This document shows, one piece after another, positions 1 to 64,000 of a DNA stretch of 64,000 nt. The stretch's first letter is position 1. The number at the start of each line of letters is the position of its first letter. The position numbers and the translations under genes are program-made. This DNA is from Planctomycetaceae bacterium (GTDB taxonomy: Bacteria > Planctomycetota > Phycisphaerae > Sedimentisphaerales > UBA12454), in NCBI GenBank assembly GCA_021371795.1, contig JAJFVK010000013.1:1-64000 (forward strand), given 5' to 3'. The notes below the pieces were generated by a model that saw only the letters and a list, made by a program, of their open reading frames with translations, was not told the DNA's origin and ran no database searches.

Positions 1-377
1 GTGGACTGGTTAGTTATATTCAGGTTAGCACCATTTTCAACATTCATACTTGACGCTTGGCCCCAATATCCTATCCACAAACCTAACGCAGAGGCATCGC
101 TGTCGACAATAGCCATATTATTTGCCGGATCATCACCAGTACCATTCCAGGCGCCGTTCATAATGAAAGCATTGTCGCCGTTGGCGGCAGTCGGTACATA
201 ACCAAAAGGTGCCCCGGAGCCATTATGGTCCCACCACGCTGTCGTATCATTCCAATTTAGGGAAGCAGGCGTGGTGCCTAATGTACTCTGGGCATCAAAA
301 AACATTGAATTACCTGCAAAAGACATTGACACTAAACTGAATACAATCAAAATCCCTGTTAGAATTGATTTTGACAT
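1..377 (-). CDS. Secreted protein of unknown function, 3' end beyond window
   Basis: An open frame of 125 codons begins at ATG 377-375 and runs off the left edge without a stop, so only the N-terminus is seen. A strong Shine-Dalgarno (GGAGGGAT) lies just upstream. The first ~21 residues are a classical signal peptide (MSKSILTGILIVFSLVSMSF-A), cleaved before GNSMFF. The mature part is rich in Gly, Asn, Asp, Ser and Trp, with phrases such as LNWNDTTAWWD and NVENGANLNIT. That composition resembles surface beta-solenoid or autotransporter-like proteins, which are common in planctomycete-type genomes and often carry a C-terminal sorting signal. No catalytic motif is visible. Function and C-terminus are unknown; the export prediction is firm, the family assignment is not. 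Confidence 0.7.
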   Translation of the reverse strand, partial: MSKSILTGILIVFSLVSMSFAGNSMFFDAQSTLGTTPASLNWNDTTAWWDHNGSGAPFGYVPTAANGDNAFIMNGAWNGTGDDPANNMAIVDSDASALGLWIGYWGQASSMNVENGANLNITNQS

Positions 378-504
378 TCTGATCCCTCCAATTAAAGTTA
401 GCGCGTCTATTATACGCACTATACTACGTAATGTCAATCAGAAATCTTTGAATTTTATCGCCATATTGCTCATTGTTCGCAGTGTCTGCTTTACTCACTC
501 TCTT

Positions 505-633
505 TTATAGTGACGGACTGGATACCGGTTCCTGGCGGGATTCGTTTTCGGGGAAATGAACTTTTGATGTCGACTTATACAGGATATATCCGGCTACAGC
601 AGCAACCGCAAGAGAAATAAGTAATGATTGCAT
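505..633 (-). CDS. Possible 42-aa single-span membrane protein
   Basis: A short frame from ATG (633) to TAA (505) encodes 42 residues. It begins MQSLLISLAVAAVAGYILYK, a clean hydrophobic span followed by a Lys, and ends in a polar tail rich in Glu, Ser and Pro. It lies 41 nt downstream of the hexosaminidase gene on the same strand and could be cotranscribed. No convincing ribosome binding site precedes the ATG, and an in-frame stop lies a few codons upstream, so the start is fixed if the gene is real. I do not recognise a family. The evidence is only the sensible N-in membrane-anchor architecture. Confidence 0.35.
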   Translation of the reverse strand: MQSLLISLAVAAVAGYILYKSTSKVHFPENESRQEPVSSPSL

Positions 634-674
634 GTAAATGCATATTGCGTCTCAACACTGTAAAGGTTTTGAAT

Positions 675-2288
675 CTATTCGTTGACATCGGTTAGCGGGC
701 GGAAATTTACATTCAATTTCTTCAGCCGCTCTATATGACATTTTAGTCTCGTGCAAAAATCACTGTAGCTCTTTCTATCTGAAGATGTCCAGTCGACTTC
801 AGCTATGGCACAAGCCCGCGGAAATGTCATATACTCAACATGCTGCTGGGTTGGCATATATTCTGTCCAGACCTGTCCTTCAACACCGAGTATGTGCTTC
901 CGTTCTGATGGTGTAAGCACTTTAGGGACCGGTTCATATGAGTACACTTTTTTCAACGATGTAAATCCAGTCGCAATAGGCTCTTTATTGGGATCACCCT
1001 GGTATTTGTCCAGGTACACCTCTGTTGACGGGGCCATTACGACATCACAACCTGACTTGATCGCCTTTATCGTAGGTTCTTCACCAAGATATGTTTCCAC
1101 TATGGCACCCGAGAGATCGTCATTAAGTATTTGTTCCCAGCCTACAAGTGTTCGATTATTTTTTGTCACAAATGAATACATAGTTCTCGTAAACCATGGC
1201 TGTATTTCAGATTCGTTTTTCAGTCCAAGTTCTTTCATACGGATCTGAACTTTCTCGCTATTTTTCCATTGCTCCGTGTCCACTTCGTCCCCGCCGATAT
1301 GAATGTATTGACCTGGAAACAGATCAAATACTTCCGTAAGTATATCCTGGCAGAACTGAATTGTTTCTTCATCGACATTTAAAATATTTTTGCTTACACC
1401 CCATGTTGTCCAGACCGGTACAGCCTGGCCAGTATTGCCGAATTGAGGATATGCCGCCAATGCCGCCTGAAAATGACCCGGCATATCGATTTCCGGAACG
1501 ATTGTAATATATCTCTGTTTGGCATAGGCAACAATTTCACGAATTTCATCCTGAGTGTAATAGCCGCCATGTAATTTCCCGTCATAAACGTGAGGTTCGG
1601 TACTCCAATAGCCGACAATAGTTTCTTTGCGCCAAGCACCGACAGACGTAAGCTTCGGATATTTTTTAATTTCTATGCGCCAGCCCTGGTCATCAGTAAG
1701 ATGCCAGTGGAATATATTCATTTTGTGCATGGCAAGCAGGTCTATGTATTTCTTTATGAACTCTTTGGGCATAAAATGACGGCTGACATCAAGATTCAAA
1801 CCCCGCCATTTAAATCGCGGCATATCCTCTATTGCGCAGCAAGGCACCTGAAAATTAAGATTCGTCGCGATCCGACCTGCATAAATTTCGGCCGGAAACA
1901 ATTGTTTCAAAGTCTGCATACCATAAAAAACGCCTTCAATTGCAGACGATTCGATTAAAATATTATTTTCTTTTACCTCTAATCGGTACCCCTCCCGCCC
2001 CAAGGCATTCAACCCGGTATTAATTTTGAATTGTATGCAATTTGTTTCTGATTTCGTCGAACCGAGGGCATCTGGGCTAGTTTCAGCCGAAAGAGATAAT
2101 GCTTTCCCAAAATCATCAGCAATATTTTTAGTTTCCTGATCTGAGAAAATAACAGTACTTGAGCCGACTTGAAAATAACCAGTCTTTTGCTCAATTTTCA
2201 AAGGTGCTGGAATGATGGAAATTACATTTTGACAATAACAAACTGATCCCAGCGATAGCAATGAATACAATACAGCCATTCTGATCAT
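675..2288 (-). CDS. Beta-N-acetylhexosaminidase, glycoside hydrolase family 20
   Basis: A 537-aa exported GH20 enzyme that removes terminal beta-linked GlcNAc/GalNAc from glycans. The first ~20 residues form a signal peptide (MIRMAVLYSLLSLGSVCYC). The start was chosen at ATG 2288 because AAGGAG lies seven bases upstream; a longer in-frame start at 2348 would spoil the signal peptide. An N-terminal GH20b-type alpha/beta domain covers about residues 20-150. The TIM barrel follows, with HWHLTDDQGWR, the VPEIDMPGH strand and the hallmark HIGGDEVD, whose adjacent Asp-Glu pair is the substrate-assisted catalytic dyad. Family members are typically 500-750 aa, so this is a compact complete enzyme. 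The nearby SIS-domain sugar enzyme suggests amino-sugar catabolism (inference). Confidence 0.93.
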   Translation of the reverse strand: MIRMAVLYSLLSLGSVCYCQNVISIIPAPLKIEQKTGYFQVGSSTVIFSDQETKNIADDFGKALSLSAETSPDALGSTKSETNCIQFKINTGLNALGREGYRLEVKENNILIESSAIEGVFYGMQTLKQLFPAEIYAGRIATNLNFQVPCCAIEDMPRFKWRGLNLDVSRHFMPKEFIKKYIDLLAMHKMNIFHWHLTDDQGWRIEIKKYPKLTSVGAWRKETIVGYWSTEPHVYDGKLHGGYYTQDEIREIVAYAKQRYITIVPEIDMPGHFQAALAAYPQFGNTGQAVPVWTTWGVSKNILNVDEETIQFCQDILTEVFDLFPGQYIHIGGDEVDTEQWKNSEKVQIRMKELGLKNESEIQPWFTRTMYSFVTKNNRTLVGWEQILNDDLSGAIVETYLGEEPTIKAIKSGCDVVMAPSTEVYLDKYQGDPNKEPIATGFTSLKKVYSYEPVPKVLTPSERKHILGVEGQVWTEYMPTQQHVEYMTFPRACAIAEVDWTSSDRKSYSDFCTRLKCHIERLKKLNVNFRPLTDVNE

Positions 2289-2922
2289 TTTTAGCTCCTT
2301 TGAAATCAGGCCCGTTTTAGATGCCCAATAAATTATTTGTAAGCCCATAAATTATAGAATTTGAGACGCTTATGCGATTAACTCCTATTTCGGGAAATAC
2401 ATATTTTGTTTTCAAATATTTACCGTACACGCTGTAAATAGCGGCGGACCCCATTGTCTAATGTAAGTAAAACAACCACCGCGAACATGATATTGCAGGA
2501 GTTTTGTTTTGTCAATTGATAAATTAGAAAACATAAAAACTGTTAACAACGACACAAACGGCCCAAGAAGGTATATCCCTTCACAGATTTTGTGGTGTGA
2601 TTGATGGATATAGTGTTCCTCGATAGGTTGCATTCAAATCCCTTCATCCCAAAATCTTCTGGAAATATTTTCCAGTCAGAAGTTTGATATAAATGAACTC
2701 TATGTTCGATGACCTTATAAAATTTGTCAGACAACGCTATTAAAGAAAAATTGTGGAAAGTACGTAAAAAAGTTTAAAGCTCCCGCAACATCTTTCCGAT
2801 AATTCAATGCGAGGTTAATGACCTTTACGGACAATAATACAGATTTGTAAGTAGAAGGTACGGCCAATAAAAATTTTCAGACTTTTTACCGGCTGTATCT
2901 TTTTTCACAGACAGAGACAACA
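2289..2922. other. Non-coding gap with a weak small ORF
   Basis: About 630 bases without a convincing gene. It separates the hexosaminidase from the Hpt-like gene. One item worth noting is a 31-codon plus-strand frame at 2509-2604, starting at TTG with AGGAG seven bases upstream and containing NGPRRYIPSQILW. It matches nothing I recognise and could be a decayed remnant. The remainder is AT-rich with frequent stops in all frames. No tRNA, riboswitch or clear repeat was found. Confidence 0.5.
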
Positions 2923-3234
2923 ATGACTGACATACATAACAATGATACTGGTGAGAATCTTTATACGACAATGTCTATATTTGTCAGCAAAGCGCCCAAA
3001 TTAATAAGCTCCATCGAGCAGGCGGTTCAGGCAGAAAACATGATAGACCTGGAAGACCACGCAGCACAATTGATTGTGTACAGCAATAACGCCCGGCTGG
3101 AAGGATTTACGCAGCGAATCAAAAATCTGATTATCGCCGCAAGAGAAAGTAAAATCCACATCGCAAAAGAGCACACAAACGACATAAAGCAAGCTTTTGA
3201 AAAAATGACAACGCCAGCCGAAATCCCCGTTTAA
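2923..3234 (+). CDS. Small Hpt-like (histidine phosphotransfer) protein, tentative
   Basis: A 103-aa, mostly helical, cytoplasmic protein. Length and helical pattern fit a single Hpt four-helix domain. The stretch LEDHAAQLIVYSNNARLEGF resembles the Hpt phosphosite region: the His is in place, but the usual H-x-x-K-G signature is degenerate (Gln in place of Lys, no Gly). The upstream ribosome binding site is weak. No sensor kinase or response regulator is adjacent; the nearest receiver protein is at 11.4 kb. It could be a stand-alone phosphotransfer relay protein or simply an unrelated helical protein. Call it Hpt-like only. Confidence 0.5.
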   Translation: MTDIHNNDTGENLYTTMSIFVSKAPKLISSIEQAVQAENMIDLEDHAAQLIVYSNNARLEGFTQRIKNLIIAARESKIHIAKEHTNDIKQAFEKMTTPAEIPV

Positions 3235-3321
3235 ATTTTAATTCTGACTCACTATAAATACTGTACTTTGCCAGAAAAACGGATATAATCTGCTTTTTAA
3301 CTTATTTTTTTAGGAGCAAAG

Positions 3322-4338
3322 ATGAACACACAGGAAAAGTATAGTAAATTTGCACTCATACGCGAAATGATGCAAACGCCGGATATTTTGCGCAAGTTCA
3401 AACTTCAGGGCACAGATGAAGTTGTGAAAGCCATCAAAACAATCGGCAAATTATTTTTTACAGGTGAAGGCTCAAGCAGAATTTTCCCCGCCAAGAACGC
3501 TATGTATTGCGCCAGAAGAGCCGGCTCAAAACTTAATCTCGCGACTGACGGTGCATTGCAGTCCTGTTCTTATGATCTTTCAGACTTTGTTATATTTGGC
3601 GCATCCAACAGCGGACAAACAAAAGAAGTCATTAGACTTTTCGACCGTTTAAATCAGATTAACCACAAAAATCTTTTCGCTCTCATCGCAAATAAAAACA
3701 CCAAACTGGAAACACTTGCGAAGCAAACTTTCATTTTAAGCTGCGAAAAAGAACAGGCTGTTGCCGCGACAAAGAGCGTTGCCGAGCAGGCATTATTTTA
3801 TCAGGCACTGCTTGCCGCAGTTGACGGAAAGAGCTACGACAAAAAACTGCCGCAGCTTGCGGATGCGTTTAATACCGCTTTGACCATGTCCATCGACCCC
3901 AAAATTACCGATGCGGTCGCGAACGCCGGCACAATTTATTTCGCAGGCAAAAACGACGGCGTCGCTGAAGAATTGACTTTAAAAACAAACGAAATCACCC
4001 GCAAGAAGAGCGATTTCCTTGAAGGCACTTATGCTGTCCACGGCATCGAAGAAGTAATGAACGCAAATGATGTTGTTATTCTTGTTGACCCGTTCAAGAG
4101 CGAGTTTGAGAAAATCCAGCAAACGCTGGTCAACGGCGTCGGCTTAAAAGTCTTCGCGATTTGCGATGAAGAAACCCCCTTCCCGACAATTAAAGTGCCT
4201 GATATCGGCGAACTTTCAAGTTACATATATCTGGCTGCCGGCTGGAATATACTGGTGGAAACAGGTATAAGCCTGAATATCAATCTCGACAAACCGCAGC
4301 GTGCGAGAAAAGTCGGCAACGAATATATGGGCGGTTAA
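3322..4338 (+). CDS. Double SIS-domain sugar-phosphate isomerase/deglycase-like protein
   Basis: A 338-aa protein with two tandem SIS (sugar isomerase) domains and no glutaminase domain. It is therefore not a full glucosamine-6-phosphate synthase but resembles the GlmS C-terminal half or AgaS/FrlB-type enzymes. The first SIS site shows GEGSSRIFPAK and the Ser/Thr loop GASNSGQTKEV that holds the sugar phosphate. A GlmS-like AVAATKSVAEQALFY follows. The second half contains LEGTYAVHGIEEVM, aligning with the GlmS lid region with an acidic/His pair. TAGGAG precedes the ATG, and a TATAAT box at 3284-3289 could serve as the -10. A strong terminator follows the stop. Substrate is unknown; the neighbouring hexosaminidase makes an amino-sugar phosphate plausible (inference). 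Confidence 0.8.
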   Translation: MNTQEKYSKFALIREMMQTPDILRKFKLQGTDEVVKAIKTIGKLFFTGEGSSRIFPAKNAMYCARRAGSKLNLATDGALQSCSYDLSDFVIFGASNSGQTKEVIRLFDRLNQINHKNLFALIANKNTKLETLAKQTFILSCEKEQAVAATKSVAEQALFYQALLAAVDGKSYDKKLPQLADAFNTALTMSIDPKITDAVANAGTIYFAGKNDGVAEELTLKTNEITRKKSDFLEGTYAVHGIEEVMNANDVVILVDPFKSEFEKIQQTLVNGVGLKVFAICDEETPFPTIKVPDIGELSSYIYLAAGWNILVETGISLNINLDKPQRARKVGNEYMGG

Positions 4339-4369
4339 TTGACAATAATTTTAAGTCTAAAAAATGATA

Positions 4370-4402
4370 AATAAAGCACCTGTAACGGGTGCTTTATTTT
4401 TT
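4370..4402. terminator. Bidirectional rho-independent terminator between convergent genes
   Basis: A perfect 11-bp stem, AATAAAGCACC (4370-4380) with GGTGCTTTATT (4388-4398) and a 7-nt loop, followed by T residues on the plus strand and by T-rich sequence on the minus strand. It lies between the SIS gene and metX, and its right arm overlaps the metX stop codon, so one hairpin probably ends both transcripts. Confidence 0.88.
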
Positions 4403-6157
4403 GCTTGTTAGATAAATCGCCTGTTCAGCGAAAATATTCGGAGCGAATTTCACCGGGCTTCTGCGGTTACCGATAAGCGGTATTTTGACTTCAATTTGCG
4501 CGCCGATTTCCTCACAGAATTCATCGAAATCCTTCAGCGACATAAAATGTATGTTAGGAGTATCGTACCATCTGAAAGGAAGCTGCTTTGTACGCGGTGC
4601 CCTGCCGCTAAAGAACAGTCCCGCTCGGCATTTCCAATACGCAAAATTCGGAAAACTTACAATCACTTTATCAGCGACTCTTAAAAGCTCTTTGAAAACG
4701 ATGTGCGGATTCTTGAGCGTCTGCAAAGTTTTTGAAAGAATCGCGTAATCAAAACTTTTATCAGGGTAATGTTGAAGGCCGCGTTCGATATCCCTGTGAA
4801 TTATATTCAAGCCGGTGCCTGCGCATTGATGAATCATCTTTTCGTCAACTTCAATGCCCTCGGCTTCGATATTCTTATCACGCTGAAGACTCAAAAGCAA
4901 TATTCCATCGCCGCAGCCGACATCGAGAACGCGAGTATCAGACTTTACGAGCGACTCTATCAGCTCATAATCAACACGCACCCTTTTAATCCTTTCGACG
5001 CCTTTTATTGCAGATACAGCCGTTCCATCAAATTCAGGTTCTTCAAAAGTTGTCGAAAGAAATCCGCCGATTTGGCAGCCCAGCGATTCAGGCTCAAGCA
5101 GAAACGCGTCGTGGCCGTAAGGCGAAAAAATATTGCAGTAGCTGACCGGCTTTCTTTGAGCGACAAGCGCGTTTACCATTTCTTCAGACTGCCCGGGCGT
5201 AAAAAGCCAGTCGCTTGTGAAGCTTATAATCAGGAATCTCGATTTGGTTTTCGCAAAGGCGTTTTCAAGTGAATCGTAATCTCTCACAAGGTCGAAATAG
5301 TCCATCGCCTTGGTTATATATAGATAACTGTTTGCGTCAAAGCGTTCGACAAAACTCTGTCCCTGATAAGCAAGATATGTTTCAACAGAAAATTCTGAAT
5401 TAAAATCAAAACTGTATTTATCAGCACTTTTCAGTTCCCTGCCGAACTTTTCTCTCATACTTTCGTTTGAAAGATATGTAATGTGTCCAATCATTCTGGC
5501 AGTTGCCAGACCTTTTACCGGAGGCCTGCCTGCATCAATATCCGCAAGAATGGCATTTCTGCCGACCGCGTCAAAAGCGATTGATTGCGGGCTAAGTCGT
5601 GAAGTTGATGCGATAACTATCGCCGATTTCACAACATCCGAGTATTCTATCGCCCACTGCAAAACCTGCATTCCGCCCATCGAACCGCCTACAACACTTA
5701 ACAACTGCTTAATACCGAGTTTGTCCAAAAGCAGTTTCTGAACTTTCACCATATCCGCGATTGTTATCATTGGAAAGTCGAGATTGTATTGTTTGCCGGT
5801 TTTAGGATTGATGCTTGACGGCCCGGTGGTGCCGCTGCAGCTTCCGAGGAAATTGGAGCATATAACATAATATTTATTGGTATCGATGGCTTTGCCGGGC
5901 CCTATCATTATATCCCACCAGCCGGGCTTTTTATCGTCATCGCTATAGAAACCAGCCGCATGAGCGCTGCCGCTAAGGGCGTGACAAATCAATACCGCAT
6001 TATCGCCGGCGGAGTTTAAATTCCCATAGGTTTCATAGGCAACGTCAACAGGACTTAACGTTTTGCCGCTAACCAACTCAAGAGAGTCAGACTCTTCGAT
6101 GACTCTGATTGTATGAGTCTTGACTATGCCAACCGAATTTTTATCAACTTCTGTCAT
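4394..6157 (-). CDS. metX: Fused homoserine O-acyltransferase (MetX) and MetW methyltransferase-like domain
   Basis: A 587-aa two-domain protein. Residues ~1-375 are MetX, an alpha/beta-hydrolase that acylates L-homoserine in methionine synthesis: NFLGSCSGTTGPSS, the nucleophile elbow GGSMGGMQ, the catalytic Asp in FTSDWLFTP and the His in YGHDAFLL. Residues ~395-587 are MetW, with the SAM-binding loop VLDVGCGDG and the typical SFPNFAYWKCR. metX and metW are usually adjacent separate genes; here they are one frame. Start at ATG 6157 is preferred because AAGG lies six bases upstream; a GTG at 6172 is possible. Acetyl versus succinyl specificity cannot be read here. The promoter region carries two palindromes. 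Confidence 0.93.
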   Translation of the reverse strand: MTEVDKNSVGIVKTHTIRVIEESDSLELVSGKTLSPVDVAYETYGNLNSAGDNAVLICHALSGSAHAAGFYSDDDKKPGWWDIMIGPGKAIDTNKYYVICSNFLGSCSGTTGPSSINPKTGKQYNLDFPMITIADMVKVQKLLLDKLGIKQLLSVVGGSMGGMQVLQWAIEYSDVVKSAIVIASTSRLSPQSIAFDAVGRNAILADIDAGRPPVKGLATARMIGHITYLSNESMREKFGRELKSADKYSFDFNSEFSVETYLAYQGQSFVERFDANSYLYITKAMDYFDLVRDYDSLENAFAKTKSRFLIISFTSDWLFTPGQSEEMVNALVAQRKPVSYCNIFSPYGHDAFLLEPESLGCQIGGFLSTTFEEPEFDGTAVSAIKGVERIKRVRVDYELIESLVKSDTRVLDVGCGDGILLLSLQRDKNIEAEGIEVDEKMIHQCAGTGLNIIHRDIERGLQHYPDKSFDYAILSKTLQTLKNPHIVFKELLRVADKVIVSFPNFAYWKCRAGLFFSGRAPRTKQLPFRWYDTPNIHFMSLKDFDEFCEEIGAQIEVKIPLIGNRRSPVKFAPNIFAEQAIYLTSKK

Positions 6158-6172
6158 CTTACGCCTTTTCAC

Positions 6173-6213
6173 AACATTAATGTTTATTGTGAAAATTTCA
6201 CATTAAATAGCAA
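6173..6213 (-). promoter_or_regulatory. metX promoter with two palindromic operator candidates
   Basis: Reading the minus strand, TTGCTA (6213-6208) and ACAATA (6190-6185) are 17 bases apart and fit a sigma70-type promoter with a short leader. A perfect 13-nt palindrome GTGAAATTTTCAC (6189-6201) overlaps the -10 and spacer. A second perfect 12-nt palindrome AACATTAATGTT (6173-6184) covers the expected transcription start. This layout is what a repressor-controlled promoter looks like. The regulator is unknown, and no SAM riboswitch is visible. Confidence 0.5.
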
Positions 6214-6279
6214 AACTATAATTATATATTAAGGCTGATAGTATGCAAATTTTCTTTTTTGTCTCAATTAATTTGTTTT

Positions 6280-6312
6280 TTGATAGACAACAATGAGCAA
6301 AAATAATATACT
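6280..6312 (+). promoter_or_regulatory. Possible promoter of the hox operon
   Basis: TTGATA (6280-6285) and TAATAT (6304-6309) are separated by 18 bases, with an alternative TATACT at 6307-6312. The site lies about 50 bases upstream of hoxF, in the divergent spacer shared with metX. It is a moderate sigma70 match only, and other starts are possible. Confidence 0.35.
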
Positions 6313-6362
6313 GTCCGCATCGAACATCACGGGGGATAAAAAAAACAGTTGTGAGGTAACAA

Positions 6363-8174
6363 ATGGACAGAAGTCTACAAACAGAAGTGGAACGAATTTG
6401 TAAGGCCTGTGGCAGCGACCGCACAAGAATGATGGATATCGTTCGAGCCGTGCAGGAAAAATATAGCCAGGTCAGCGACGATGCCATCAACCTTATCGCC
6501 AAATCAGTCAAATGCAATCGTGTCGAGGTGGAAAGCGTGGTAACATTTTACGCATTTCTCTCCAAACAACCCAAAGGCAAAATAGTAATCCGCGTATGCA
6601 ATGATATCGTGGATAAAATGTCCGGTCTGGACAGAGTCGCGCAGGCGTTCAAACGCGAACTCGGCATTGATTTCGGCCAGACTACGCCAGACGGCATAAC
6701 GCTCGAATATACGCCCTGCATTGGAATGTGCGACCAGGCACCGGCGGCGATGGTAAACGATGAGGTAATTACATATCTGTCATCGGACAAGGTAAAAGAG
6801 CTTATAGACGATTTACGCAAGCATTACGACCCTGCCAAACTAAAACATCGGCTCGGCGACGGTAATAACGCAAATGAACTTGTACATTCCAGCGTTCACA
6901 ACGGCGTAAGGAAAAAAGGCAGAGTTATATTTGCCGATTACAAACAGGAAGCCGGCTTGAGAAACGCCTTTGCAATAAGCCCTGTTGAGGTAATTAATGA
7001 AGTTAAAAACGCAAGACTTCGCGGCCGCGGCGGCGCCGGTTTCCCGACGGGAATGAAATGGCAGTTCACACGAGCAGCCGAAGGCGATAAAAAATACATC
7101 CTCTGCAACGCTGACGAAGGCGAACCGGGCACTTTTAAAGACAGGGTTATCCTGACAGAACGGGCGGATATGCTGTTTGAAGGTATGACTATCGGCGGTT
7201 ACGCCATAGGTGCCGAAACCGGCATTCTATATCTTCGCGGCGAATATGCTTATTTGCAGAAATTACTCGAAAAAATACTGACTGACCGAAGAAGCAAAAA
7301 TCTGCTTGGCAAAGACATCCTCGGCAAAAAAGGTTTTAATTTCGATATCACAATTAAAATGGGCGCAGGAGCGTATATATGCGGAGAGGAAACATCATTA
7401 ATAAGTTCCTGTGAAGGCTTGCGAGGCGACCCGAAAACAAGGCCGCCCTTCCCTGCCCAAAAAGGTTACCTTGGACACCCAACTGCGGTTAATAATGTCG
7501 AGACGCTTTGCTGCGTAGCGAGAATTATGGAAATGGGTGCCGCGTGGTTTGCCGAGATTGGCTCAAAAGGAAGCCCAAGCACAAAATTGCTTAGTATTTC
7601 CGGCGATTGCAGACTGCCGGGCGTTTACGAATTTCCGTTTGGAATAAAGGTAAGCGACCTGCTCAAGGAAGTCGGCGCAGATGATACGCAGGCGGTTCTC
7701 GTCGGCGGCCCCAGCGGTCAGATAATCGGCCCGAACGAATTTCACCGCACAATTTGTTATGACGACCTGGCCACAGGCGGAGCGGTGGTTATATTCGGTC
7801 AGGAAAGAAATATGGTTGAAATCGCAAGAGACTATATGGAATTTTTCGTCGAGGAAAGCTGCGGCTATTGCACGCCATGTAGAGTAGGAAACGTGCTGCT
7901 GAAAAAATATCTCGATAAAATTCTCGACGGCAAGGGCGAACCGCAGGACCTTGATATGCTCAAGAGCTTAGGCGAAAGCATAAAAGTTACAAGCAGATGC
8001 GGACTTGGACAGACATCGCCGAATCCTGTTTTGACTACGCTGAAAAATTTCCGCGGCGTTTACGAAAAGAAAGTCAAAAAATACGCTGACGGCCTGCAGC
8101 CGACCTTTGACATCAAAAAGGCGCTGGCGGACGCTGAAGCGATTGCGAACAGAAAATCTGAAATCTACGTATAA
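6363..8174 (+). CDS. hoxF: NAD-reducing hydrogenase diaphorase subunit HoxF (HoxE-HoxF fusion)
   Basis: A 603-aa fusion of a NuoE/HoxE-like thioredoxin-fold domain (~1-160) and a NuoF/HoxF-like flavoprotein (~190-600). It binds FMN, oxidises or reduces NAD(H), and passes electrons to HoxU. FMN and NAD loops are visible: GRGGAGFPTGMKW, CNADEGEPGTFKDR and GAGAYICGEETSL. The [4Fe-4S] ligands are in ESCGYCTPCR plus a later Cys in SRCGLGQ. In the N-terminal domain the usual C-x4-C...C-x3-C [2Fe-2S] set reads C79-NDIV-D84 ... C119-IGM-C123, so the second Cys is Asp. GAGG precedes the ATG. The following hydrogenase subunits show it belongs to a group 3d Hox enzyme rather than respiratory complex I. 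Confidence 0.95.
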   Translation: MDRSLQTEVERICKACGSDRTRMMDIVRAVQEKYSQVSDDAINLIAKSVKCNRVEVESVVTFYAFLSKQPKGKIVIRVCNDIVDKMSGLDRVAQAFKRELGIDFGQTTPDGITLEYTPCIGMCDQAPAAMVNDEVITYLSSDKVKELIDDLRKHYDPAKLKHRLGDGNNANELVHSSVHNGVRKKGRVIFADYKQEAGLRNAFAISPVEVINEVKNARLRGRGGAGFPTGMKWQFTRAAEGDKKYILCNADEGEPGTFKDRVILTERADMLFEGMTIGGYAIGAETGILYLRGEYAYLQKLLEKILTDRRSKNLLGKDILGKKGFNFDITIKMGAGAYICGEETSLISSCEGLRGDPKTRPPFPAQKGYLGHPTAVNNVETLCCVARIMEMGAAWFAEIGSKGSPSTKLLSISGDCRLPGVYEFPFGIKVSDLLKEVGADDTQAVLVGGPSGQIIGPNEFHRTICYDDLATGGAVVIFGQERNMVEIARDYMEFFVEESCGYCTPCRVGNVLLKKYLDKILDGKGEPQDLDMLKSLGESIKVTSRCGLGQTSPNPVLTTLKNFRGVYEKKVKKYADGLQPTFDIKKALADAEAIANRKSEIYV

Positions 8175-8186
8175 AGGATTCTGATA

Positions 8187-8894
8187 ATGAGTAACGAGAT
8201 AACCTTTTCGATTGATGGCACCATAGTAAAAGGCAAACCCGGCCAGACGATTATGCAGGCCGCTGATGAAGCTGGGATTTACATTCCAAGACTTTGTTAT
8301 CTTCCTGAACTTACGCCGCACGGAAGCTGCCGCGTTTGCACCGTTATCGTCAACGGCAAACCGCAGACCGCCTGCACGCAGCCGATTACCGAGGGTATGA
8401 TTGTCGAAAACGACACGCCGGAGTTAAAAGAACACAGGCGTAATCTTGTAGATATGATGTTTATCGAAGGTAATCATTTCTGTATGTTCTGCGAAAGAAG
8501 CGGAAACTGCGAACTGCAGGCAATGGCGTACAGGCTTGGAATACTCGCTCCTAAATTTCCATTCTTCTTCCCGGACAAGGCTGTGGACTCATCGCACAAG
8601 GATATTTTCCTCGACCTTAACAGGTGCATTCTTTGCGGAAGATGCGTCAACGCGTCAAATGACATCGATAAAAAAGGCGCCTTTGGTTTTGTAGGCAGAG
8701 GAATCCACAAAAAAATCGCGGTCAATTCGGAAAAGAATCTGAAAGATACGAATATGGCCGTTACTGATAAAGCCGCGAGTGTGTGCCCGGTCGGAACGAT
8801 AAACAAAAAAGGCACAGCGTTTGCCACGCCTTACGGCCAAAGAATGTATGATGAAAAACCTATCGGTTCAGATATAGAAGCGAAAAATAAATAA
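8187..8894 (+). CDS. hoxU: Bidirectional hydrogenase diaphorase subunit HoxU
   Basis: A 235-aa iron-sulfur protein, homologous to the N-terminus of NuoG, that links the HoxF flavin site to the hydrogenase module. Residues ~1-75 are a plant-type [2Fe-2S] domain (LCYLPELTPHGSCRVCTV and a later TACTQP). Next comes the His/Cys3-type cluster segment NHFCMFCERSGNCELQ. A ferredoxin-like motif RCILCGRC with the distant CPVG completes a further cluster. Its length matches stand-alone HoxU rather than NuoG. It starts 12 bases after hoxF with AAAGGA upstream, in the canonical F-U-Y-H order. Confidence 0.94.
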   Translation: MSNEITFSIDGTIVKGKPGQTIMQAADEAGIYIPRLCYLPELTPHGSCRVCTVIVNGKPQTACTQPITEGMIVENDTPELKEHRRNLVDMMFIEGNHFCMFCERSGNCELQAMAYRLGILAPKFPFFFPDKAVDSSHKDIFLDLNRCILCGRCVNASNDIDKKGAFGFVGRGIHKKIAVNSEKNLKDTNMAVTDKAASVCPVGTINKKGTAFATPYGQRMYDEKPIGSDIEAKNK

Positions 8895-8940
8895 AATTTT
8901 AGAGTTCATTCGTGTTAATTCGTGGTTAAAGGGAATATAA
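8895..8940 (+). repeat. Repeat phrase between hoxU and hoxY
   Basis: The spacer contains ATTCGTGTTAATTCGTGGTT, a member of a degenerate intergenic phrase family also seen near 16210, 35660, 49020 and 49120. It runs straight into AAAGGG, the apparent ribosome binding site of hoxY, so the repeat sits inside the operon without breaking it. Confidence 0.5.
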
Positions 8941-9486
8941 ATGGCAAAACCTAAAATCGCAACAGCATCGCTGGCAGGCTGTTTTGGCTGTCATATGTCG
9001 ATTCTTGACATTGACGAACGAATCCTTCAGCTTATTGAGATTGTCGATTTCGACAAATCGCCAATCGATGATATAAAGAAATTCACCGGCCAATGCGCCG
9101 TTGGTTTAATTGAGGGCGGCTGCGCAAACGAAGAAAACGTCCACGTCCTGCAGGACTTTCGCAGGCATTGTGATATTCTTATTGCAGTTGGTGATTGCGC
9201 GATTAACGGCGACATACCCGCATTGAGAAATAATATTCCGCTCAAGGAATGTCTGGACGAAGCATATCTCAACGGCCCAAGCGTTTTTAATCCTGAAAAA
9301 ATTATACCCAACGACAAGGAATTGCCGTTGTGCCTGGACAGAGTTTATCCGTGCAGTGAAGTTGTGAAAATAGATTATTCTCTGCCGGGCTGTCCGCCCA
9401 ACGCTGAAATAATCTGGCAGGCGCTTGTGGCGATTTTGAATAACAAACCGCTTGATTTGCCTTATGAAATAATCAAATACGACTAA
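8941..9486 (+). CDS. hoxY: [NiFe] hydrogenase small subunit HoxY
   Basis: A 181-aa small subunit carrying the proximal [4Fe-4S] cluster that takes electrons from the NiFe site in HoxH. Ligands are in LAGCFGCHMS, the EGGCANEEN segment, VGDCAINGD and PGCPPNAE. There is no twin-arginine signal, so the enzyme is cytoplasmic. The size suits group 3d small subunits, which lack the extra C-terminal cluster domain of membrane-bound hydrogenases. It is 20 bases upstream of hoxH in the same operon. Confidence 0.95.
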   Translation: MAKPKIATASLAGCFGCHMSILDIDERILQLIEIVDFDKSPIDDIKKFTGQCAVGLIEGGCANEENVHVLQDFRRHCDILIAVGDCAINGDIPALRNNIPLKECLDEAYLNGPSVFNPEKIIPNDKELPLCLDRVYPCSEVVKIDYSLPGCPPNAEIIWQALVAILNNKPLDLPYEIIKYD

Positions 9487-9506
9487 TCAGTTTTGGAGTA
9501 TAAAAA

Positions 9507-10943
9507 GTGAGCACAACCAAAAAAGTCATAATAGAACCGGTAACAAGAGTCGAAGGCCACGGTAAGGTTTCCATTCTTCTTGACGAAAACAACAAAGTCT
9601 CACAGGCTCGATTCCACATTGTCGAATTTCGCGGTTTTGAGCGGTTCATTCAGGGCAGACCTTACTGGGAGGTTCCAGTTCTCGTGCAGAGGCTCTGCGG
9701 TATATGTCCGGTAAGCCATCATTTGGCTGCGGCAAAGGCAATGGACAAAATCGTCGGCGTTGACAAACTCACTCCGACAGCCGAGAAAATGCGAAGACTG
9801 ATGCACTACGGACAGATGTTCCAGTCGCACGTGCTGCACTTTTTCCACCTTTGTTCGCCGGATTTACTTTTCGGTTTCGACGCTGACCCGATGATTAGAA
9901 ATATCATAGGCGTAGCGAAAAAATATCCTGAACTTGCCGTTCAGGGCGTTATGATGAGAAAATATGGTCAGGAAATCATCAAAGCCACCGCAGGCAAAAA
10001 AATTCACGGTACAGGCGCGATCCCCGGCGGCATAAATAAAAATCTATCGATTGCGGAACGCGATGTCTTCCTCAAAGATCTTAATCAGATGGTGGAATGG
10101 TCTCGCGGCGCTCTTAAAATCGCAAAAAACTATACTGTGGAAAACCTCGAAAAAATCAAGCCTTTCGGCTCATTCGACTCGAACCATTTGAGTCTTATCC
10201 GACAGGATGGCGCGATGGATTTATATCACGGCAATCTGCGGGCGATTACCGCCACTGGAGAGAAAATTTTCGACCAGGTCGATTACTCTAAATATCTCGA
10301 TTACATTGTCGAGGGAGTAAAATCGTGGTCGTATATGAAATTTCCGTTTATTAAATCTATCGGCCCTGAAAAAGGCTGGTATCGCGTCGGCCCGCTGGCA
10401 AGAATAAACACGTGCGATTTCATAGATACGCCGGAAGCCGAAGCCGCAAGAAAAGAATTTATGGCTGTTACGAACGGCAAGCCGAACAATATTACAATGG
10501 CGTATCACTGGGCCAGAATGATTGAATTGCTGCACTCGATTGAGAAAATCAAAGAACTGCTCAACGATAAAGATTTACAGGGAACAGACCTTGTTGTAAA
10601 GGGACATCGCAGAGAAGAAGGCGTCGGCCTTATCGAAGCTCCGCGAGGCACACTGTTCCATCATTATAAAGTCAATGAAAACGATCAGGTCGTTATGGCC
10701 AATCTGATTGTATCGACAACGCACAATAATGAGCCAATGAACTCGGCGGTGAGGAAAGTCGCGCAGGATCATATCAGCGGCGTGCCGAAGATTACCGAAG
10801 GTCTGCTGAATCATATTGAAGTTGCGATTAGAGCTTACGACCCCTGCCTTTCGTGCGCGACTCACGCGATGGGGCAAATGCCTTTGAAGGTTACGCTTTA
10901 CGACTATCAGGGCGGCGTAATAGATATGAAAATTAAAGAATGA
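9507..10943 (+). CDS. hoxH: [NiFe] hydrogenase large subunit HoxH
   Basis: A 478-aa catalytic subunit holding the Ni-Fe(CN)2(CO) centre. The four Ni ligands are in the two hallmark motifs RLCGICPVSH (near residue 70) and DPCLSCATH near the C-terminus. After that His comes a 25-residue tail (AMGQMPLK...) expected to be removed by the maturation protease once nickel is inserted. The start is GTG with GGAG eleven bases upstream. It forms the hydrogenase module with HoxY and, with HoxF and HoxU, catalyses H2 + NAD+ to NADH + H+ reversibly. No hyp maturation genes lie in this window, so they must be elsewhere. Confidence 0.96.
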   Translation: MSTTKKVIIEPVTRVEGHGKVSILLDENNKVSQARFHIVEFRGFERFIQGRPYWEVPVLVQRLCGICPVSHHLAAAKAMDKIVGVDKLTPTAEKMRRLMHYGQMFQSHVLHFFHLCSPDLLFGFDADPMIRNIIGVAKKYPELAVQGVMMRKYGQEIIKATAGKKIHGTGAIPGGINKNLSIAERDVFLKDLNQMVEWSRGALKIAKNYTVENLEKIKPFGSFDSNHLSLIRQDGAMDLYHGNLRAITATGEKIFDQVDYSKYLDYIVEGVKSWSYMKFPFIKSIGPEKGWYRVGPLARINTCDFIDTPEAEAARKEFMAVTNGKPNNITMAYHWARMIELLHSIEKIKELLNDKDLQGTDLVVKGHRREEGVGLIEAPRGTLFHHYKVNENDQVVMANLIVSTTHNNEPMNSAVRKVAQDHISGVPKITEGLLNHIEVAIRAYDPCLSCATHAMGQMPLKVTLYDYQGGVIDMKIKE

Positions 10944-11407
10944 CAGCGGAAATAAAAGTCCTGCTGATAGGATATGGCAATCCGGCAAGGGGCGATGACG
11001 GCCTCGGCCCGGCTGTTGCGGAAATTATAGAGCAAAAAAAAATACCGGGCGTTACTGTCGATTCCGATTATCAGTTGACCGTAGAAGATTCCGCACAGGT
11101 CGCTGAAAATGACGTTGTTATTTTTGTTGACGCCTCGGTGGATTGTGCCGAGCCGTTCAGTTTCGAGCCTTTGATGGCGAAGGAAAGCAGCGGTTTTTCC
11201 AGTCATTCGGTCGAACCGGCTGAAGTGGCAGCTCTGGCCGAAAGTCTTTTTAATTCGCCGGCAAAATGTTTTATGCTTGGCATTCGCGGATATATTTTTG
11301 AGCAGTTTAAAGAAGATATGACGGAAAAAGCAAAAAACAATCTTCAAAAAGCTGTCGTTTTTCTGGAAAACCTTTTGGAAACGAAAAATTTTGTTGCTTC
11401 TGCTTAA
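10940..11407 (+). CDS. hoxW: Hydrogenase maturation protease, HoxW-like
   Basis: A 155-aa endopeptidase of the HyaD/HybD (M52) family that clips the C-terminal tail of HoxH. The family signature GYGNPARGDDGLGP is at the N-terminus. Acidic residues in DSDYQLTVED and FVDAS are in the positions that contact nickel. The ATG overlaps the hoxH stop by four bases (ATGA), so it is translationally coupled to its substrate gene. A conserved-looking SSHSVEP follows mid-protein. Partner assignment to HoxH rests on the operon. Confidence 0.92.
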   Translation: MTAEIKVLLIGYGNPARGDDGLGPAVAEIIEQKKIPGVTVDSDYQLTVEDSAQVAENDVVIFVDASVDCAEPFSFEPLMAKESSGFSSHSVEPAEVAALAESLFNSPAKCFMLGIRGYIFEQFKEDMTEKAKNNLQKAVVFLENLLETKNFVASA

Positions 11408-11418
11408 AGGAGATACAA

Positions 11419-11793
11419 ATGCAGGGTAGTCAGTATGTTATTATGATAATCGATGATGATCAGGATTTTATCGCGGCAACGAAAACCGTCCTCGAATCTT
11501 CCGGCTATATTGTCAAAGAAGCCAAAAGTGCCGAACAGGGCATTCATACATACAAGAGTATAAAACCGGACTTGATTCTCGTTGACCTGATGATGGAGGA
11601 AATCGACTCCGGCACTAATTTCGTCAAGGAATTAACATTGCTCGGCAACAACGCCCCTATTTTTCTTTTGAGCGCAGCCGGTGATGAGATGACTGACGTT
11701 GTAGATTATTCGCAGCTTGGTTTTTCAGGCGTATTCCAAAAACCGGTTGAGACCAAACGCCTTTTGAACGTCATCCAGGCAAAGTTGAAATAA
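11419..11793 (+). CDS. Single-domain response regulator (receiver only)
   Basis: A 124-aa CheY-like receiver with no output domain. It has the acidic pair in IDDDQDF, the phosphorylatable Asp in LVDLMM, the Ser of the LSAAG switch and the conserved Lys in FQKPV. AAAGGAG precedes the ATG, and it lies 11 bases after hoxW, so it is almost certainly cotranscribed with the hydrogenase. No histidine kinase is nearby. It may relay a signal by protein-protein contact; its link to H2 metabolism is inferred from position only. Confidence 0.9.
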   Translation: MQGSQYVIMIIDDDQDFIAATKTVLESSGYIVKEAKSAEQGIHTYKSIKPDLILVDLMMEEIDSGTNFVKELTLLGNNAPIFLLSAAGDEMTDVVDYSQLGFSGVFQKPVETKRLLNVIQAKLK

Positions 11794-11809
11794 AATTTGT
11801 TTAGCGGTC

Positions 11810-11875
11810 GCTGGCATTTTAATCCTCGATTCTTCAGGATTTTTCTGCTTTAAAAAGAAAAATCAGAGAGGACGT
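11810..11875. repeat. Hairpin repeat related to the copy at 49138-49205
   Basis: This segment between the response regulator and dinG reads AATCCTCGATTCTTCAGG, then T-rich DNA, AAAGAAAAATCAGAGAGGA. The segment at 49138-49205 has the same order of words (AACCCCCGAATCTTCAAGG ... GAAAGAAAAAAACAGAGGG). Two separated intergenic copies indicate a dispersed element. Its position between convergent genes suggests it may also end transcription. Confidence 0.5.
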
Positions 11876-11883
11876 AGGCCCGA

Positions 11884-13845
11884 CTAATTTCCGACTATTT
11901 CAACTCTACATTTTTCCACCGCGGACAGAAATTCTTTGCCGTAGCTTTTCTGGATAATTCTGCTGTCTAAGACAACGATTATTCCCGTATCGTTTTTGCT
12001 GCGGATTAGTCTGCCAAATCCCTGCTTGAATTTTATTATCGCCTGCGGAAGCTGATACGAATAAAACGGATTTTGCCCCTGCGATTTTAAATGCTCGATT
12101 CGCCCTTCAATAAGCGGATGGCTCGGAACGGCAAAAGGCAGTTTCGTAATAATCACATTACTCAAAGCCTGCCCCGGCACATCAACACCCTGCCAGAAAC
12201 TGTCCGTGCCAAACAGGATACATTTTTTGTCTAATCTGAATCGCCTTAAAAGTTCTGTTCTGTCGGTTCTGCTGCCGTGAACAAGAAGTTCAAAGCCGTT
12301 TTCACTAAACCAATCAGAAAGCATATCCGCGACAGATTCGAGCATTTGAAAACTTGTAAAAAGAACAAACGCCCTGCCCTGCGTCTGCGTAACATATTTT
12401 TTAATTTTCTCGGCAGCATCGGACAGAAACGTCGGAGAATCCGGCGGCGGCATTTCCGATTCGATAAACATTGTTACGTGGTTTTCATAATCGAACGGCG
12501 AGCCGAGTTTCAACTGTTCGTATTTTTCAAGCCCTACCCTGCTCGCGAAATAGCCAAATCCGCTTTTTGCCGAATCGCCTCCGCAGCACAAAGTCGCGCT
12601 TGTAAGAATTACGGACTCGAATTTGTCAAACATACATCTTTTAATATCAACGCCTGGATTTATCGGTGCGCTTCGCAGAGTAACAGGATTTCTCGATTTT
12701 TTGTCGGACACCTCGACCCAATAAACATCAGAATCCTTCGAACACGAAAGAAAATTCTGCAAATCGTCCTGTAATGCCTTTAACATTCCCGCGAAACGCA
12801 AAAACTCAAACTGCTCATCCTCATCGTCAGTCTTTTTCGCAAGTGCCGCGACAGAAATCCGAAGCTTTTTAAGCGATGGAGACAGGCAATCCTCGGCAAA
12901 ATTCTTTTTAATTCGTCCGTTGCCCCTGTTGGATTCAAACCATTTGCGCACAATCTCAAAAAACTTTTTCGCGTCCTTCTCGCAGACTTTCACAAGTTCA
13001 ATTTCGTCCCCGCTTGAAGTTCCGGCAAGCAGGCCTTTTTTCGTTGAGGGATTATAAAGACTGCTCAAAATAAAATTAACCCGCCATTGGCTTATATCAA
13101 TGCCAAAATGTTCCTGCGCGACGTTTTCGATATTATGCGCCTCGTCGATTATCATATACTTGTAATCAGGCAGAAGCGAAACACCTTCATCACGCAGCGC
13201 AAGGTCGCTGAACAAAATCGCGTGATTTGCAACAATAATATCCGACGTCGCCAGTCGCCTGCGGTTTTTCCAATAGAAACACTTATCGAAATACGCACAT
13301 TTTCTGGCCTTGCAGTTCCCGTGCTCACTTTTGACCGCATTGAGTACTGCCGCTGACGGCACGAAATCAAGCTCGCTAAACAGCCCCTCTTTAGTTTGCG
13401 ATGCCCAGACGTTCAAACGCAAAAGCTCGTCCATTGACGCGTCAAAAAGCCCCTGCTGTTTTCGTCTTGCGAACTCAAGTCTTCTCAAACACAAAAAATT
13501 ATTTCGTCCGCGGGCAAGCGATGCGCTAAAACATCCGCCAAGCGCCTTTGCCAGAAATGGAATATCCTTATTAACAAGCTGTTCCTGAAGCGTGATTGTA
13601 TAAGTGCTGATTAGTACCTTGCATTTTTCTCTGATTACAGCGTCAATTGCGCAAACAAGATACGCAAAACTTTTGCCAATCCCCGTGCCCGCTTCTACCG
13701 CAAGATGATGCTTATCGCCCAGCGATTTCTGAATCGCCTGTGCCATCTGCAGCTGCTGCGGCCTTTGCTCATAATCGGAAAAATATTCCGCTAAAAGTCC
13801 CTGTGTGCCGAAAATATTTTCTATATCGAAATTTTTACTTTTCAA
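11884..13845 (-). CDS. dinG: DinG/XPD-family ATP-dependent DNA helicase
   Basis: A 653-aa superfamily 2 iron-sulfur helicase. Walker A is VEAGTGIGKSFAY and Walker B is MIIDEAHNIE. Between them lie four cysteines (one in NFLCLRR, then GNCKARKCAYFDKC) that would hold the [4Fe-4S] cluster typical of DinG/XPD. Later motifs LTSATL, GTDSFWQGVDVPG and QGFGRLIRS fit the family. It unwinds 5'-tailed DNA, D-loops and R-loops in repair. It overlaps the TPR gene upstream by four bases and is last in the ispA-dxs-nadK-TPR operon. No exonuclease domain is attached. Confidence 0.92.
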   Translation of the reverse strand: MKSKNFDIENIFGTQGLLAEYFSDYEQRPQQLQMAQAIQKSLGDKHHLAVEAGTGIGKSFAYLVCAIDAVIREKCKVLISTYTITLQEQLVNKDIPFLAKALGGCFSASLARGRNNFLCLRRLEFARRKQQGLFDASMDELLRLNVWASQTKEGLFSELDFVPSAAVLNAVKSEHGNCKARKCAYFDKCFYWKNRRRLATSDIIVANHAILFSDLALRDEGVSLLPDYKYMIIDEAHNIENVAQEHFGIDISQWRVNFILSSLYNPSTKKGLLAGTSSGDEIELVKVCEKDAKKFFEIVRKWFESNRGNGRIKKNFAEDCLSPSLKKLRISVAALAKKTDDEDEQFEFLRFAGMLKALQDDLQNFLSCSKDSDVYWVEVSDKKSRNPVTLRSAPINPGVDIKRCMFDKFESVILTSATLCCGGDSAKSGFGYFASRVGLEKYEQLKLGSPFDYENHVTMFIESEMPPPDSPTFLSDAAEKIKKYVTQTQGRAFVLFTSFQMLESVADMLSDWFSENGFELLVHGSRTDRTELLRRFRLDKKCILFGTDSFWQGVDVPGQALSNVIITKLPFAVPSHPLIEGRIEHLKSQGQNPFYSYQLPQAIIKFKQGFGRLIRSKNDTGIIVVLDSRIIQKSYGKEFLSAVEKCRVEIVGN

Positions 13846-15308
13846 TTCTTTTCAATCTCTTGTTTGAGAGCTATCACCGCCTGATTATCCGGCAGTTCTT
13901 CGGCGGCTGCATTAATCATCTCCACGGCCTGCTGCTGCCTGTCGAGCTGCCTGTAAATATACGCAAGCAAAAATTTCAATTCAGGAGATTCGTTTCTTTC
14001 AATCCATTTGTTAACATCCGCGATTCTGTTTTCGAGTCTGTCGTTATCAGTAATCATAGCGTGCAAATCAACTCTGACCTTGACGTACTGCGGAAACATC
14101 CTAATCGCCCGCATCAGATAATAAGAACTGCTCATATATTCACCGCTGCCGAACAGCGCGTGCGCTCTGCCGGCGTAAGCAAGCGGATCTGAAGGATTAT
14201 AAATACTTGCCAGTGTATAAGCATCCGCGGCGCGATAATATTCGCCTTTGTGCAAATATTCTTCAGCAGTTCTCATATAAAAATTGAATTTTGTCTTGGC
14301 CTTGGTTGCGAATGTTTTATAAATTTCCTTAAGCGAGTCGGCAGTTTCAGTGTCAATTTTAGAAAGTTCGCTATGCCTTGAATCAGAATCAGCTTCAGTT
14401 TCTTCATCAGATTCTTTCTTAGACTTGTCAGCTTCTTCCGCCTTGGCCTCACGAACTTTTTGCTCACTCTGTTCAAGCATCAGTTCATACAGACTCTTTT
14501 CTTTGTTTTGCGTGTAACTTTCTTCAGGAACCTGTCCTCGTTTAGTCGGTTCGGAAGGTTCAAAGGTACGTTTTGTCGGCTCAGCACGTTCCGCCGCAGT
14601 CGCCTGCGCGTCTTCAGGATTTGCCTGTTCTTTTACTTTTGCTTCTTGTACTTCTTTGTCATTTTTTAGTTCCGATTTTTCTTTCGCTTTTTCTTCGGCA
14701 CTTATTCTATCCAAAGCCTTAAAAAGTTCTTCTTGTTCCTGCTGACTTGCCAGACCGCGGTTCACAATTTTTTCCAAATCCGCGGGATTACTGTAAGACA
14801 ACGGCCTGGAAACACTATATTGATACTGCTGTACCTGAACAGAAACATCCTTACTGATTGGGGCCGGCTTAATTTGTTTTATACTATCAGCTTCAAAATC
14901 GCCGGTTCCTCCGGTCTTTCTGACAGACGAGTATGTAATAAGACCAGACGAAGTGCCGCGCGGCCTTAAAGAAGCAGCCGTGCGAGTAGTTATATAATAC
15001 GGTTGCGGCAGAAAAGACTGTTGATTTCCCATATTCACAGGCGCTGACTGCCGCATAAATCTATTGAACGAATCTGTGGCAACCGTAGTGCCGATCTCGT
15101 TTTCAGCCCTGTATGGAACGAAGCCGCGAAATTCTTTTCCGCCGCCGACATTGCCCGTGATAACATCATTACCGTTCAAATTAATTGGACTGGGGGATCT
15201 TCTAAGGCCGCTTTGAACGCTGCTGACAGGAGCCCTTGTGCTCCTGACAGGACTTTCAACCGCATAGCACATTCCGCAGACAGCAAGAATAATTAATAGC
15301 TTTTTCAT
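13842..15308 (-). CDS. Exported TPR protein with charged low-complexity middle
   Basis: A 488-aa protein with a signal peptide (MKKLLIILAVCGMCYA). Residues ~20-170 are Ser/Arg/Pro-rich and probably disordered. Residues ~180-320 are very Glu/Lys-rich and likely helical or coiled coil. Residues ~330-488 hold tetratricopeptide repeats (AEEYLHKGEYYRAADAYTLA, HALFGSGEYMSSSYYLMRAI, AYIYRQLDRQQQAVEMI). It probably scaffolds protein complexes in the periplasm or cell envelope. It is coupled by four-base overlaps to nadK upstream and dinG downstream, though no functional link is obvious. The specific role is unknown. Confidence 0.75.
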   Translation of the reverse strand: MKKLLIILAVCGMCYAVESPVRSTRAPVSSVQSGLRRSPSPINLNGNDVITGNVGGGKEFRGFVPYRAENEIGTTVATDSFNRFMRQSAPVNMGNQQSFLPQPYYITTRTAASLRPRGTSSGLITYSSVRKTGGTGDFEADSIKQIKPAPISKDVSVQVQQYQYSVSRPLSYSNPADLEKIVNRGLASQQEQEELFKALDRISAEEKAKEKSELKNDKEVQEAKVKEQANPEDAQATAAERAEPTKRTFEPSEPTKRGQVPEESYTQNKEKSLYELMLEQSEQKVREAKAEEADKSKKESDEETEADSDSRHSELSKIDTETADSLKEIYKTFATKAKTKFNFYMRTAEEYLHKGEYYRAADAYTLASIYNPSDPLAYAGRAHALFGSGEYMSSSYYLMRAIRMFPQYVKVRVDLHAMITDNDRLENRIADVNKWIERNESPELKFLLAYIYRQLDRQQQAVEMINAAAEELPDNQAVIALKQEIEKN

Positions 15309-16174
15309 CTTTTAGCCCTTCCGGTTACTTGATTATATTTAGGTTTTTGTGCCCAGTTCAATTTCCCCGCCAGCGTATCCCACTGCGTCTGAAGCGGGTT
15401 ACTAACAACAAGGAATTTGCCTTTATGTTTTTCTATTGTAATCACATCGTCAAGTTCAAGAGAGCATAATATATGTCCGTCGAGAAGCACTGTTGTACCT
15501 TTGTTGATTCGCTGCGGATAGATATTAAGTTTCTTCTCGGCGTCGATCACGATTGGCCTGAAACTCAAGGTATGCGGACATATCGGAGTTATTACCAGCG
15601 CCGACAAACGTGCGGATAATATAGGCCCGCCCGCTGATAAATTATACGCTGTCGAGCCGGTAGGCGTTGATACTATAACGCCGTCGCCGATGCAGTCTGC
15701 AAGGCTCTGTCCCTGTACCATCATTTTCAGCCCGACCATATTGAATTTCTGTCCGGCCGTAATCACTATTTCATTTATCGCTGTGGAAACAATTTTCTCT
15801 TTATTTTTTCTGTTTATAGTACATTTGAGGACCATTCTTTTCTCAACCAGCTTTTTATCTGACACCAGTCTGTAGAAAAGTTTCTTCACCTGTTCGAGAC
15901 TGAACTCCGCCAGAAAACCGAGCCGGCCGACATTGATGCCGACGACCGGAATATTATTTTCGCTAAGCTCGCGTGCGGCCGAAAGAATAGTTCCGTCGCC
16001 GCCGAAAACAAAAGCATAATCCGTGTCTTCCAGCACATCCTGAAAACAATCTCCGCAAAAACAGTTGGCCAGTATTTTAGCTTTTCCTTCTGCGAACTTC
16101 GCAAATTTCTGGATTGTCTCCGCAACATTTTCGCGTCTTTTATCGCCAAAAATTATGATTTTAGGTTTTCTCAT
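15305..16174 (-). CDS. nadK: NAD kinase
   Basis: A 289-aa kinase that phosphorylates NAD to NADP. The hallmark GGDGT is in FVFGGDGTILSA, with the second conserved block DGVIVSTPTGSTAYNLSAGG. Length matches bacterial NadK. The start is uncertain. ATG 16174 gives the family-typical N-terminus MRKPKIIIFGD. An upstream in-frame ATG at 16207 overlaps the dxs stop as TAATG and would add 11 residues (MGFRLCGNDKT), but these are encoded by what looks like a repeat fragment. Operon position is between dxs and the TPR gene. Confidence 0.92.
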   Translation of the reverse strand: MRKPKIIIFGDKRRENVAETIQKFAKFAEGKAKILANCFCGDCFQDVLEDTDYAFVFGGDGTILSAARELSENNIPVVGINVGRLGFLAEFSLEQVKKLFYRLVSDKKLVEKRMVLKCTINRKNKEKIVSTAINEIVITAGQKFNMVGLKMMVQGQSLADCIGDGVIVSTPTGSTAYNLSAGGPILSARLSALVITPICPHTLSFRPIVIDAEKKLNIYPQRINKGTTVLLDGHILCSLELDDVITIEKHKGKFLVVSNPLQTQWDTLAGKLNWAQKPKYNQVTGRAKR

Positions 16175-16177
16175 AGT

Positions 16178-16225
16178 CTTGTCATTCCCGCACAAGCGGA
16201 AACCCATTAATTCGTGGTCAAATCT
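16178..16225. repeat. Two repeat phrases at the dxs-nadK junction
   Basis: The plus strand reads TGTCATTCCCGCACAAGCGG (16181-16200), a familiar genome-wide intergenic phrase, directly followed by TTAATTCGTGGTC (16208-16220), which matches the phrase between hoxU and hoxY. The second phrase supplies the dxs stop codon and its last residues; the first would supply the alternative N-terminus of NadK. Confidence 0.5.
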
Positions 16226-18096
16226 TTAACTGCTCTTATTATGTTTTCAGCACCGATACCAACGCTTTTAATTTGATTTTCTCTTTTATCTATTCCTACG
16301 AACTGGTCGCTGATTCCAAGTGTTTTGATTTTGTCAGTTCTCGCACCGGCACTTGCTGCCGCTTCAAGCACTGCCGCTCCGAATCCACAGGCCGTATAAT
16401 GATCTTCAACTGTTATAATAGTATTATCGGCATTTAATAGCGAAATAATTTTATCATCTAATGGCTTGGCAAACCTCGCATTTATCACCGTAACATCGAT
16501 ATTATCGGCCTTTAATGCATCCGCCGCTTCCAACGCCTCAAAAACAATACTGCCGTAAGCGACAATTGCGATTTTGCTCTTTCCTTCTTTGAGAACAAGA
16601 CTCTTGCCAAACTCATAGGGCTCTGAAAAAACTTTCGACAAAATATCGTCCTGCACATCCTCTTTCGGATACCTGACAGCCACGGGTTTGTCGCAATCTT
16701 TGGCGAATTTCAACGCAAGCTCCATTTCAATTCCATTTGCCGGAGCAATCAGAACCATATTCGGCATCATCCGCAAAAAACCTATATCCATCAGGCCGTG
16801 ATGAGTAGGTCCGTCAGTTCCTACAAGCCCCGCCCTGTCGATACAGAAAATCACCGGCAGATTCTGCAATGAAACTTCCTGAAATATCTGGTCGAAACTT
16901 CTTTGCAGGAAAGTCGAATAAATGCACACAAACGGCTTCAAACCCATTTTTGCCTGCCCTGCGGCGATATCGACTGCAACAGACTCGGCAATGCCTACAT
17001 CATAATAACGCGATGCAAATTTTTGCCTGAACTTGACAAGTCCTGTGCCGTCCGGCATCGCGGCTGTGATTGCGATTACTCGTTCGTCGTCTTTCGCAAG
17101 TTTTACAATAGCGTCAGAAAAAGCACTCGTAAAATTTTCCCCGCCTGACGAAACAATTTCCACTTCGCCGTTAATTTTGAACGGACCTGTCGAATGGAAT
17201 TTTGTCGGGTTGTCATCGGCGGGAGTAAACCCCTTTCCCTTTTTCGTATAAACGTGCAGAACTGCGGGCCTGTTCAAATGCGACATCGCTTTAAAAAGCT
17301 CTATCAGCGAAGCGATATCGTGCCCGTCAACAGGGCCGAAATACGGAACATTTAAACTTTCAAACAGCCTGCTCGGCGTTATCGCCATACGGAGCGTCTG
17401 CTTGAACGACTCCAAAGCGCCTTCCATTTTCTTGCCGACCACCGGAAGATGCTCAAGAATCCGGGCTGTTGTGCTTCGCAAATCTTCATATTTATGGCTC
17501 AAACGCACCTTAGACAGAAATCTTGCGATAGCGCCCTGCGAAACATCGATAGCCATTGAATTATCGTTAAGAACTACAAGCAATTGCCTTTTCACAAGGC
17601 CGAGATTATTAAGAGCTTCAAAATTAGCGCCATTGACAATGCTCGCATCGCCGACAAAAGCAACTATCTTATCGTTAGTTTTAAGTTTCTCACAAGCCAG
17701 AGCCAGGCCGAGTGCGGTTGGTATTGATGTGCCCGCATGCCCGACAGAAAACTGGTCGTATTCGCTTTCCGATGGCGATGGAAATCCGCTGATTCCGTCT
17801 TTCTGCCGCAGTTTAGCAAACTGGTCTTTTCTGCCGGTCAGAATTTTATGAGCGTAGCATTGATGCCCGACATCCCAGACGAGTTTATCTTTGGTGAAAT
17901 CGAAAACGTAGTGCATCGCGATTGTCAATTCGATTGCGCCAAGATTGCTGGCAAGATGTCCGCCGCATTTGCTGACGGAATAGGTAATAAAATGACAAAT
18001 CTCCGAAGCAAGTTTGTTAAGCTGCGGAATAGTCAGAGTCCTCAAGTCTTGAGGATAATTTATTTTATCGAGAAATTCATATTGCATACACTGCAT
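16207..18096 (-). CDS. dxs: 1-deoxy-D-xylulose-5-phosphate synthase
   Basis: A 629-aa thiamine-diphosphate enzyme that condenses pyruvate and glyceraldehyde 3-phosphate, the first step of the MEP isoprenoid pathway. Motifs include the N-terminal SKCGGHLASNLG, the ThDP-binding GDASIVNGANFEALNN, the pyrimidine-domain QRSFDQIFQEV and DRAGLVGTDGPTHHG. It lies three bases downstream of ispA, an obvious pathway partner that uses the products of this route. The final residues (LTTN) come from a dispersed repeat phrase, so the very C-terminus is probably not conserved. Confidence 0.96.
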   Translation of the reverse strand: MQCMQYEFLDKINYPQDLRTLTIPQLNKLASEICHFITYSVSKCGGHLASNLGAIELTIAMHYVFDFTKDKLVWDVGHQCYAHKILTGRKDQFAKLRQKDGISGFPSPSESEYDQFSVGHAGTSIPTALGLALACEKLKTNDKIVAFVGDASIVNGANFEALNNLGLVKRQLLVVLNDNSMAIDVSQGAIARFLSKVRLSHKYEDLRSTTARILEHLPVVGKKMEGALESFKQTLRMAITPSRLFESLNVPYFGPVDGHDIASLIELFKAMSHLNRPAVLHVYTKKGKGFTPADDNPTKFHSTGPFKINGEVEIVSSGGENFTSAFSDAIVKLAKDDERVIAITAAMPDGTGLVKFRQKFASRYYDVGIAESVAVDIAAGQAKMGLKPFVCIYSTFLQRSFDQIFQEVSLQNLPVIFCIDRAGLVGTDGPTHHGLMDIGFLRMMPNMVLIAPANGIEMELALKFAKDCDKPVAVRYPKEDVQDDILSKVFSEPYEFGKSLVLKEGKSKIAIVAYGSIVFEALEAADALKADNIDVTVINARFAKPLDDKIISLLNADNTIITVEDHYTACGFGAAVLEAAASAGARTDKIKTLGISDQFVGIDKRENQIKSVGIGAENIIRAVKDLTTN

Positions 18097-18099
18097 ATT

Positions 18100-18990
18100 T
18101 TATTTTGTCCTGTGAATAATTTCGTAAGCAAGCGATTTTAAAGTTTGTGCTTTCTCGCCAAAAGATGATAAATTCTCAATCGCCTGGTTTATAATATTTT
18201 CTGCGTGTTTGCGGGATTCTTCCAAACCGAACAAAGCCGGATAAGTAACCTTGCCCTGCTTTGCGTCTTTTCCCGCTGTCTTACCGAGCGTCTTCGTATC
18301 TGAAACAACATCGAGAATGTCGTCGGCCACCTGAAACGCCAGCCCCAGATTCAGTCCGAATTGTGAGAGACATTTTTTTTGTTCTTCATCAGCGCTGCCT
18401 GCGATTGCGCCAAGACGAGCCGACGCCTGAAACATTTTCGCGGTTTTATTAATATGAATCAGCGATAATTTATCAGCGTTTGGTTTTGAGTTTTCCGCAA
18501 TGATGTCGTCCATCTGCCCGGCTATCATTCCCGCCGGCCCCGCAGCCTGTGCCAATATTTTTGCCATCTCAACCGCTTTTTGCGATGTGCTGATATCTTC
18601 CGCCAGAACTTCAAACGCCATAGTCAAAAGCGAATCGCCTGCCAGAATCGCCGTCGCTTCATCGAACGCCTTATGACAACTGGCTCTGCCTCTGCGAAAA
18701 TCGTCATCGTCCATCGCCGGCAAATCGTCATGTACCAGCGAATAGGTATGAATCATTTCGATTGCAGCCGCCGCATTTAAAGCGTCGTCATTACATTTAC
18801 CGCCGACAAGCTCGCAGCACCAAAGCACAATCGCCGCCCTGACCCGTTTGCCAGGCGCAGCAAGTACATATTTTATCGCTTCAGCAAGTCTTGCCGGAAT
18901 GCCGTTCCATTGGCCAAGTATTGCTTCAATTCTGCCGTTAGCCAAATCAGCTTTTTCAGAAACCGCCTTTTTAATATCTACCTGTAACAT
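18100..18990 (-). CDS. ispA: Polyprenyl (geranyl/farnesyl) diphosphate synthase
   Basis: A 296-aa trans-prenyltransferase. The first Asp-rich motif is in DDLPAMDDDDFRRG and the second is DDILDV; both bind the Mg-diphosphate groups. GKRVRAA and the YSLVHDD context are typical of short-chain FPP/GGPP synthases of the IspA type. It chain-elongates IPP/DMAPP and is the first gene of the reverse operon ispA-dxs-nadK-TPR-dinG, divergent from miaA, which also uses DMAPP. The exact product chain length cannot be read with certainty. Confidence 0.92.
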   Translation of the reverse strand: MLQVDIKKAVSEKADLANGRIEAILGQWNGIPARLAEAIKYVLAAPGKRVRAAIVLWCCELVGGKCNDDALNAAAAIEMIHTYSLVHDDLPAMDDDDFRRGRASCHKAFDEATAILAGDSLLTMAFEVLAEDISTSQKAVEMAKILAQAAGPAGMIAGQMDDIIAENSKPNADKLSLIHINKTAKMFQASARLGAIAGSADEEQKKCLSQFGLNLGLAFQVADDILDVVSDTKTLGKTAGKDAKQGKVTYPALFGLEESRKHAENIINQAIENLSSFGEKAQTLKSLAYEIIHRTK

Positions 18991-19081
18991 CTTTATTTAT
19001 CGTAATCGTGTCTAAAATATGGCAACTTTTCGCAAACATGTTATTATACCGTATCTTAAGATTTGGATACAGTCAAAATAT

Positions 19082-20002
19082 ATGATTAAAATTAAGATAC
19101 TAATTTTAGGCGTTACCGCCGGCGGCAAAGGAAAATTAGCCTTTGAACTCGCCAAAAAACTCGATGGCGAAATTATCAGCGTCGATTCGATGAAAGTCTA
19201 TCGCAGAATGGACATCGGCACTGCCAAGCCTCCAAAAGAAAGAGTAACGGAGGTAAAACATCATTTAATAGATGTCGTCGAACCGAGCGAATCGTTCAGC
19301 GTTGATACATTTTTAAACCTCACAGAACAGGCGGTAAAAGATATTCAGTCCAGAAACAAACCGGTCATTGCTGTCGGCGGAACGGCAATGTATATCAAGG
19401 CGATGCTGTACGGCATTTTCGAAGGCCCCGGCACGGATGAAAACATTAGAAAAAAGCTGAAAGAGCGAATCGCTGCCGTTGGCCTTGAAGAATTGCACAA
19501 AAAACTCACCGTCGTTGACACCGAAGCCGCAGGTCGAATACATCAAAACGATGAGAAGAGAATTATCCGTGCGTTGGAAGTTTACGAACTTACCGGCAAG
19601 CCTATTTCTTCATTTCAAAATCAATTTTCAGCCGAGCCGAAAAACGATTGGCTGGTAATAGGCCTGCAAAGAGACAAGGACGACGCCTCGCACAGAATTA
19701 ATACGAGAATAAAAAAGATGGTTGAAATGGGACTCGTCGATGAAGTCAAGTCATTGTTGGCCGAAGAAAAACCGTTAAGTATGCAGGCCAGATGCGCGAT
19801 TGGTTACGCGGAGATTATAAATTATCTCGAAGGCAAAGAAACTCTCGAAAATTCGATTGAGCAGATAAAAATCAATACCCGCAGATTCGCCAAAGCGCAA
19901 AGAACGTGGTTTAAGACATTTCGATTTGCAAATTGGCTCAACCTCGCCCCGGATGATAAAGTCGAGCAAGTTCTCGACCGAGCATTAACTCTTCTAAAAT
20001 AA
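19082..20002 (+). CDS. miaA: tRNA dimethylallyltransferase
   Basis: A 306-aa enzyme that attaches a dimethylallyl group from DMAPP to N6 of A37 in tRNAs reading UNN codons. Family blocks are clear: ISVDSMKVYRRMDIGTAKP, HHLIDVVEPSESFSV, AVGGTAMYIKAML and QRTWFKTF. The start at ATG 19082 gives the normal N-terminus; a start at 19019 would add 21 residues. The Walker A loop is unusual: G10-VTAG-GKG-K, with Gly17 where the usual Ser/Thr follows the Lys. The tRNA-Ser(UGA) gene starts two bases beyond its stop on the other strand and encodes a likely substrate. Confidence 0.93.
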   Translation: MIKIKILILGVTAGGKGKLAFELAKKLDGEIISVDSMKVYRRMDIGTAKPPKERVTEVKHHLIDVVEPSESFSVDTFLNLTEQAVKDIQSRNKPVIAVGGTAMYIKAMLYGIFEGPGTDENIRKKLKERIAAVGLEELHKKLTVVDTEAAGRIHQNDEKRIIRALEVYELTGKPISSFQNQFSAEPKNDWLVIGLQRDKDDASHRINTRIKKMVEMGLVDEVKSLLAEEKPLSMQARCAIGYAEIINYLEGKETLENSIEQIKINTRRFAKAQRTWFKTFRFANWLNLAPDDKVEQVLDRALTLLK

Positions 20003-20003
20003 A

Positions 20004-20088
20004 CGGAAGGGAGAGGATTCGAACCCCTGGTACGTTGCCGCACTGTGGTTTTCAAGACCACCACCTTAAGCCGCTCGGTCACCCTTCC
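20004..20088 (-). tRNA. tRNA-Ser (anticodon UGA)
   Basis: Read on the minus strand, an 85-nt gene starts GGAAGGGTGACCGAGCGG and ends GGTTCGAATCCTCTCCCTTC plus C and the discriminator G. The acceptor stem GGAAGGG/CCCTTCC is perfect. The anticodon loop CTTGAAA gives UGA (plus-strand 20052-20054), and the long variable arm is that of a class II serine tRNA. CCA is not encoded. It lies tail-to-tail with miaA, whose product should modify A37 of this tRNA. Confidence 0.96.
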
Positions 20089-20259
20089 AAATAACTGTCT
20101 AATAAGCACTTATGCTTAATAAACGCCGTATTATCTTTTCAAACAGTACTTAAAATTTGCCGCGACAAAGGATTTAGAACCGCAAAATCCAAGTGCCGGA
20201 TAGCTTAGGGTGATTTTACACCCCGCAGGTCAGTTTTGCAAGAAAATTTACGGCAGTCT

Positions 20260-20288
20260 TTGACAGTTATTGCTCGTTCTGTTATAAA
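20260..20288 (+). promoter_or_regulatory. Near-consensus sigma70 promoter
   Basis: TTGACA (20260-20265) and TATAAA (20283-20288) with an exact 17-base spacer. This is the best promoter match I saw in the window. The expected start is near 20295, only about 50 bases before a rho-independent terminator, so the main product may be a short RNA rather than waaA mRNA. Confidence 0.8.
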
Positions 20289-20294
20289 TTTACG

Positions 20295-20362
20295 TAACGC
20301 CGACTCGACTTTCTCATCCGTAGTTCACTGGTCGAATCATTTCGGGCGTTTTTTTGTTTTTT
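20295..20362 (+). ncRNA. Candidate ~65-nt small RNA or attenuated leader ahead of waaA
   Basis: Downstream of the strong promoter the RNA would fold into one long hairpin. AACGCC (20296-20301) pairs with GGCGTT (20345-20350), and GACTCGAC (20302-20309) pairs with GTCGAATC (20331-20338) with one mismatch. A ~21-nt apical loop remains, and the 3' side runs into a long T tract (20349-20362). That is a complete promoter-hairpin-terminator unit. It could be a free small RNA, or an attenuator controlling waaA, whose ATG is 19 bases past the T tract. No known RNA family was recognised. Confidence 0.5.
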
Positions 20363-20380
20363 AAGGCAATATAAAATTCA

Positions 20381-21673
20381 ATGGAATTACTTTACGATTT
20401 TATCTATCTGCTTGCGCTAATCGCGTACAGTCCTAAAATTATCTACCGTGCCATAACACAGAATCGGTACAGAACCGGCTGGGACGAAAGACTCGGCAAA
20501 GTCCGTCGAAATTCGCCGCAGAAAAAATGCGTCTGGATTCACGCCGTCAGTGTCGGCGAAGTCAACGCGACTAAAACTCTCGTTGCAGAACTCAAAAAGC
20601 AGCTTCCCGATTATGAAATAATAATCAGCGTAACAACCGATACCGGTATCGAGCAGGCACGAAAAATTTACGGCAAAGATTTGAGATTATTTTTCTATCC
20701 TTTCGATTTTTCGTTTGTTGTTAAGCGTGCGTTTAAAAAATTGAAACCGAATATTTGCCTGCTGATGGAACTTGAGGTTTGGCCTAATTTCACATCGAGA
20801 GCGACAAAGCTGAATATCCCTGTTGTCGTCATCAACGGCAGAATCAGCGACAGAAGTTTCCCACGCTACAAACTCGTCAGGCCGATTGTTGCCAATACAT
20901 TTAAAAAGGTCGCCCTGTTTCTTTCGCAGGATCAAACTTATGCCAAGCGTTTTATCAAACTTGGCGGCAGAAAAGAATCGACAGTTGTTACCAGCAGTTT
21001 GAAGTACGACACTGCACAAGTTGTTGACAAAGTCGAAGGCGCTGACAAAATCGCACAGCAAATAAACTTTGCCAATCAAAAGCTCATTGTCGCCGGCGGA
21101 ACAGGTATCGATGAGGAAAAAATTATAATCGACATTTTCAAAAAATTAAAACAAAACGTAAATTACAGTGATGTTCGTCTGGTAGTCGTACCGCGAAAAC
21201 CGGAACGCTTTAATGAGGTCGCCGATTTGATTGTCAAGTCGGGTCTTGAACTTACACGATACAGCAAAATAAAATCCGGCGAACAGGCTGCCGAAATAAA
21301 CACATCTACCGTAATACTCGGCGATACGATGGGGGATTTGCGAAAATTTTATTCGCTGGCTGAATTGGTTTTCGTCGGCCGTTCGCTTGTGCCGATGGGC
21401 GGCTCGGATATGATGGAATCGACCGCTATGGGCAAATGCACAATCTTTGGCCCGCATACGTTTAACTTCAAGGGAACTGTAAAATCCCTGCTTAACGCAA
21501 AAGGCGCAATTGAAGTAGCGGACGGAAACGAACTTTATAAAACGCTGTGCAAATGCCTTGATGAGCCGCAGTTCGCCAAACAAATCGCGTCAGCAGGCCA
21601 AAACGTGATTAAAGAAAATCAGGGTGCAACTCAAAAAACAGTTGCTGCTATCCTTGGGTTACTCAAAAAATAG
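20381..21673 (+). CDS. waaA: 3-deoxy-D-manno-octulosonic-acid (Kdo) transferase
   Basis: A 430-aa GT-B glycosyltransferase that adds Kdo to lipid A precursor at the inner membrane. An N-terminal hydrophobic anchor (LLYDFIYLLALIAY) precedes the active-site region GWDERLG, with the catalytic Glu, followed by VWIHAVSVGEV, METLEVWPN-like LMELEVWPN and NGRISDRSF. The C-terminal half has GDTMGDLRKFYSLAELVFVG and GGSDMMES, which bind CMP-Kdo. Its presence implies LPS and an outer membrane. The ribosome binding site is weak. The 3' end overlaps the convergent AraC gene by 11 bases. Confidence 0.94.
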   Translation: MELLYDFIYLLALIAYSPKIIYRAITQNRYRTGWDERLGKVRRNSPQKKCVWIHAVSVGEVNATKTLVAELKKQLPDYEIIISVTTDTGIEQARKIYGKDLRLFFYPFDFSFVVKRAFKKLKPNICLLMELEVWPNFTSRATKLNIPVVVINGRISDRSFPRYKLVRPIVANTFKKVALFLSQDQTYAKRFIKLGGRKESTVVTSSLKYDTAQVVDKVEGADKIAQQINFANQKLIVAGGTGIDEEKIIIDIFKKLKQNVNYSDVRLVVVPRKPERFNEVADLIVKSGLELTRYSKIKSGEQAAEINTSTVILGDTMGDLRKFYSLAELVFVGRSLVPMGGSDMMESTAMGKCTIFGPHTFNFKGTVKSLLNAKGAIEVADGNELYKTLCKCLDEPQFAKQIASAGQNVIKENQGATQKTVAAILGLLKK

Positions 21674-22526
21674 GTTTCGAAAATTGACTGCGGAACTCTT
21701 TCGGACACATTTTTTTGATTTGCCGAAACCGTCTGTTGAAATTTGCTAAGCTCTGAAATCCGGATTTAAAACATATTTCCAATATACTCATATCAGTCTC
21801 AATCAGAAGAGCACAGGCACTGTTTATGCGAAGTTCGTTAAGGTAATTGACATAATTTTTACCGGTTGTCCGTTTAAAAAACCGGCTGAAAGCCGAAACG
21901 CTCATATGTACAGAATCCGCAACCTCCGTAAGATTTATTTCTTCACCGTAATTTTTACTAAGATACTCAAGAACCTTATCTATTCTGTTGCTCTGTTCTG
22001 AATTGATATTTTTCGTGAATATTTTCAGAGATAACACTTCTACTTTCTTGCATCCGCCGAGTTTGTCCAGTATATCAAGCAAAGACAGCATTTTTTTAAA
22101 ATCCTGCTGCCCGTCCATTTCAAGCATTTGAGCGATTATCTCATCTCTCATTCCGCCGTTAAAACAAATTCCTGCTGCGCTTTTATTTAGCAGCGTCCTG
22201 ATGATTTTAAACTCCGGCCTTTCCCATATTACATCGCCAAGAAAATTTTTATCGAATTGAATCACACACGCCTTATTGTCCGCCGTCGTATTTGTTTTTT
22301 TCGACTGCCACGTATGCGGCACATTGGGCCCGATTAACACAAGGTCGCTTTCGTTATAATTATTTATGCTGTCCCCTACAAATCTTTGGCCCCTGCCCTT
22401 AAAAATAGCCGTAAGTTCATATTCATTGTGATGATGCCAATTGAACGAAAATTCACGTTCTTGTCTTACACAATATCTGAAAGACAAATCCGACGACGGC
22501 AGAATTTTTTCAAAATTTGGTTTCAT
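21663..22526 (-). CDS. AraC-family transcriptional regulator with cupin sensor
   Basis: A 287-aa regulator. The N-terminal cupin region (FSFNWHHHNEYELTAIFKGR) should bind a small ligand, probably a sugar. The C-terminal ~100 residues are the AraC double helix-turn-helix (LTEVADSVHMSVSAFSRFFK and MSILEICFKSGFQSLANFNR). Start ATG 22526 was preferred over 22580 for the usual N-terminus and a modest upstream GGAT. It is divergent from the URO-D-like gene and probably controls it. The direct repeats ATTATCTTTT in the spacer are possible binding sites. Confidence 0.9.
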   Translation of the reverse strand: MKPNFEKILPSSDLSFRYCVRQEREFSFNWHHHNEYELTAIFKGRGQRFVGDSINNYNESDLVLIGPNVPHTWQSKKTNTTADNKACVIQFDKNFLGDVIWERPEFKIIRTLLNKSAAGICFNGGMRDEIIAQMLEMDGQQDFKKMLSLLDILDKLGGCKKVEVLSLKIFTKNINSEQSNRIDKVLEYLSKNYGEEINLTEVADSVHMSVSAFSRFFKRTTGKNYVNYLNELRINSACALLIETDMSILEICFKSGFQSLANFNRRFRQIKKMCPKEFRSQFSKPIF

Positions 22527-22620
22527 ATCCAACAACCCATACTTTATTGACCAATATAATGCATATTTTATCAATAACAAGCAAAAAAGTACTAAAAAAC
22601 GCCAATATCCGCAAAGCTAA

Positions 22621-22654
22621 ATTATCTTTTATTTGTAAAATGGGATTATCTTTT
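22621..22654 (+). promoter_or_regulatory. Direct repeat, possible AraC-type binding sites
   Basis: ATTATCTTTT occurs twice, at 22621-22630 and 22645-22654, 24 bases apart, immediately upstream of the URO-D-like gene. AraC-type activators bind direct repeats spaced by about two helical turns next to the promoter, and the divergent gene encodes such a protein. AT-rich sequence makes chance repetition possible. Confidence 0.35.
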
Positions 22655-22667
22655 CAAAAGGATATTT

Positions 22668-23681
22668 ATGAGAACACCGGATTTTAATAATATACTGAAA
22701 GTGCTCAACAGGACAAAACCTGACCGTCCGACATTGTTTGAATTTTTTCTAAATAAACCTCTATATGAAAAAATTGCCGGAAAAGAAATTGTCGCCGCCA
22801 ATCCCGATTGGCAGTGGAACACTGTCTGTCCGGTTCTAATACACGCTTTCAAAAACGCCGGCTATGATTACGTAACTGTTCAGGGCAGCGAGTTTACTTT
22901 CCCCAACCCGGAGCCGGAGCATAAAAAGACTATTTCTCTGAATGCGGGAAATGCAATTTACGATAGAGATAGTTTTAATGTTTATCCCTGGCTTGACCCA
23001 CAAAACTTCGATTATTCGCCGTTAAAAAATGCTGACAGGATGCTTCCAGACGGAATGAAATTAATAGTATGTGGTCCTTGTGGGGTTCTGGAAAATGCAA
23101 TTGCACTTGTTGGCTATGAGCGTCTTTGTATGCTATCGTTTGATAACCCAACTCTCGTCAGTGATATTTTCGGCGCGATAGGCGAAAGACTGGTTAAATA
23201 TTATCAAATATGTGCTTCATACGATACTGTTGGAGCGTTAATTTCAAATGATGACTGGGGTTTTAAAACTCAAACAATGCTTTCGCCTGCCGATATGCGG
23301 AAATATGTTTTGCCGTGGCACAAAAAAATCGTTGATACAATCCATAAAGCAGGCAAGCCTGTAATTCTTCACAGTTGCGGCAAGCTTGACGATGTTATGG
23401 ATGATATAATTCAAATGGGTTACGATGCGAAGCATTCGTATGAAGACATTATCGAACCTGTCGAAAGTTTCTACGGAAGAATGAGCGGCAAAATCGCGAT
23501 TGTAGGCGGAATCGACCTTGACTTTATTATTAATTCATCGCAGACAAAAATAAAACAACGCTGCATTGAAATGCTGAAATTGAGCGAAAGGAAAGGCGGT
23601 TATGCGTTGGGGACAGGAAACAGTGTCCCTGATTATGTTCCGGATGAAAACTACTTTGCGATGATTGATACGGTTCGATAG
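22668..23681 (+). CDS. Uroporphyrinogen decarboxylase-fold protein, corrinoid methyltransferase-like
   Basis: A 337-aa URO-D superfamily protein. It keeps the fold motifs but not the haem-pathway N-terminal signature. It contains ILHSCGKLDDVMDDII, the His-x-Cys zinc motif found in MtaA/MtbA/CmuA-type methyltransferases that move methyl groups from a corrinoid. GNDDW-like ISNDDWGF and GGIDLDFI are also typical of this subgroup. AAAGGA precedes the ATG. No corrinoid protein gene is adjacent. The divergent AraC regulator suggests it is induced by a specific methylated or sugar substrate (inference); it should not be called hemE. Confidence 0.78.
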   Translation: MRTPDFNNILKVLNRTKPDRPTLFEFFLNKPLYEKIAGKEIVAANPDWQWNTVCPVLIHAFKNAGYDYVTVQGSEFTFPNPEPEHKKTISLNAGNAIYDRDSFNVYPWLDPQNFDYSPLKNADRMLPDGMKLIVCGPCGVLENAIALVGYERLCMLSFDNPTLVSDIFGAIGERLVKYYQICASYDTVGALISNDDWGFKTQTMLSPADMRKYVLPWHKKIVDTIHKAGKPVILHSCGKLDDVMDDIIQMGYDAKHSYEDIIEPVESFYGRMSGKIAIVGGIDLDFIINSSQTKIKQRCIEMLKLSERKGGYALGTGNSVPDYVPDENYFAMIDTVR

Positions 23682-23720
23682 TTTGTCCCGCCATATTCAG
23701 TTAAACCTGTAATGCTTTTC

Positions 23721-24296
23721 TCATTTAGGCAGATTAACTTTTTTCATAACAACTTTGGTTTCATAATTAAACTTCTGACCGCCCAGCGACGCGTCAACCA
23801 TAGCGCCGACATCAGTCATAATAAAGACCGCCATACCGTCTTTGTAATCCGCTTTTGCCGCCGCTCCCCATTTGATTGCCACACCTGTTACCTGCGCAGC
23901 GAAAGCGTACTCGCCGGAAATGAATCGTTCAAAATCCTGCTGCTCTCTGAAGAAGATAATTTCACGGTAAAACTCGCCGCCTAATGAAAGCCCGCCGGAT
24001 GCCTGTTTCATATCACAGTAGCCGACCATCTCGCCATTCTCATAAACTTCGCCTCTGCCGTAGGCAAAGCCGGCGAGAAATGCACCTTTGAAAATCTTCG
24101 GCAGCACAGCATAACCATACGATTTATCAAAGAAAGTCTGCAAAGTAGGGTCTTTTTCTTTCATAATCTCAATAGCTTCAGCAGCTTCAGATTGAAGTTT
24201 AATCTTTTGATAAGGCTCTTTCGGAGTAACTTCACATCCGCATACGAACATCGCAAAAACAAAAAAGACCGCCAAAGAAACTTGCATCGCTTTCAT
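23721..24296 (-). CDS. SYLF (YSC84-type) lipid-binding lipoprotein
   Basis: A 191-aa protein with a lipoprotein-type signal (FAMFVCGC, cleavage before the last Cys) and a SYLF domain. Typical blocks are the helical N-terminal part, KSYGYAVLPKIFKGAF, the GRGEVYENG turn, GGEFYREIIFFREQQDFERF and a C-terminal DASLGGQKF. Bacterial SYLF proteins are exported and bind membranes; the precise role is poorly known. A strong GGAGG lies ahead of the ATG. Confidence 0.87.
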   Translation of the reverse strand: MKAMQVSLAVFFVFAMFVCGCEVTPKEPYQKIKLQSEAAEAIEIMKEKDPTLQTFFDKSYGYAVLPKIFKGAFLAGFAYGRGEVYENGEMVGYCDMKQASGGLSLGGEFYREIIFFREQQDFERFISGEYAFAAQVTGVAIKWGAAAKADYKDGMAVFIMTDVGAMVDASLGGQKFNYETKVVMKKVNLPK

Positions 24297-24491
24297 ACTT
24301 TACCTCCATGGTAAACCATAAAAAAACATTATTTTGTCAATAAATTCTGTTATTAGTAAATTTTAACATCAAATTACGTCTCGGAAGAGAATACATAATT
24401 GTATCCTTTTCCTTGAAAATTTCAATAGCCTGCATAGTCTATTCTTTTACCTGTTTTTCCCATGCCGATTGTGCCTGTTTTTGCAAAAAAA

Positions 24492-24965
24492 TTACATCTT
24501 TTTAAGCTCGCCAGACTGAAGAGAAAATTTTAAATTACTTTTCGACTTGCTCGCAGGATTGTTCGAATCAGCAGGTTCGAAGACAACATTATCTACTTTT
24601 TTTTCCACAAATTTTCTTGGGCTATACTCAACCATTGTATAATCTACAAACATTGACAGAACGCCATTTTTTGTCGCCGCATAAAATACAATTGGTTCTC
24701 CTTCTATTGTTATATTTGTTTTCTTTAATCCATAAAATCCCTGCTTCGACTGATAAGCGAATATAAATTTCACTCTCTGTTCATCAGGATTTTTTGTACT
24801 CTCTACCGAAACAAAATGATTATTAGTTATTATGGCGGGCGTAAAGAAAAACCTGTTTATCGCACCTTTCACAGCGCCTTTTGCAATTATATTAATAAGT
24901 AAAAAAGGCAAGACAAATCCAACAAGGAAAAGCACCATATACACTATTTTTCTCTTTACCGACAT
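24492..24965 (-). CDS. Single-pass membrane protein of unknown function
   Basis: About 157 aa. One transmembrane segment near the N-terminus (IVYMVLFLVGFVLPFLLINII) is followed by a predicted extracytoplasmic beta-rich domain with phrases such as RVKFIFAYQSKQGFYGL and EGEPIVFYAATKNG, and a Lys/Ser-rich tail. An alternative TTG start at 24980 adds five residues. It lies about 40 bases downstream of bioA on the same strand. I do not recognise a family. The 195 bases beyond its stop hold only short open stretches. Confidence 0.6.
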   Translation of the reverse strand: MSVKRKIVYMVLFLVGFVLPFLLINIIAKGAVKGAINRFFFTPAIITNNHFVSVESTKNPDEQRVKFIFAYQSKQGFYGLKKTNITIEGEPIVFYAATKNGVLSMFVDYTMVEYSPRKFVEKKVDNVVFEPADSNNPASKSKSNLKFSLQSGELKKM

Positions 24966-25007
24966 CCATTCCGCTTTCAAAGAAAAATACAGCTTTAATT
25001 ATACCTG

Positions 25008-26360
25008 TTATGTTATCTTTGGCAAATCGTTTTTGAGCGTATCCGAAACAACATCCAGCAGTGTTTTTAATGTACCTAAATCAATCGCAACCGGCGGCAT
25101 AAGCACAATCACATCCGACAACGGCCTCATCATCACGCCTTTTTGCCGCATAGCGGTACAAAGCTTGGCACCAATGAGCTTTTCATAAGCGAAAGACTCT
25201 TTTGTCTTTTTGTCTTGCACTATTTCGATACCGCTCATCAAACCGCATTGCCGAACATCGCCGATGTAATCCAGATTTGAAATTTTATTGAAATATTCTT
25301 TCATCAACTTAATTTTCGCAGGCAGCGATTCGATAATTTTATTTTTCTCGAACAGTTCCAGCGAAGCAACCGCCGCCGCACATGCCAGCGAGTTGCCCGT
25401 GTACGTATGGCCGTGATAAAAGGTTTTGCAGTCTTCAGGCTGACCTAAAAACGCGTCAAAAATCTCCTGCGTAGCAAGCGTCGCAGCCAGCGGCAGATAA
25501 CCGCCTGTTATGCCTTTGGCGACACACATAATGTCCGGCTCAACATCTTCATTCTCACAGGCAAACATCTTTCCTGTCCTGCCGAAACCTGTCGCGACTT
25601 CATCGGCAATCATCAGCACGTTATATTTTTGGGTAAGTTCTCGAACGCCCTTTAAAAATCCCTGCGGATGAACAATCATTCCCGCCGCGCCTTGCACTAA
25701 TGGTTCGACAATAATCGCACAGGTCTTGCCGGATTCTTTTTTCAAGATTTCTTCGATTTTATCCAGCGTAAATTGTTTACACTGTTCGCTGCTGCCGTCG
25801 AACCTGTACGGAAATGGCGAAGGCACAAAATGTGAATCGAAAAGCATCGGCCGAAAGATGGAATGAAACAATTCGATACCGCCGACACTGACCGAGCCGA
25901 TTGTATCGCCGTGGTAGGATTGACCAAGTGCGATGAATTTATCGCGTTTCTGCCATGTGTTGCGATAATATTGATATGCGATTTTTAACGCGATTTCAAC
26001 GGAAGTCGCGCCGCTGTCTGAATAAAAAACTTTGCAAAGATTTTTCGGCGCAATACTGACAAGTTTCTCCGCAAGTTCGATTGATTTTGTCTGCGCAAGG
26101 CCGAGCAATGTACTGTGTGAAATTTTTTCGAGTTGACTGCGAATCGCATCGTCTATTTTTTTCACACGATGACCGTGAACATTGCACCACAGACTGCTTA
26201 CGCCGTCGATATAGCGATTGCCTTCGGTATCGATTAAATAAAAACCGTCGCCGGACTCAATCACTACCGGCTCGGTTTCGAGCCAGCCTTTCATTTGCGT
26301 AAACGGATGCCAGAGATACTGCTTATCGACGTTGATTAATCGTTGCGTGTTTTCGTTCAT
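25008..26360 (-). CDS. bioA: Adenosylmethionine-8-amino-7-oxononanoate aminotransferase
   Basis: A 450-aa class III PLP aminotransferase that converts KAPA to DAPA in biotin synthesis using SAM as amino donor. The BioA-type N-terminus WHPFTQM, GVSSLWCNVHGH, the SYHGDTIGSVSVGG block, the Asp of IADEVATGFGRTG and the PLP Lys in VAKGITGGYLPL are all present. Length matches the family. The ATG lies one base after the stop of the upstream lipoprotein gene, suggesting coupling. No other bio genes are in this window. Confidence 0.94.
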   Translation of the reverse strand: MNENTQRLINVDKQYLWHPFTQMKGWLETEPVVIESGDGFYLIDTEGNRYIDGVSSLWCNVHGHRVKKIDDAIRSQLEKISHSTLLGLAQTKSIELAEKLVSIAPKNLCKVFYSDSGATSVEIALKIAYQYYRNTWQKRDKFIALGQSYHGDTIGSVSVGGIELFHSIFRPMLFDSHFVPSPFPYRFDGSSEQCKQFTLDKIEEILKKESGKTCAIIVEPLVQGAAGMIVHPQGFLKGVRELTQKYNVLMIADEVATGFGRTGKMFACENEDVEPDIMCVAKGITGGYLPLAATLATQEIFDAFLGQPEDCKTFYHGHTYTGNSLACAAAVASLELFEKNKIIESLPAKIKLMKEYFNKISNLDYIGDVRQCGLMSGIEIVQDKKTKESFAYEKLIGAKLCTAMRQKGVMMRPLSDVIVLMPPVAIDLGTLKTLLDVVSDTLKNDLPKIT

Positions 26361-26361
26361 A

Positions 26362-26931
26362 CTATTTTACTTTTTCATAAAATTTATCTTTTGGCGACTG
26401 ATTATAAACGTTGGGGTCATTGCTGTATTTACCGACAAAACCCTGAAGTTCTTTTGTCGAAGCGGTCAAAACAATTCTGTCGTTTACATTTTCATGTTTC
26501 ACGGCATTCGGGTCGGCCTTTAATATTTTATCAACACCTTCCGGATTCATCGCCAGCAAACTCAATCCATTGTCGTGCATTTCGACTTTCACGAACGTAT
26601 GAGCGCCAATGAGATGTGCTTTATAATAATCGTTGCCGGGAATATTCATATCTTTAGGATAAAGGTCGAGAAAAGATTCGCTTCCGACTTTGCCCAGCAT
26701 AGCCTCAAATTTTGCAATTCCCTTTTCGTCGGTGTAAATTACATCATATTTTTTGCCCGCGACAGAACTGAACTGCCAGAAATTGTTCGAATCGGCCTGA
26801 TGCCATTTGCCGACAAGATTAGCGTCAAACACGATTTCGTTTTCTGTAAACAGCGGATGTAGCGACGGCACACAACCACCCAAAGCAACAGCGAGTAAAT
26901 AAAAAGCTATTTTTTTGATTTTGGTTTTCAT
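26362..26931 (-). CDS. Lipoprotein of unknown function
   Basis: A 189-aa lipoprotein with a clear lipobox (LLAVALGGC). The mature part starts VPSLHPLFTENEIVFDANLVGKW, a pattern I associate with small uncharacterised envelope lipoproteins. A single beta-rich domain seems likely (FWQFSSVAGKKYDVIYTDEK). TAAGGAG precedes the ATG. It is just upstream of bioA, probably by chance of operon structure. No enzymatic motif is seen. Confidence 0.75.
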   Translation of the reverse strand: MKTKIKKIAFYLLAVALGGCVPSLHPLFTENEIVFDANLVGKWHQADSNNFWQFSSVAGKKYDVIYTDEKGIAKFEAMLGKVGSESFLDLYPKDMNIPGNDYYKAHLIGAHTFVKVEMHDNGLSLLAMNPEGVDKILKADPNAVKHENVNDRIVLTASTKELQGFVGKYSNDPNVYNQSPKDKFYEKVK

Positions 26932-26991
26932 AAATTAATCTCCTTAAAGAATTAATTTGCAAAATTCAGATTAGTTGGACAATATTATATT

Positions 26992-27657
26992 ATGTGGCAG
27001 ACAAATGAAAAGGATAAACTTGCCCGGCAGAGGCAGGCGATGATTCAAACTCAGCTCAAGGCTCGCGGAATCAGCAACCCTGCTGTTTTGCAGGTAGTGG
27101 GCGAAATCCCGCGGGAAATTTTTATTCCCGCCCAGTTGCGTCCGCAGTCCTACGACGACAATCCGCTGCCAATCGGCCACGGCCAGACAATCAGTCAGCC
27201 GTACATTGTCGCCCTGATGACACAGGAACTAAAAATAGATAAGCAATGCGACATCCTCGAAATCGGCACCGGCAGCGGCTATCAGACCGCTATACTGGCA
27301 GCACTTGGCAAACGCGTTTATACTATCGAGCGAATCGAACAGCATTCAGCCGATGCGGTGGAGCGTTTGAAGAAATTAAACATAACAAATGTGGATTTTG
27401 CAATTGGCGACGGAACTTGCGGCTGGTCAGACGACATAAAATTTGATAGAATCATAATCACTGCCGCTGCGCCGAAAATGCCGGAGCCATTGGCCGAACA
27501 ATTAAAAATCGGCGGATTGGCGATTGTACCAATCGGCGAAGAAATCGTACAGGAATTTGTGCTGCTCGAAAAAACAGCGACAGGTTTTAAATCGAAAAAT
27601 ATTTGCGGCTGCAGATTTGTAAAACTTATAGGAAAACACGGCTTCGCGGAACAATAA
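26992..27657 (+). CDS. pcm: Protein-L-isoaspartate O-methyltransferase
   Basis: A 221-aa SAM-dependent methyltransferase that starts repair of isoaspartyl residues in aged proteins. The N-terminal helix with VPREIF-like IPREIFIPAQL, the PIGHGQTISQPYIVALMTQ segment and the SAM motif ILEIGTGSGYQTAILA are diagnostic, followed by DRIIITAAAP. Length is normal. The ribosome binding site is weak. Its stop overlaps the start of recG as TAATG. Confidence 0.95.
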   Translation: MWQTNEKDKLARQRQAMIQTQLKARGISNPAVLQVVGEIPREIFIPAQLRPQSYDDNPLPIGHGQTISQPYIVALMTQELKIDKQCDILEIGTGSGYQTAILAALGKRVYTIERIEQHSADAVERLKKLNITNVDFAIGDGTCGWSDDIKFDRIIITAAAPKMPEPLAEQLKIGGLAIVPIGEEIVQEFVLLEKTATGFKSKNICGCRFVKLIGKHGFAEQ

Positions 27658-29738
27658 TGACGGAAAAAGAATTTAATAATTTAAGCCTCGACACTCCGAT
27701 ACAGTATTTGAAAGGAGTCGGGCCTGCGCGGGCGCAAACACTGGCGAAACTGGAAGTCAAAACCGCGACTGATTTGCTCGAGTATTATCCGCGAGAGTGG
27801 TCTTTTGCGCCGGAGCCGATAAAAATTGAACATCTCAATCCCGACCATAATGTTACGCTGATAGGTTACGTCGAAAGCACCGACTGGCAGGCGTGGCGAA
27901 GGCCACCTTTTTTTGAAGCGTATATCAACGACGACACGGGATTGTGCAGAATCATCTGGTTTAACGGCAGATACCTCAAAGATAAAATCACGCCCGGAAT
28001 GAAAATCGCCGTCTGGGGCAAGACAGCTCTTTATAAGCATCAGCTCCAGATTGCCAATCCAAAATTTGAAATTATACCAGAAGATGAAAACATCCCGGAT
28101 AACTTAAGCGGCCCCGTTTATCCGGCAACAGCGAATCTGTCCAGCGCACAGATAAAAAAGATAATTCACAATTCGCTCCTCGGCCTTACAGAGCTAATCC
28201 CGGAATTTTACGACTCGGCGTTTTTGAAAAAGTCAAATCTCATCGACAGAAAAAAGGCGTTTCAGTGGATTCACAATCCCATTGACGAAAACCAAATCGC
28301 AAAGGCAAAACGTCGGTTGAAATATGATGAGTTGTTTCTGATGCAGACTGCACTCGCCGTTCGCAGATATAAAGTCAGACATTACGAAAAAGCACAGTCC
28401 CTTTTGCGGACGGATACGATCGATTCACGAATCCGGAAAAGATTTCCGTTTCTGCTCACCGAAGACCAGGACAAAACAATTGAGGAAATTGTCGCCGATT
28501 TGACCAAACAAATCCCGATGAACCGCCTGCTTCAGGGCGATGTCGGAAGCGGAAAAACCGTCGTAGCTCTTTACGCCGCGCTGGTGGCAGTCGCGAATAA
28601 AAAACAGGTGGCGATTATGGCGCCGACCGAAATTCTGGCCGCGCAGCACTTCACGAGTATTGAGCGTTACCTGAAAGACAGCAATGTAAATCGGTGTTTA
28701 ATCACCGGCGGTCTTACCGGCGATAAGCGAAAAGAAATCCTCGCGGACATAAAATCCGGAAAGACAAACATTGTCGTCGGCACTGTCGCTATTTTGCAGG
28801 AGGATATCCAGTTCGCAGACCTTGCACTGGTAATAATCGACGAGCAGCACAAATTCGGCGTTCATCAGCGTGCGGGACTGCGAAAAGACACAACACCCCA
28901 CTGCCTTGTTATGACGGCAACGCCGATTCCAAGGACGCTGGCGATGACGGTATTCGGCGATTTGGATATTTCTATCATCAGACACTGCCCGCCCGGCCGA
29001 GGCGATGTCGTTACAAGATACATTCATCCGGAGGATTTGCCAAAGGCCTATGAATTTATCCGTGAAAGGCTCAAAGCGAGAAAACAGGCGTTTTTCGTAT
29101 ATCCAAGAATCGTTGACAGCGAAAACGGCGACGTCAAAGCCGCGATTGCCGAATATGAAAATCTGCGAAAGAAAATCTTCCCTGAATTTAACATCGGTCT
29201 GCTGCACGGCCAGATGAAAGGCGATGACAAACAAAGGATTATGGAAGAATTCAGAAAAGGAAAAGTCAACTGCCTTGTCTCAACGGTTCTCATTGAGGTC
29301 GGAATCGATATTCCGAACGCGACGATAATGGTTATCGAGGAAGCTGATATGTTCGGCCTTGCGCAACTGCATCAGCTTCGCGGCAGAATCGCCAGAAGCT
29401 CATCAAAATCATATTGCCTGCTCGTCGCGCAGACAGAAAATGAAACCGCCAACAACAGACTTGAAATTATGGAACAAAGCAACGATGGTTTCGAAATCGC
29501 CGAGCACGATTTAAAAATTCGCGGCCCCGGAGAATTATTAAGCTCACGCCAGCACGGCCTACCCGATATGAAAATCGCCAACATTATCGACGATATGGAT
29601 TTGCTGCAAATGGCACGAAAAGATGCGTTTGAACTCGTCGAAAAAGACCCTATGCTGACCTCCGCCAATCACAAAAACATCAGGGCTGAACTCGTCCGCA
29701 AATTTTCCGACTCACTGACTCTTGTTGACGTTGCCTAA
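27657..29738 (+). CDS. recG: ATP-dependent DNA helicase RecG
   Basis: A 693-aa fork-reversal helicase. An N-terminal wedge/OB domain (~60-180, VTLIGYVES, CRIIWFNGRYL) precedes the helicase core: Walker A LQGDVGSGKTVVALYAA, DEQHKFGVHQR, MTATPIPRTLAMT, LLHGQMKGDDK, VSTVLIEVGIDIPNA and the QLRGRIARSS motif. RIRGPGE-like KIRGPGELLSSRQHG is the RecG TRG region. The start was set at the TAATG junction with pcm, giving the family's normal N-terminus. Confidence 0.96.
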   Translation: MTEKEFNNLSLDTPIQYLKGVGPARAQTLAKLEVKTATDLLEYYPREWSFAPEPIKIEHLNPDHNVTLIGYVESTDWQAWRRPPFFEAYINDDTGLCRIIWFNGRYLKDKITPGMKIAVWGKTALYKHQLQIANPKFEIIPEDENIPDNLSGPVYPATANLSSAQIKKIIHNSLLGLTELIPEFYDSAFLKKSNLIDRKKAFQWIHNPIDENQIAKAKRRLKYDELFLMQTALAVRRYKVRHYEKAQSLLRTDTIDSRIRKRFPFLLTEDQDKTIEEIVADLTKQIPMNRLLQGDVGSGKTVVALYAALVAVANKKQVAIMAPTEILAAQHFTSIERYLKDSNVNRCLITGGLTGDKRKEILADIKSGKTNIVVGTVAILQEDIQFADLALVIIDEQHKFGVHQRAGLRKDTTPHCLVMTATPIPRTLAMTVFGDLDISIIRHCPPGRGDVVTRYIHPEDLPKAYEFIRERLKARKQAFFVYPRIVDSENGDVKAAIAEYENLRKKIFPEFNIGLLHGQMKGDDKQRIMEEFRKGKVNCLVSTVLIEVGIDIPNATIMVIEEADMFGLAQLHQLRGRIARSSSKSYCLLVAQTENETANNRLEIMEQSNDGFEIAEHDLKIRGPGELLSSRQHGLPDMKIANIIDDMDLLQMARKDAFELVEKDPMLTSANHKNIRAELVRKFSDSLTLVDVA

Positions 29739-29799
29739 ACAATATTTACCCTTATTTGGTCAAACATTACCCATCATAAGATTTATTAAAAAAAATAAA

Positions 29800-29827
29800 T
29801 TGCATAGAAATATAAAAAAGATATAAT
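29800..29827 (+). promoter_or_regulatory. Promoter of the LacI-type regulator gene
   Basis: TTGCAT (29800-29805) and TATAAT (29822-29827), 16 bases apart, in an AT-rich context. The predicted start leaves a leader of about 115 bases that contains an operator-like palindrome. Confidence 0.55.
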
Positions 29828-29910
29828 AACATAAGTCTTTGTTAATTCAGTAGTTGAAGTTTGTTTGAAATTGTAAAAATTTTAAAGACTTTCAACATAT
29901 AGATTATCAA

Positions 29911-29926
29911 GTTGAAACGATTCAAC
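29911..29926 (+). promoter_or_regulatory. LacI-family operator, likely autoregulatory
   Basis: GTTGAAACGATTCAAC is an inverted repeat (GTTGAA...TTCAAC) with a central CG, the standard shape of LacI/GalR operators. It lies 25 bases before the ATG of a LacI-type regulator, so binding would block either a downstream promoter or elongation. Confidence 0.7.
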
Positions 29927-29951
29927 AATTATATAGAGGCAAAACGGATTT

Positions 29952-30989
29952 ATGGCAGTAACGCTAAAAGAAGTCGCGAGAATGGCTGGAGTTTCGCCAA
30001 GTACGGCTTCACACGCAATAAGAGGAATCCATCCCGGCAAGCGTGCCTTGTCAGCACTGACGATAAAAAGGGTACGCGAAGTAGCGGAGCAATTGGGATA
30101 CAGACCCAACCTTCTGGCGGCTGGTTTAGCAAACAATAAAACTTTCACAATTGGCGTAATGGTGGCGAATCTGCGGGGAAATTTCCATGAAAGAATTCTG
30201 AAAGGCATCACTGAAACTATTTACCCGGAATACACACCCCTGCTTTCGGTACACAATAATCAGCCGGACAGAGAACACAGGGAGATAGAGTTTTTCATTG
30301 GTAAGCACGTCGATGGAATTATAGCCGCTTATTCAGGCTACCAGCAGAATATTCATATTTATCGTGAAATTCAAAAGTACAAAATCCCTTTGGTTCTTGT
30401 TGATAGGGGTATTGAAGATTTCCAGTGTCATCTGGTGAAGAGCGATTATTATAATTCCGCGTATATAGCCGTCGAGACACTGAATAAATTAGGCCACAGA
30501 AATATCGTCTTCGCGTTATCAGGCCGGCAGTCTGAAAACACGAATATGCTTATAGATGGTTTCAAAGCGGCAGTTTCTGAAAAGAATTTAAACGAGTCTG
30601 CTGAAATTTACAATGCGGATATGCCGGCGTCATCCGAGGATGACTCGAAGAATCTGGCGGAAAACATAGTTGATTATATTAAATCTAAAAAACCGCAGAC
30701 GACCGCCCTGCTTGCCGAAAGAGATTGGCTCGCATATGAAATTCTTGCCGTTTGTCAGGAAAGAGGAATCAAAATACCGCAGGAAATCTCATTAATGGGT
30801 ATCGAGGATTCCGACCCAAGTGCGCTGCGATGCGTGGGATTAAGCTCTGTGCGTATCGAATTACATGAAGTTGGAAGACGCGCAGCCGATTTACTCGTCA
30901 AAATCATTAACAGTGCTGAAGTCGGCAATGAACCGCTGGCCGTCAAGCCGACTGTGATGCTTCGTCGGACGACTTCGCCTTTGAAATAA
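29952..30989 (+). CDS. LacI-family transcriptional regulator
   Basis: A 345-aa repressor/activator. The N-terminal helix-turn-helix (VTLKEVARMAGVSPSTASHA) with the hinge helix YRPNLLAAGL is followed by a periplasmic-binding-protein-like effector domain (TFTIGVMVANLRGNFHERIL, LVLVDRGIEDF, ISLMGIEDSDPSAL). A GAGG sits about 11 bases ahead of the ATG. The ligand is probably a carbohydrate but cannot be named. No sugar-use operon is adjacent, so its targets are elsewhere. It overlaps the convergent GYF_2 gene by 47 bases. Confidence 0.92.
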   Translation: MAVTLKEVARMAGVSPSTASHAIRGIHPGKRALSALTIKRVREVAEQLGYRPNLLAAGLANNKTFTIGVMVANLRGNFHERILKGITETIYPEYTPLLSVHNNQPDREHREIEFFIGKHVDGIIAAYSGYQQNIHIYREIQKYKIPLVLVDRGIEDFQCHLVKSDYYNSAYIAVETLNKLGHRNIVFALSGRQSENTNMLIDGFKAAVSEKNLNESAEIYNADMPASSEDDSKNLAENIVDYIKSKKPQTTALLAERDWLAYEILAVCQERGIKIPQEISLMGIEDSDPSALRCVGLSSVRIELHEVGRRAADLLVKIINSAEVGNEPLAVKPTVMLRRTTSPLK

Positions 30990-31659
30990 TTATCGCTTTT
31001 GTTGTCTCAACAAATTGTTTGACCAAAATAATACACAGCACAACAGAGGCAATCGCAGCTAAAATACCAATATAAGGTATCAATGACGCCAGAGACACAA
31101 TATATGATGCAAGAGCGAGGTCTTCGTTCACGAACGGCGCGTTAATATTACGTTCTCTGCAATAGAGATTCATATCCTTTGCAAGCCCCACCCACGCAAC
31201 ATATATCCAATAAAGATTGAAGATTGGTACAAAACAAAGACCGACAGCTAAACCCGGCGATGTCCGAGCTTTGCCGTCCTGTATGAGTTTCCAGAATCGA
31301 TACAGCAAGATGTAATTAAGAACAACAGCGGCAACAAGAGCGGGAATACCAATTAAAATAAATGAAAAAACCAACCCGAGAGAAATCAGCCATGTAAACC
31401 AAAGCCATAACTTATGAAATGATTCAGGCGTATAATTAGTTTCTGAAGGAACATAAGAAGTCAGACTTATTCCCGGCGGTGTCGGCGGAATAGCAGAAAA
31501 CTTATCTGCGAACTCACAGGCATCTGCGCGAATCCAGTCAGCCATTCCTTCTTTCCACACCAGCGTTTGCCGCTCAATAGTGCCGTTTTGAATCGAAGAT
31601 ATAATCGTAGCTTCATCGACCGGCCCAATACGCTGATTGTTACGCACATAATACCACAT
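30943..31659 (-). CDS. GYF_2-domain multi-pass membrane protein
   Basis: About 238 aa. Residues 1-50 form a GYF_2 domain (WYYVRNNQRIGPVDEATI and LVWKEGMADWIRA). A short Pro-rich linker is followed by about four transmembrane segments (LWFTWLISLGLVFSFILIGI, ALVAAVVLNYILLYRFWKLI, LAVGLCFVPIFNLYWIYVAW and a C-terminal pair). GYF_2 proteins of this build are common in several bacterial phyla; their function is unknown. ATG 31659 has AAAGGG five bases upstream; a GTG two codons earlier is possible. Its 3' end overlaps lacI coding sequence. Confidence 0.82.
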   Translation of the reverse strand: MWYYVRNNQRIGPVDEATIISSIQNGTIERQTLVWKEGMADWIRADACEFADKFSAIPPTPPGISLTSYVPSETNYTPESFHKLWLWFTWLISLGLVFSFILIGIPALVAAVVLNYILLYRFWKLIQDGKARTSPGLAVGLCFVPIFNLYWIYVAWVGLAKDMNLYCRERNINAPFVNEDLALASYIVSLASLIPYIGILAAIASVVLCIILVKQFVETTKAIIISKAKSSDEASQSA

Positions 31660-31730
31660 AAGCACCCTTTCAAGTCATTAAAGGCTGAACACTCGTTCTT
31701 ACGTACAAACCTTAACAGCAACCCCTAAAA

Positions 31731-31810
31731 TTGTTATTGTGAGGAATCCTGCATATCTTTAGCGAAGCAGGATGACGAAGCAATCTCAATTTTTCGAATT
31801 ATTAGAGGTT
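31731..31810. repeat. Dispersed hairpin repeat, copy 1 (GACGAAGCAATCTC family)
   Basis: The copy starts GTTATTGTGAGGA and ends GACGAAGCAATCTCAATTT followed by GAATTATTAGAGGTT. Between these constant flanks is an imperfectly looped stem ATCCTGC/GCAGGAT. Copy 2 at 39738-39815 has the same flanks but a different, still self-complementary stem. Confidence 0.75.
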
Positions 31811-31820
31811 GCCTAACGGA

Positions 31821-33233
31821 TTACGGATTAGCGTCGTTTGTCTCGGCAGGATTTGTCGGTTCTTCGCTCGGAGTATTCGGCTCACTCGGCATATTCGGTT
31901 CGCTCGGCGTGTTAGAGTCTTTAAGCTCCGCATCTACTGCTGCCGACTGATCTGCTGGCTTATTTTCCGGTTGTTCTTCAGTCTGGTCTTCAGACAGCAC
32001 TTGAATCTCGGTAAATTTAATCAATGGGAAATTACTCAATGGGTCGGTTGAAATTTCGCCGTTAAGACCGACTTTTTTGCCGTAGTACTCTTTCAAATCG
32101 CCCTGCACTGCCGCTGTTGCCGGTTCTGCATAGCTTACAGGTTTGTCTTTATCATCCATTACTATATAACGTTTAAGGTCAGGTCTGCGGCTGTAAACAG
32201 CGGAAGGCTTGAACATACCCGTCATGTCAAATCTTGTACCGATACCGGTTTCGGCTTTCTTTTTCTGGCGTTCGTTTTCAATCTCTTCCAGTTGTTTTTG
32301 CAATGCGGATTTCTGGCCATCAATCAAACTTGCGGATTGCTTTGCCAGTTCATAGCGGGAAACTGTTTTGAGTGTATATTGTGCATATTCCGCTGCTTTG
32401 CCTGCGTCTTTATCAGCCGCAAGCGATTCGAGTCCCGCCCTTATCGCGACATAATTCTGGTCGGCAAGCGGTTTGACTTTTTCGTCTTCAAGCTGTTTGG
32501 TATAAGAATAATACTGCTCAAGGTATTTGTTGTTTGGATCAACCTGGTCAACAACTACATTTGGAGTTGAAAAACCTGCCGGTTTTGCTTCCTTTGTCGC
32601 TGCCGCTGTCTTTGCAGCAGGCTTGGTTGTTTTCATATCAATCTCATCGGCCTTGCGAAGGAATTTGATATATTGCGTATTCAACCACAGTGTAGCGCCT
32701 TCCGGCGGGGTAATTTTATAATAATCGCCGACAGGTTGGCCGAGCAGGCGAACCTTTTGGTCTTTGTTTAATGTTACTTGAACGCTGTCCGAAACCATCG
32801 CATCGCGGTCGTCAGCGCCGGCATAAACGCGAACATTATCAGAGTTGACAACACCGATTTCAGGTTTATTTACGTCAACCTGAACATACTGTTTGAAAAT
32901 CCAGGAAAAGCTGCCCGGCGGAGGCATAATCTGACTCCAGGTAAACTGCTCACCGAGTACAACTATTCTTGCAGGCTGGCCGATTTTGCCGCAACTATAG
33001 AAATTCATACCCGGCCCGGAACGAATATTCAGGTCAGCCGCTGTAACTTCGCCGACATAAGGATATTTAAGCTCTGCCGCAGATGCGTTTGCTTCCGCCG
33101 ACACCGGAGCCGCCGTCGTTTCCTCGACTGGTGCGCCCATCGCCGCCGGCCTTTTACTCTCGGCTGCGAAAGCGGTTACAGACGCCAACACTGATAGTAT
33201 GATTGCTAACTGGTAAAATCTAATCCGTTTCAT
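31821..33233 (-). CDS. Exported bacterial SH3-domain protein
   Basis: A 470-aa protein with a signal peptide (IILSVLASVTAFA). Two SH3b-like domains follow: residues ~55-120 (ADLNIRSGPGMNFYSCGKIG) and ~128-190 (DNVRVYAGADDRDAM ... WLNTQYIKF). The middle (~230-330) is helical and Lys/Gln-rich. A last globular part (~370-430) contains YGKKVGLNGEI. The C-terminal 50 residues are a Pro/Ser/Glu/Asn repeat tail (SEPNMPSEPNTPSE). SH3b domains often bind peptidoglycan, so a cell-wall role is likely but unproven. AAGGGAAG precedes the ATG. Confidence 0.78.
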   Translation of the reverse strand: MKRIRFYQLAIILSVLASVTAFAAESKRPAAMGAPVEETTAAPVSAEANASAAELKYPYVGEVTAADLNIRSGPGMNFYSCGKIGQPARIVVLGEQFTWSQIMPPPGSFSWIFKQYVQVDVNKPEIGVVNSDNVRVYAGADDRDAMVSDSVQVTLNKDQKVRLLGQPVGDYYKITPPEGATLWLNTQYIKFLRKADEIDMKTTKPAAKTAAATKEAKPAGFSTPNVVVDQVDPNNKYLEQYYSYTKQLEDEKVKPLADQNYVAIRAGLESLAADKDAGKAAEYAQYTLKTVSRYELAKQSASLIDGQKSALQKQLEEIENERQKKKAETGIGTRFDMTGMFKPSAVYSRRPDLKRYIVMDDKDKPVSYAEPATAAVQGDLKEYYGKKVGLNGEISTDPLSNFPLIKFTEIQVLSEDQTEEQPENKPADQSAAVDAELKDSNTPSEPNMPSEPNTPSEEPTNPAETNDANP

Positions 33234-33322
33234 AATCTTCCCTTTCCTTAAGAAAGTATGTATATTAATATTGTTAATGAGGTTTTATTATCACAAAGCG
33301 TGCGCAATTGTCAAATATTTCT

Positions 33323-34495
33323 TTAAGATTCCAATCTGCGAATCTCATCTTCGCACATTTTCTTTTGCGCCGGGTCAGACAGTTTGACGACCGATTTTTT
33401 CAGATATTCGAGAGCTTTTTTCGTATCTGAAAGGTATCTGCCGTAAATTATACCCAGCATTAACATTACCTGCTCTGAAAATTCGTAATTTCCGTAACAG
33501 GCCATGAATTTTTCATAAGCTTGGGCAGCGTTCGCCCAATTGCCTGAAGACATAAGCTGATTAGCGATATCGAGCATTGCCTGCCGCGGCAGAGGCTGCC
33601 TGTCGTCCTCTTTGGCCAGTTGCAAATACGAATCCGCCGCCGAAGCGACATTACCTTCGCTTAGCCGTGTCGAAACTTCCCTGCGAAGCGAAGAGATTCT
33701 ATCTTCCGTCCGCTGCTGCGCTTCGGATTTAACTTCTTTGACTTCGATTTTCTTACTGATTGTGCCGCCGAACGGGTCAACGCCTTCAGCAACAACATCA
33801 CGATAAACGCGTCTGCGGTTCCATTGCTTAATCATTGACCACAAATCGAAATGGTCTTCAGAAAGCAGCCCCAACACCCGCAACAAAAAAATCGAAAGGA
33901 TTCCGAACGCGTAACCGCCAAGATGCGCATCGTAGGCGACATTTGCAGCTGAACGTGAAATAACATTATCGATTACAATTAATTTGACAATTATAAGGTA
34001 CAACGCCGGTATTTCCATTGTCCCGATAATAAAAAACCAATAGACAATCGTGATAAGCGATTGCGGGAACAAAACAAGATATGCGCCGCAAACCGCCGCG
34101 ATTGCGCCGCTGGCCCCGAGCACAGGCGTTGCCGCCCCGTCGCCGCTGATTGATGCAGCCAGAATATGTCCCAATGCGCTGAACACTCCGCCCGCCAAAT
34201 AAAACACCAAATAGCCAAGATTGCCGAGCCGGTCGTTTACGTTATTACCGAACATATAAAGGAAGTACATATTTCCCAAAACATGCATAACGCTGCCGTG
34301 CAGAAACGCATAAGTTATAAACTGCCACAGGTACGGATAAGCTGGTGTGAGCATATATGCCGACGCCCATTTGTTCGCCGACTGCTGACCGCCGATGTAC
34401 ATCGCGGCAAATATTATAATATTAATGGCAATCAGCGCGTAGTTCATGTATGGCGTCCGCCATGGCTGAATATTAGTCCTAATCGGTAACAACAT
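33323..34495 (-). CDS. Rhomboid intramembrane serine protease with C-terminal TPR-like tail
   Basis: A 390-aa protein. Residues ~15-215 hold six or seven transmembrane helices with rhomboid motifs: HGSVMHVLGNMYFLYMFG, the nucleophile GASG with Ser129, and His191 in YDAHLGGYAFG. Together these form the Ser-His dyad for cleaving transmembrane substrates. Residues ~260-390 are soluble and helical, with repeats of TPR type (NVASAADSYLQLAKED, GNWANAAQAYEKFMACYG, DTKKALEYLKKSVVKL), perhaps for substrate or partner binding. Substrates are unknown. Confidence 0.9.
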   Translation of the reverse strand: MLLPIRTNIQPWRTPYMNYALIAINIIIFAAMYIGGQQSANKWASAYMLTPAYPYLWQFITYAFLHGSVMHVLGNMYFLYMFGNNVNDRLGNLGYLVFYLAGGVFSALGHILAASISGDGAATPVLGASGAIAAVCGAYLVLFPQSLITIVYWFFIIGTMEIPALYLIIVKLIVIDNVISRSAANVAYDAHLGGYAFGILSIFLLRVLGLLSEDHFDLWSMIKQWNRRRVYRDVVAEGVDPFGGTISKKIEVKEVKSEAQQRTEDRISSLRREVSTRLSEGNVASAADSYLQLAKEDDRQPLPRQAMLDIANQLMSSGNWANAAQAYEKFMACYGNYEFSEQVMLMLGIIYGRYLSDTKKALEYLKKSVVKLSDPAQKKMCEDEIRRLES

Positions 34496-34558
34496 CCTGT
34501 AAAACCTTTTCTAAAAAAATCTCGAAATATATAGGGGAACGTGGTATTTTAATGACTT

Positions 34559-35650
34559 ATGAACAATCATACAAGCAATTTCAAAAACCGTATAAAAAAA
34601 GTGCGAGCGAAGCTGGCGGATTTGAAAATCGACGCTTTAATCGTAACAAACCCTTCCAACGTCTCATATTTGAGCGGATTTTGGGGCGGCGATAGCTGGC
34701 TAATCGTTACTAAAGATTCAAACACACTAATTACCGACAGCAGATATACACTTCAGGCAAAAAAACAATGTAATTTATGTAAGATATACGAGCGAAAACT
34801 GAAAATGCCTGAAACTCTTGCCGAAATTTTCAAAAAAAGTCCAAAACTCAAAACTGCCGCCGTTGAAGCCTCTGTTTCGCTGACGATTTACAACACTTTG
34901 AAAAAGCAGTTGCCGACAAAACTCACGAACGTTCAGGGTATTATCGAATCGGTTAGAAAAATAAAAGACGCTTGTGAAATCGAAAAAATAAGACAGGCTG
35001 GCACAGTCGCGGAAAATGCACTCAAAAAAGTTTTGCCGAACATCAAAATCGGTATGACAGAAAAGCACATCGCCGCGATGATTGACTTTGAAATGAAAAA
35101 AGCGGGAGCCGAACCGTCATTTGAAACGAATGTATCGTTCGGCGCAAATTCAGCGATGGCACATCATCAGCCGTCAATGCAGAAATTGAAAAAAGTCGAT
35201 ACGATTCTGATTGACTACGGCGCGAAACTCAATGGCTATTGTAGCGACATCACAAGATGTTTCGCCGTTGGCAAAGTGAATAAATTTTACGCGAAAGTTT
35301 ACAAAGCGGTATTGGATGCACAAACCGCAGCGATAAATATGCTCAAGGCGGGAGTGAAAGCCGTTGACGCAGATGCAACTGCAAAGAAAATTATCAAAAA
35401 AGAAAACTTGAAACCTTACGGCCATGGCTTGGGCCACGGCTTGGGCATAGACATACACGAATTACCCGCAGTTTCAACTTTTTCTACTTCAAATTTGCAG
35501 GCCGGCAATGTTATAACAGTCGAACCCGGCGTTTATCTCGATAATAAATTCGGAATAAGAATTGAAGATGATGTAGTCGTTACAGAAACCGGCTGTGAAA
35601 TCTTAACAACATTGCTGACAAGCGATGAAGTACCATTAATGAAGATTTAA
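34559..35650 (+). CDS. M24-family aminopeptidase (Xaa-Pro peptidase type)
   Basis: A 363-aa metallopeptidase with a creatinase-like N-terminal domain (~1-130, IDALIVTNPSNVSYLSGF) and a pita-bread catalytic domain. Metal ligands are visible: the Asps in IDYGAKLNGYCSDITRCF, the His in GHGLGHGLGIDIHE, and the Glus in TVEPGVYLD and IRIEDDVVVTE. It most resembles PepP/PepQ-type aminopeptidases that act on peptides with Pro at position 2. No Shine-Dalgarno lies directly upstream of the ATG, so the transcript may be leaderless or the start slightly different. Confidence 0.92.
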   Translation: MNNHTSNFKNRIKKVRAKLADLKIDALIVTNPSNVSYLSGFWGGDSWLIVTKDSNTLITDSRYTLQAKKQCNLCKIYERKLKMPETLAEIFKKSPKLKTAAVEASVSLTIYNTLKKQLPTKLTNVQGIIESVRKIKDACEIEKIRQAGTVAENALKKVLPNIKIGMTEKHIAAMIDFEMKKAGAEPSFETNVSFGANSAMAHHQPSMQKLKKVDTILIDYGAKLNGYCSDITRCFAVGKVNKFYAKVYKAVLDAQTAAINMLKAGVKAVDADATAKKIIKKENLKPYGHGLGHGLGIDIHELPAVSTFSTSNLQAGNVITVEPGVYLDNKFGIRIEDDVVVTETGCEILTTLLTSDEVPLMKI

Positions 35651-35657
35651 AAAATAT

Positions 35658-35692
35658 TCTTCGTGCCTTAGAGTCTTGGTGGCTATAATTCA
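35658..35692 (+). repeat. Copy of the CTTCGTGCCTT repeat phrase
   Basis: CTTCGTGCCTTAGAGTCTTGGTGGCT is closely related to phrases near 49020 (TCGTGCCTTCGTGGTAAAA) and 49120 (CTTTGTGCCTTGGTGTCTTAG). It lies in the spacer between the M24 peptidase and the next lipoprotein gene. Confidence 0.45.
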
Positions 35693-35720
35693 TAAAAAAC
35701 TGAATTTAGGAGAAACAAAA

Positions 35721-36098
35721 ATGAAAAGCAGAATATTTATTTTTGTTATGTGTATTTTTATTTCCGGTTGCGGCGATTTCCCAAATCCCGGAAAGGGTTC
35801 AAACTCTGATGAATCAACCCCTGCCCGGTCGAATGTGGATGAATCGAAAATAACAGGCAACCGCATTACTTCCGCACTGGCCACATACAGAGCCGACCAT
35901 CTGGAATTTCCTGCAAGACTTGATTTATTAGTGCCGAAATATATACCAAAGATAGACCCGCCGCTTTCCGGAAACAAAAGCTGGATATACAAAACTTACG
36001 AAGACAACCAGAGATACAAATTAAGCTTTAAGACCAGTACATCAGGTACGTCTGAATGCTACTTCGATTCCAAAGACAATCACTGGATTTCCGAGTAA
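35721..36098 (+). CDS. Small lipoprotein of unknown function
   Basis: A 125-aa lipoprotein with lipobox FISGC after a hydrophobic signal. The start at ATG 35721 was chosen because AGGAG lies ten bases upstream and it gives a proper signal. The mature part has a Ser/Asn-rich linker and then ITSALATYRADHLEFPARLDLL ... SWIYKTY. This resembles the short soluble portion of type II secretion pseudopilin-like proteins (period of helix then residues defining a small beta region), but without a prepilin cleavage site. Function unknown. Confidence 0.7.
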   Translation: MKSRIFIFVMCIFISGCGDFPNPGKGSNSDESTPARSNVDESKITGNRITSALATYRADHLEFPARLDLLVPKYIPKIDPPLSGNKSWIYKTYEDNQRYKLSFKTSTSGTSECYFDSKDNHWISE

Positions 36099-36121
36099 AG
36101 ACAAAACCATTACCTGTGATA

Positions 36122-37795
36122 CTATCTCAATTTCAGCGGTTTATATTTTCCGCGGCGGTGAGCTAATCTGTCCGGATTTTCAGCCTGAACCTTTTCTTCA
36201 TAAGCCGCGAAGTTGCCGACGAACCACTGCGTTTTGCCGCTGCCTTCAAACACAAGCAGATGCGTACAAATTCTATCGAGGAAAAATCTATCGTGGCTAA
36301 TTACCATCGCGCAGCCCTCGAAGTTTAATATCGACTGTTCGAGAATCCGCATAGTACTAACGTCCAAATCATTGGTCGGCTCGTCAAGCAATAGAAGATT
36401 CCCGCCCCTGCGCAGCATTTTTGCAAGATGGATTCTGTTTCGTTCGCCGCCGGAACATTCACATACTTTTTTCTGCTGTTGCGAGCCGGAAAAATTATAC
36501 TTCGCGACATACGCCCTCGACGAAACCGTCATCCCGCCAACAAGCATCGAATCTTTGCCGTCGGTAATTTCCTCGAAAATCGTTTTATTATCCTCCAGCG
36601 CATCGCGGTGCTGGTCAACATATCCAATAGAAACCGTCGAGCCGACATCGATTCCGCCGGCGTCCGGCTTTTCCTGTCCCGTGATTAGTTTCAACAGTGT
36701 GGTTTTACCGATACCGTTTGGCCCAATTACGCCGACAATCGCATTCGGCGGCAGTTCGAACGAGCAATTATCAATCAGCGGACTATCGCCGTATTTTTTG
36801 CAGACGTTCGTAAAAGTTATAACCTTATCGCCGAGCCTTTGTGGCGATGGTATCTGGATAAGAACTTCGTTTTGCTTGTCATCTTCCGCCTGCGAACTCA
36901 AGTCATTATAGGCGTTGATACGCGCCTGATTCTTTACATTACGCGCCTTGACGGAAGTATTAATCCATTCGAGCTCACGCGCAAGAGTTCTCTGACGCTG
37001 CGATTGCTGCTTTTCCATCACACGCAGCAATTCCGACTTTTGTTGCAGCCACGAAGAATAATTCCCCTCGAACGGCAGCCCTCTGCCCTTATCGAGTTCG
37101 AGAATCCATTTCGTAATATTGTCGAGAAAATACCGGTCGTGCGTTACGATAATAACCGTGCCGTGATATTCCCGCAGCGCAGTTTCAAGCCATTGAACAG
37201 TTTCCGCATCAAGATGGTTTGTCGGCTCATCAAGCAGCAGCAAATCAGGTTTTTCCAAAAGCGCCATACAAAGCGCAACACGTCTTCGCTCACCGCCCGA
37301 CAAAATATTCACCGGCGTATCATCGGCAGGCAGAACCATCGCGTCGGAAACAATGTCAATCAGCCTGTCGGTTTCCCAGCCGTCGCAGGCATCGATTTTA
37401 TCCTGATAAACCGCCAGCTCTTCCATCAGCTTATTCATTTTCTCATCTGACTGCGGCTCACCAAGCTGATTGGAAATCTCATTGTACCGCTCGACCATAT
37501 CGAGTATCGGCTTTATCGCCGTCAGAAGATTTCCACGAACGGTCTTATCCATCTCAAGCTGCGGCTCCTGCGCAACATACCGCAGTTTCATTCCCGAAGT
37601 CAGCCGCGTTTCACCATGAAATTCCTTATCGATACCCGCCATAATCTTCAGCAGCGTACTTTTGCCGGCTCCGTTTTCGCCGATAACGCCGATTTTCGCG
37701 CCGTAGAAAAACGAAAGCGAGATATTTTTTAATACTTCTTTCTGCCCGAAGCTCCGGCAGACATTATTCATTTCAAATATAAATTTTGGAGGCAT
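36122..37795 (-). CDS. ettA: ABC-F ATPase, energy-dependent translational throttle EttA
   Basis: A 557-aa soluble protein with two ABC ATPase domains and no membrane part. Domain 1 has Walker A GENGAGKSTLLK, signature LSGGERRRVALC and Walker B LLLLDEPTNHLD. Domain 2 has GPNGIGKTTLLK, CSGGERNRIHLAK and LLLLDEPTNDLD. Between them is the EttA-type arm/linker (SKSELLRVMEKQQSQRQRTL-like region, WINTSVKARNVKNQARI). EttA binds the ribosomal E site and gates elongation by ATP/ADP ratio. Length and the C-terminal FEGSGKTQWFVGNFAAYEE support EttA over Uup or other ABC-F members. Confidence 0.93.
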   Translation of the reverse strand: MPPKFIFEMNNVCRSFGQKEVLKNISLSFFYGAKIGVIGENGAGKSTLLKIMAGIDKEFHGETRLTSGMKLRYVAQEPQLEMDKTVRGNLLTAIKPILDMVERYNEISNQLGEPQSDEKMNKLMEELAVYQDKIDACDGWETDRLIDIVSDAMVLPADDTPVNILSGGERRRVALCMALLEKPDLLLLDEPTNHLDAETVQWLETALREYHGTVIIVTHDRYFLDNITKWILELDKGRGLPFEGNYSSWLQQKSELLRVMEKQQSQRQRTLARELEWINTSVKARNVKNQARINAYNDLSSQAEDDKQNEVLIQIPSPQRLGDKVITFTNVCKKYGDSPLIDNCSFELPPNAIVGVIGPNGIGKTTLLKLITGQEKPDAGGIDVGSTVSIGYVDQHRDALEDNKTIFEEITDGKDSMLVGGMTVSSRAYVAKYNFSGSQQQKKVCECSGGERNRIHLAKMLRRGGNLLLLDEPTNDLDVSTMRILEQSILNFEGCAMVISHDRFFLDRICTHLLVFEGSGKTQWFVGNFAAYEEKVQAENPDRLAHRRGKYKPLKLR

Positions 37796-37937
37796 AATTT
37801 AGTCGATAGTTATTAGAAGTTAATAAATAGTTAATTGAATCACGGTGCAGATTATAATCGCTTATATAAAAAAACAAGCGGAAAATTAATTATACCAAAG
37901 ATTGATTATACACAAAGAAAACCTATAATAGTCGCCT

Positions 37938-39722
37938 ATGCCTAAACAGACGAAAAATATTATCGTTGTTTCAATTTACCTCGCGTTGATTGCGATTACG
38001 CTTGCGGTCTTTTGGCAAACGCGTAATTTCGACTTTGTAACGTATGACGACGGCGATTACGTCTATGAAAACGATTATGTGCTCATCGGCCTGACGCCGG
38101 ACAATGTCGTCTGGGCATTCACAACCGGCGAATCAGCCAACTGGCATCCGCTGACCTGGCTTTCGCTTATGGCGGACGTTGAACTCTTCGGACCCCGCCC
38201 CGGCCCAATGCACCTTGTAAATCTATTGTTCCACATCGCAAACACCTTACTGCTTTTTGCGTTAATAAAAAGATTCACAGGCTCGCTATGGCCGAGCGCG
38301 TTTGTCGCCGCGGCATTCGCGATTCACCCGATGCACGTCGAGTCCGTTGCGTGGATTTCCGAACGCAAAGATGTGTTGAGCTGCCTGCTGTTCCTGCTCA
38401 CCCTGACAGCTTACGCAAACTATGTTAATCGCCCGTCCGCACTGCGTTACATCGCAATAATTATAATTTACATACTCGGCCTTATGGCAAAACCTATGCT
38501 TGTTACCGTCCCGTTCGTGCTGATGCTTCTGGATTATTGGCCGCTGGATAGAGTTAGATGGCAAAAGTCGGATTTAAAACTAATCCTTGAAAAAATCCCA
38601 TTTTTTGCTTTCGCATTTGCATCAGGCATTACCACATTTCTCGTCCAGCAAAATGGCGGAGCCGTAGCCGACATCGAGCAGGTCGCGTTGGGCAGCAGAA
38701 TCGCAAACGCGTTTGTATCATATATAACCTATATCGAAAAAATGTTTTGGCCGACTAATTTAGCGGTATTTTATCCCTTGCAAACCGATATCTCATTTTA
38801 CCAGACGGCTGTTTGTATCCTGCTTTTTGCGACAATATTTTTCACTGTACTTTGGTTTGGCAGAAAACATAAATATCTCATCACGGGTTGGCTTTGGTTT
38901 GTCATAACGCTCATACCCGTCATCGGCATCGTACAGGTCGGTTTGCAGGCCTGCGCCGACAGATATACTTACATACCGTATATCGGCTTGTTTATTATGT
39001 TTACATTCTCTGCAAAAGAATATATCGCCCAACGGCCCAAACTAAAAAATGTTGCAGTTGTTTTAGCGGCAGCAGTATTAATCGCACTCGGAACAATCAC
39101 ACACAAACAGACAGGCTATTGGAGTAACGGCATAACGCTTTTCTCACAAACGCTGAATGTAACAAAAGAAAATTACGTGGCGTACAATTGCCTTGGCGTT
39201 GCGTATGACAGGGTTGACCGCTTGGACAACGCCATAAACGCCTATCAGCAGGCAATAAAAATTAATCCGGATTATTGTACCGCGTATTATAATCTCGGAA
39301 TTACATACCGCACGCTTGGTCGTTTCGAAGAAGCTGTCGCAGCAAATGAACTGGCCATAAAAATCAAGCCGAATTATCCGCAGGCGTACAATAATCTTGG
39401 AATCAGCTTGGGCAAACTCGGCAGGTTTCAGGAAGCGGCAAACGCCTATCAGCAGTCAATCCGGCTAAAGCCAAATTACGCCGATGCATATTGTAATTTC
39501 GGAAACATCTATTTAAAAATCGGTCAATTCCCGCAGGCCATAGAATTTTACAAAAAAGCGTTAAGCATACAGCCCAATTACGCCAAAGCGCATTTTGTCC
39601 TCGGCACAATTTATTTAAACACAGGCGATAAAAATTCAGCAATGGGAGAATATACAATTTTGCAAAACCTGAATACAGAACTTGCAAACCAATTATTAAG
39701 CCTGATTAACAACATCCATTAA
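37938..39722 (+). CDS. TMTC-like polytopic membrane protein with C-terminal TPRs
   Basis: A 594-aa protein. Residues ~1-390 contain about 9-11 transmembrane segments with a GT-C-like first loop: FDFVTYDDGDYVYEN, NWHPLTWLSLMAD, HLVNLLFHI and HPMHVESVAWISERKDVLS. The acidic DD pair is what GT-C glycosyltransferases use for the lipid-linked donor. Residues ~410-594 are five tetratricopeptide repeats (NAINAYQQAIKINPDYC and similar units). This architecture matches bacterial relatives of eukaryotic TMTC O-mannosyltransferases. Glycosyl transfer is likely but unproven here. Confidence 0.82.
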   Translation: MPKQTKNIIVVSIYLALIAITLAVFWQTRNFDFVTYDDGDYVYENDYVLIGLTPDNVVWAFTTGESANWHPLTWLSLMADVELFGPRPGPMHLVNLLFHIANTLLLFALIKRFTGSLWPSAFVAAAFAIHPMHVESVAWISERKDVLSCLLFLLTLTAYANYVNRPSALRYIAIIIIYILGLMAKPMLVTVPFVLMLLDYWPLDRVRWQKSDLKLILEKIPFFAFAFASGITTFLVQQNGGAVADIEQVALGSRIANAFVSYITYIEKMFWPTNLAVFYPLQTDISFYQTAVCILLFATIFFTVLWFGRKHKYLITGWLWFVITLIPVIGIVQVGLQACADRYTYIPYIGLFIMFTFSAKEYIAQRPKLKNVAVVLAAAVLIALGTITHKQTGYWSNGITLFSQTLNVTKENYVAYNCLGVAYDRVDRLDNAINAYQQAIKINPDYCTAYYNLGITYRTLGRFEEAVAANELAIKIKPNYPQAYNNLGISLGKLGRFQEAANAYQQSIRLKPNYADAYCNFGNIYLKIGQFPQAIEFYKKALSIQPNYAKAHFVLGTIYLNTGDKNSAMGEYTILQNLNTELANQLLSLINNIH

Positions 39723-39737
39723 GATGCCTCAAAAATC

Positions 39738-39815
39738 GTCATTGCGAGGAAGTTTTTGTGGCTTTAGACACAAAAAATGACGAAGCAATCTCAATTTCCT
39801 GAATTATTAGAAGTT
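39738..39815. repeat. Dispersed hairpin repeat, copy 2 (GTCATTGCGAGG family)
   Basis: Starts GTCATTGCGAGG (39738-39749) and ends GACGAAGCAATCTCAATTT then GAATTATTAGAAGTT. The internal stem is TTTTTGTG/CACAAAAA, unlike copy 1 in sequence but equally self-complementary. It sits between the convergent TPR gene and thiC and may act as a shared terminator. Confidence 0.78.
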
Positions 39816-39864
39816 ACGTTAAAATTTTGAATTTGTTTCGTATTTCGGATTTCGTGCTTCGGAT

Positions 39865-41166
39865 TTATTTTTTATATACCTTTGCCAGTTCCTTATTAAC
39901 TCGCATACTGCACCAGTCTTTTCCGCACATTGTGCAGAAATCATCTTTGTCGCTTGTCTTGCCGCTTTTTGCGCAGGCCTGCTGATGGTATGCACCCGCC
40001 GTTTTCGGATCGAGTGACAATCCGATATGATTTTTCCAGTCGAAGGAAGCTCTTGCGATACTCAATTTTTTATCCCTGTCGGCGGAGTTAAGATGACCCC
40101 TTGCGACATCGGCCGCGTGCGCCGCGATTTTCGCAGCGACAACGCCCTGCCGTACATCGTCAACATCCGGCAGCCCCAAATGTTCCTTCGGCGTTACATA
40201 ACATAAATACGAAGCGCCATAAAAACCGGCAGCTGTTCCGCCGATTGCGCTCGTTATATGATCATAGCCCGGCGCGATATCCGTTACCAATGGGCCCAGA
40301 ACATAGAACGGCGCGTTATGACAATACTTCTGCTGAAGTTTCATATTTCTTTCGATTTGATTGAACGGCACATGTCCCGGCCCTTCAACCATAACCTGAC
40401 AATTTCTTTCCTGTGCCCGCTGTGTCAGTTCGCCCAGAGTTTTCAATTCTGAAAGCTGTGCTTTATCCGTCGCATCCGCGATGCAGCCCGGCCGAAGTCC
40501 GTCACCAAGTGAAAAGCATACATCGTATTGGGCCATTATATCGCAGATGTCATCGAACAATTCATAGAATGGATTTTGTTTATTATGAACGGTCATCCAT
40601 TTTGCGATTAGCGCCCCGCCTCGACTCACAATGCCGCAAACTCTGTTCACCGCATCCGGAAGATATTGCTTTAAAACGCCCGCGTGAATCGTGAAGAAAT
40701 CGACGCCCTGTTTTGCCTGTTTTTCGATTGTGTCGAGAATTATCTTCGGAGTTATCTCATCGACGCTTCTGCCGATAATCATTTCATAAACCGGAACCGT
40801 ACCGAACGGAATCGGACAATGCTCAACGAGTTGTTGGCGTATCTTGTCGAGGTCGCCGCCGGTGCTTAAATCCATAACCGTATCAGCGCCGACTTCCAGC
40901 GAGACAGCCAGTTTCTCCATTTCATCTTTAATGGACGAGCTTGCGCTGCTGGTGCCGATATTAGCGTTTACTTTGATACTGACCGCCCTGCCGATACCGA
41001 TTGGCTTGAGATTCTTTTTCAGATGAACTCTGTTGGCAGGTATCACAAGTCTGCCCGCCGCGATTTCATCGCGTATTGTCGTTACTGGAATGTGTTCGCT
41101 TTTGGCTACAAATTTCATTTCTTTGGTTATAACGCCGTTACGTGCCGATTTAATTTGTGTCTTCAT
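39865..41166 (-). CDS. thiC: Phosphomethylpyrimidine synthase ThiC
   Basis: A 433-aa radical-SAM enzyme that converts AIR to HMP phosphate in thiamine synthesis. It has the C-terminal C-x2-C-x4-C cluster motif (FCTMCGKDWCSMR), the metal/substrate blocks VMVEGPGHVPFNQIERN and LGPLVTDIAPGYDHIT, and the N-terminal KVNANIGTSS. Length fits the short form common outside Proteobacteria. The 5' leader carries a TPP riboswitch and terminator, so expression is repressed by thiamine diphosphate. No other thi gene lies nearby. Confidence 0.97.
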   Translation of the reverse strand: MKTQIKSARNGVITKEMKFVAKSEHIPVTTIRDEIAAGRLVIPANRVHLKKNLKPIGIGRAVSIKVNANIGTSSASSSIKDEMEKLAVSLEVGADTVMDLSTGGDLDKIRQQLVEHCPIPFGTVPVYEMIIGRSVDEITPKIILDTIEKQAKQGVDFFTIHAGVLKQYLPDAVNRVCGIVSRGGALIAKWMTVHNKQNPFYELFDDICDIMAQYDVCFSLGDGLRPGCIADATDKAQLSELKTLGELTQRAQERNCQVMVEGPGHVPFNQIERNMKLQQKYCHNAPFYVLGPLVTDIAPGYDHITSAIGGTAAGFYGASYLCYVTPKEHLGLPDVDDVRQGVVAAKIAAHAADVARGHLNSADRDKKLSIARASFDWKNHIGLSLDPKTAGAYHQQACAKSGKTSDKDDFCTMCGKDWCSMRVNKELAKVYKK

Positions 41167-41187
41167 AATCTTTCCAATAACCGTTAG

Positions 41188-41208
41188 CCTCCAGCTTTAT
41201 GCTGGGGG
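41188..41208 (-). repeat. CCCCC-hairpin repeat in the thiC leader
   Basis: CCTCCAGC (41188-41195) and GCTGGGGG (41201-41208) form a hairpin followed on the plus strand by TTAAAAAACTAA. On the thiC mRNA this lies between the riboswitch terminator and the start codon. Related hairpins with different stems occur at 48625-48645 and 48670-48690. Confidence 0.5.
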
Positions 41209-41221
41209 TTAAAAAACTAAC

Positions 41222-41255
41222 AAAAAAAGGCCGCCTTTGTGAAAGCGACCTTTTA
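41222..41255 (-). terminator. Rho-independent terminator of the thiC riboswitch
   Basis: On the minus strand, AAAGGTCGC pairs with GCGGCCTTT around a 10-nt loop (plus coordinates 41226-41234 and 41245-41253) and is followed by seven T residues. It sits about 30 bases after the aptamer and before thiC, the expected place for TPP-controlled premature termination. Confidence 0.85.
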
Positions 41256-41282
41256 AAAATCATTTTTCCAATTTTTTCAATA

Positions 41283-41379
41283 TCGCTTCCTACGCAGGCA
41301 TCTCCCATAATGGGATAATCCTGTTCAGGTTCTAAGGGTATTTCTCAGCCCCGCGTCAACCGCAAAGCACCCCTGCTGA
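41283..41379 (-). promoter_or_regulatory. TPP (THI element) riboswitch
   Basis: Read on the minus strand, the conserved segments appear in order: AGGGGTGC, GGCTGAGAAATACCC, GAACCTGA, then GGATTATCCC and GATGCCTGCGTAGGAAGCG. These are the P2/P3 pyrimidine-sensing and P4/P5 diphosphate-sensing arms. The match is near-canonical, and the downstream terminator and thiC complete the regulatory unit. Confidence 0.97.
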
Positions 41380-41474
41380 AAACGAGAGTATAAAACCGCT
41401 CTATCTGAAGGTCAAGGGAAAACAATTATTGTATTTGGTTGTATTTCCCGAAATTTTCGACAAAATACACAGAA

Positions 41475-41753
41475 ATGAAAATCTTCTTTCGCAAAATATT
41501 AAAAGACTTGAAAAACTATATCGCTTTGGCCAAACTCCTGAAAGATGACAAAAGAGTGCCCAGAACATCAAAGATTCTATTGGCGTTTGCCATCGGTTAT
41601 TTTCTGCTTCCGATAGACCTAATTCCAGATTTCATACCGGTAATTGGGCATTTGGACGACCTGATTATAGTTCCGACCCTGATTTTTATCGCGATAAAAC
41701 TTATTCCCAGAGAAGTTTTCGATGAAAATTATAGACGGGTTTTCGGCAATTAA
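41475..41753 (+). CDS. YkvA-family (DUF1232) small membrane protein
   Basis: A 92-aa protein with the DUF1232 core LLPIDLIPDFIPVIGHLDDL and a flanking hydrophobic segment. Start ATG 41475 is used; a TTG at 41439 would add 12 residues. The ribosome binding site is poor. The function of YkvA proteins is unknown, though they are widespread and membrane-associated. It overlaps the convergent ICMT-like gene by four bases. Confidence 0.85.
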   Translation: MKIFFRKILKDLKNYIALAKLLKDDKRVPRTSKILLAFAIGYFLLPIDLIPDFIPVIGHLDDLIIVPTLIFIAIKLIPREVFDENYRRVFGN

Positions 41754-42358
41754 TACAAATTGCAAAGAACAGGTAATATTCCCACTTCGTGAAGCGATTC
41801 AACAAGCTCTACCAGTCCCAGCAGCCAGACAAACCATAAAGCCTCAAACGCGGCTTTTCTGAATATTATTGGCCTTACAACATATTCTTTCGGCTCGTTC
41901 AATAATTTCAGCAAAGGAAAAAACAACGGCGTTTTTTTACAGTAACTGCTGAAGGCATCTTTGTGGATATACGCCAGTTTCTTCTCTTCAGACAAAATCA
42001 CAAGCGGATATAACGTTGCGAAGCCCAAAACTATAAAAACCGGAATGGATATAGTTTCAGTTGCCAACCCCACGCCTATCGCCCCCAAAAAGCTAAAAAA
42101 ATACAATGGATTTCTGCACATTGAATAAGGACCTGTCGTTATTAAAGTATTGCTTTTATAGCCGGAGATGTACAACGCACACCATAATCTGCCTGCCACT
42201 GCAATACCCACAAGAACAGACCCTGCCATAAAAAAAATCCCACTCCAGGGAACTTCTGCGTCCCATTTGCTTGCCGACATAAGTATCATAGCAACCACTA
42301 ATACGACATAGAGTCTGGATATAAAAATACGATATTTTCTCGATAGGTTTTTGAGCAC
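41750..42358 (-). CDS. Isoprenylcysteine carboxyl methyltransferase-like membrane protein
   Basis: A 202-aa integral membrane methyltransferase-like protein. The ICMT/PEMT-type signature is LITTGPYSMCRNPLYFFSFL followed by the Glu pair in LSEEKKLAY and a C-terminal Y-x-x-x-x-P pattern (FSSYCKKTPLFFP). About five hydrophobic segments are seen. GTG start with AGGAC seven bases upstream. In bacteria the acceptor substrate of this family is generally unknown. It is 14 bases downstream of the AsmA-like gene and probably cotranscribed. Confidence 0.8.
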   Translation of the reverse strand: MLKNLSRKYRIFISRLYVVLVVAMILMSASKWDAEVPWSGIFFMAGSVLVGIAVAGRLWCALYISGYKSNTLITTGPYSMCRNPLYFFSFLGAIGVGLATETISIPVFIVLGFATLYPLVILSEEKKLAYIHKDAFSSYCKKTPLFFPLLKLLNEPKEYVVRPIIFRKAAFEALWFVWLLGLVELVESLHEVGILPVLCNLY

Positions 42359-42372
42359 AATATAAGTCCTGC

Positions 42373-45300
42373 CTATTTAGTTCCAATCATTTCCAGCGGC
42401 TTCATCAAAATCGGCAGCGGTTCGACTTGCACCTCTGGCTTGTCTAATGAGCCTCTGACATAAACTTTCAAAAACGCTGCGCCGATACTTGACGTAAGAT
42501 TATCGAAAAAGTGCGGATTTTCTTTACCCGCCGCGCTGTAAGCCACGAAATCTATATTAAGCGAATCATCTGTCGGCTTATACGTCCCGGTACCTCGAAG
42601 CGACGCCGTTGGGCCGTAAATATCCATTCTGCTGATTTGAACAGTCTCGCCTTTTACGAAAGCCTGAAGTTTTACGTTATCGAAGGCAAGATCTTTCTTT
42701 ATCGCTTCGAGAATAGCGTTTCGGATACTCCAGACAAGGCCTTTACCGCCCAATTGAAGTCCGGTCGCTTCGATATAGACTCTGCCGCGGTTGTCGTCTG
42801 GTTTTTGAAGATTGCCCTGCACTCTGATTTCGCCGTTAAGGGTGCCGCCGGATTTTTCAGCCGCGCCCGGCGAAACAAATTTTTCAGAGCTTACGCCGAC
42901 GATAGCAAGGTCGATATTATATTCCGCAAAACCGCCCTTTGTGTCGGATTTAAAAACCGCATTGCCCGCAATTCGTCCGCCGAAGCATTCCCCGACAAAA
43001 TCTTTAATAACGATATCGGGATCATTAATATCGTACGGAATTTTCAGTTTCAGATTTTCCAGCGACCTGTTTTTAAACGACAGGCTCTTGACATCAAGCA
43101 GAAGTTTGCATTCTTTCATACCCACGCCGATATCATATTGAGTATCGATATTCAGTATAGCATAAACGTTTGTAAACAGTTTCGATTCACCGATTGAGCA
43201 ATTCTTAAAAAGAGCCGTTCCGTTCATTTTAACGAACTTTTGGCCTGTTTCAGTTTTATCGTAATTAATCCTGTCTAAACTAAGGTCTATTTTCCCATCC
43301 GGACTTAGCTTGTTATAATATGCCTCGGCGCTTCCGAGAAGAGCAGTAAATCTGGGGTCAAAATTCAAATCAGTCGCTTTAAGATTCAGACTTGCCCATT
43401 CGACATCGCCATTGGCTGTTTTTAAATTTCCATTAAGAGTAATATGGCCGGGAAAGTTCATATCATCAACAACCGGAACTGCCGATAGTGAAACAAACTC
43501 TATGTCATCAGGACGAATGACCACTTTGCCCTTGATATCATCTAACGGCAAATCGAATTTGCTTAAATACACACTGTTATCGAGGCATTCGACTCCGATT
43601 TCAAGGTCAGGGCATTTAATACGCGAATTTTTGCCGACCTGCGCATCAATATTCACAGGCCCGCTGAATTGAAAATCCCTAAGCATCTTCGCGCTGTTTT
43701 TGCCGATAATTGATTCGACGGTATTGCTGTCGAGCGTTAAATCTTTTGCGTTCAGATGCACGCAATAACCAATGTCTTCATTTGCAGCCGCCGTCCAGAT
43801 TGTGCCCGACGCGACAAGCGGACTGTCATTAAAATCGGCACTGAACTCTTTGATAATCAGAGCCTGCGGAGTAAGGTTGGCGTCAACATGAATATTCTTC
43901 AGCGGCTCCGGCAGTTTGGGCGTTTTGATATAATCGCCTTTGATATTCAGCTTCGCAAGATAATCGACAGGCGATTCATTATTGTCAGTCGAATGAATTT
44001 CTATGTCGGCATCGCCCGTTGCCTGAATATCGAAATTGCTGAAGAACTTTTTCTGTTCTGCCGGAAAAGCGAAGATTAGTTTATTGTCTATCGCGACATT
44101 TTGGGCGATGATATTAAAATCATAACGCGGCACTGCTGTATTGGCGTCGGTAATATTGCCGTTCATTTGAATAGTACCACCGCTTTGTCGGCTAAAAATA
44201 TTTTTGAGTTCTATTTTGCCGCCGTCAACCGAGATTTGGCCGGTAATGCCGGAAACAGGATACGGAAAATAATTGCATATAATTGAAACATCGAGCAAAT
44301 TGCCGTTAAGCCGGAATATTCTTTGCCCCGGCGGTTTGGCAGCATAAATAAAATCACCTGCGACCATCCCTGTAGGCGAGAAAAGATACCATAGTTTTTT
44401 ATGGTTAGGCATAAGAGCCGCGTAAAGGTCTCCATCAAGCAGCATATTATTACTGCTAAGCACGACGTTGCTGTCCATTGTTTCGCCGAACCCGTCACAG
44501 TAGCCGTTCATTTCGATATCGACTTTGCCGTGAGCGGCCTTGACATTATTCATAGTCATACTTGTTTCGGTAACGTCGATTTTGCCATGCATATGTTCGA
44601 CAAGGTATGGAAACAGAAAATATTGAATTGAAATATCGTTGCAGTCAAGAAAGCCTTTGCAGTGCGTTTTGGCGATTTCCTTAACTTTGCCGGTAAGAAT
44701 CACATCGAGTCCCAAACGTCCCTGCGGCGAGAAATTATCGAAAAACACCTGGAGCAGCGGAATAAACTGTTCAAAAATTCTGCTGCCGTACGCAAAGCAG
44801 TTATCAACAGGGTCGCGATAAATATTGAGTTCCCGCATCTTTACCGCGAAAGCAAACGATGGGTCTGTCGTATAATCCCTGACAGTTCCATTCACATCGA
44901 TAACTGTTTTGGGCCCGATAGCGATGGTTGACTTATCAAACGTAACATTTTCCTTGTCGGCTGTAATTTTTGAACTGAAACTTTTGATATTGCACTTGCT
45001 GCCGAACAAATTCAATTCCAGACGAGGCAATTGTCCTTCGAGTAAAACTTCCATATTTTCTTTTTGCAGAAGTTTGACAATTATAAAATTACCGTTTTCT
45101 ATTCGCGGATCGTTTTCGGTTACAGTGAAAGTAATTTGTTCGGTTCCGACCGTTGTATTCGCATGGCCGCCGTTGGTATTGCAGGAGATTGTTTTGACTT
45201 CCTGACCGTTATTGACTTGAGTAAATTTTATTTCGCCTCGTTTGAAACGCAGCTCCGGCAATATCTGTCCCTTTTTCTTTTCCGGAAGTTTCAGTGCCGC

Positions 45301-45681
45301 GACATTCCATTCTTTTTCATCCGCGTTAAATTGCACATTCAGAACAAAATCAGAAATCCGCAGCCGTTTGAGTTGCGGACTTAATTTTATAAAACTCCAC
45401 GGCGAAAAATACGCGTCGAGCGTTTTGGCAGTTAATATCGCGTTGTCTGGCTTGTTAATTTTTAGCGGACTTATGCGAATATTTTGCATACTGATTCTGC
45501 CGCTTAGATGAAATTTTAAATCATCTATTTGAACGTGCGCACCGGTCATTTGTTTTAGTTGTTTGACAGCAACAGGCTTGAGCAAATTCCCGCCGAGATT
45601 ATACAAAAAAACGACCGCTACCGCGACGATAACCCAAATAATCGCACGAATAACCTTTTTATTTTTTTTTGCCAAATCCAA
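42373..45681 (-). CDS. AsmA/YhdP-like large envelope protein
   Basis: A protein of about 1,100 aa with one N-terminal membrane anchor (IIWVIVAVAVVFLYNLGGNLL) and then a long, repetitive beta-strand-rich region. AsmA-type features include the N-terminal KPVAVKQLKQMTGAHVQIDD and the C-terminal GLVWSIRNAILEAIK and GPTASLRGTGTY segments. Proteins of this class form bridge-like grooves carrying phospholipids between inner and outer membranes. The start is TTG 45681 or the next TTG at 45675, which has AGGGA at better spacing. It follows purD by 8-14 bases. The role in outer-membrane lipid transport is inferred from family. Confidence 0.82.
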   Translation of the reverse strand: MDLAKKNKKVIRAIIWVIVAVAVVFLYNLGGNLLKPVAVKQLKQMTGAHVQIDDLKFHLSGRISMQNIRISPLKINKPDNAILTAKTLDAYFSPWSFIKLSPQLKRLRISDFVLNVQFNADEKEWNVAALKLPEKKKGQILPELRFKRGEIKFTQVNNGQEVKTISCNTNGGHANTTVGTEQITFTVTENDPRIENGNFIIVKLLQKENMEVLLEGQLPRLELNLFGSKCNIKSFSSKITADKENVTFDKSTIAIGPKTVIDVNGTVRDYTTDPSFAFAVKMRELNIYRDPVDNCFAYGSRIFEQFIPLLQVFFDNFSPQGRLGLDVILTGKVKEIAKTHCKGFLDCNDISIQYFLFPYLVEHMHGKIDVTETSMTMNNVKAAHGKVDIEMNGYCDGFGETMDSNVVLSSNNMLLDGDLYAALMPNHKKLWYLFSPTGMVAGDFIYAAKPPGQRIFRLNGNLLDVSIICNYFPYPVSGITGQISVDGGKIELKNIFSRQSGGTIQMNGNITDANTAVPRYDFNIIAQNVAIDNKLIFAFPAEQKKFFSNFDIQATGDADIEIHSTDNNESPVDYLAKLNIKGDYIKTPKLPEPLKNIHVDANLTPQALIIKEFSADFNDSPLVASGTIWTAAANEDIGYCVHLNAKDLTLDSNTVESIIGKNSAKMLRDFQFSGPVNIDAQVGKNSRIKCPDLEIGVECLDNSVYLSKFDLPLDDIKGKVVIRPDDIEFVSLSAVPVVDDMNFPGHITLNGNLKTANGDVEWASLNLKATDLNFDPRFTALLGSAEAYYNKLSPDGKIDLSLDRINYDKTETGQKFVKMNGTALFKNCSIGESKLFTNVYAILNIDTQYDIGVGMKECKLLLDVKSLSFKNRSLENLKLKIPYDINDPDIVIKDFVGECFGGRIAGNAVFKSDTKGGFAEYNIDLAIVGVSSEKFVSPGAAEKSGGTLNGEIRVQGNLQKPDDNRGRVYIEATGLQLGGKGLVWSIRNAILEAIKKDLAFDNVKLQAFVKGETVQISRMDIYGPTASLRGTGTYKPTDDSLNIDFVAYSAAGKENPHFFDNLTSSIGAAFLKVYVRGSLDKPEVQVEPLPILMKPLEMIGTK

Positions 45682-45689
45682 TCCCTGAA

Positions 45690-46967
45690 TTATATTTTCA
45701 ACTTTATCGCCTTATCCGCGATATCCGTCCTGTAATATGCTTTTTCAAATTTGATTTTCTCAACTGCACTGTACGCTTTGGCTTTCGCGTCGGCAATCGT
45801 ATTGCCCAGCCCCGTAACACCAAGAACTCTTCCGCCTGTTGTTACGATATTGCCGCCTTGTTGTGCAGTGCCGGCATGAAATACCATCACGTCTTTGTCG
45901 GACTCGGCATCGTCGATTCCCGTAATTACTTTGCCTTTTTCATAATCGTCCGGATACCCGCCCGATGCCATCACAACACAAACCGCAGGCCTGCTGTCCC
46001 ATTGCAGCGTAATCTTGTCAAGCCTGCATTCGCACGTCGCCAGCATCGCTTCAAGCAAATCGCTTTTGAGTCGCGCAAGTATCGGCTGCGTTTCAGGGTC
46101 GCCGAATCTGCAATTAAATTCCAGAACTCTCGGCCCGCCCTGCGTGAGCATAACACCCGCGTAGAGAATCCCTCTATAAGGCGTTCCGTTTCTATTCATA
46201 CCGTCAACTGTCGGCACAAGAATTTCGCGGATTATCTGCTCCATAACTTTATCGCTCACTATCGGTGCCGGACAATATGCGCCCATACCGCCGGTGTTCG
46301 CTCCGGTATCGCCGTCGCCGATTGCCTTGTGGTCTTGAGCGGTTTCAAGAACATAAATATTTCTGCCGTCAACGAAAGCCAGAATTGATGCTTCCTGTCC
46401 GAGCAGTTTGTCTTCAACAATAATTTTCTCGCCCGCCTTGCCGAAAAGTTTACCTTCCATAATTTTTTCAGCAGCGTTAATTCCCTCTGCCGGGTCGTCG
46501 CAGACAAAAACGCCTTTGCCTTTTGCAAGCCCGACTGCTTTTATCACAACAGGTTCATCCCTGCTGGCGATGTAATTTTTGGCGTCCTGAAAATTATCAT
46601 AAGTTCGGCTTTCAGCGGTCGGTATCGAATTTACCTTCATAATCTGCTTGGCGAAAGACTTGTCAGCTTCTAACTGCGCCGCCGCCTTGCTCGGCCCAAA
46701 TGCCTTTATGCCGGCCGCCTCAAACCTGTCCACAAGGCCGTCCGAAAGCGGGTCTTCTGGTCCGATAACCGCAAGGCCGATATTCTTTTCTTTGGCAAAT
46801 GCCAGCAGTTTGTCATATTCATCTGCGTTTATAGCTACATTTTCCCCGCATTTAGCCGTTCCCGGATTACCCGGTGCGATATAAAGTTTCTTTAACTCTT
46901 TGGATTTAGACAACTTCCATGCGATAGCGTGCTCGCGTCCGCCATTTCCAATCAACAATACGTTCAT
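45690..46967 (-). CDS. purD: Phosphoribosylamine-glycine ligase
   Basis: A 425-aa ATP-grasp enzyme making GAR in purine synthesis. The N-terminus MNVLLIGNGGREHAIAWKL, the PGNPGTAKCGENV block, ATP-grasp segments (VVIKAVGLAKGKGVFVCDD, GQEASILAFVDG) and RVLEFNCRFGDPETQPIL are diagnostic. Length is typical. GAGG lies eight bases ahead of the ATG. It heads the operon purD-asmA-like-ICMT-like. No other pur gene is in the window. Confidence 0.97.
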   Translation of the reverse strand: MNVLLIGNGGREHAIAWKLSKSKELKKLYIAPGNPGTAKCGENVAINADEYDKLLAFAKEKNIGLAVIGPEDPLSDGLVDRFEAAGIKAFGPSKAAAQLEADKSFAKQIMKVNSIPTAESRTYDNFQDAKNYIASRDEPVVIKAVGLAKGKGVFVCDDPAEGINAAEKIMEGKLFGKAGEKIIVEDKLLGQEASILAFVDGRNIYVLETAQDHKAIGDGDTGANTGGMGAYCPAPIVSDKVMEQIIREILVPTVDGMNRNGTPYRGILYAGVMLTQGGPRVLEFNCRFGDPETQPILARLKSDLLEAMLATCECRLDKITLQWDSRPAVCVVMASGGYPDDYEKGKVITGIDDAESDKDVMVFHAGTAQQGGNIVTTGGRVLGVTGLGNTIADAKAKAYSAVEKIKFEKAYYRTDIADKAIKLKI

Positions 46968-47138
46968 TATTACCTCGCCTATATATAAGTAGTATGAGTC
47001 GGTAATTTACCATAGCCGAACCACTTTCACAAGAACACTTTATAACCTTTAACGCACCAATTTGGAGTTGATACGTAAATTAACGTATGTTATACTTTAA
47101 TGTTCACGATTTTTAACAATTTTATGGAGAATTTACTT

Positions 47139-48233
47139 ATGAACGGCAGAAGTTTCAAATTTTGGGCTATTGCAGTAATTTTTTGTTTAATTTCGAGCGT
47201 TTCTTACGCGGGCCTTTTTGGAAATAAGGAAAAATCCAAAAAAGATGCAAAGGATGTTAAGCAAGCCGCGCCGGCAAAAATCGAAGCGAAAAAAGAGATA
47301 AAAGAAACAACCGCCGCCATATCGAAAGCAAGAATCCAGTTCGACGTCAATTCACACGATTTCGGCGAACTCGCTCCAGACAGTAAAGTAGAGTGCAAAT
47401 TCAAATTTAAGAACGTTGGCGAGGATATATTGAAAGTTGACCATCTTCAGGGCACGTGCAAGTGTACGATACCTGATTTGGCGAAGAAGGAATACAACCC
47501 CGGCGAATCAGGCGAAATCACCGTCCAGTTCCACGCTCCGAAATATCAGGGACAGACTTCGCAGCACATTATAGTTTTCAGCAACGATAGCGAAAAACCA
47601 AGAGCCGAACTGGAAATAAAGGCGTATGTAAAGCTTGCTGTTCAGATCTCGCCTGAAAATCTGAATTTGTCTTTGGTTGACGCAAATCAGGGAACAACAC
47701 CGATTATCCTTACAGCAGCGGACAACGAAAAATTTGCGATTACAAAAATCGAATCGCTTGGCAACGTTATTACGTTTAATTTCGACCCGAACGATTATAC
47801 CGAGAAGCACGTTTTGAAGCCTATTATAAACACAACATATCTGCGTAATAATCTCACAGGCGCAGTTACATTTACGATAAATCATCCGAAATGCAAAGAT
47901 GTGCGTTTGCAGTGGAACTGTTTGAAGGAATTCGAGGCCTCGCCGTCGGTTATTATTCTTCGAAATGCCGAAGTTGGCGACATCCAGAAACGCAGTATTT
48001 TCCTGACAAGCAATTACAATCAGCCGATAACTATTGATTCGATTAAATCTGATAAGGGTATTGTAAAAGTTATCAATCAGGTTCAGACCGAAAACAGATT
48101 CCAGTTCGATGTTGAGATTGCTCCGCCGGCAAAAGAAGGCCAACTGCGTGTATTTTCTGACACGCTGCATATAAAGATTAAAGGCAAGGACGAGATTAAT
48201 ATTCCCTGCCGCGGCTTTTATAAAATCGGCTAA
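47139..48233 (+). CDS. Exported DUF1573-domain protein
   Basis: A 364-aa protein with a signal peptide (FWAIAVIFCLISSVSYA) and a Lys/Ala-rich linker. A DUF1573 domain lies at ~65-170: FDVNSHDFGELAPDSKV, KFKNVGEDILKVDHLQGTC-KC and HIIVFSNDSEKP. Two further immunoglobulin-like beta domains follow. Start ATG 47139 was chosen for the GGAG upstream and the signal peptide; the frame is open from 47100. DUF1573 proteins are abundant in planctomycetes and Bacteroidota, and their role is unknown. It is divergent from purD. Confidence 0.82.
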   Translation: MNGRSFKFWAIAVIFCLISSVSYAGLFGNKEKSKKDAKDVKQAAPAKIEAKKEIKETTAAISKARIQFDVNSHDFGELAPDSKVECKFKFKNVGEDILKVDHLQGTCKCTIPDLAKKEYNPGESGEITVQFHAPKYQGQTSQHIIVFSNDSEKPRAELEIKAYVKLAVQISPENLNLSLVDANQGTTPIILTAADNEKFAITKIESLGNVITFNFDPNDYTEKHVLKPIINTTYLRNNLTGAVTFTINHPKCKDVRLQWNCLKEFEASPSVIILRNAEVGDIQKRSIFLTSNYNQPITIDSIKSDKGIVKVINQVQTENRFQFDVEIAPPAKEGQLRVFSDTLHIKIKGKDEINIPCRGFYKIG

Positions 48234-48236
48234 AAA

Positions 48237-48328
48237 TCTTCGTATCTCGTTATTCGTGAAGCGTGAAGCGAAAAACGTCGAGATACGAGATGCGCTTCAC
48301 GAGATACGAAATACGAGATACGTTTTCT
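48237..48328. repeat. Palindromic CGAGATACG repeat element
   Basis: The ~90-nt element begins CGTATCTCGTTATTCGTGAA and ends CGAAATACGAGATACG. Outer arms CGTATCTCG/CGAGATACG and inner arms GTGAAGCG/CGCTTCAC are complementary, and the right side carries a TACGAGA/TACGAAA ladder. It lies exactly between the DUF1573 stop and the ATG of the zinc-ribbon gene, where a ribosome binding site would be. Confidence 0.75.
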
Positions 48329-48610
48329 ATGCTTACCTGTCCGCATTGCGGAAAAGAATTCGATGAGAGGAAAAAGCCGAAAGGCAAGTGGTATTTTACC
48401 AACAGATGGGTAATTATTGCCCTGCTTTCTATCGGTCCGTTTGCGCTGCCGATGATTTGGGGCAATCCAAATTATAAACCGCTGACGAAATGGATTCTGA
48501 CGATAATCACACTGATTGTGACAGTTGTTATAGTTGTTTTATCTGTGATTTTGATTGGCGTTTTGATAGAGCAGTATAGAAACCTGATGCAAATGATGTC
48601 GGGGTATTAA
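48329..48610 (+). CDS. Small zinc-ribbon membrane protein
   Basis: A 93-aa protein: an N-terminal half zinc ribbon (MLTCPHCGKEFDERKK), one hydrophobic segment (WVIIALLSIGPFALPMIWG) and a longer one (WILTIITLIVTVVIVVLSVILIGVLI). Such zinc-ribbon plus two-span proteins are common and uncharacterised. The frame is open upstream to 48263, but that part is encoded by the palindromic repeat, so ATG 48329 is chosen. No Shine-Dalgarno is visible because the repeat occupies the site. Confidence 0.7.
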   Translation: MLTCPHCGKEFDERKKPKGKWYFTNRWVIIALLSIGPFALPMIWGNPNYKPLTKWILTIITLIVTVVIVVLSVILIGVLIEQYRNLMQMMSGY

Positions 48611-48624
48611 TAAAATGTTCAGTT

Positions 48625-48690
48625 CCCGGACATGTGCCGGGGGTATAAAACTTTTTTATTCCAATTTTTCCTGCACCAATGGCAGGGGTT
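48625..48690. repeat. Two short GGGGTTA-type hairpins
   Basis: CCCGG (48625-48629) with CCGGG (48637-48641) is followed by GGTATAAAAC. CCTGC (48670-48674) with GCAGG (48682-48686) is followed by GGTTAGCAA. Both share with the thiC-leader hairpin a 5-bp GC-rich stem, a 5-7-nt loop and a trailing GG(G)T(T)A. The stem bases differ in all three. Confidence 0.5.
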
Positions 48691-48790
48691 AGCAATTCGT
48701 CGTTTAGCGGCAGCCGGCACGGCGGCCTGTTTTTAAAACAGTAAATTCCAAAAAATATTAAATCCATCTCTGCCGCCTAATGCTGTGTTA

Positions 48791-48824
48791 TGTCATTGCG
48801 AGCGCAGCGTGGCAATCTCAATCT
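48791..48824. repeat. Short copy of the GTCATTGCGAGG repeat
   Basis: GTCATTGCGAGCGCAGCGTG followed by GCAATCTCAATCTCC. It has the flanks of the 31731 and 39738 copies with a much shorter centre. Confidence 0.65.
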
Positions 48825-48892
48825 CCATGGCACCCAAACACCTCGCATCTTAACTTTATTATACATAGCTAATGACTATTGACCAACAGCTA

Positions 48893-49018
48893 ATTTGCTT
48901 TAAGGCAACGCCTGTATAGGCGAAAAAAAAATAAAAAGACAACCTCGGACAAAGCTTGCTTGGGGAGAGGTTATTTTTATTTTTTTGCAGTGTTCGCAGA
49001 ACACGCCTTAAAGCAAAT
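48893..49018. other. 126-nt cloverleaf (four-way junction) element
   Basis: Outer stem: ATTTGCTTTAAGGC (48893-48906) pairs perfectly with GCCTTAAAGCAAAT (49005-49018). Inside are three arms. Left arm: CGCCT-GTAT-AGGCG (48909-48922). Central arm: AAAAAAATAAAAA (48925-48937) with TTTTTATTTTTTT (48974-48986), extended by AACCTC (48941-48946) with GAGGTT (48967-48972), closing a 20-nt loop that contains AAGCTTGCTT. Right arm: GTGTTC-GCA-GAACAC (48990-49004). All pairings are perfect apart from a 3:1 bulge. It is not a tRNA (no anticodon or T arm) and no known RNA was recognised. The structure is symmetric, so either strand could be the active one. Confidence 0.7.
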
Positions 49019-49137
49019 CGTCGTGCCTTCGTGGTAAAAAAACAGTGTCAATCCGCGTTAATCCGTGTCTAAAAAAATCGTGGTTGAAAATAATTTAAAA
49101 TTAAGAATTAAAAACCAAAAATTTCTTTGTGCCTTGG

Positions 49138-49205
49138 TGTCTTAGTTTTAACCCCCGAATCTTCAAGGTTTTTTTCTACCTTGAAAGAAAAAAACAGAGG
49201 GGGTG
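49138..49205. repeat. Hairpin repeat related to the copy at 11810-11875
   Basis: CCCCCGAATCTTCAAGGT, a T-run, then ACCTTGAA and CAGAGGGGG. TTCAAGGT/ACCTTGAA and CCCCC/GGGGG form a stem. The word order matches the copy downstream of the hydrogenase operon. Confidence 0.55.
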
Positions 49206-49265
49206 GCTGCCGTAAGAAACTGCAAGTTTTCAAAGCACCGATTTTTCATTTATATTATTTTTGCC

Positions 49266-49333
49266 GATTTCACTTCCTTTTACTCCCATTCCAGTTCATT
49301 TCACTTCATTTTACTGCGTTTTAGTTTCATTTT
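49266..49333. repeat. Degenerate ~10-nt periodic tract
   Basis: Words such as TTCACTTCCTTTTACT, TTCATTTCACTTCATTTTACT-like stretches and TTTAGTTTCATTTTG recur at 10-11 base steps, strongly pyrimidine-rich on the plus strand. It has no unique spacers, so it is not CRISPR. Confidence 0.45.
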
Positions 49334-49740
49334 GTTGCCATCAAAAATTGCGCCTTGCGCAAATTTAAAGTAAAAACGCGCATTATCTATTGGCTACTGG
49401 CTACTGACTACTACATATAGTGGCACTGAAATTTTGCGCACGCGAAAACCTGCGCCAATGTTGCGATTTTTCGAAAATTTCGATTTTTGAGAAGGTTTTT
49501 AAGTGTTTTTAAGCGTTTTGTGAATTACTTGCGCACATTAAACGCTGTTTTTTGATAAAAAACGGAAAAATTGAAAAAATGATAATTGCTTTTGTGATAT
49601 GAAGTTGTGTCAGATTTTTAATAAAACGTGCGCATTTGTATTTTTTAAAAAAAACGCCATAACCCCTTTATTTTCACGCTGGGATTTTATTAAAAAAGCA
49701 TCCCGATTCATCGGGATTCCCAAATTTTGAATTTTGATGT

Positions 49741-49768
49741 TTGATGTTTGATTTTAGGACAGTATAAT
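49741..49768 (+). promoter_or_regulatory. Promoter of the RRM protein gene
   Basis: TTGATG (49741-49746) and consensus TATAAT (49763-49768), 16 bases apart, giving a leader of about 25 bases before ATG 49799. The -35 lies within a TTTGATG tandem repeat. Confidence 0.6.
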
Positions 49769-49798
49769 TACACACTTATAAATTTTGGATTGGCAATT

Positions 49799-50047
49799 AT
49801 GGGTAAGAAATTATACATCGGAAATTTGGGGCCTAACGCGACGCAGGAGCATTTGCAGTTGTTGTTTTCAGTTTTTGGCAAGGTAAAAAAAGCCTACATC
49901 GTCAACGATAAGGACACCGGCAAGAGCAAGGGGTTTGGTTTTGTTGAAATGAGCGATGACGCTGAAGCTAAAGCAGCTATCGAAGCTCTGGACGGCAAAG
50001 ACTGCGGCGGATACACCGTCAAAGTCAACGAAGCTAAATCTAAATAA
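49799..50047 (+). CDS. RRM-domain RNA-binding protein
   Basis: An 82-aa protein that is one complete RNA recognition motif. RNP2 is KLYIGNL and RNP1 is KSKGFGFVEM, and the beta-alpha-beta-beta-alpha-beta order is intact. It resembles the glycine-poor single-RRM proteins of cyanobacteria and planctomycetes, which bind single-stranded RNA and respond to cold or localise mRNAs. Start ATG 49799 gives the normal N-terminus MGKKLYIGNL. It has its own promoter directly downstream of the repeat-dense region. Confidence 0.93.
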   Translation: MGKKLYIGNLGPNATQEHLQLLFSVFGKVKKAYIVNDKDTGKSKGFGFVEMSDDAEAKAAIEALDGKDCGGYTVKVNEAKSK

Positions 50048-50098
50048 GCAATTCACTTATTTATGTTTTAATAAATTACTGTTTGATGCTCTGTAAAT

Positions 50099-50506
50099 TT
50101 ATACGGCTTTTTCGAGAAAATCTTTACAAGCAGCCGGTACAGGTTTGGCAATCGCAAGCAATCTCTGCTTATCGAGCATATAACCATATCCATGAATCTG
50201 CATGTGTCTGAAAAGCAGCAATTCACGGAAACAGCCGAAGTACTCTTCTGCGACAAGATTATTTTTTCTGGCAGCTAAAAGTATCTCCTTGTGCCAGCTT
50301 TCCGCTTTAATAATTTTAAGATTTCTGGCCTGTAGTTTACACCGCAAAATTCTTTCTATTCCGGTGTAAATATCCTGCAGGAGTTTCCCCAACGCGATAA
50401 CCTCCTAATCAGAGAGATTTTCCTTTGACAATAAATCCTCTGTCAGTTTTACAGTATGCAGAATATTTTTCCGCTCCCCTGAAATATAATCAGCTTCTGC
50501 GCTCAT
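50099..50506 (-). pseudogene. hepT: HepT-like RNase/toxin interrupted by an in-frame TAG
   Basis: A 136-codon frame starting at ATG 50506, inside the end of the mntA-like gene (17-base overlap), encodes MSAEADYISGERKNILHTVK onward. It meets TAG at codon 34 (50407-50405) and then continues in the same frame to the natural end. The downstream part holds the HepT catalytic motif R-x4-H-x-Y (RHMQIHGY), and the full length fits HepT (~135-140 aa). The TAG is part of TAGGAGG, a strong Shine-Dalgarno eight bases ahead of an in-frame TTG (50392), so a 97-aa C-terminal product could be made by reinitiation. Either a recent nonsense mutation or a two-piece gene; a simple sequencing error is also possible. 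Confidence 0.75.
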
Positions 50507-50768
50507 AGATTCTGATACCTTTTTGTCGCACGATTGCGGCTATCGGTGGGTTTTGTGAAAGGTCAACAAGATCGACAGGCCTTGGCAGTTCAAAAAATAA
50601 CCTGCCATAAAAATCAAAGAATTTTTTGGAATCCAAACCTTCGACAGCCAGGTCGATATCTTTTGCGTGTTCCTCATCTTCCAATGTCGAACCGAAAAGC
50701 CAGACGCTTTTGGCTCCGAATTGCTCGGCACATGACTTTACGATTTGTTTAAGTTCTTCTGAAGACAT
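50490..50768 (-). CDS. mntA: MntA-like minimal nucleotidyltransferase (antitoxin)
   Basis: A 92-aa MNT-domain protein with the GS-x10-D-x-D signature (GSTLEDEEHAKDIDLA) and the third acidic residue in VDLVDL. In MntA-HepT modules this protein AMPylates HepT to silence it. It lies directly upstream of and overlapping the HepT-like frame, the normal order for this toxin-antitoxin family. The ribosome binding site is weak. The catalytic residues look intact, so the antitoxin is probably functional even if HepT is damaged. Confidence 0.88.
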   Translation of the reverse strand: MSSEELKQIVKSCAEQFGAKSVWLFGSTLEDEEHAKDIDLAVEGLDSKKFFDFYGRLFFELPRPVDLVDLSQNPPIAAIVRQKGIRIYERRS

Positions 50769-50816
50769 ATCTTAAGTATAAAACAAGACATCGAATATGT
50801 CAAAACAAAACGGTAA

Positions 50817-51632
50817 TTAATTGTTTATCAAATCAATCAATTTTTTCTGCACACGTTTATTAGCTGCAAGAACGTTGAACGGTTCGCCATTATAAGCATT
50901 CATATCAACCGGCCAAAGCGATTTGCCCTGCCAGTCTGTAACTAATGCGCCCGCGGATTCGACAAGAATCCCGCCTGCCGCAATATCCCATAGTTTGGGG
51001 CTGTGCATAATAGCGCCAATAAACGAGCCTTTGGCGACATAAGCAAGATGCATTGCGGTTGTGCCCAAGCTCCGGCATCGCAGCATTGTCTGCAATTTAG
51101 TAATCCACGCAGGAACGCCAGCGGCGTATAAACTCTCAATTCCGACCGTCTGGTAAAAATGAAAATCATTATCATTGGCCGCTATGCGTATATTATTATA
51201 CTGCGGCGGAGCGTCGCCGGCTGCTGTAAACATTGAATCTGTCGCGGGGTCATAAATCACGCCCAGCACAGGCCGGCCTTCATACATCAAACCGATACTC
51301 ACAGCAAAACTTAAAATCTTTTGTGAATAATTGTTCGTGCCGTCGATTGGGTCGATTACCCACCAAAAATTACTATCGCCTCTTGGCGTTTGCTTGAAGA
51401 GTTTATTGTCTTTGCCTTCTTCAGCGATGATGCCGTGCGCTGGGTAGCTTTGCATAATGTTATCGATTATTATTTTTTGGCAGATAGGGTCTGCGTGTGT
51501 AACAAGTTCGCTGTCGCTTTTTGCGGATACTTTTACAACATTAATTTCTTCCATCGCGCGTTGCCCGGCGAGTCTTGCCGCGACAACTGCGACTTCCAGC
51601 ATATTGTGTAAATCTTTGTGGTCGAGAGCCAT
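50817..51632 (-). CDS. Inositol monophosphatase-family phosphatase
   Basis: A 271-aa Mg-dependent, Li-sensitive-type phosphatase. Metal-site motifs are EEG in GIIAEEGKD, WVIDPIDGTNNY and the C-terminal LWDIAAGGILVESAG. Start ATG 51632 has GAGG five bases upstream. The family includes SuhB/IMPase, histidinol-phosphate phosphatase (HisN) and fructose-1,6-bisphosphatase-like enzymes; the sequence alone does not settle the substrate. It is divergent from the DUF2752 gene. Confidence 0.9.
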   Translation of the reverse strand: MALDHKDLHNMLEVAVVAARLAGQRAMEEINVVKVSAKSDSELVTHADPICQKIIIDNIMQSYPAHGIIAEEGKDNKLFKQTPRGDSNFWWVIDPIDGTNNYSQKILSFAVSIGLMYEGRPVLGVIYDPATDSMFTAAGDAPPQYNNIRIAANDNDFHFYQTVGIESLYAAGVPAWITKLQTMLRCRSLGTTAMHLAYVAKGSFIGAIMHSPKLWDIAAGGILVESAGALVTDWQGKSLWPVDMNAYNGEPFNVLAANKRVQKKLIDLINN

Positions 51633-51703
51633 TTGAACCTCAAATTTAAAATCTATTTTTGTACCTGCTTGACACAACACTTAAAATAAGTAGCCTTATC
51701 ATA

Positions 51704-52177
51704 ATGACCGAACGTAAAAAGTCAAAATGGTTTACAAAATCAGCTTTGGAAGACAGGCTGATATTCATGGCAATATTTATCGCCATTCTGTCGATTTTCA
51801 TCGCCTTTTTCCTCTCTGAAGCGGGCATAATCAGCCTTTCTGGAAATGGCATAACCCGCCCGACCACAAGTGGCGGCTGCGCATTTTACCGAAACACCGG
51901 CATCCCCTGCCCAACCTGCTTCTGGACACGTGCGATGGAGGATTTTGTGAAATTCAGAACAACAAAAGCCTTTGTAACGCAACCTGCTGCAACAATTTGT
52001 TACATTACTTTGCTTTTTGTGGCTTTTTTCTCTTTACTTAGTGCTATTTTGGGGGTAAACTTCGTGTTCCTGCCTTCGGTTAGGCTGTGGCGAGCAGATT
52101 ATATAGCTATAACAGCGGCAATTATTGGCCTAGCAGGATGGATAATAACAATATTTAGAACTATGGATGGAAAATGA
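51704..52177 (+). CDS. DUF2752 membrane protein
   Basis: A 157-aa protein with three hydrophobic segments. The DUF2752 core GCAFYRNTGIPCPTCFWTRA keeps the Cys-rich loop (GIPCPTC) of the family. The start at ATG 51704 avoids a poorly supported upstream extension. Function unknown. It overlaps the next lipoprotein gene by four bases (ATGA), so the two are translationally coupled. Confidence 0.83.
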   Translation: MTERKKSKWFTKSALEDRLIFMAIFIAILSIFIAFFLSEAGIISLSGNGITRPTTSGGCAFYRNTGIPCPTCFWTRAMEDFVKFRTTKAFVTQPAATICYITLLFVAFFSLLSAILGVNFVFLPSVRLWRADYIAITAAIIGLAGWIITIFRTMDGK

Positions 52178-52857
52178 AAATCAGCAAAAAAAATATCGTT
52201 TTGGCAATAACTATTGCTGCATTGGCCGCTTTTTGGGCAGGATGCAACATCGCAGGCGGATTAGTGAGCAATGTATCCTCCGAAAGAGAATCTGACAAGA
52301 TTACAACTGCAGAGTTCAAACTTGCCCCAACGGAAGGCAAAATCGTTGTGCTTGTCAATCAGCCCGGCTGGGTAAAGACACCGGTAGACCTTCGGGCAGA
52401 ACTTACCAAATATATAAACATCGCCTTTACCGAAAGTGTGCTGATCGATGAGGAACGGATTATACCTTATAAAGATGTTTTGAACGCAAGATTGGAATTG
52501 CCCAATGACAGGCGGGATGAGCCGAACGAAATAGCGGCCAAACTCGGAGCGAACTATGTACTGTTTGTACAGGTAATGGATTTCGATTTAAGCACATTCG
52601 CAGAAAGAGATTTTTTCAACGGTATGATGAAGTCAACCTGCTGCCTGTTTGATTCGACTGGAAAAATGATTTGGCCTGAAAAAGAAAGTCGCGACATATT
52701 TGTTGAAATAGAAGCTGAAAAAGGAACAGTAGAAACTGCTGTGGCAAAATTGACCGCCTCGACAGCCCACTGCGTAACAAGATATTTTTATGATTGTAAA
52801 ACCATCCGCTTCCGCGTACCTGAAGAGCACAAAGAAATTGAAAATTACGACTTTTAA
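52174..52857 (+). CDS. Lipoprotein of unknown function
   Basis: A 227-aa lipoprotein with lipobox FWAGC. The mature part contains TEGKIVVLVNQPGWVKTPVD, a helical ELTKYINIAFTES and LGANYVLFVQVMDFDLS, then a conserved-looking CCLFDSTGKMIWP. The alternating pattern resembles small periplasmic beta/alpha domains that assemble envelope complexes (GNA1162/CsgG-like in shape), but this is only an impression. It is coupled to the DUF2752 gene and 11 bases upstream of serA. Confidence 0.72.
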   Translation: MKISKKNIVLAITIAALAAFWAGCNIAGGLVSNVSSERESDKITTAEFKLAPTEGKIVVLVNQPGWVKTPVDLRAELTKYINIAFTESVLIDEERIIPYKDVLNARLELPNDRRDEPNEIAAKLGANYVLFVQVMDFDLSTFAERDFFNGMMKSTCCLFDSTGKMIWPEKESRDIFVEIEAEKGTVETAVAKLTASTAHCVTRYFYDCKTIRFRVPEEHKEIENYDF

Positions 52858-52868
52858 AGGAGAAAGAA

Positions 52869-54461
52869 ATGATTAAGATTTTGATTACCGACAAGCTGGC
52901 AAAAGAAGGCATCGACTTGCTCAAGACAATCCCTGGCGTTGAACCTGTCGTGAAAACCGGTATAAGTCCGGAAGAATTAATTTCAATCATTGGTGAGTAC
53001 GACGGTCTTATCGTAAGAAGCGAAACAAAGGTCAACGCTAAAATTCTCGAAAACCCCGGCAAGTTTCGTGCAGTCGCAAGAGCCGGAGCCGGCGTTGACA
53101 ATATTGATGTGCCGACCGCTACCAAAAAAGGCATACTCGTTATGAATACCCCCGGCGGAAATACTTTAAGCGCTGCCGAGCATACAATGGCACTGATGCT
53201 TTCTATGTGCAGACACGTCGCACCGGCAGCGGCAAAGATGAAAGCCGGCGAATGGGACAAGAAGAGCTTTATGGGCGTTCAGCTCAACAATAAAGTTCTT
53301 GGCGTCATCGGCCTGGGCAGAATCGGTATGGCTGTCGCGAAAATGTCAACCGGCTTCAATATGAAGATTCTCGGTTACGACCCTGTCGCAACGCCGCCTG
53401 AAGCTGAAAAGCTCGGCATTGAAATCACAACCGACCTTAACAGAATTTTTAAAGAGGCTGATTTCATTACCGTTCACGTTCCGAAGAACGAAAAGACATT
53501 AAATATGATTAACACCGAGCAGTTCAAGATGATGAAACCGACGACAAGAATTGTCAACTGTGCCCGCGGCGGAATCATTAATGAAGACGCTCTTTATGAC
53601 GCACTCGAAAATAAAATAATCGCAGCGGCTGCACTGGACGTATTCACAGAAGAGCCGCCAGTTAATAACAAACGTTATGAAAAAATTCCGAACTGCCTTG
53701 TAACTCCTCACTTGGGCGCAAGCACAGCCGAGGCACAGGTTGAAGTCGCGGTCGAAGCGGCACAAATTCTTGCCGATTACCTGAAAACCGGAGTAATCAA
53801 AAACGCGGTGAACGCGCCGTCTTCCGGCGGAACAACTCTGCCGGTCGTCGAAACTTACGCTGCACTTGCGCAGAGAATCGGTACACTCGTCGCTGCTATG
53901 GCAGGCGGACAAATCAAGAAAATAGATCTCCAATATCGCGGCTCAATCGCCCAGCACAATGTTGCAATGGTAACAAGCTCCTTTATGATTGGTCTGCTGC
54001 AGTCTTCGAGCGAAGACCACGTAAATATGATTAACGCAACAGCACTGGCTAAAGAAAGAGGCATTAGCGTTGACATAATAAAGAGTCAGGAAGCAAAAAA
54101 TGTCGCGTCAGGATTCGGAGTAAAAGTTACAACAGCAACCGGAACTTGCACCTTTACAGGAACGGTATTCAATGATAGAATAATGCGAATAATCGAAATC
54201 AACGGTTTCGATGTCGAAATGACGCCGGCTGATAATGCTATGATTATCTTCAATGACGACAAGCCGGGCGTTATCGGCGCTGTCGGCACTGTACTGGGTA
54301 AACACGGCACAAATATCCAGACGATGGGCGTAGGCCAAAAAGCCGCAGAGAAAAAGGCTGTTTTGGCATTTAGTCTTGACGCTATGCCGGACGAGAAAAC
54401 ACTGAAAGACATCAAAGGCCTTGATTTTGTAAATGAAGTTTATTCGTGTAAACTTAGTTAA
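52869..54461 (+). CDS. serA: D-3-phosphoglycerate dehydrogenase
   Basis: A 530-aa long-form SerA, the first enzyme of serine synthesis. NAD-binding GLGRIGMAVAK, catalytic Arg in NCARGGIINE, the Glu in FTEEPP and the His in TPHLGAST are present. An intervening ASB domain (~320-450) and a C-terminal ACT domain (~455-530, MIIFNDDKPGVIGAVGTVLG) are as in long bacterial forms and may sense serine. AAAGGAG precedes the ATG. A GC-rich hairpin follows the stop. Confidence 0.96.
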   Translation: MIKILITDKLAKEGIDLLKTIPGVEPVVKTGISPEELISIIGEYDGLIVRSETKVNAKILENPGKFRAVARAGAGVDNIDVPTATKKGILVMNTPGGNTLSAAEHTMALMLSMCRHVAPAAAKMKAGEWDKKSFMGVQLNNKVLGVIGLGRIGMAVAKMSTGFNMKILGYDPVATPPEAEKLGIEITTDLNRIFKEADFITVHVPKNEKTLNMINTEQFKMMKPTTRIVNCARGGIINEDALYDALENKIIAAAALDVFTEEPPVNNKRYEKIPNCLVTPHLGASTAEAQVEVAVEAAQILADYLKTGVIKNAVNAPSSGGTTLPVVETYAALAQRIGTLVAAMAGGQIKKIDLQYRGSIAQHNVAMVTSSFMIGLLQSSSEDHVNMINATALAKERGISVDIIKSQEAKNVASGFGVKVTTATGTCTFTGTVFNDRIMRIIEINGFDVEMTPADNAMIIFNDDKPGVIGAVGTVLGKHGTNIQTMGVGQKAAEKKAVLAFSLDAMPDEKTLKDIKGLDFVNEVYSCKLS

Positions 54462-54502
54462 ATTAATACTTAATTGGTAAATAGTTAATAAAACCTTTAA
54501 AA

Positions 54503-54537
54503 CCCCCCGTCATTGTACGGGGGGCTTTCGTATTTAA
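54503..54537 (+). terminator. GC-rich hairpin after serA
   Basis: CCCCCCGT (54503-54510) pairs perfectly with ACGGGGGG (54517-54524) around CATTGT, followed by CTTTCGTATTT. The T-tract is broken, so termination may be partial. It ends only about ten bases before the topoisomerase VI B start codon. Confidence 0.7.
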
Positions 54538-54545
54538 AATTGAAT

Positions 54546-56351
54546 ATGGCAGCAACAAAACCACAGAAAGAGATTTCACCGAATCAGATGAGCTTTGATT
54601 TTAACGGAAACAGTGCGGCAAGCGAAACCGGTATTCTGGAACAATCGCCCGCAGAAGAACCGGAGACAGAAACGAAGAGTAAGAAGTCAAAGAAAAAAAC
54701 CGATACTTCGGCTAAAGGTAAAAAGCCGCGTCAAACCAGCGATGAGCAAAGTGAGAAGTCTGCTCACCCCAAAGGCGCCGCTAGCGCTGAATCAATGGCC
54801 GCAAAACAGCGAGACATCAGCATCAGCGAATTCTTCGCGAAAAACAGACATCTGCTCGGTTTTGACAATCCAAGAAAAGCATTACTAACAGCAATCAAGG
54901 AAGCCGTCGATAACTCACTCGATGCCTGCGAAGATGCCAAGATTTTGCCGGACATTACGGTAACGATAAAGCAGTTGACCGAAAAGAAATTCACAATAGT
55001 TGTAAAGGACAACGGCCCCGGAATTGTCAGCAAACAGGTTCCGAACGTTTTTGCCAAACTTTTATACGGCAGCAAGTTTCACAGTTTAAAAATGTCTCGC
55101 GGCCAGCAGGGAATAGGTATTTCCGCAGCCGGCATGTACGGCCTTTTGACAACCGGCGAACCAGTCCAGATTATTTCCAGAACGGACAAAAATAAAAAAG
55201 CGTATCACTGCCATGTGCAAATCGACACCACGAAAAACAAACCGATGGTAATTCTCGATGAGGATTGTGATTTTGATTTACCGACAGGAACGCAGGTAAC
55301 AGTTACGCTCGAGGGAAAATATCAGAAAGGCAAACAGTCCGTCGACGATTATATCGCACAGACAGCTATGGCCAATCCGCACGCTACGGTCATTTACAAT
55401 TCACCTGACAATCAAAGATATGAATATGTCCGGCAGACAAAAGAACTGCCTTTTGCTCCGGTTGAAATTAAGCCGCATCCGTATGGCGTTGAACTCGGTT
55501 TGCTTTACAAGATGGCGCGTGAAACTACATCCAAACATTTGAGCCAGTTTTTGCAGAATGATTTTTCGAGAATAAGCCCGAAAGTTGGGGACGAAATATG
55601 CAAAAAGGCCGGCATCTCTAAAAACGCAAAATCAGGCGATATGAGCCTCAAAGAAGTGGAAGCCGTTCATAACGCGATTAACGAAACAAAAATTATGGCG
55701 CCGCCCGTAAATTGCATCGGCCCGATTGGCGAAAGCGAACTTGAAAAAGGTCTCAAGCGAGTTGTCGAGGCAGACTTCTATGCCGCATGTACGAGGAAGC
55801 CGGACGTTTACCGCGGCAATCCGTTTTTAATTGAGGCTGCGATTGCTTATGGCTTCAAAACAGAGCATAACGGAAATAATGACGACCCGGACAAACTTCC
55901 GCAGCTCGAATTGAAGAGATTTGCCAATCGTGTCCCCCTGCTCTACCAGCAGAGTGCCTGCGCGATACACAAAGCGGTTGTTGATACAAACTGGAGAAAT
56001 TACAACTTGTCGCAGTCCAGAGGCGCACTGCCTATGGGTCCGATTGTGCTGATGATTCACATGGCTTCAGTTTGGGTACCGTTTACTTCCGAAAGCAAAG
56101 AAGCAATTGCGCACTATCCGGAAATCATAAAAGAAATCAAACTTGCTATCCAGGAATGTGGCAGATTGCTCGGAATGTATCTGCGAAAACAAAAACGCAT
56201 CAAAATGGAAATGCAAAAGCGGGGTTATATCGAAACATATCTGCCTTTCATCGGAGAAGCACTAAAAGAAATCTTGACTTTGAAAGATGAACAGGTAAAA
56301 ACTATCGTTTCCCGTTTAAAAGAAGTACTTGAAAAGACAAGACAAATATAA
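54546..56351 (+). CDS. top6B: DNA topoisomerase VI subunit B
   Basis: A 601-aa GHKL ATPase of type IIB topoisomerase. After a ~85-residue Lys/Glu/Ser-rich disordered tail come the ATP-lid motifs: N-box EAVDNSLDACED, DNGPGI and GQQGIGISAAGMYG. Next are a helix-two-turn-helix region (SPKVGDEICKKAGISKN, PVNCIGPIGES) and the transducer domain with the switch Lys-type loop LSQSRGALPMGP and WVPFTSESKEAI. The archaeal subunit is ~530 aa, so the extra length is the tail. Start ATG 54546 has no Shine-Dalgarno and follows a hairpin. Topo VI is rare in bacteria. Subunit A, normally adjacent, is not in this window. Confidence 0.94.
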   Translation: MAATKPQKEISPNQMSFDFNGNSAASETGILEQSPAEEPETETKSKKSKKKTDTSAKGKKPRQTSDEQSEKSAHPKGAASAESMAAKQRDISISEFFAKNRHLLGFDNPRKALLTAIKEAVDNSLDACEDAKILPDITVTIKQLTEKKFTIVVKDNGPGIVSKQVPNVFAKLLYGSKFHSLKMSRGQQGIGISAAGMYGLLTTGEPVQIISRTDKNKKAYHCHVQIDTTKNKPMVILDEDCDFDLPTGTQVTVTLEGKYQKGKQSVDDYIAQTAMANPHATVIYNSPDNQRYEYVRQTKELPFAPVEIKPHPYGVELGLLYKMARETTSKHLSQFLQNDFSRISPKVGDEICKKAGISKNAKSGDMSLKEVEAVHNAINETKIMAPPVNCIGPIGESELEKGLKRVVEADFYAACTRKPDVYRGNPFLIEAAIAYGFKTEHNGNNDDPDKLPQLELKRFANRVPLLYQQSACAIHKAVVDTNWRNYNLSQSRGALPMGPIVLMIHMASVWVPFTSESKEAIAHYPEIIKEIKLAIQECGRLLGMYLRKQKRIKMEMQKRGYIETYLPFIGEALKEILTLKDEQVKTIVSRLKEVLEKTRQI

Positions 56352-56520
56352 TATAAGCAATAGCCAATAATTTTGTTTGGCAATAAAATACAAGCAATAA
56401 GGGCGGTTTAATATCGGTTATACACACCAAAAAAAACGTGTTGAAAGTGTTAAAAAGTGTTTTGTGCCTGATTTTTCGGGTACGAAGTTTAGGGAATAAT
56501 ATTTATTTTAGAGAAACAAA

Positions 56521-57894
56521 ATGCAGGACTTAATTATCTCAATTAGCGGTCTCCGCGGTATTGTTGGAGAAAATTTCAATTCACAGACAGCATTGAATTA
56601 CGCATTGGCATTCGGAACATTCCTCAAAAATTCAAAAGGCAAACCAAAACTCAAAATCGCAATCGGCACAGATTCAAGACCGAGCGGCGATATGATTAAA
56701 GCGGCAGTTGCTGCCGGTCTGTGCTCTTTGGGCGCAGATGTTATAGACGTAGGACTTGTAACCACTCCTACAGTTGGAATTATGGTTAGAGAACTGCTAT
56801 GCGACGGCGGTCTGGTCATTACCGCTTCGCATAACCCTATCGAATATAACGGCATTAAACTGCTGACAAGCAAAGGCATTGCTCCGCCTGCCGGAATGGC
56901 CGAAAAAGTAAAAGCTATTTTTGAAAAAGGCGAATTCAGTTTTGTATCATCCGTCGACTGCGGAAAAATTACAGTTGATCACAGCGGCGATTCGAATCAT
57001 ATCAAATACGTTCTGGAATGTGTAAAGAGAAACCAGATAGCTCCATGCAGATTCAGAGTTGTACTCGACAGCGTAAACGGCGCAGGCGGCAGACCGACAA
57101 AAAGACTTCTGTCTATCTTCGGCTGTCGAATTACAGCATTGAACGACAAGCCTACTGGTATGTTTGCTCATACACCAGAACCAACAGCGGAAAACCTGAC
57201 TTCGCTTTGCGATGCAGTTAAAAATCTCGGCGCCGATATGGGATTCGCACAAGACCCTGACGCAGACAGACTGGCGATAGTTGACGAAACCGGAAAATAT
57301 ATTGGCGAAGAATACACGCTGGTACTGGCAGCAAAGCAAATATTAAGTTACAGACAGGGACCCGTTGTTACAAATCTTTCTACTTCGCGAATGATTGACG
57401 ATGTCGCAAAAGCTGCCGGCTGCGAAGTAATACGCACACCGGTCGGCGAAGCGAACGTCGCACAGGCAATGGTAAAGAACGGCGCGGTTATCGGCGGCGA
57501 AGGCAACGGCGGAATTATCGACCTGCGAGTCGGCCCAATCAGAGACAGCCTTGTCGGCATATCCCTGATACTGCAGCTTTGTGCTGACACAAACAAGAGA
57601 ATCAGTCAGCTTGTAAGCGAAATTCCTGCGTATGAAATGAAGAAGCAGAAATTCACAGCAGACAAAAAACAGGCTGAAAAAATATTCACACAGGCCAAAA
57701 AGACATTCAAAAAAGCCCAAATCAACGAAAGCGACGGCGTGAGATTCGACTTTGAAGAAGGCTGGATACACCTGCGGGCAAGCAATACAGAACCTGTCAT
57801 CAGGCTTATTTATGAATTCAGAAAAGACGCCGCTGATGCTGCTGAAAAATATATCGAAAAGATAACAGGGGTAATCGAAAAAATTACAGGATAA
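56521..57894 (+). CDS. Phosphohexomutase (phosphoglucosamine/phosphomannomutase family)
   Basis: A 457-aa alpha-D-phosphohexomutase that shifts phosphate between C6 and C1 of a hexose. The phosphoserine loop is TASHNPIEYNGIKL; metal binding is DPDADRLAIVDE; the sugar loop is GEGNGGII; the phosphate-binding loop is RASNTEPVIRLIYEF. GlmM is a likely identity because few bacteria lack it, but PGM/PMM cannot be excluded. GAGAAAC is a moderate ribosome binding site. The ~170-base spacer before it contains an AGTGTTTTGTG word similar to one near 49500. Confidence 0.9.
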   Translation: MQDLIISISGLRGIVGENFNSQTALNYALAFGTFLKNSKGKPKLKIAIGTDSRPSGDMIKAAVAAGLCSLGADVIDVGLVTTPTVGIMVRELLCDGGLVITASHNPIEYNGIKLLTSKGIAPPAGMAEKVKAIFEKGEFSFVSSVDCGKITVDHSGDSNHIKYVLECVKRNQIAPCRFRVVLDSVNGAGGRPTKRLLSIFGCRITALNDKPTGMFAHTPEPTAENLTSLCDAVKNLGADMGFAQDPDADRLAIVDETGKYIGEEYTLVLAAKQILSYRQGPVVTNLSTSRMIDDVAKAAGCEVIRTPVGEANVAQAMVKNGAVIGGEGNGGIIDLRVGPIRDSLVGISLILQLCADTNKRISQLVSEIPAYEMKKQKFTADKKQAEKIFTQAKKTFKKAQINESDGVRFDFEEGWIHLRASNTEPVIRLIYEFRKDAADAAEKYIEKITGVIEKITG

Positions 57895-57898
57895 CCCA

Positions 57899-58801
57899 AT
57901 GCCTCCACATACGGAGAAAAATACCGAAGCGTTTAAACAGATTATGAAAGTAACCTGGCTGGGTATATATATCAACCTTGCTCTGGTTGCTGCGAAAATT
58001 ATTACCGGTTTTATCGTTGCTTCGATGGCGATGGTTGCAGACGGATTTCATTCTCTGTCAGATTTACTTACCGATTTTGCGATTATGATTGGCGTTAAAA
58101 TCAGCAGTAAAGAGCCGGACGAAGAACATCCCTACGGCCATAGCTGGGCTGAAAACTTCATTACCGTTCTAACCGCGATTCCGCTGGCCATAGCTGGCGG
58201 ATATATGGTTATAAAAGCTGTTCACAGCATCGCAGACCACAATGTCAACAAAATAGGCTGGCCGGTTTTAATCGTTTCATTGATTGCCGTTGTTCTAAAA
58301 GAATACTCTTTTGCCGTAACTAAAAAAGTAGCTGTCAGGCTCTCAAGCTCAATGCTTTACGCCAACGCGTGGGATCACCGCAGCGACGCCTTGAGTTCGA
58401 CGGCCGTTGCGATTGGCGCTGTGGCATCTATGTTGGGTTTCGCCTATGCTGACCAGATAGCTGCCATTATCGTGGGCATTATGATTGTATGGGTGGCTGT
58501 AAAAATATTATCAGATTCCGCCGGACAGTTCACCGCACGTGCGGTTGACGAAAGCACGAGCCGGCAAATCAAACAGATTATCTCATCACAGCCTCAAATA
58601 CGCGACTGGCACAAATTGCGAACAAGAGTCGTCGGCAGAGAACTTTTTATGGATTTGCATATCCTCGTTGACAAGCAGCTTTCGATAACAGAAGCGCACA
58701 ACATCGCCGAGTCGCTTGAAAATGAAATGCACAATCAGATTTCGCAGCCCGTAAATATTACGGTCCATATCGAACCGGATGAACAGCCTAAAATGCTTTA
58801 A
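57899..58801 (+). CDS. Cation diffusion facilitator (CDF) transporter
   Basis: A 300-aa metal/proton antiporter. Six transmembrane segments are followed by a cytoplasmic metal-sensing domain. The transport sites are the paired H/D motifs DGFHSLSDLLTD (TM2) and WDHRSDALSS (TM5). The C-terminal part (HKLRTRVVGRELFMDLHILV) matches the regulatory fold. Substrate is Zn, Fe, Mn or Co; a DH-type site in TM5 fits Zn/Fe, but this is not decisive. It lies four bases after the mutase and overlaps addA at its 3' end by 14 bases. Confidence 0.92.
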   Translation: MPPHTEKNTEAFKQIMKVTWLGIYINLALVAAKIITGFIVASMAMVADGFHSLSDLLTDFAIMIGVKISSKEPDEEHPYGHSWAENFITVLTAIPLAIAGGYMVIKAVHSIADHNVNKIGWPVLIVSLIAVVLKEYSFAVTKKVAVRLSSSMLYANAWDHRSDALSSTAVAIGAVASMLGFAYADQIAAIIVGIMIVWVAVKILSDSAGQFTARAVDESTSRQIKQIISSQPQIRDWHKLRTRVVGRELFMDLHILVDKQLSITEAHNIAESLENEMHNQISQPVNITVHIEPDEQPKML

Positions 58802-61800
58802 ACGATTTATTGGCGTTTAGAAAATACAGATGTCCTTCGACTTTTTCCAGTCCCAATATTTTCCCTGCCGCTTTGCAATACCATTTTATCTGCGAAACGT
58901 ACTTTTCCGCCCGCTGCTGAATATCTTCAGGCTTCACTCTGTCTGTTTTGAAATCGATTATCACTGCGCCGTCAGGCGTTTGAACGAGCATATCGATAAT
59001 ACCCTGCACGATTATTTTCTCATCCTGATAATTTTTCATTTCGGGATATAATTCCCAAACACTGGCCGCGTAAGTAAACGGCCATTCCCGCATTATTTTG
59101 TTTTTGCCGTCGCGCACAAGCTTACCCAATTCGCTGTTAAAGAAATCGAGTACCGAACGACTGTTTATCTTGCCTGCGATTTCTTTGGTTATGTATTTAC
59201 TACTGACAAGACTTTCAATCGTCTGATTTATCGTGTTTACGTTAACGCCGTCAGTTAACTCTATGTTTTTGATAACAAGATGCGTTGCGCTGCCGATGAC
59301 AAGACCGCCGCTGCTGTTGGCGGATTTATCAAACGATTCGAACAAATAATTGCAGTCAGATTCAGCGTATTCCAAATCTCCGTGTGCAATGGAGGTAACC
59401 GACTGCTTGGCTTTAATGCCGGCAAAATCCACAAAAGGATAATTCCAGTTAAGCCGCTGTTCTATTTTTCCAAGCAGCGAATTATCCGCCGCCGGTATTT
59501 TTATTGTTTCATATCTGCTTGCGGAATGTTTTTTAAACATTTGATTCGCGAGCTGCGATATTTCCTGCGATGAAAATATTTTCAAATCGAAAAGATTGCC
59601 GTCTTTGCTGTCAATTTCAACCGGCAGCTCAAAACTACTCTGCAATTTTTTATATGACGCAAGCGCAAGCATAATCCAGTCAAGTTCGTTCACCGCGTCT
59701 TCTATCAGCCAGTCGGGCAGTTTTTCACCATCACAAAGCCCGCCGTTACTTATAAGCTGAACGCATTTTTCATTTTTCGCAGCTCCGGAAATAATCAATT
59801 TGTCTTTCGCACGCGTCAGAGCGACATACAGAATCCTCATTTCCTCTGAAAGAGTCTGTTTTCTTTGTCTTTCACGAATAAGCTGCCAGGTAAGCGATGA
59901 CAGTTTGGAAGCATTCTCGATAATTTTCAGGCCGATAGTATTCGATGCGTCCGTAATGCAGTCGGACGAATGACCTCCGCCCTGAAAGCGTCTGTTTGTC
60001 TCGACCAAAAATACGATTGGAAATTCCAAACCTTTGCTTTTATGAATACTCATAACCCGTACAGCGTTTGCAGCGCAACTGTCAGGCTCCGCCGGCGCCC
60101 AGTCTCCGCCTGCGTCTAAAAGTTTTTGCAGAAAATCGACAAACCGTGAAAGAGAAACAACATTAAAACTCGATGTAAAGTTTTCAAACTGAATCGCACG
60201 CTGATGAAGCTTGAGCAGATTCGACCGCCTCTGCGAACCGCCCGGCAGCGCACTTACAAAAGCCGGATAATCCGTCTGCGTATAAATCCGCCAGATTAAA
60301 TCCGCCAAAGACGACTGCCTCGCAAGAGTCCGCCAGTTATCAAGCGTCCGCAGAACATCCGCGATTTTGCCCGCCGGATTTTGCGATGCGCAAGATTCAA
60401 TAGCGGAATAAAAATCTTCTTTTTCTTTGTTTTGCGTTTTTGTTTCAGCAAGCTGCGCTTCGGTAACACCGAACAGCGGACTCCGCAGCACTGCCGCAAG
60501 AGGAATATCCTGACGCGGATTATCAAGCACCTGCAAGAGCGAAAGCATATCGGTTATTTCCGTCGTGGCAAAATAACCCGCCGAACTATCGCTAACGACA
60601 GGAATATTCGCAAGCCGCAGCACCTGAACATAATTGCTCGCCCGCTGCGCAAACGCCCTTGTCAGAATCACAATATCGCTATACCTGCACGGCCTGTACG
60701 CATTAAGCGACTTATCAAAGACCTGAAATTTCTCGACCTCGATGAGTTCTTTAATTCTATTAGCAACCGTCAGCGCCCTGCAATTTATCGCCTCCGAAGA
60801 AATCCCGCTTTCATCTTTTTCATTTTCATCATCGTCATCTGCCTGCGAATCCTCATCGACAACCATCATCTCAACATCCGGCCTGCCGAGGTCCTGCGAG
60901 GTCTTAAAAGGCTTTAACGCCGCGTTTTGGTCATAATCTATCGCCGCGACGGATTCGGTCATAATCCGTGAGAAAATTTCATTCACGAAATTCAAAATCC
61001 CCGGCCGCGACCGAAAATTCTCATTCAAATCCACGCGAGATTTGGTTTCGTCACCGCCGCTGCTACTTAGCCTTTTAACGAACAGCCCGCAATCGGCGCC
61101 TCGCCATGCATAAATACTTTGTTTAACATCGCCGACGACAAAAACCTTCGCGCTGCCGCAAAGCATATCGATTATTTTCTGCTGAACGGGGTTTATATCC
61201 TGATATTCATCGACAAATATATATTTATATTTTTTCTGCAAATGCAAAGCAATGTCCGAAGCCGTGCCGCTGTCAACATCTCCATTTTCACAAAGAAGCG
61301 CGAGCATATATCGCTCAAGGTCTGAAAAATCCACAGAGCCAAGCTGCTGCTTTGCGGTTTTGTACGCCGAATCGAATCGCTTGACAAGCTCAACCAAAAC
61401 TTTCGTCTGCACAGAACAGCCGCCCGCGACAAGACGTTGATATTCAGGATTCAAAATCGCAAGCGTCGGCAGATATTTAAAATCTTTTATCGCTTTTATC
61501 GCCGCACCCAAAACAAATTCCCGCAACTCCGAAGAACATGTTTTCGGCTTGTTGTTCCATTTAAAACCTTCGAAGCTGTTTAAAACTTCAATAAAAGACG
61601 GCAAATCATCCTTTTCAAGAAAATCAATCGCAAGCACAACAGGCCCGAAACATTCGCTTTGAATTTGTTCTGCCCAGTGTCCGTTTGTAATTTTTTCATC
61701 AAGTTTCAGCGACCATTCGAATCGCTGTTTGATGTTTTTTAATTTGCCGAGAATATCCTGCTTTTGATTTTTAAACGCATCTGATGCGGCCGCGACAACA

Positions 61801-62393
61801 GCGTCATTAAAAACCCCCGCCCTGTCGAACCATTCCTGCCGCGAAACTACAGTATCGAGAAAATCACTAATACTAACGATGCAATTGAGAAAATTAGTTT
61901 TCGGATTCGACACCGGCCTGCCGTTTAAAAGCTGCTGCATACCTTCCGGCATATCGTTCCATGCATCTTCGGTAACACGCGCAAGAATTTCCCGCTTGAT
62001 AAGTTCGCTCTCGTCAGCATCCATCACCCTAAACGCAGGGTCGAGTCCGAGCCGATGAAAATGCTGCCCGATGATTCGCTTGCAGAACGAGTGAATCGTG
62101 CTGATGTCTGCGCTGTCGAGCATTAAAAGCTGTTTGCGAAGATGAATATTTTTTGATTTTTGAGCCGCGTCTTTGAGATTCTGCGCGATTCGCTGCCTCA
62201 TTTCGCCTGCCGCCGCGTCGGTAAATGTCAAAACAAGAATATCTGAAACATCCGGACACAACTCCTGCGCACCGAGTATGCGAACCGCCCGCTGCGAAAG
62301 CACGGTCGTCTTGCCCGTACCTGCCGAAGCTGCGACGGTTATATCGCCGCTGCTCGACTCGATTGCCTGTTGTTGTCCTTTAGTCCAGTTCAT
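58788..62393 (-). CDS. addA: Helicase-nuclease subunit AddA
   Basis: A 1201-aa UvrD/RecB-like helicase with C-terminal RecB-type nuclease. Walker A AASAGTGKTTVLSQRA, DEYQDINPVQQ, VGDVKQSIYAWRGAD, MSIHKSKGLEFPIVF and VALTRAKDKLI are the helicase motifs. The nuclease motif IIDFKTDR lies near the C-terminus. With AddB it resects double-strand breaks and loads RecA. The start overlaps addB by four bases. No RecC/RecD is seen, so this is the AddAB type. Confidence 0.95.
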   Translation of the reverse strand: MNWTKGQQQAIESSSGDITVAASAGTGKTTVLSQRAVRILGAQELCPDVSDILVLTFTDAAAGEMRQRIAQNLKDAAQKSKNIHLRKQLLMLDSADISTIHSFCKRIIGQHFHRLGLDPAFRVMDADESELIKREILARVTEDAWNDMPEGMQQLLNGRPVSNPKTNFLNCIVSISDFLDTVVSRQEWFDRAGVFNDAVVAAASDAFKNQKQDILGKLKNIKQRFEWSLKLDEKITNGHWAEQIQSECFGPVVLAIDFLEKDDLPSFIEVLNSFEGFKWNNKPKTCSSELREFVLGAAIKAIKDFKYLPTLAILNPEYQRLVAGGCSVQTKVLVELVKRFDSAYKTAKQQLGSVDFSDLERYMLALLCENGDVDSGTASDIALHLQKKYKYIFVDEYQDINPVQQKIIDMLCGSAKVFVVGDVKQSIYAWRGADCGLFVKRLSSSGGDETKSRVDLNENFRSRPGILNFVNEIFSRIMTESVAAIDYDQNAALKPFKTSQDLGRPDVEMMVVDEDSQADDDDENEKDESGISSEAINCRALTVANRIKELIEVEKFQVFDKSLNAYRPCRYSDIVILTRAFAQRASNYVQVLRLANIPVVSDSSAGYFATTEITDMLSLLQVLDNPRQDIPLAAVLRSPLFGVTEAQLAETKTQNKEKEDFYSAIESCASQNPAGKIADVLRTLDNWRTLARQSSLADLIWRIYTQTDYPAFVSALPGGSQRRSNLLKLHQRAIQFENFTSSFNVVSLSRFVDFLQKLLDAGGDWAPAEPDSCAANAVRVMSIHKSKGLEFPIVFLVETNRRFQGGGHSSDCITDASNTIGLKIIENASKLSSLTWQLIRERQRKQTLSEEMRILYVALTRAKDKLIISGAAKNEKCVQLISNGGLCDGEKLPDWLIEDAVNELDWIMLALASYKKLQSSFELPVEIDSKDGNLFDLKIFSSQEISQLANQMFKKHSASRYETIKIPAADNSLLGKIEQRLNWNYPFVDFAGIKAKQSVTSIAHGDLEYAESDCNYLFESFDKSANSSGGLVIGSATHLVIKNIELTDGVNVNTINQTIESLVSSKYITKEIAGKINSRSVLDFFNSELGKLVRDGKNKIMREWPFTYAASVWELYPEMKNYQDEKIIVQGIIDMLVQTPDGAVIIDFKTDRVKPEDIQQRAEKYVSQIKWYCKAAGKILGLEKVEGHLYFLNANKSFKAF

Positions 62394-64000
62394 TTCGATG
62401 TCTCAAAAAATTCTGTCTTGGAAATTTTCGTTATCTGCGAATAACCGTTAATCTGCCAGTCGAATCGGCAAAACGCTTTATATTTGCAATTCGCACAGGC
62501 TGTGGTTTTGTCAAATTTATAAGGTTTAATTTCAATTTCGCCGGAAAGTATTCGACTGCCAAGCTGCTTGAGTTTATTTTCCGCAAAATTCAGCACCGCA
62601 TCGAAATGTTCATCCCGCAAAAGCGAACTTGATTCGTAATAGCCGAACTGCCCGTCTTTTTGCGTAATTCCGAAACTATAATACGGACTGCGCCCGCCGG
62701 CTGTTTGCGAATCTATACAATTAAAATACTCGCCGTTGAAAATACCTTTCGGCTTTCTCTTTATTTTACCTGCGTTTGTTTCAATATCATCGATGTCTGC
62801 CGAATCGGCAGTCGATTGAATCTTAAAATAAAATGCGCCGAGTGGAATCAGATTTTTATATTTTTCAATAGTTTGATTTTTTATGGCAAGCAGATAAATC
62901 GGAAGCTGCAAATCAAGCCCCGCTCCAAAAAGCGACCAGTTTATCGAGGTCTGCGAAGTTTTATAATCGACAACAAGGCAATAATTTTTGCCGTCTTCCG
63001 ACAATAAATCCACTCTGTCGATTTTGCCGTCGATATGAATTTTTTTGCCATCCGGCAAACTCAACTCAATCGCAGGCATCGCTGAATCGCGTCCAAATCC
63101 CGTTTCGGCGGCAATTTGATTAAATTTTCCAGCCGCGGCAATCTGCGAAAATTCCAACACCGCGTCTTTAATCATTTCCGATGCCGAAAGCACGATAAAA
63201 CTGTTGTGCTTTGTTCGCGCTTTGAAACTTTTCAGAAAATCATCTTCTAAAAGAAGTTTTTCTATTGCCGCGTCAGTTAATTTTGAAAGCACATCAGCCG
63301 GTGCGTTTGAAAAATTAAAATTTTGTTTTTTCAAATCGCCGAACAATATTTCGAGTACTTTATGATAAAAAAGGCCGAGACTAAAAGGCTCAAGCTCGAA
63401 AATACGCCGTTCCTTCAGTTTCATTATATGTTCACTAAAATATCTGAACGGACAGCTTGCGAACGATTTTAAACGTGTCGCGCTCGTTGCCAGAACATCC
63501 TGCATCGGCGGATTTTCCAATGCCGCGGTGTTTGTATAATCAATCGCGGTTTTGATATTTTCAACGTTTAGCCGTCGTCGGCACGACGACGCAAGTTCAT
63601 CCAGCAGCCACTTGCATTTTGCATCCGTATTGTCTGCCGGCGCAAAATTATCTTTTCCCAATCTGGCGGCAAGCAGTGCCGACAAATCAGAAGTGTTATA
63701 TAAATTATCAAACCCATCGCTGCCGTAATATTTTTCTTCGACAAGGTCGGTGAAAAGAGATTTCAACTGCTCGACAAGGAAACTCGGCTGAACATCCGTC
63801 CCTTTTTCATCAGCCAGCGGATAAGTAACATTCAGCAACTGCGAAGGCCTTGTAAAAGCGATATATGCCAGATACCTGCGTTCCATAAGCTGCGACGAAC
63901 CCCTGCACGCAAGTTCAAAACCTGCGTCGGCACTTACCTTGCGGTCGTTATCATTCAAAATATTATCATAATATATCGGTATCGGAAATTGCTTTTGCGT
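62390..64000 (-). CDS. addB: Helicase-nuclease subunit AddB, N-terminus beyond window
   Basis: The frame is open to the right edge, so 536 residues of the C-terminal part are visible; full AddB is ~1,000-1,150 aa. The visible start at 63958 (TTG) is internal: the frame continues upstream as TQKQFPIPIYYDNIL. The PD-(D/E)XK nuclease core shows DGKIDRVDLL and VVDYKTS. The iron-sulfur ligands are the Cys in FASCPFRYFSEH and the cluster CANCKYKAFCRFD at the C-terminus. MERRYLAYIAFTRPSQLL is a helicase-like remnant. It overlaps addA by four bases. Confidence 0.94.
   Translation of the reverse strand, partial: TQKQFPIPIYYDNILNDNDRKVSADAGFELACRGSSQLMERRYLAYIAFTRPSQLLNVTYPLADEKGTDVQPSFLVEQLKSLFTDLVEEKYYGSDGFDNLYNTSDLSALLAARLGKDNFAPADNTDAKCKWLLDELASSCRRRLNVENIKTAIDYTNTAALENPPMQDVLATSATRLKSFASCPFRYFSEHIMKLKERRIFELEPFSLGLFYHKVLEILFGDLKKQNFNFSNAPADVLSKLTDAAIEKLLLEDDFLKSFKARTKHNSFIVLSASEMIKDAVLEFSQIAAAGKFNQIAAETGFGRDSAMPAIELSLPDGKKIHIDGKIDRVDLLSEDGKNYCLVVDYKTSQTSINWSLFGAGLDLQLPIYLLAIKNQTIEKYKNLIPLGAFYFKIQSTADSADIDDIETNAGKIKRKPKGIFNGEYFNCIDSQTAGGRSPYYSFGITQKDGQFGYYESSSLLRDEHFDAVLNFAENKLKQLGSRILSGEIEIKPYKFDKTTACANCKYKAFCRFDWQINGYSQITKISKTEFFETSK

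Follow-up and report, generated by a model that had tools for sequence, protein, structure and literature searches.

The locus considered here, a 126-nt sequence in the window (i.e., the whole stretch of 64,000 nucleotides of planctomycete DNA that was analysed), raises the question of whether its extensive base pairing reflects a structured RNA, a transposable hairpin, a recombination site or a cruciform bound by protein, these being the four roles that the original prediction had proposed. The four perfectly paired arms on which that prediction was founded were located exactly, and the minimum-free-energy fold of positions 48893-49018 is indeed a four-way junction, with an energy of -47.9 kcal/mol. 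Two hundred shuffles of the same sequence gave -25.4 +/- 3.4 kcal/mol (z -6.68), and none of the 200 reached the energy of the native fold, so that the pairing does exceed chance. Within the central arm, the 6-bp helix and the tip are parted by an asymmetric internal loop that carries a GG invariant across the family described below, while the apical part, previously described as GC-rich, reads AAAGCTTGCTT and exhibits no marked GC richness. Rfam covariance models returned no family for the element at the gathering threshold, nor at permissive thresholds. The claim that the element has no known match thus holds for Rfam, but not for genomes, since copies are present both in its own genome and in those of relatives. 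The sole Rfam match in the window is a tRNA gene at 20004-20088 on the - strand. The features of the locus are collected in the table.

Table. Features of the cloverleaf element and of the sequence downstream of it (positions in the window).
Feature	Position	Strand	Remarks
Cloverleaf element, full copy	48893-49018	+ (inferred folding strand)	Folding, genome copies, covariation, strand-polarity test
Outer stem	48893-48906/49005-49018		14 bp
Outer stem 5' arm, ATTTGCTTTAAGGC	48893-48906	+	Pairs with 49005-49018; serves as terminal inverted repeat (TIR)
Arm A hairpin, CGCCT-GTAT-AGGCG	48909-48922	+	5 bp, 48909-48913/48918-48922
Central arm	48925-48986	+	A7TA5/T5AT7 13 bp, AACCTC/GAGGTT 6 bp, internal loop, tip AAG/CTT
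Central arm helix 1	48925-48937/48974-48986		13 bp
Central arm helix 2	48941-48946/48967-48972		6 bp
Central arm short tip	48952-48954/48959-48961
Arm C hairpin, GTGTTC-GCA-GAACAC	48990-49004	+	6 bp, 48990-48995/48999-49004
Outer stem 3' arm, GCCTTAAAGCAAAT	49005-49018	+
GTG-type arrays adjoining the 3' side (TTCGTGG; CAGTGT-AATCCGCG-TTAATCCGTG-TC)	49019-49083	+
Additional array-like repeat (TTTGTGCCTTGGTGTCTTAG)	49122-49150	+
Downstream palindromic repeat module, CCCCCGAATCTTCAAGG...GAGGGGGTGGC	49152-49206	+	Congener copies have the same order and the same polarity
AT-rich 3' repeat module	49214-49570	+	Shared with the copy on contig C20 of the same genome
RRM protein gene	49748-50047	+	Outside the element; present without the element in a congener

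The 126-nt cloverleaf belongs to a family of dispersed planctomycete DNA repeats that had not been listed before. A nucleotide search of its own genome (G000; 2.85 Mb in 28 contigs) with the window copy returned three further full copies, on contigs C20 (88% identity), C8 (72%) and C4 (70%), and a half copy on C1, i.e., four full copies and one half copy at five places, thereby providing the second copy that had been sought. Additional copies were found by the same kind of search in the congeners G001, G002 and G005. A covariance model built from 16 copies recovered approximately 64 copies in relatives, present in six of the seven genomes of the genus and ten of the 13 of the family, all genomes analysed being drafts; folded relatives thus exist, as had been anticipated. 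Copies are sporadic in a second family of the same order (two genomes, covariance model), and their number ranges from 0 to more than 10 per genome within one genus, with 4-8 in several genomes. Under stricter filters, the model returned no copy in the remaining 391 genomes of a 392-genome Planctomycetota sample. A pattern of the stem pairs, run over 84,980 species, had no matches outside Phycisphaerae/planctomycete MAGs except on one Saprospiraceae contig (L161), which was rejected as a family member as the covariance model does not recognise it. The viral contigs and plasmids searched held no cloverleaf element, and no description of such a cloverleaf repeat was found in the open-licence literature.

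The fold has been preserved while the sequence has turned over. Among 54 copies (mean identity 62%, minimum 43%), standard pairs occupy 91% of pair cells and two-sided changes occur at 32 of 40 pairs, with 366 doubly changed cells against 108 +/- 8 in shuffles and a paired share that falls to 54-60% when the partner column is slid by one, although these figures lean towards the model since the alignment was fitted to it. An independent MAFFT/RNAalifold analysis of 16 copies identified 21 doubly changed pairs, and unconstrained folding of single copies returned the same cloverleaf in most of them. The compensatory changes predicted from the four arms were found in every arm. The outer stem has the family consensus TTTGCTTTAAGGC in the model alignment; the letters of arm A vary strongly among copies with pairing preserved, and in some copies arms A and C have been swapped wholesale with a hairpin retained. 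Furthermore, some copies carry an extra hairpin inserted in the central tip, and in some a known dispersed repeat is inserted there. The covariation by which structured RNAs are recognised is therefore present, but folded single-stranded DNA would give the same signal.

Since G.T pairs and A.C mismatches mirror each other between strands, their ratio reveals which strand is folded. In 35 non-redundant copies (less than 80% identity), helix columns contained 60 G.T against 21 A.C, and when folding was run with G-U pairs disallowed, the isolated mismatches numbered 12 against 1 (p 0.003), with the mirrored result on the other strand; the copies had first been oriented by similarity in arm C rather than by energy, and the preference of the model could add a small bias to these counts. 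The + strand was the more stable in 31 of the 35 copies under RNA parameters and in 32 under DNA parameters. The excess of G.T over A.C, about 3:1, indicates that one strand is the folded strand.

That strand also defines the side on which the element is accompanied by a second repeat. Directly after the stem, on the 3' side of the folding strand, lie TYYGTG units (of the types CTCTGTG, CTTCGTG and ATCCGTG), mostly 9-10 nt apart. When a two-unit motif was sought within 200 nt of each of the 64 copies and in 3576 background tiles, it was found 3' on the same strand in 43 of 64 copies versus 18 tiles (0.5%), in the opposite orientation on that side in none of the 64, and on the left side in one of 64 in each orientation. 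Divergent members with other stems (L141 and L126:1254) show the same layout of cloverleaf and array. The latter (L126:1254-1379, stem TTTTGCTTCAACA) has symmetric tails, with CAC-type arrays on its left and GTG-type arrays on its right. TYYGTG arrays with a 9-10-nt period, ending GTGGCTAA, are a common dispersed intergenic repeat in G000 and in unrelated viral contigs, and the open-licence papers searched do not name them. They also occur alone, with 47 strict matches in G000 (e.g., L163-L192) and many occurrences in viral contigs (L257-L281) that hold no cloverleaf. The proposition that every GTG array has a cloverleaf was accordingly discarded, as most G000 arrays and all viral-contig arrays are without one: cloverleaves come with arrays, but arrays do not generally come with cloverleaves.

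The modules that follow the arrays share one order and polarity in G002, G001 and G000, and the G002 and G001 copies possess a module of their own at the position equivalent to the AT-rich module of the window; these spacers combine several repeat modules into polar mosaics. In G002, an AT-rich dispersed module of ~320 bp, ending CTTGCGC-T6, occurs at 23 places (L223-L245), often 3' of cloverleaf and arrays. As about half of these 23 copies are without a cloverleaf match, the AT-rich 3' module was considered only partly a component of the cloverleaf. To the left of the window copy, a GTCATTGCGAGCGCAGCGTGGCAATCTCAA-type repeat at 48788-48819 has a 32-nt exact match in a human-gut phage record (MT835476).

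The copies are intergenic, and their nearest genes are divergent in 20 cases, convergent in 17 and tandem in 11 and 10, while a scan of 116 flanking ORFs returned no enriched Pfam family and no common neighbour gene. This intergenic, direction-neutral placement without common neighbours argues against the element being a terminator, a cargo gene or a regulator that acts in cis on a single pathway. The original prediction had also drawn an argument for an RNA role from the RRM gene downstream. That gene is present (ORF from 49748, likely ATG at 49796, PF00076 match with E 2.5e-22), but the argument drawn from it is not supported, given the unenriched flanks and the arrangement in G001. There, the block of DUF1573, small ORF, RRM and inositol-phosphatase genes is syntenic and the RRM 87% identical, while the ~1.1-kb cloverleaf spacer is missing and the small ORF extends into the promoter region of the RRM gene. 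Since the RRM gene is retained in G001 without this spacer, its proximity to the cloverleaf is incidental. No cloverleaf was found at the G001 RRM locus or at four other congener loci. The empty site spans the whole 1.1-kb mosaic spacer and hence does not single out an insertion of the cloverleaf by itself; the difference between G001 and the window may be a gain or a loss. Copies beside ileS in three genera were considered as in-place orthologues and rejected, as they sit on different sides of ileS. PDDEXK_3 (GxxExxY) genes, 81% identical, lie directly left of two related copies (L100:3596-3964 and L102:3612-3980, from G006 and G001), and were possibly duplicated together with the adjoining cloverleaf.

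Several observations point to movement. Within a single genome, near-identical copies (93-98%) have different flanking sequences, their homology on the left starting at the TIR, and the element has what is asked of a MITE in being short, non-coding, bounded by 14-bp TIRs, and repeated at five places in G000 and some 64 times in relatives. The target-site duplications predicted for a mobile element were not recognisable: inspection of the 64 copies revealed no matching direct repeats beside their stems. In six genomes, no autonomous transposon with the same TIRs was found and no TIR pair bounds a gene-sized unit; inward TIR pairs lie only ~100-170 bases apart, except in an element cluster on contig C40 of G006. 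Genes for Y1 transposases occur commonly in the family (13 genomes tested). Mobilisation by a Y1/RAYT enzyme was nevertheless not supported across these 13 genomes: G002 and G006, which both have many copies of the cloverleaf, gave no PF01797 match at E 1e-5, and the only covariance-model match in the vicinity of 30 Y1 loci was one adjoining a Y1-like ORF in G004. Palindromes of 127-138 nt with 17-21-bp stems (AAATGACTCCTGGCACCGTTT) were observed at the 3' end of RAYT-like Y1 genes in G000 and G001 (L205:2131-2257 and L196:1590-1727); these constitute a family separate from the cloverleaf.

On balance, the sequence comparisons make it probable that the cloverleaf is a non-autonomous mobile palindromic repeat of the Sedimentisphaerales (Phycisphaerae, Planctomycetota), kin in kind to MITEs and REPs, with a conserved four-way fold. 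This is the most economical and best reading, even though the element departs from both MITEs and REPs in some tests of membership; of the four roles proposed at the outset, that of a transposable hairpin fits best with the dispersed copies, the empty site and the compensatory changes, and less well with the lack of target-site duplications. The cloverleaf would move as a folded single strand, from DNA exposed in replication or recombination, and a putative trans-acting DNA-processing enzyme would recognise it by structure rather than sequence and join it to, or allow it to be retained beside, the 5' edge of GTG arrays. A copy that lost a pair would no longer be mobile, and structure would therefore outlive sequence.

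The strong covariation, the tolerance of G-U on one strand and the invariant GG of the internal loop would also suit a structured RNA, non-coding or carried as an element within transcripts, that has multiplied and been kept for its RNA function, with the + strand as the RNA and the GTG array as its 3' tail. This is nonetheless unlikely, as no conserved promoter-like sequence precedes the 5' end, Rfam provides no match, copy number swings widely within one genus, and orientation to neighbouring genes is random, such that read-through transcription would not be dependable. The asymmetry of G.T over A.C should be lacking in a double-stranded cruciform, which makes it very unlikely that the element is a protein-bound or chromosome-organising site (cf. 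BIMEs) whose fold is kept by a host DNA-binding protein, with dispersal secondary; copies are also few in several genomes and absent from some relatives. The intergenic, multi-copy occurrence of perfect palindromic arms able to extrude would nevertheless be in keeping with such a site, as would the ~10-nt spacing, which would place adjacent GTG units on one helix face. Maintenance of the palindromes by template-switch (quasipalindrome) correction and their spread by repeat recombination, with no dedicated machinery, would account for arms swapped wholesale, for the known dispersed repeat in some tips and for the mosaic spacers, yet such a passive origin appears quite improbable, given that arm-by-arm correction would not be expected to yield either a single constant layout of four arms, with unpaired positions that do not vary, or a strictly polar 3' partner.

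For the mobile repeat, a bolder proposal can be put forward tentatively, and with some doubt, namely that it represents a new class of bacterial mobile repeat, with a single-strand cloverleaf head read by shape, a GTG tail of fixed polarity and ~10-nt period that serves as landing site or moving part, and swappable hairpin arms. If true, the repeat would be moved in a structure-guided manner by a putative recombinase or, should the moving strand be RNA, would be a SINE-like bacterial retroelement. Conservation of shape points to an enzyme that reads the shape of DNA (or RNA), for the discovery of which the copies represent defined substrates, and the link to the cloverleaf offers a handle on the role of the common TYYGTG arrays.

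Bacterial intergenic repeats that are small and folded usually consist of one or two hairpins and are linked to a known transposase, whereas here a branched four-arm fold survives near-complete sequence turnover on one strand while being orientation-locked to a repeat tail. Integron attC sites, which serve recombination in the form of a folded single strand, conserve structure over sequence and carry R' and R'' boxes (RYYYAAC/GTTRRRY) within cassette arrays. The cloverleaf shares their folded-single-strand logic and the precedence of structure over sequence, but its consensus outer stem is without such boxes and no cassette array is present. ERIC and other enterobacterial intergenic repeats of ~100-170 nt (PMC2759123, PMC2267715) are comparable in size, imperfect palindromy and dispersal; by description, ERIC differs in being a single long stem-loop (PMC2267715), while the present element is a cloverleaf with a GTG tail in another phylum. 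REPs and BIMEs with their RAYTs are likewise palindromic intergenic repeats in mosaics, with a logic of single-stranded DNA hairpins, and RAYTs do occur in the cloverleaf-bearing family; however, REP palindromes measure 20-40 nt with a GTAG or CGTC foot (PMC3733652; PMC6006769), whereas the cloverleaf measures 126 nt, is not adjacent to RAYT genes, and in 64 copies has neither GTAG/CGTC nor any constant tetranucleotide foot. Class 3 TnpA-Y1-associated repeats of Planctomycetes and Acidobacteria, reported to have 'atypical secondary structures' and high copy number, have a 5' CnGA foot and lie next to a Y1 gene (PMC6006769), and the cloverleaf exhibits neither trait. MITEs (PMC10969869) are similarly short, non-coding, AT-rich, intergenic, multi-copy and foldable, with TIRs; the cloverleaf differs from them in having neither a target-site duplication nor a parent transposon that shares its TIRs, and in possessing a branched four-way fold, covariation in every arm and a polar array fixed on one side.
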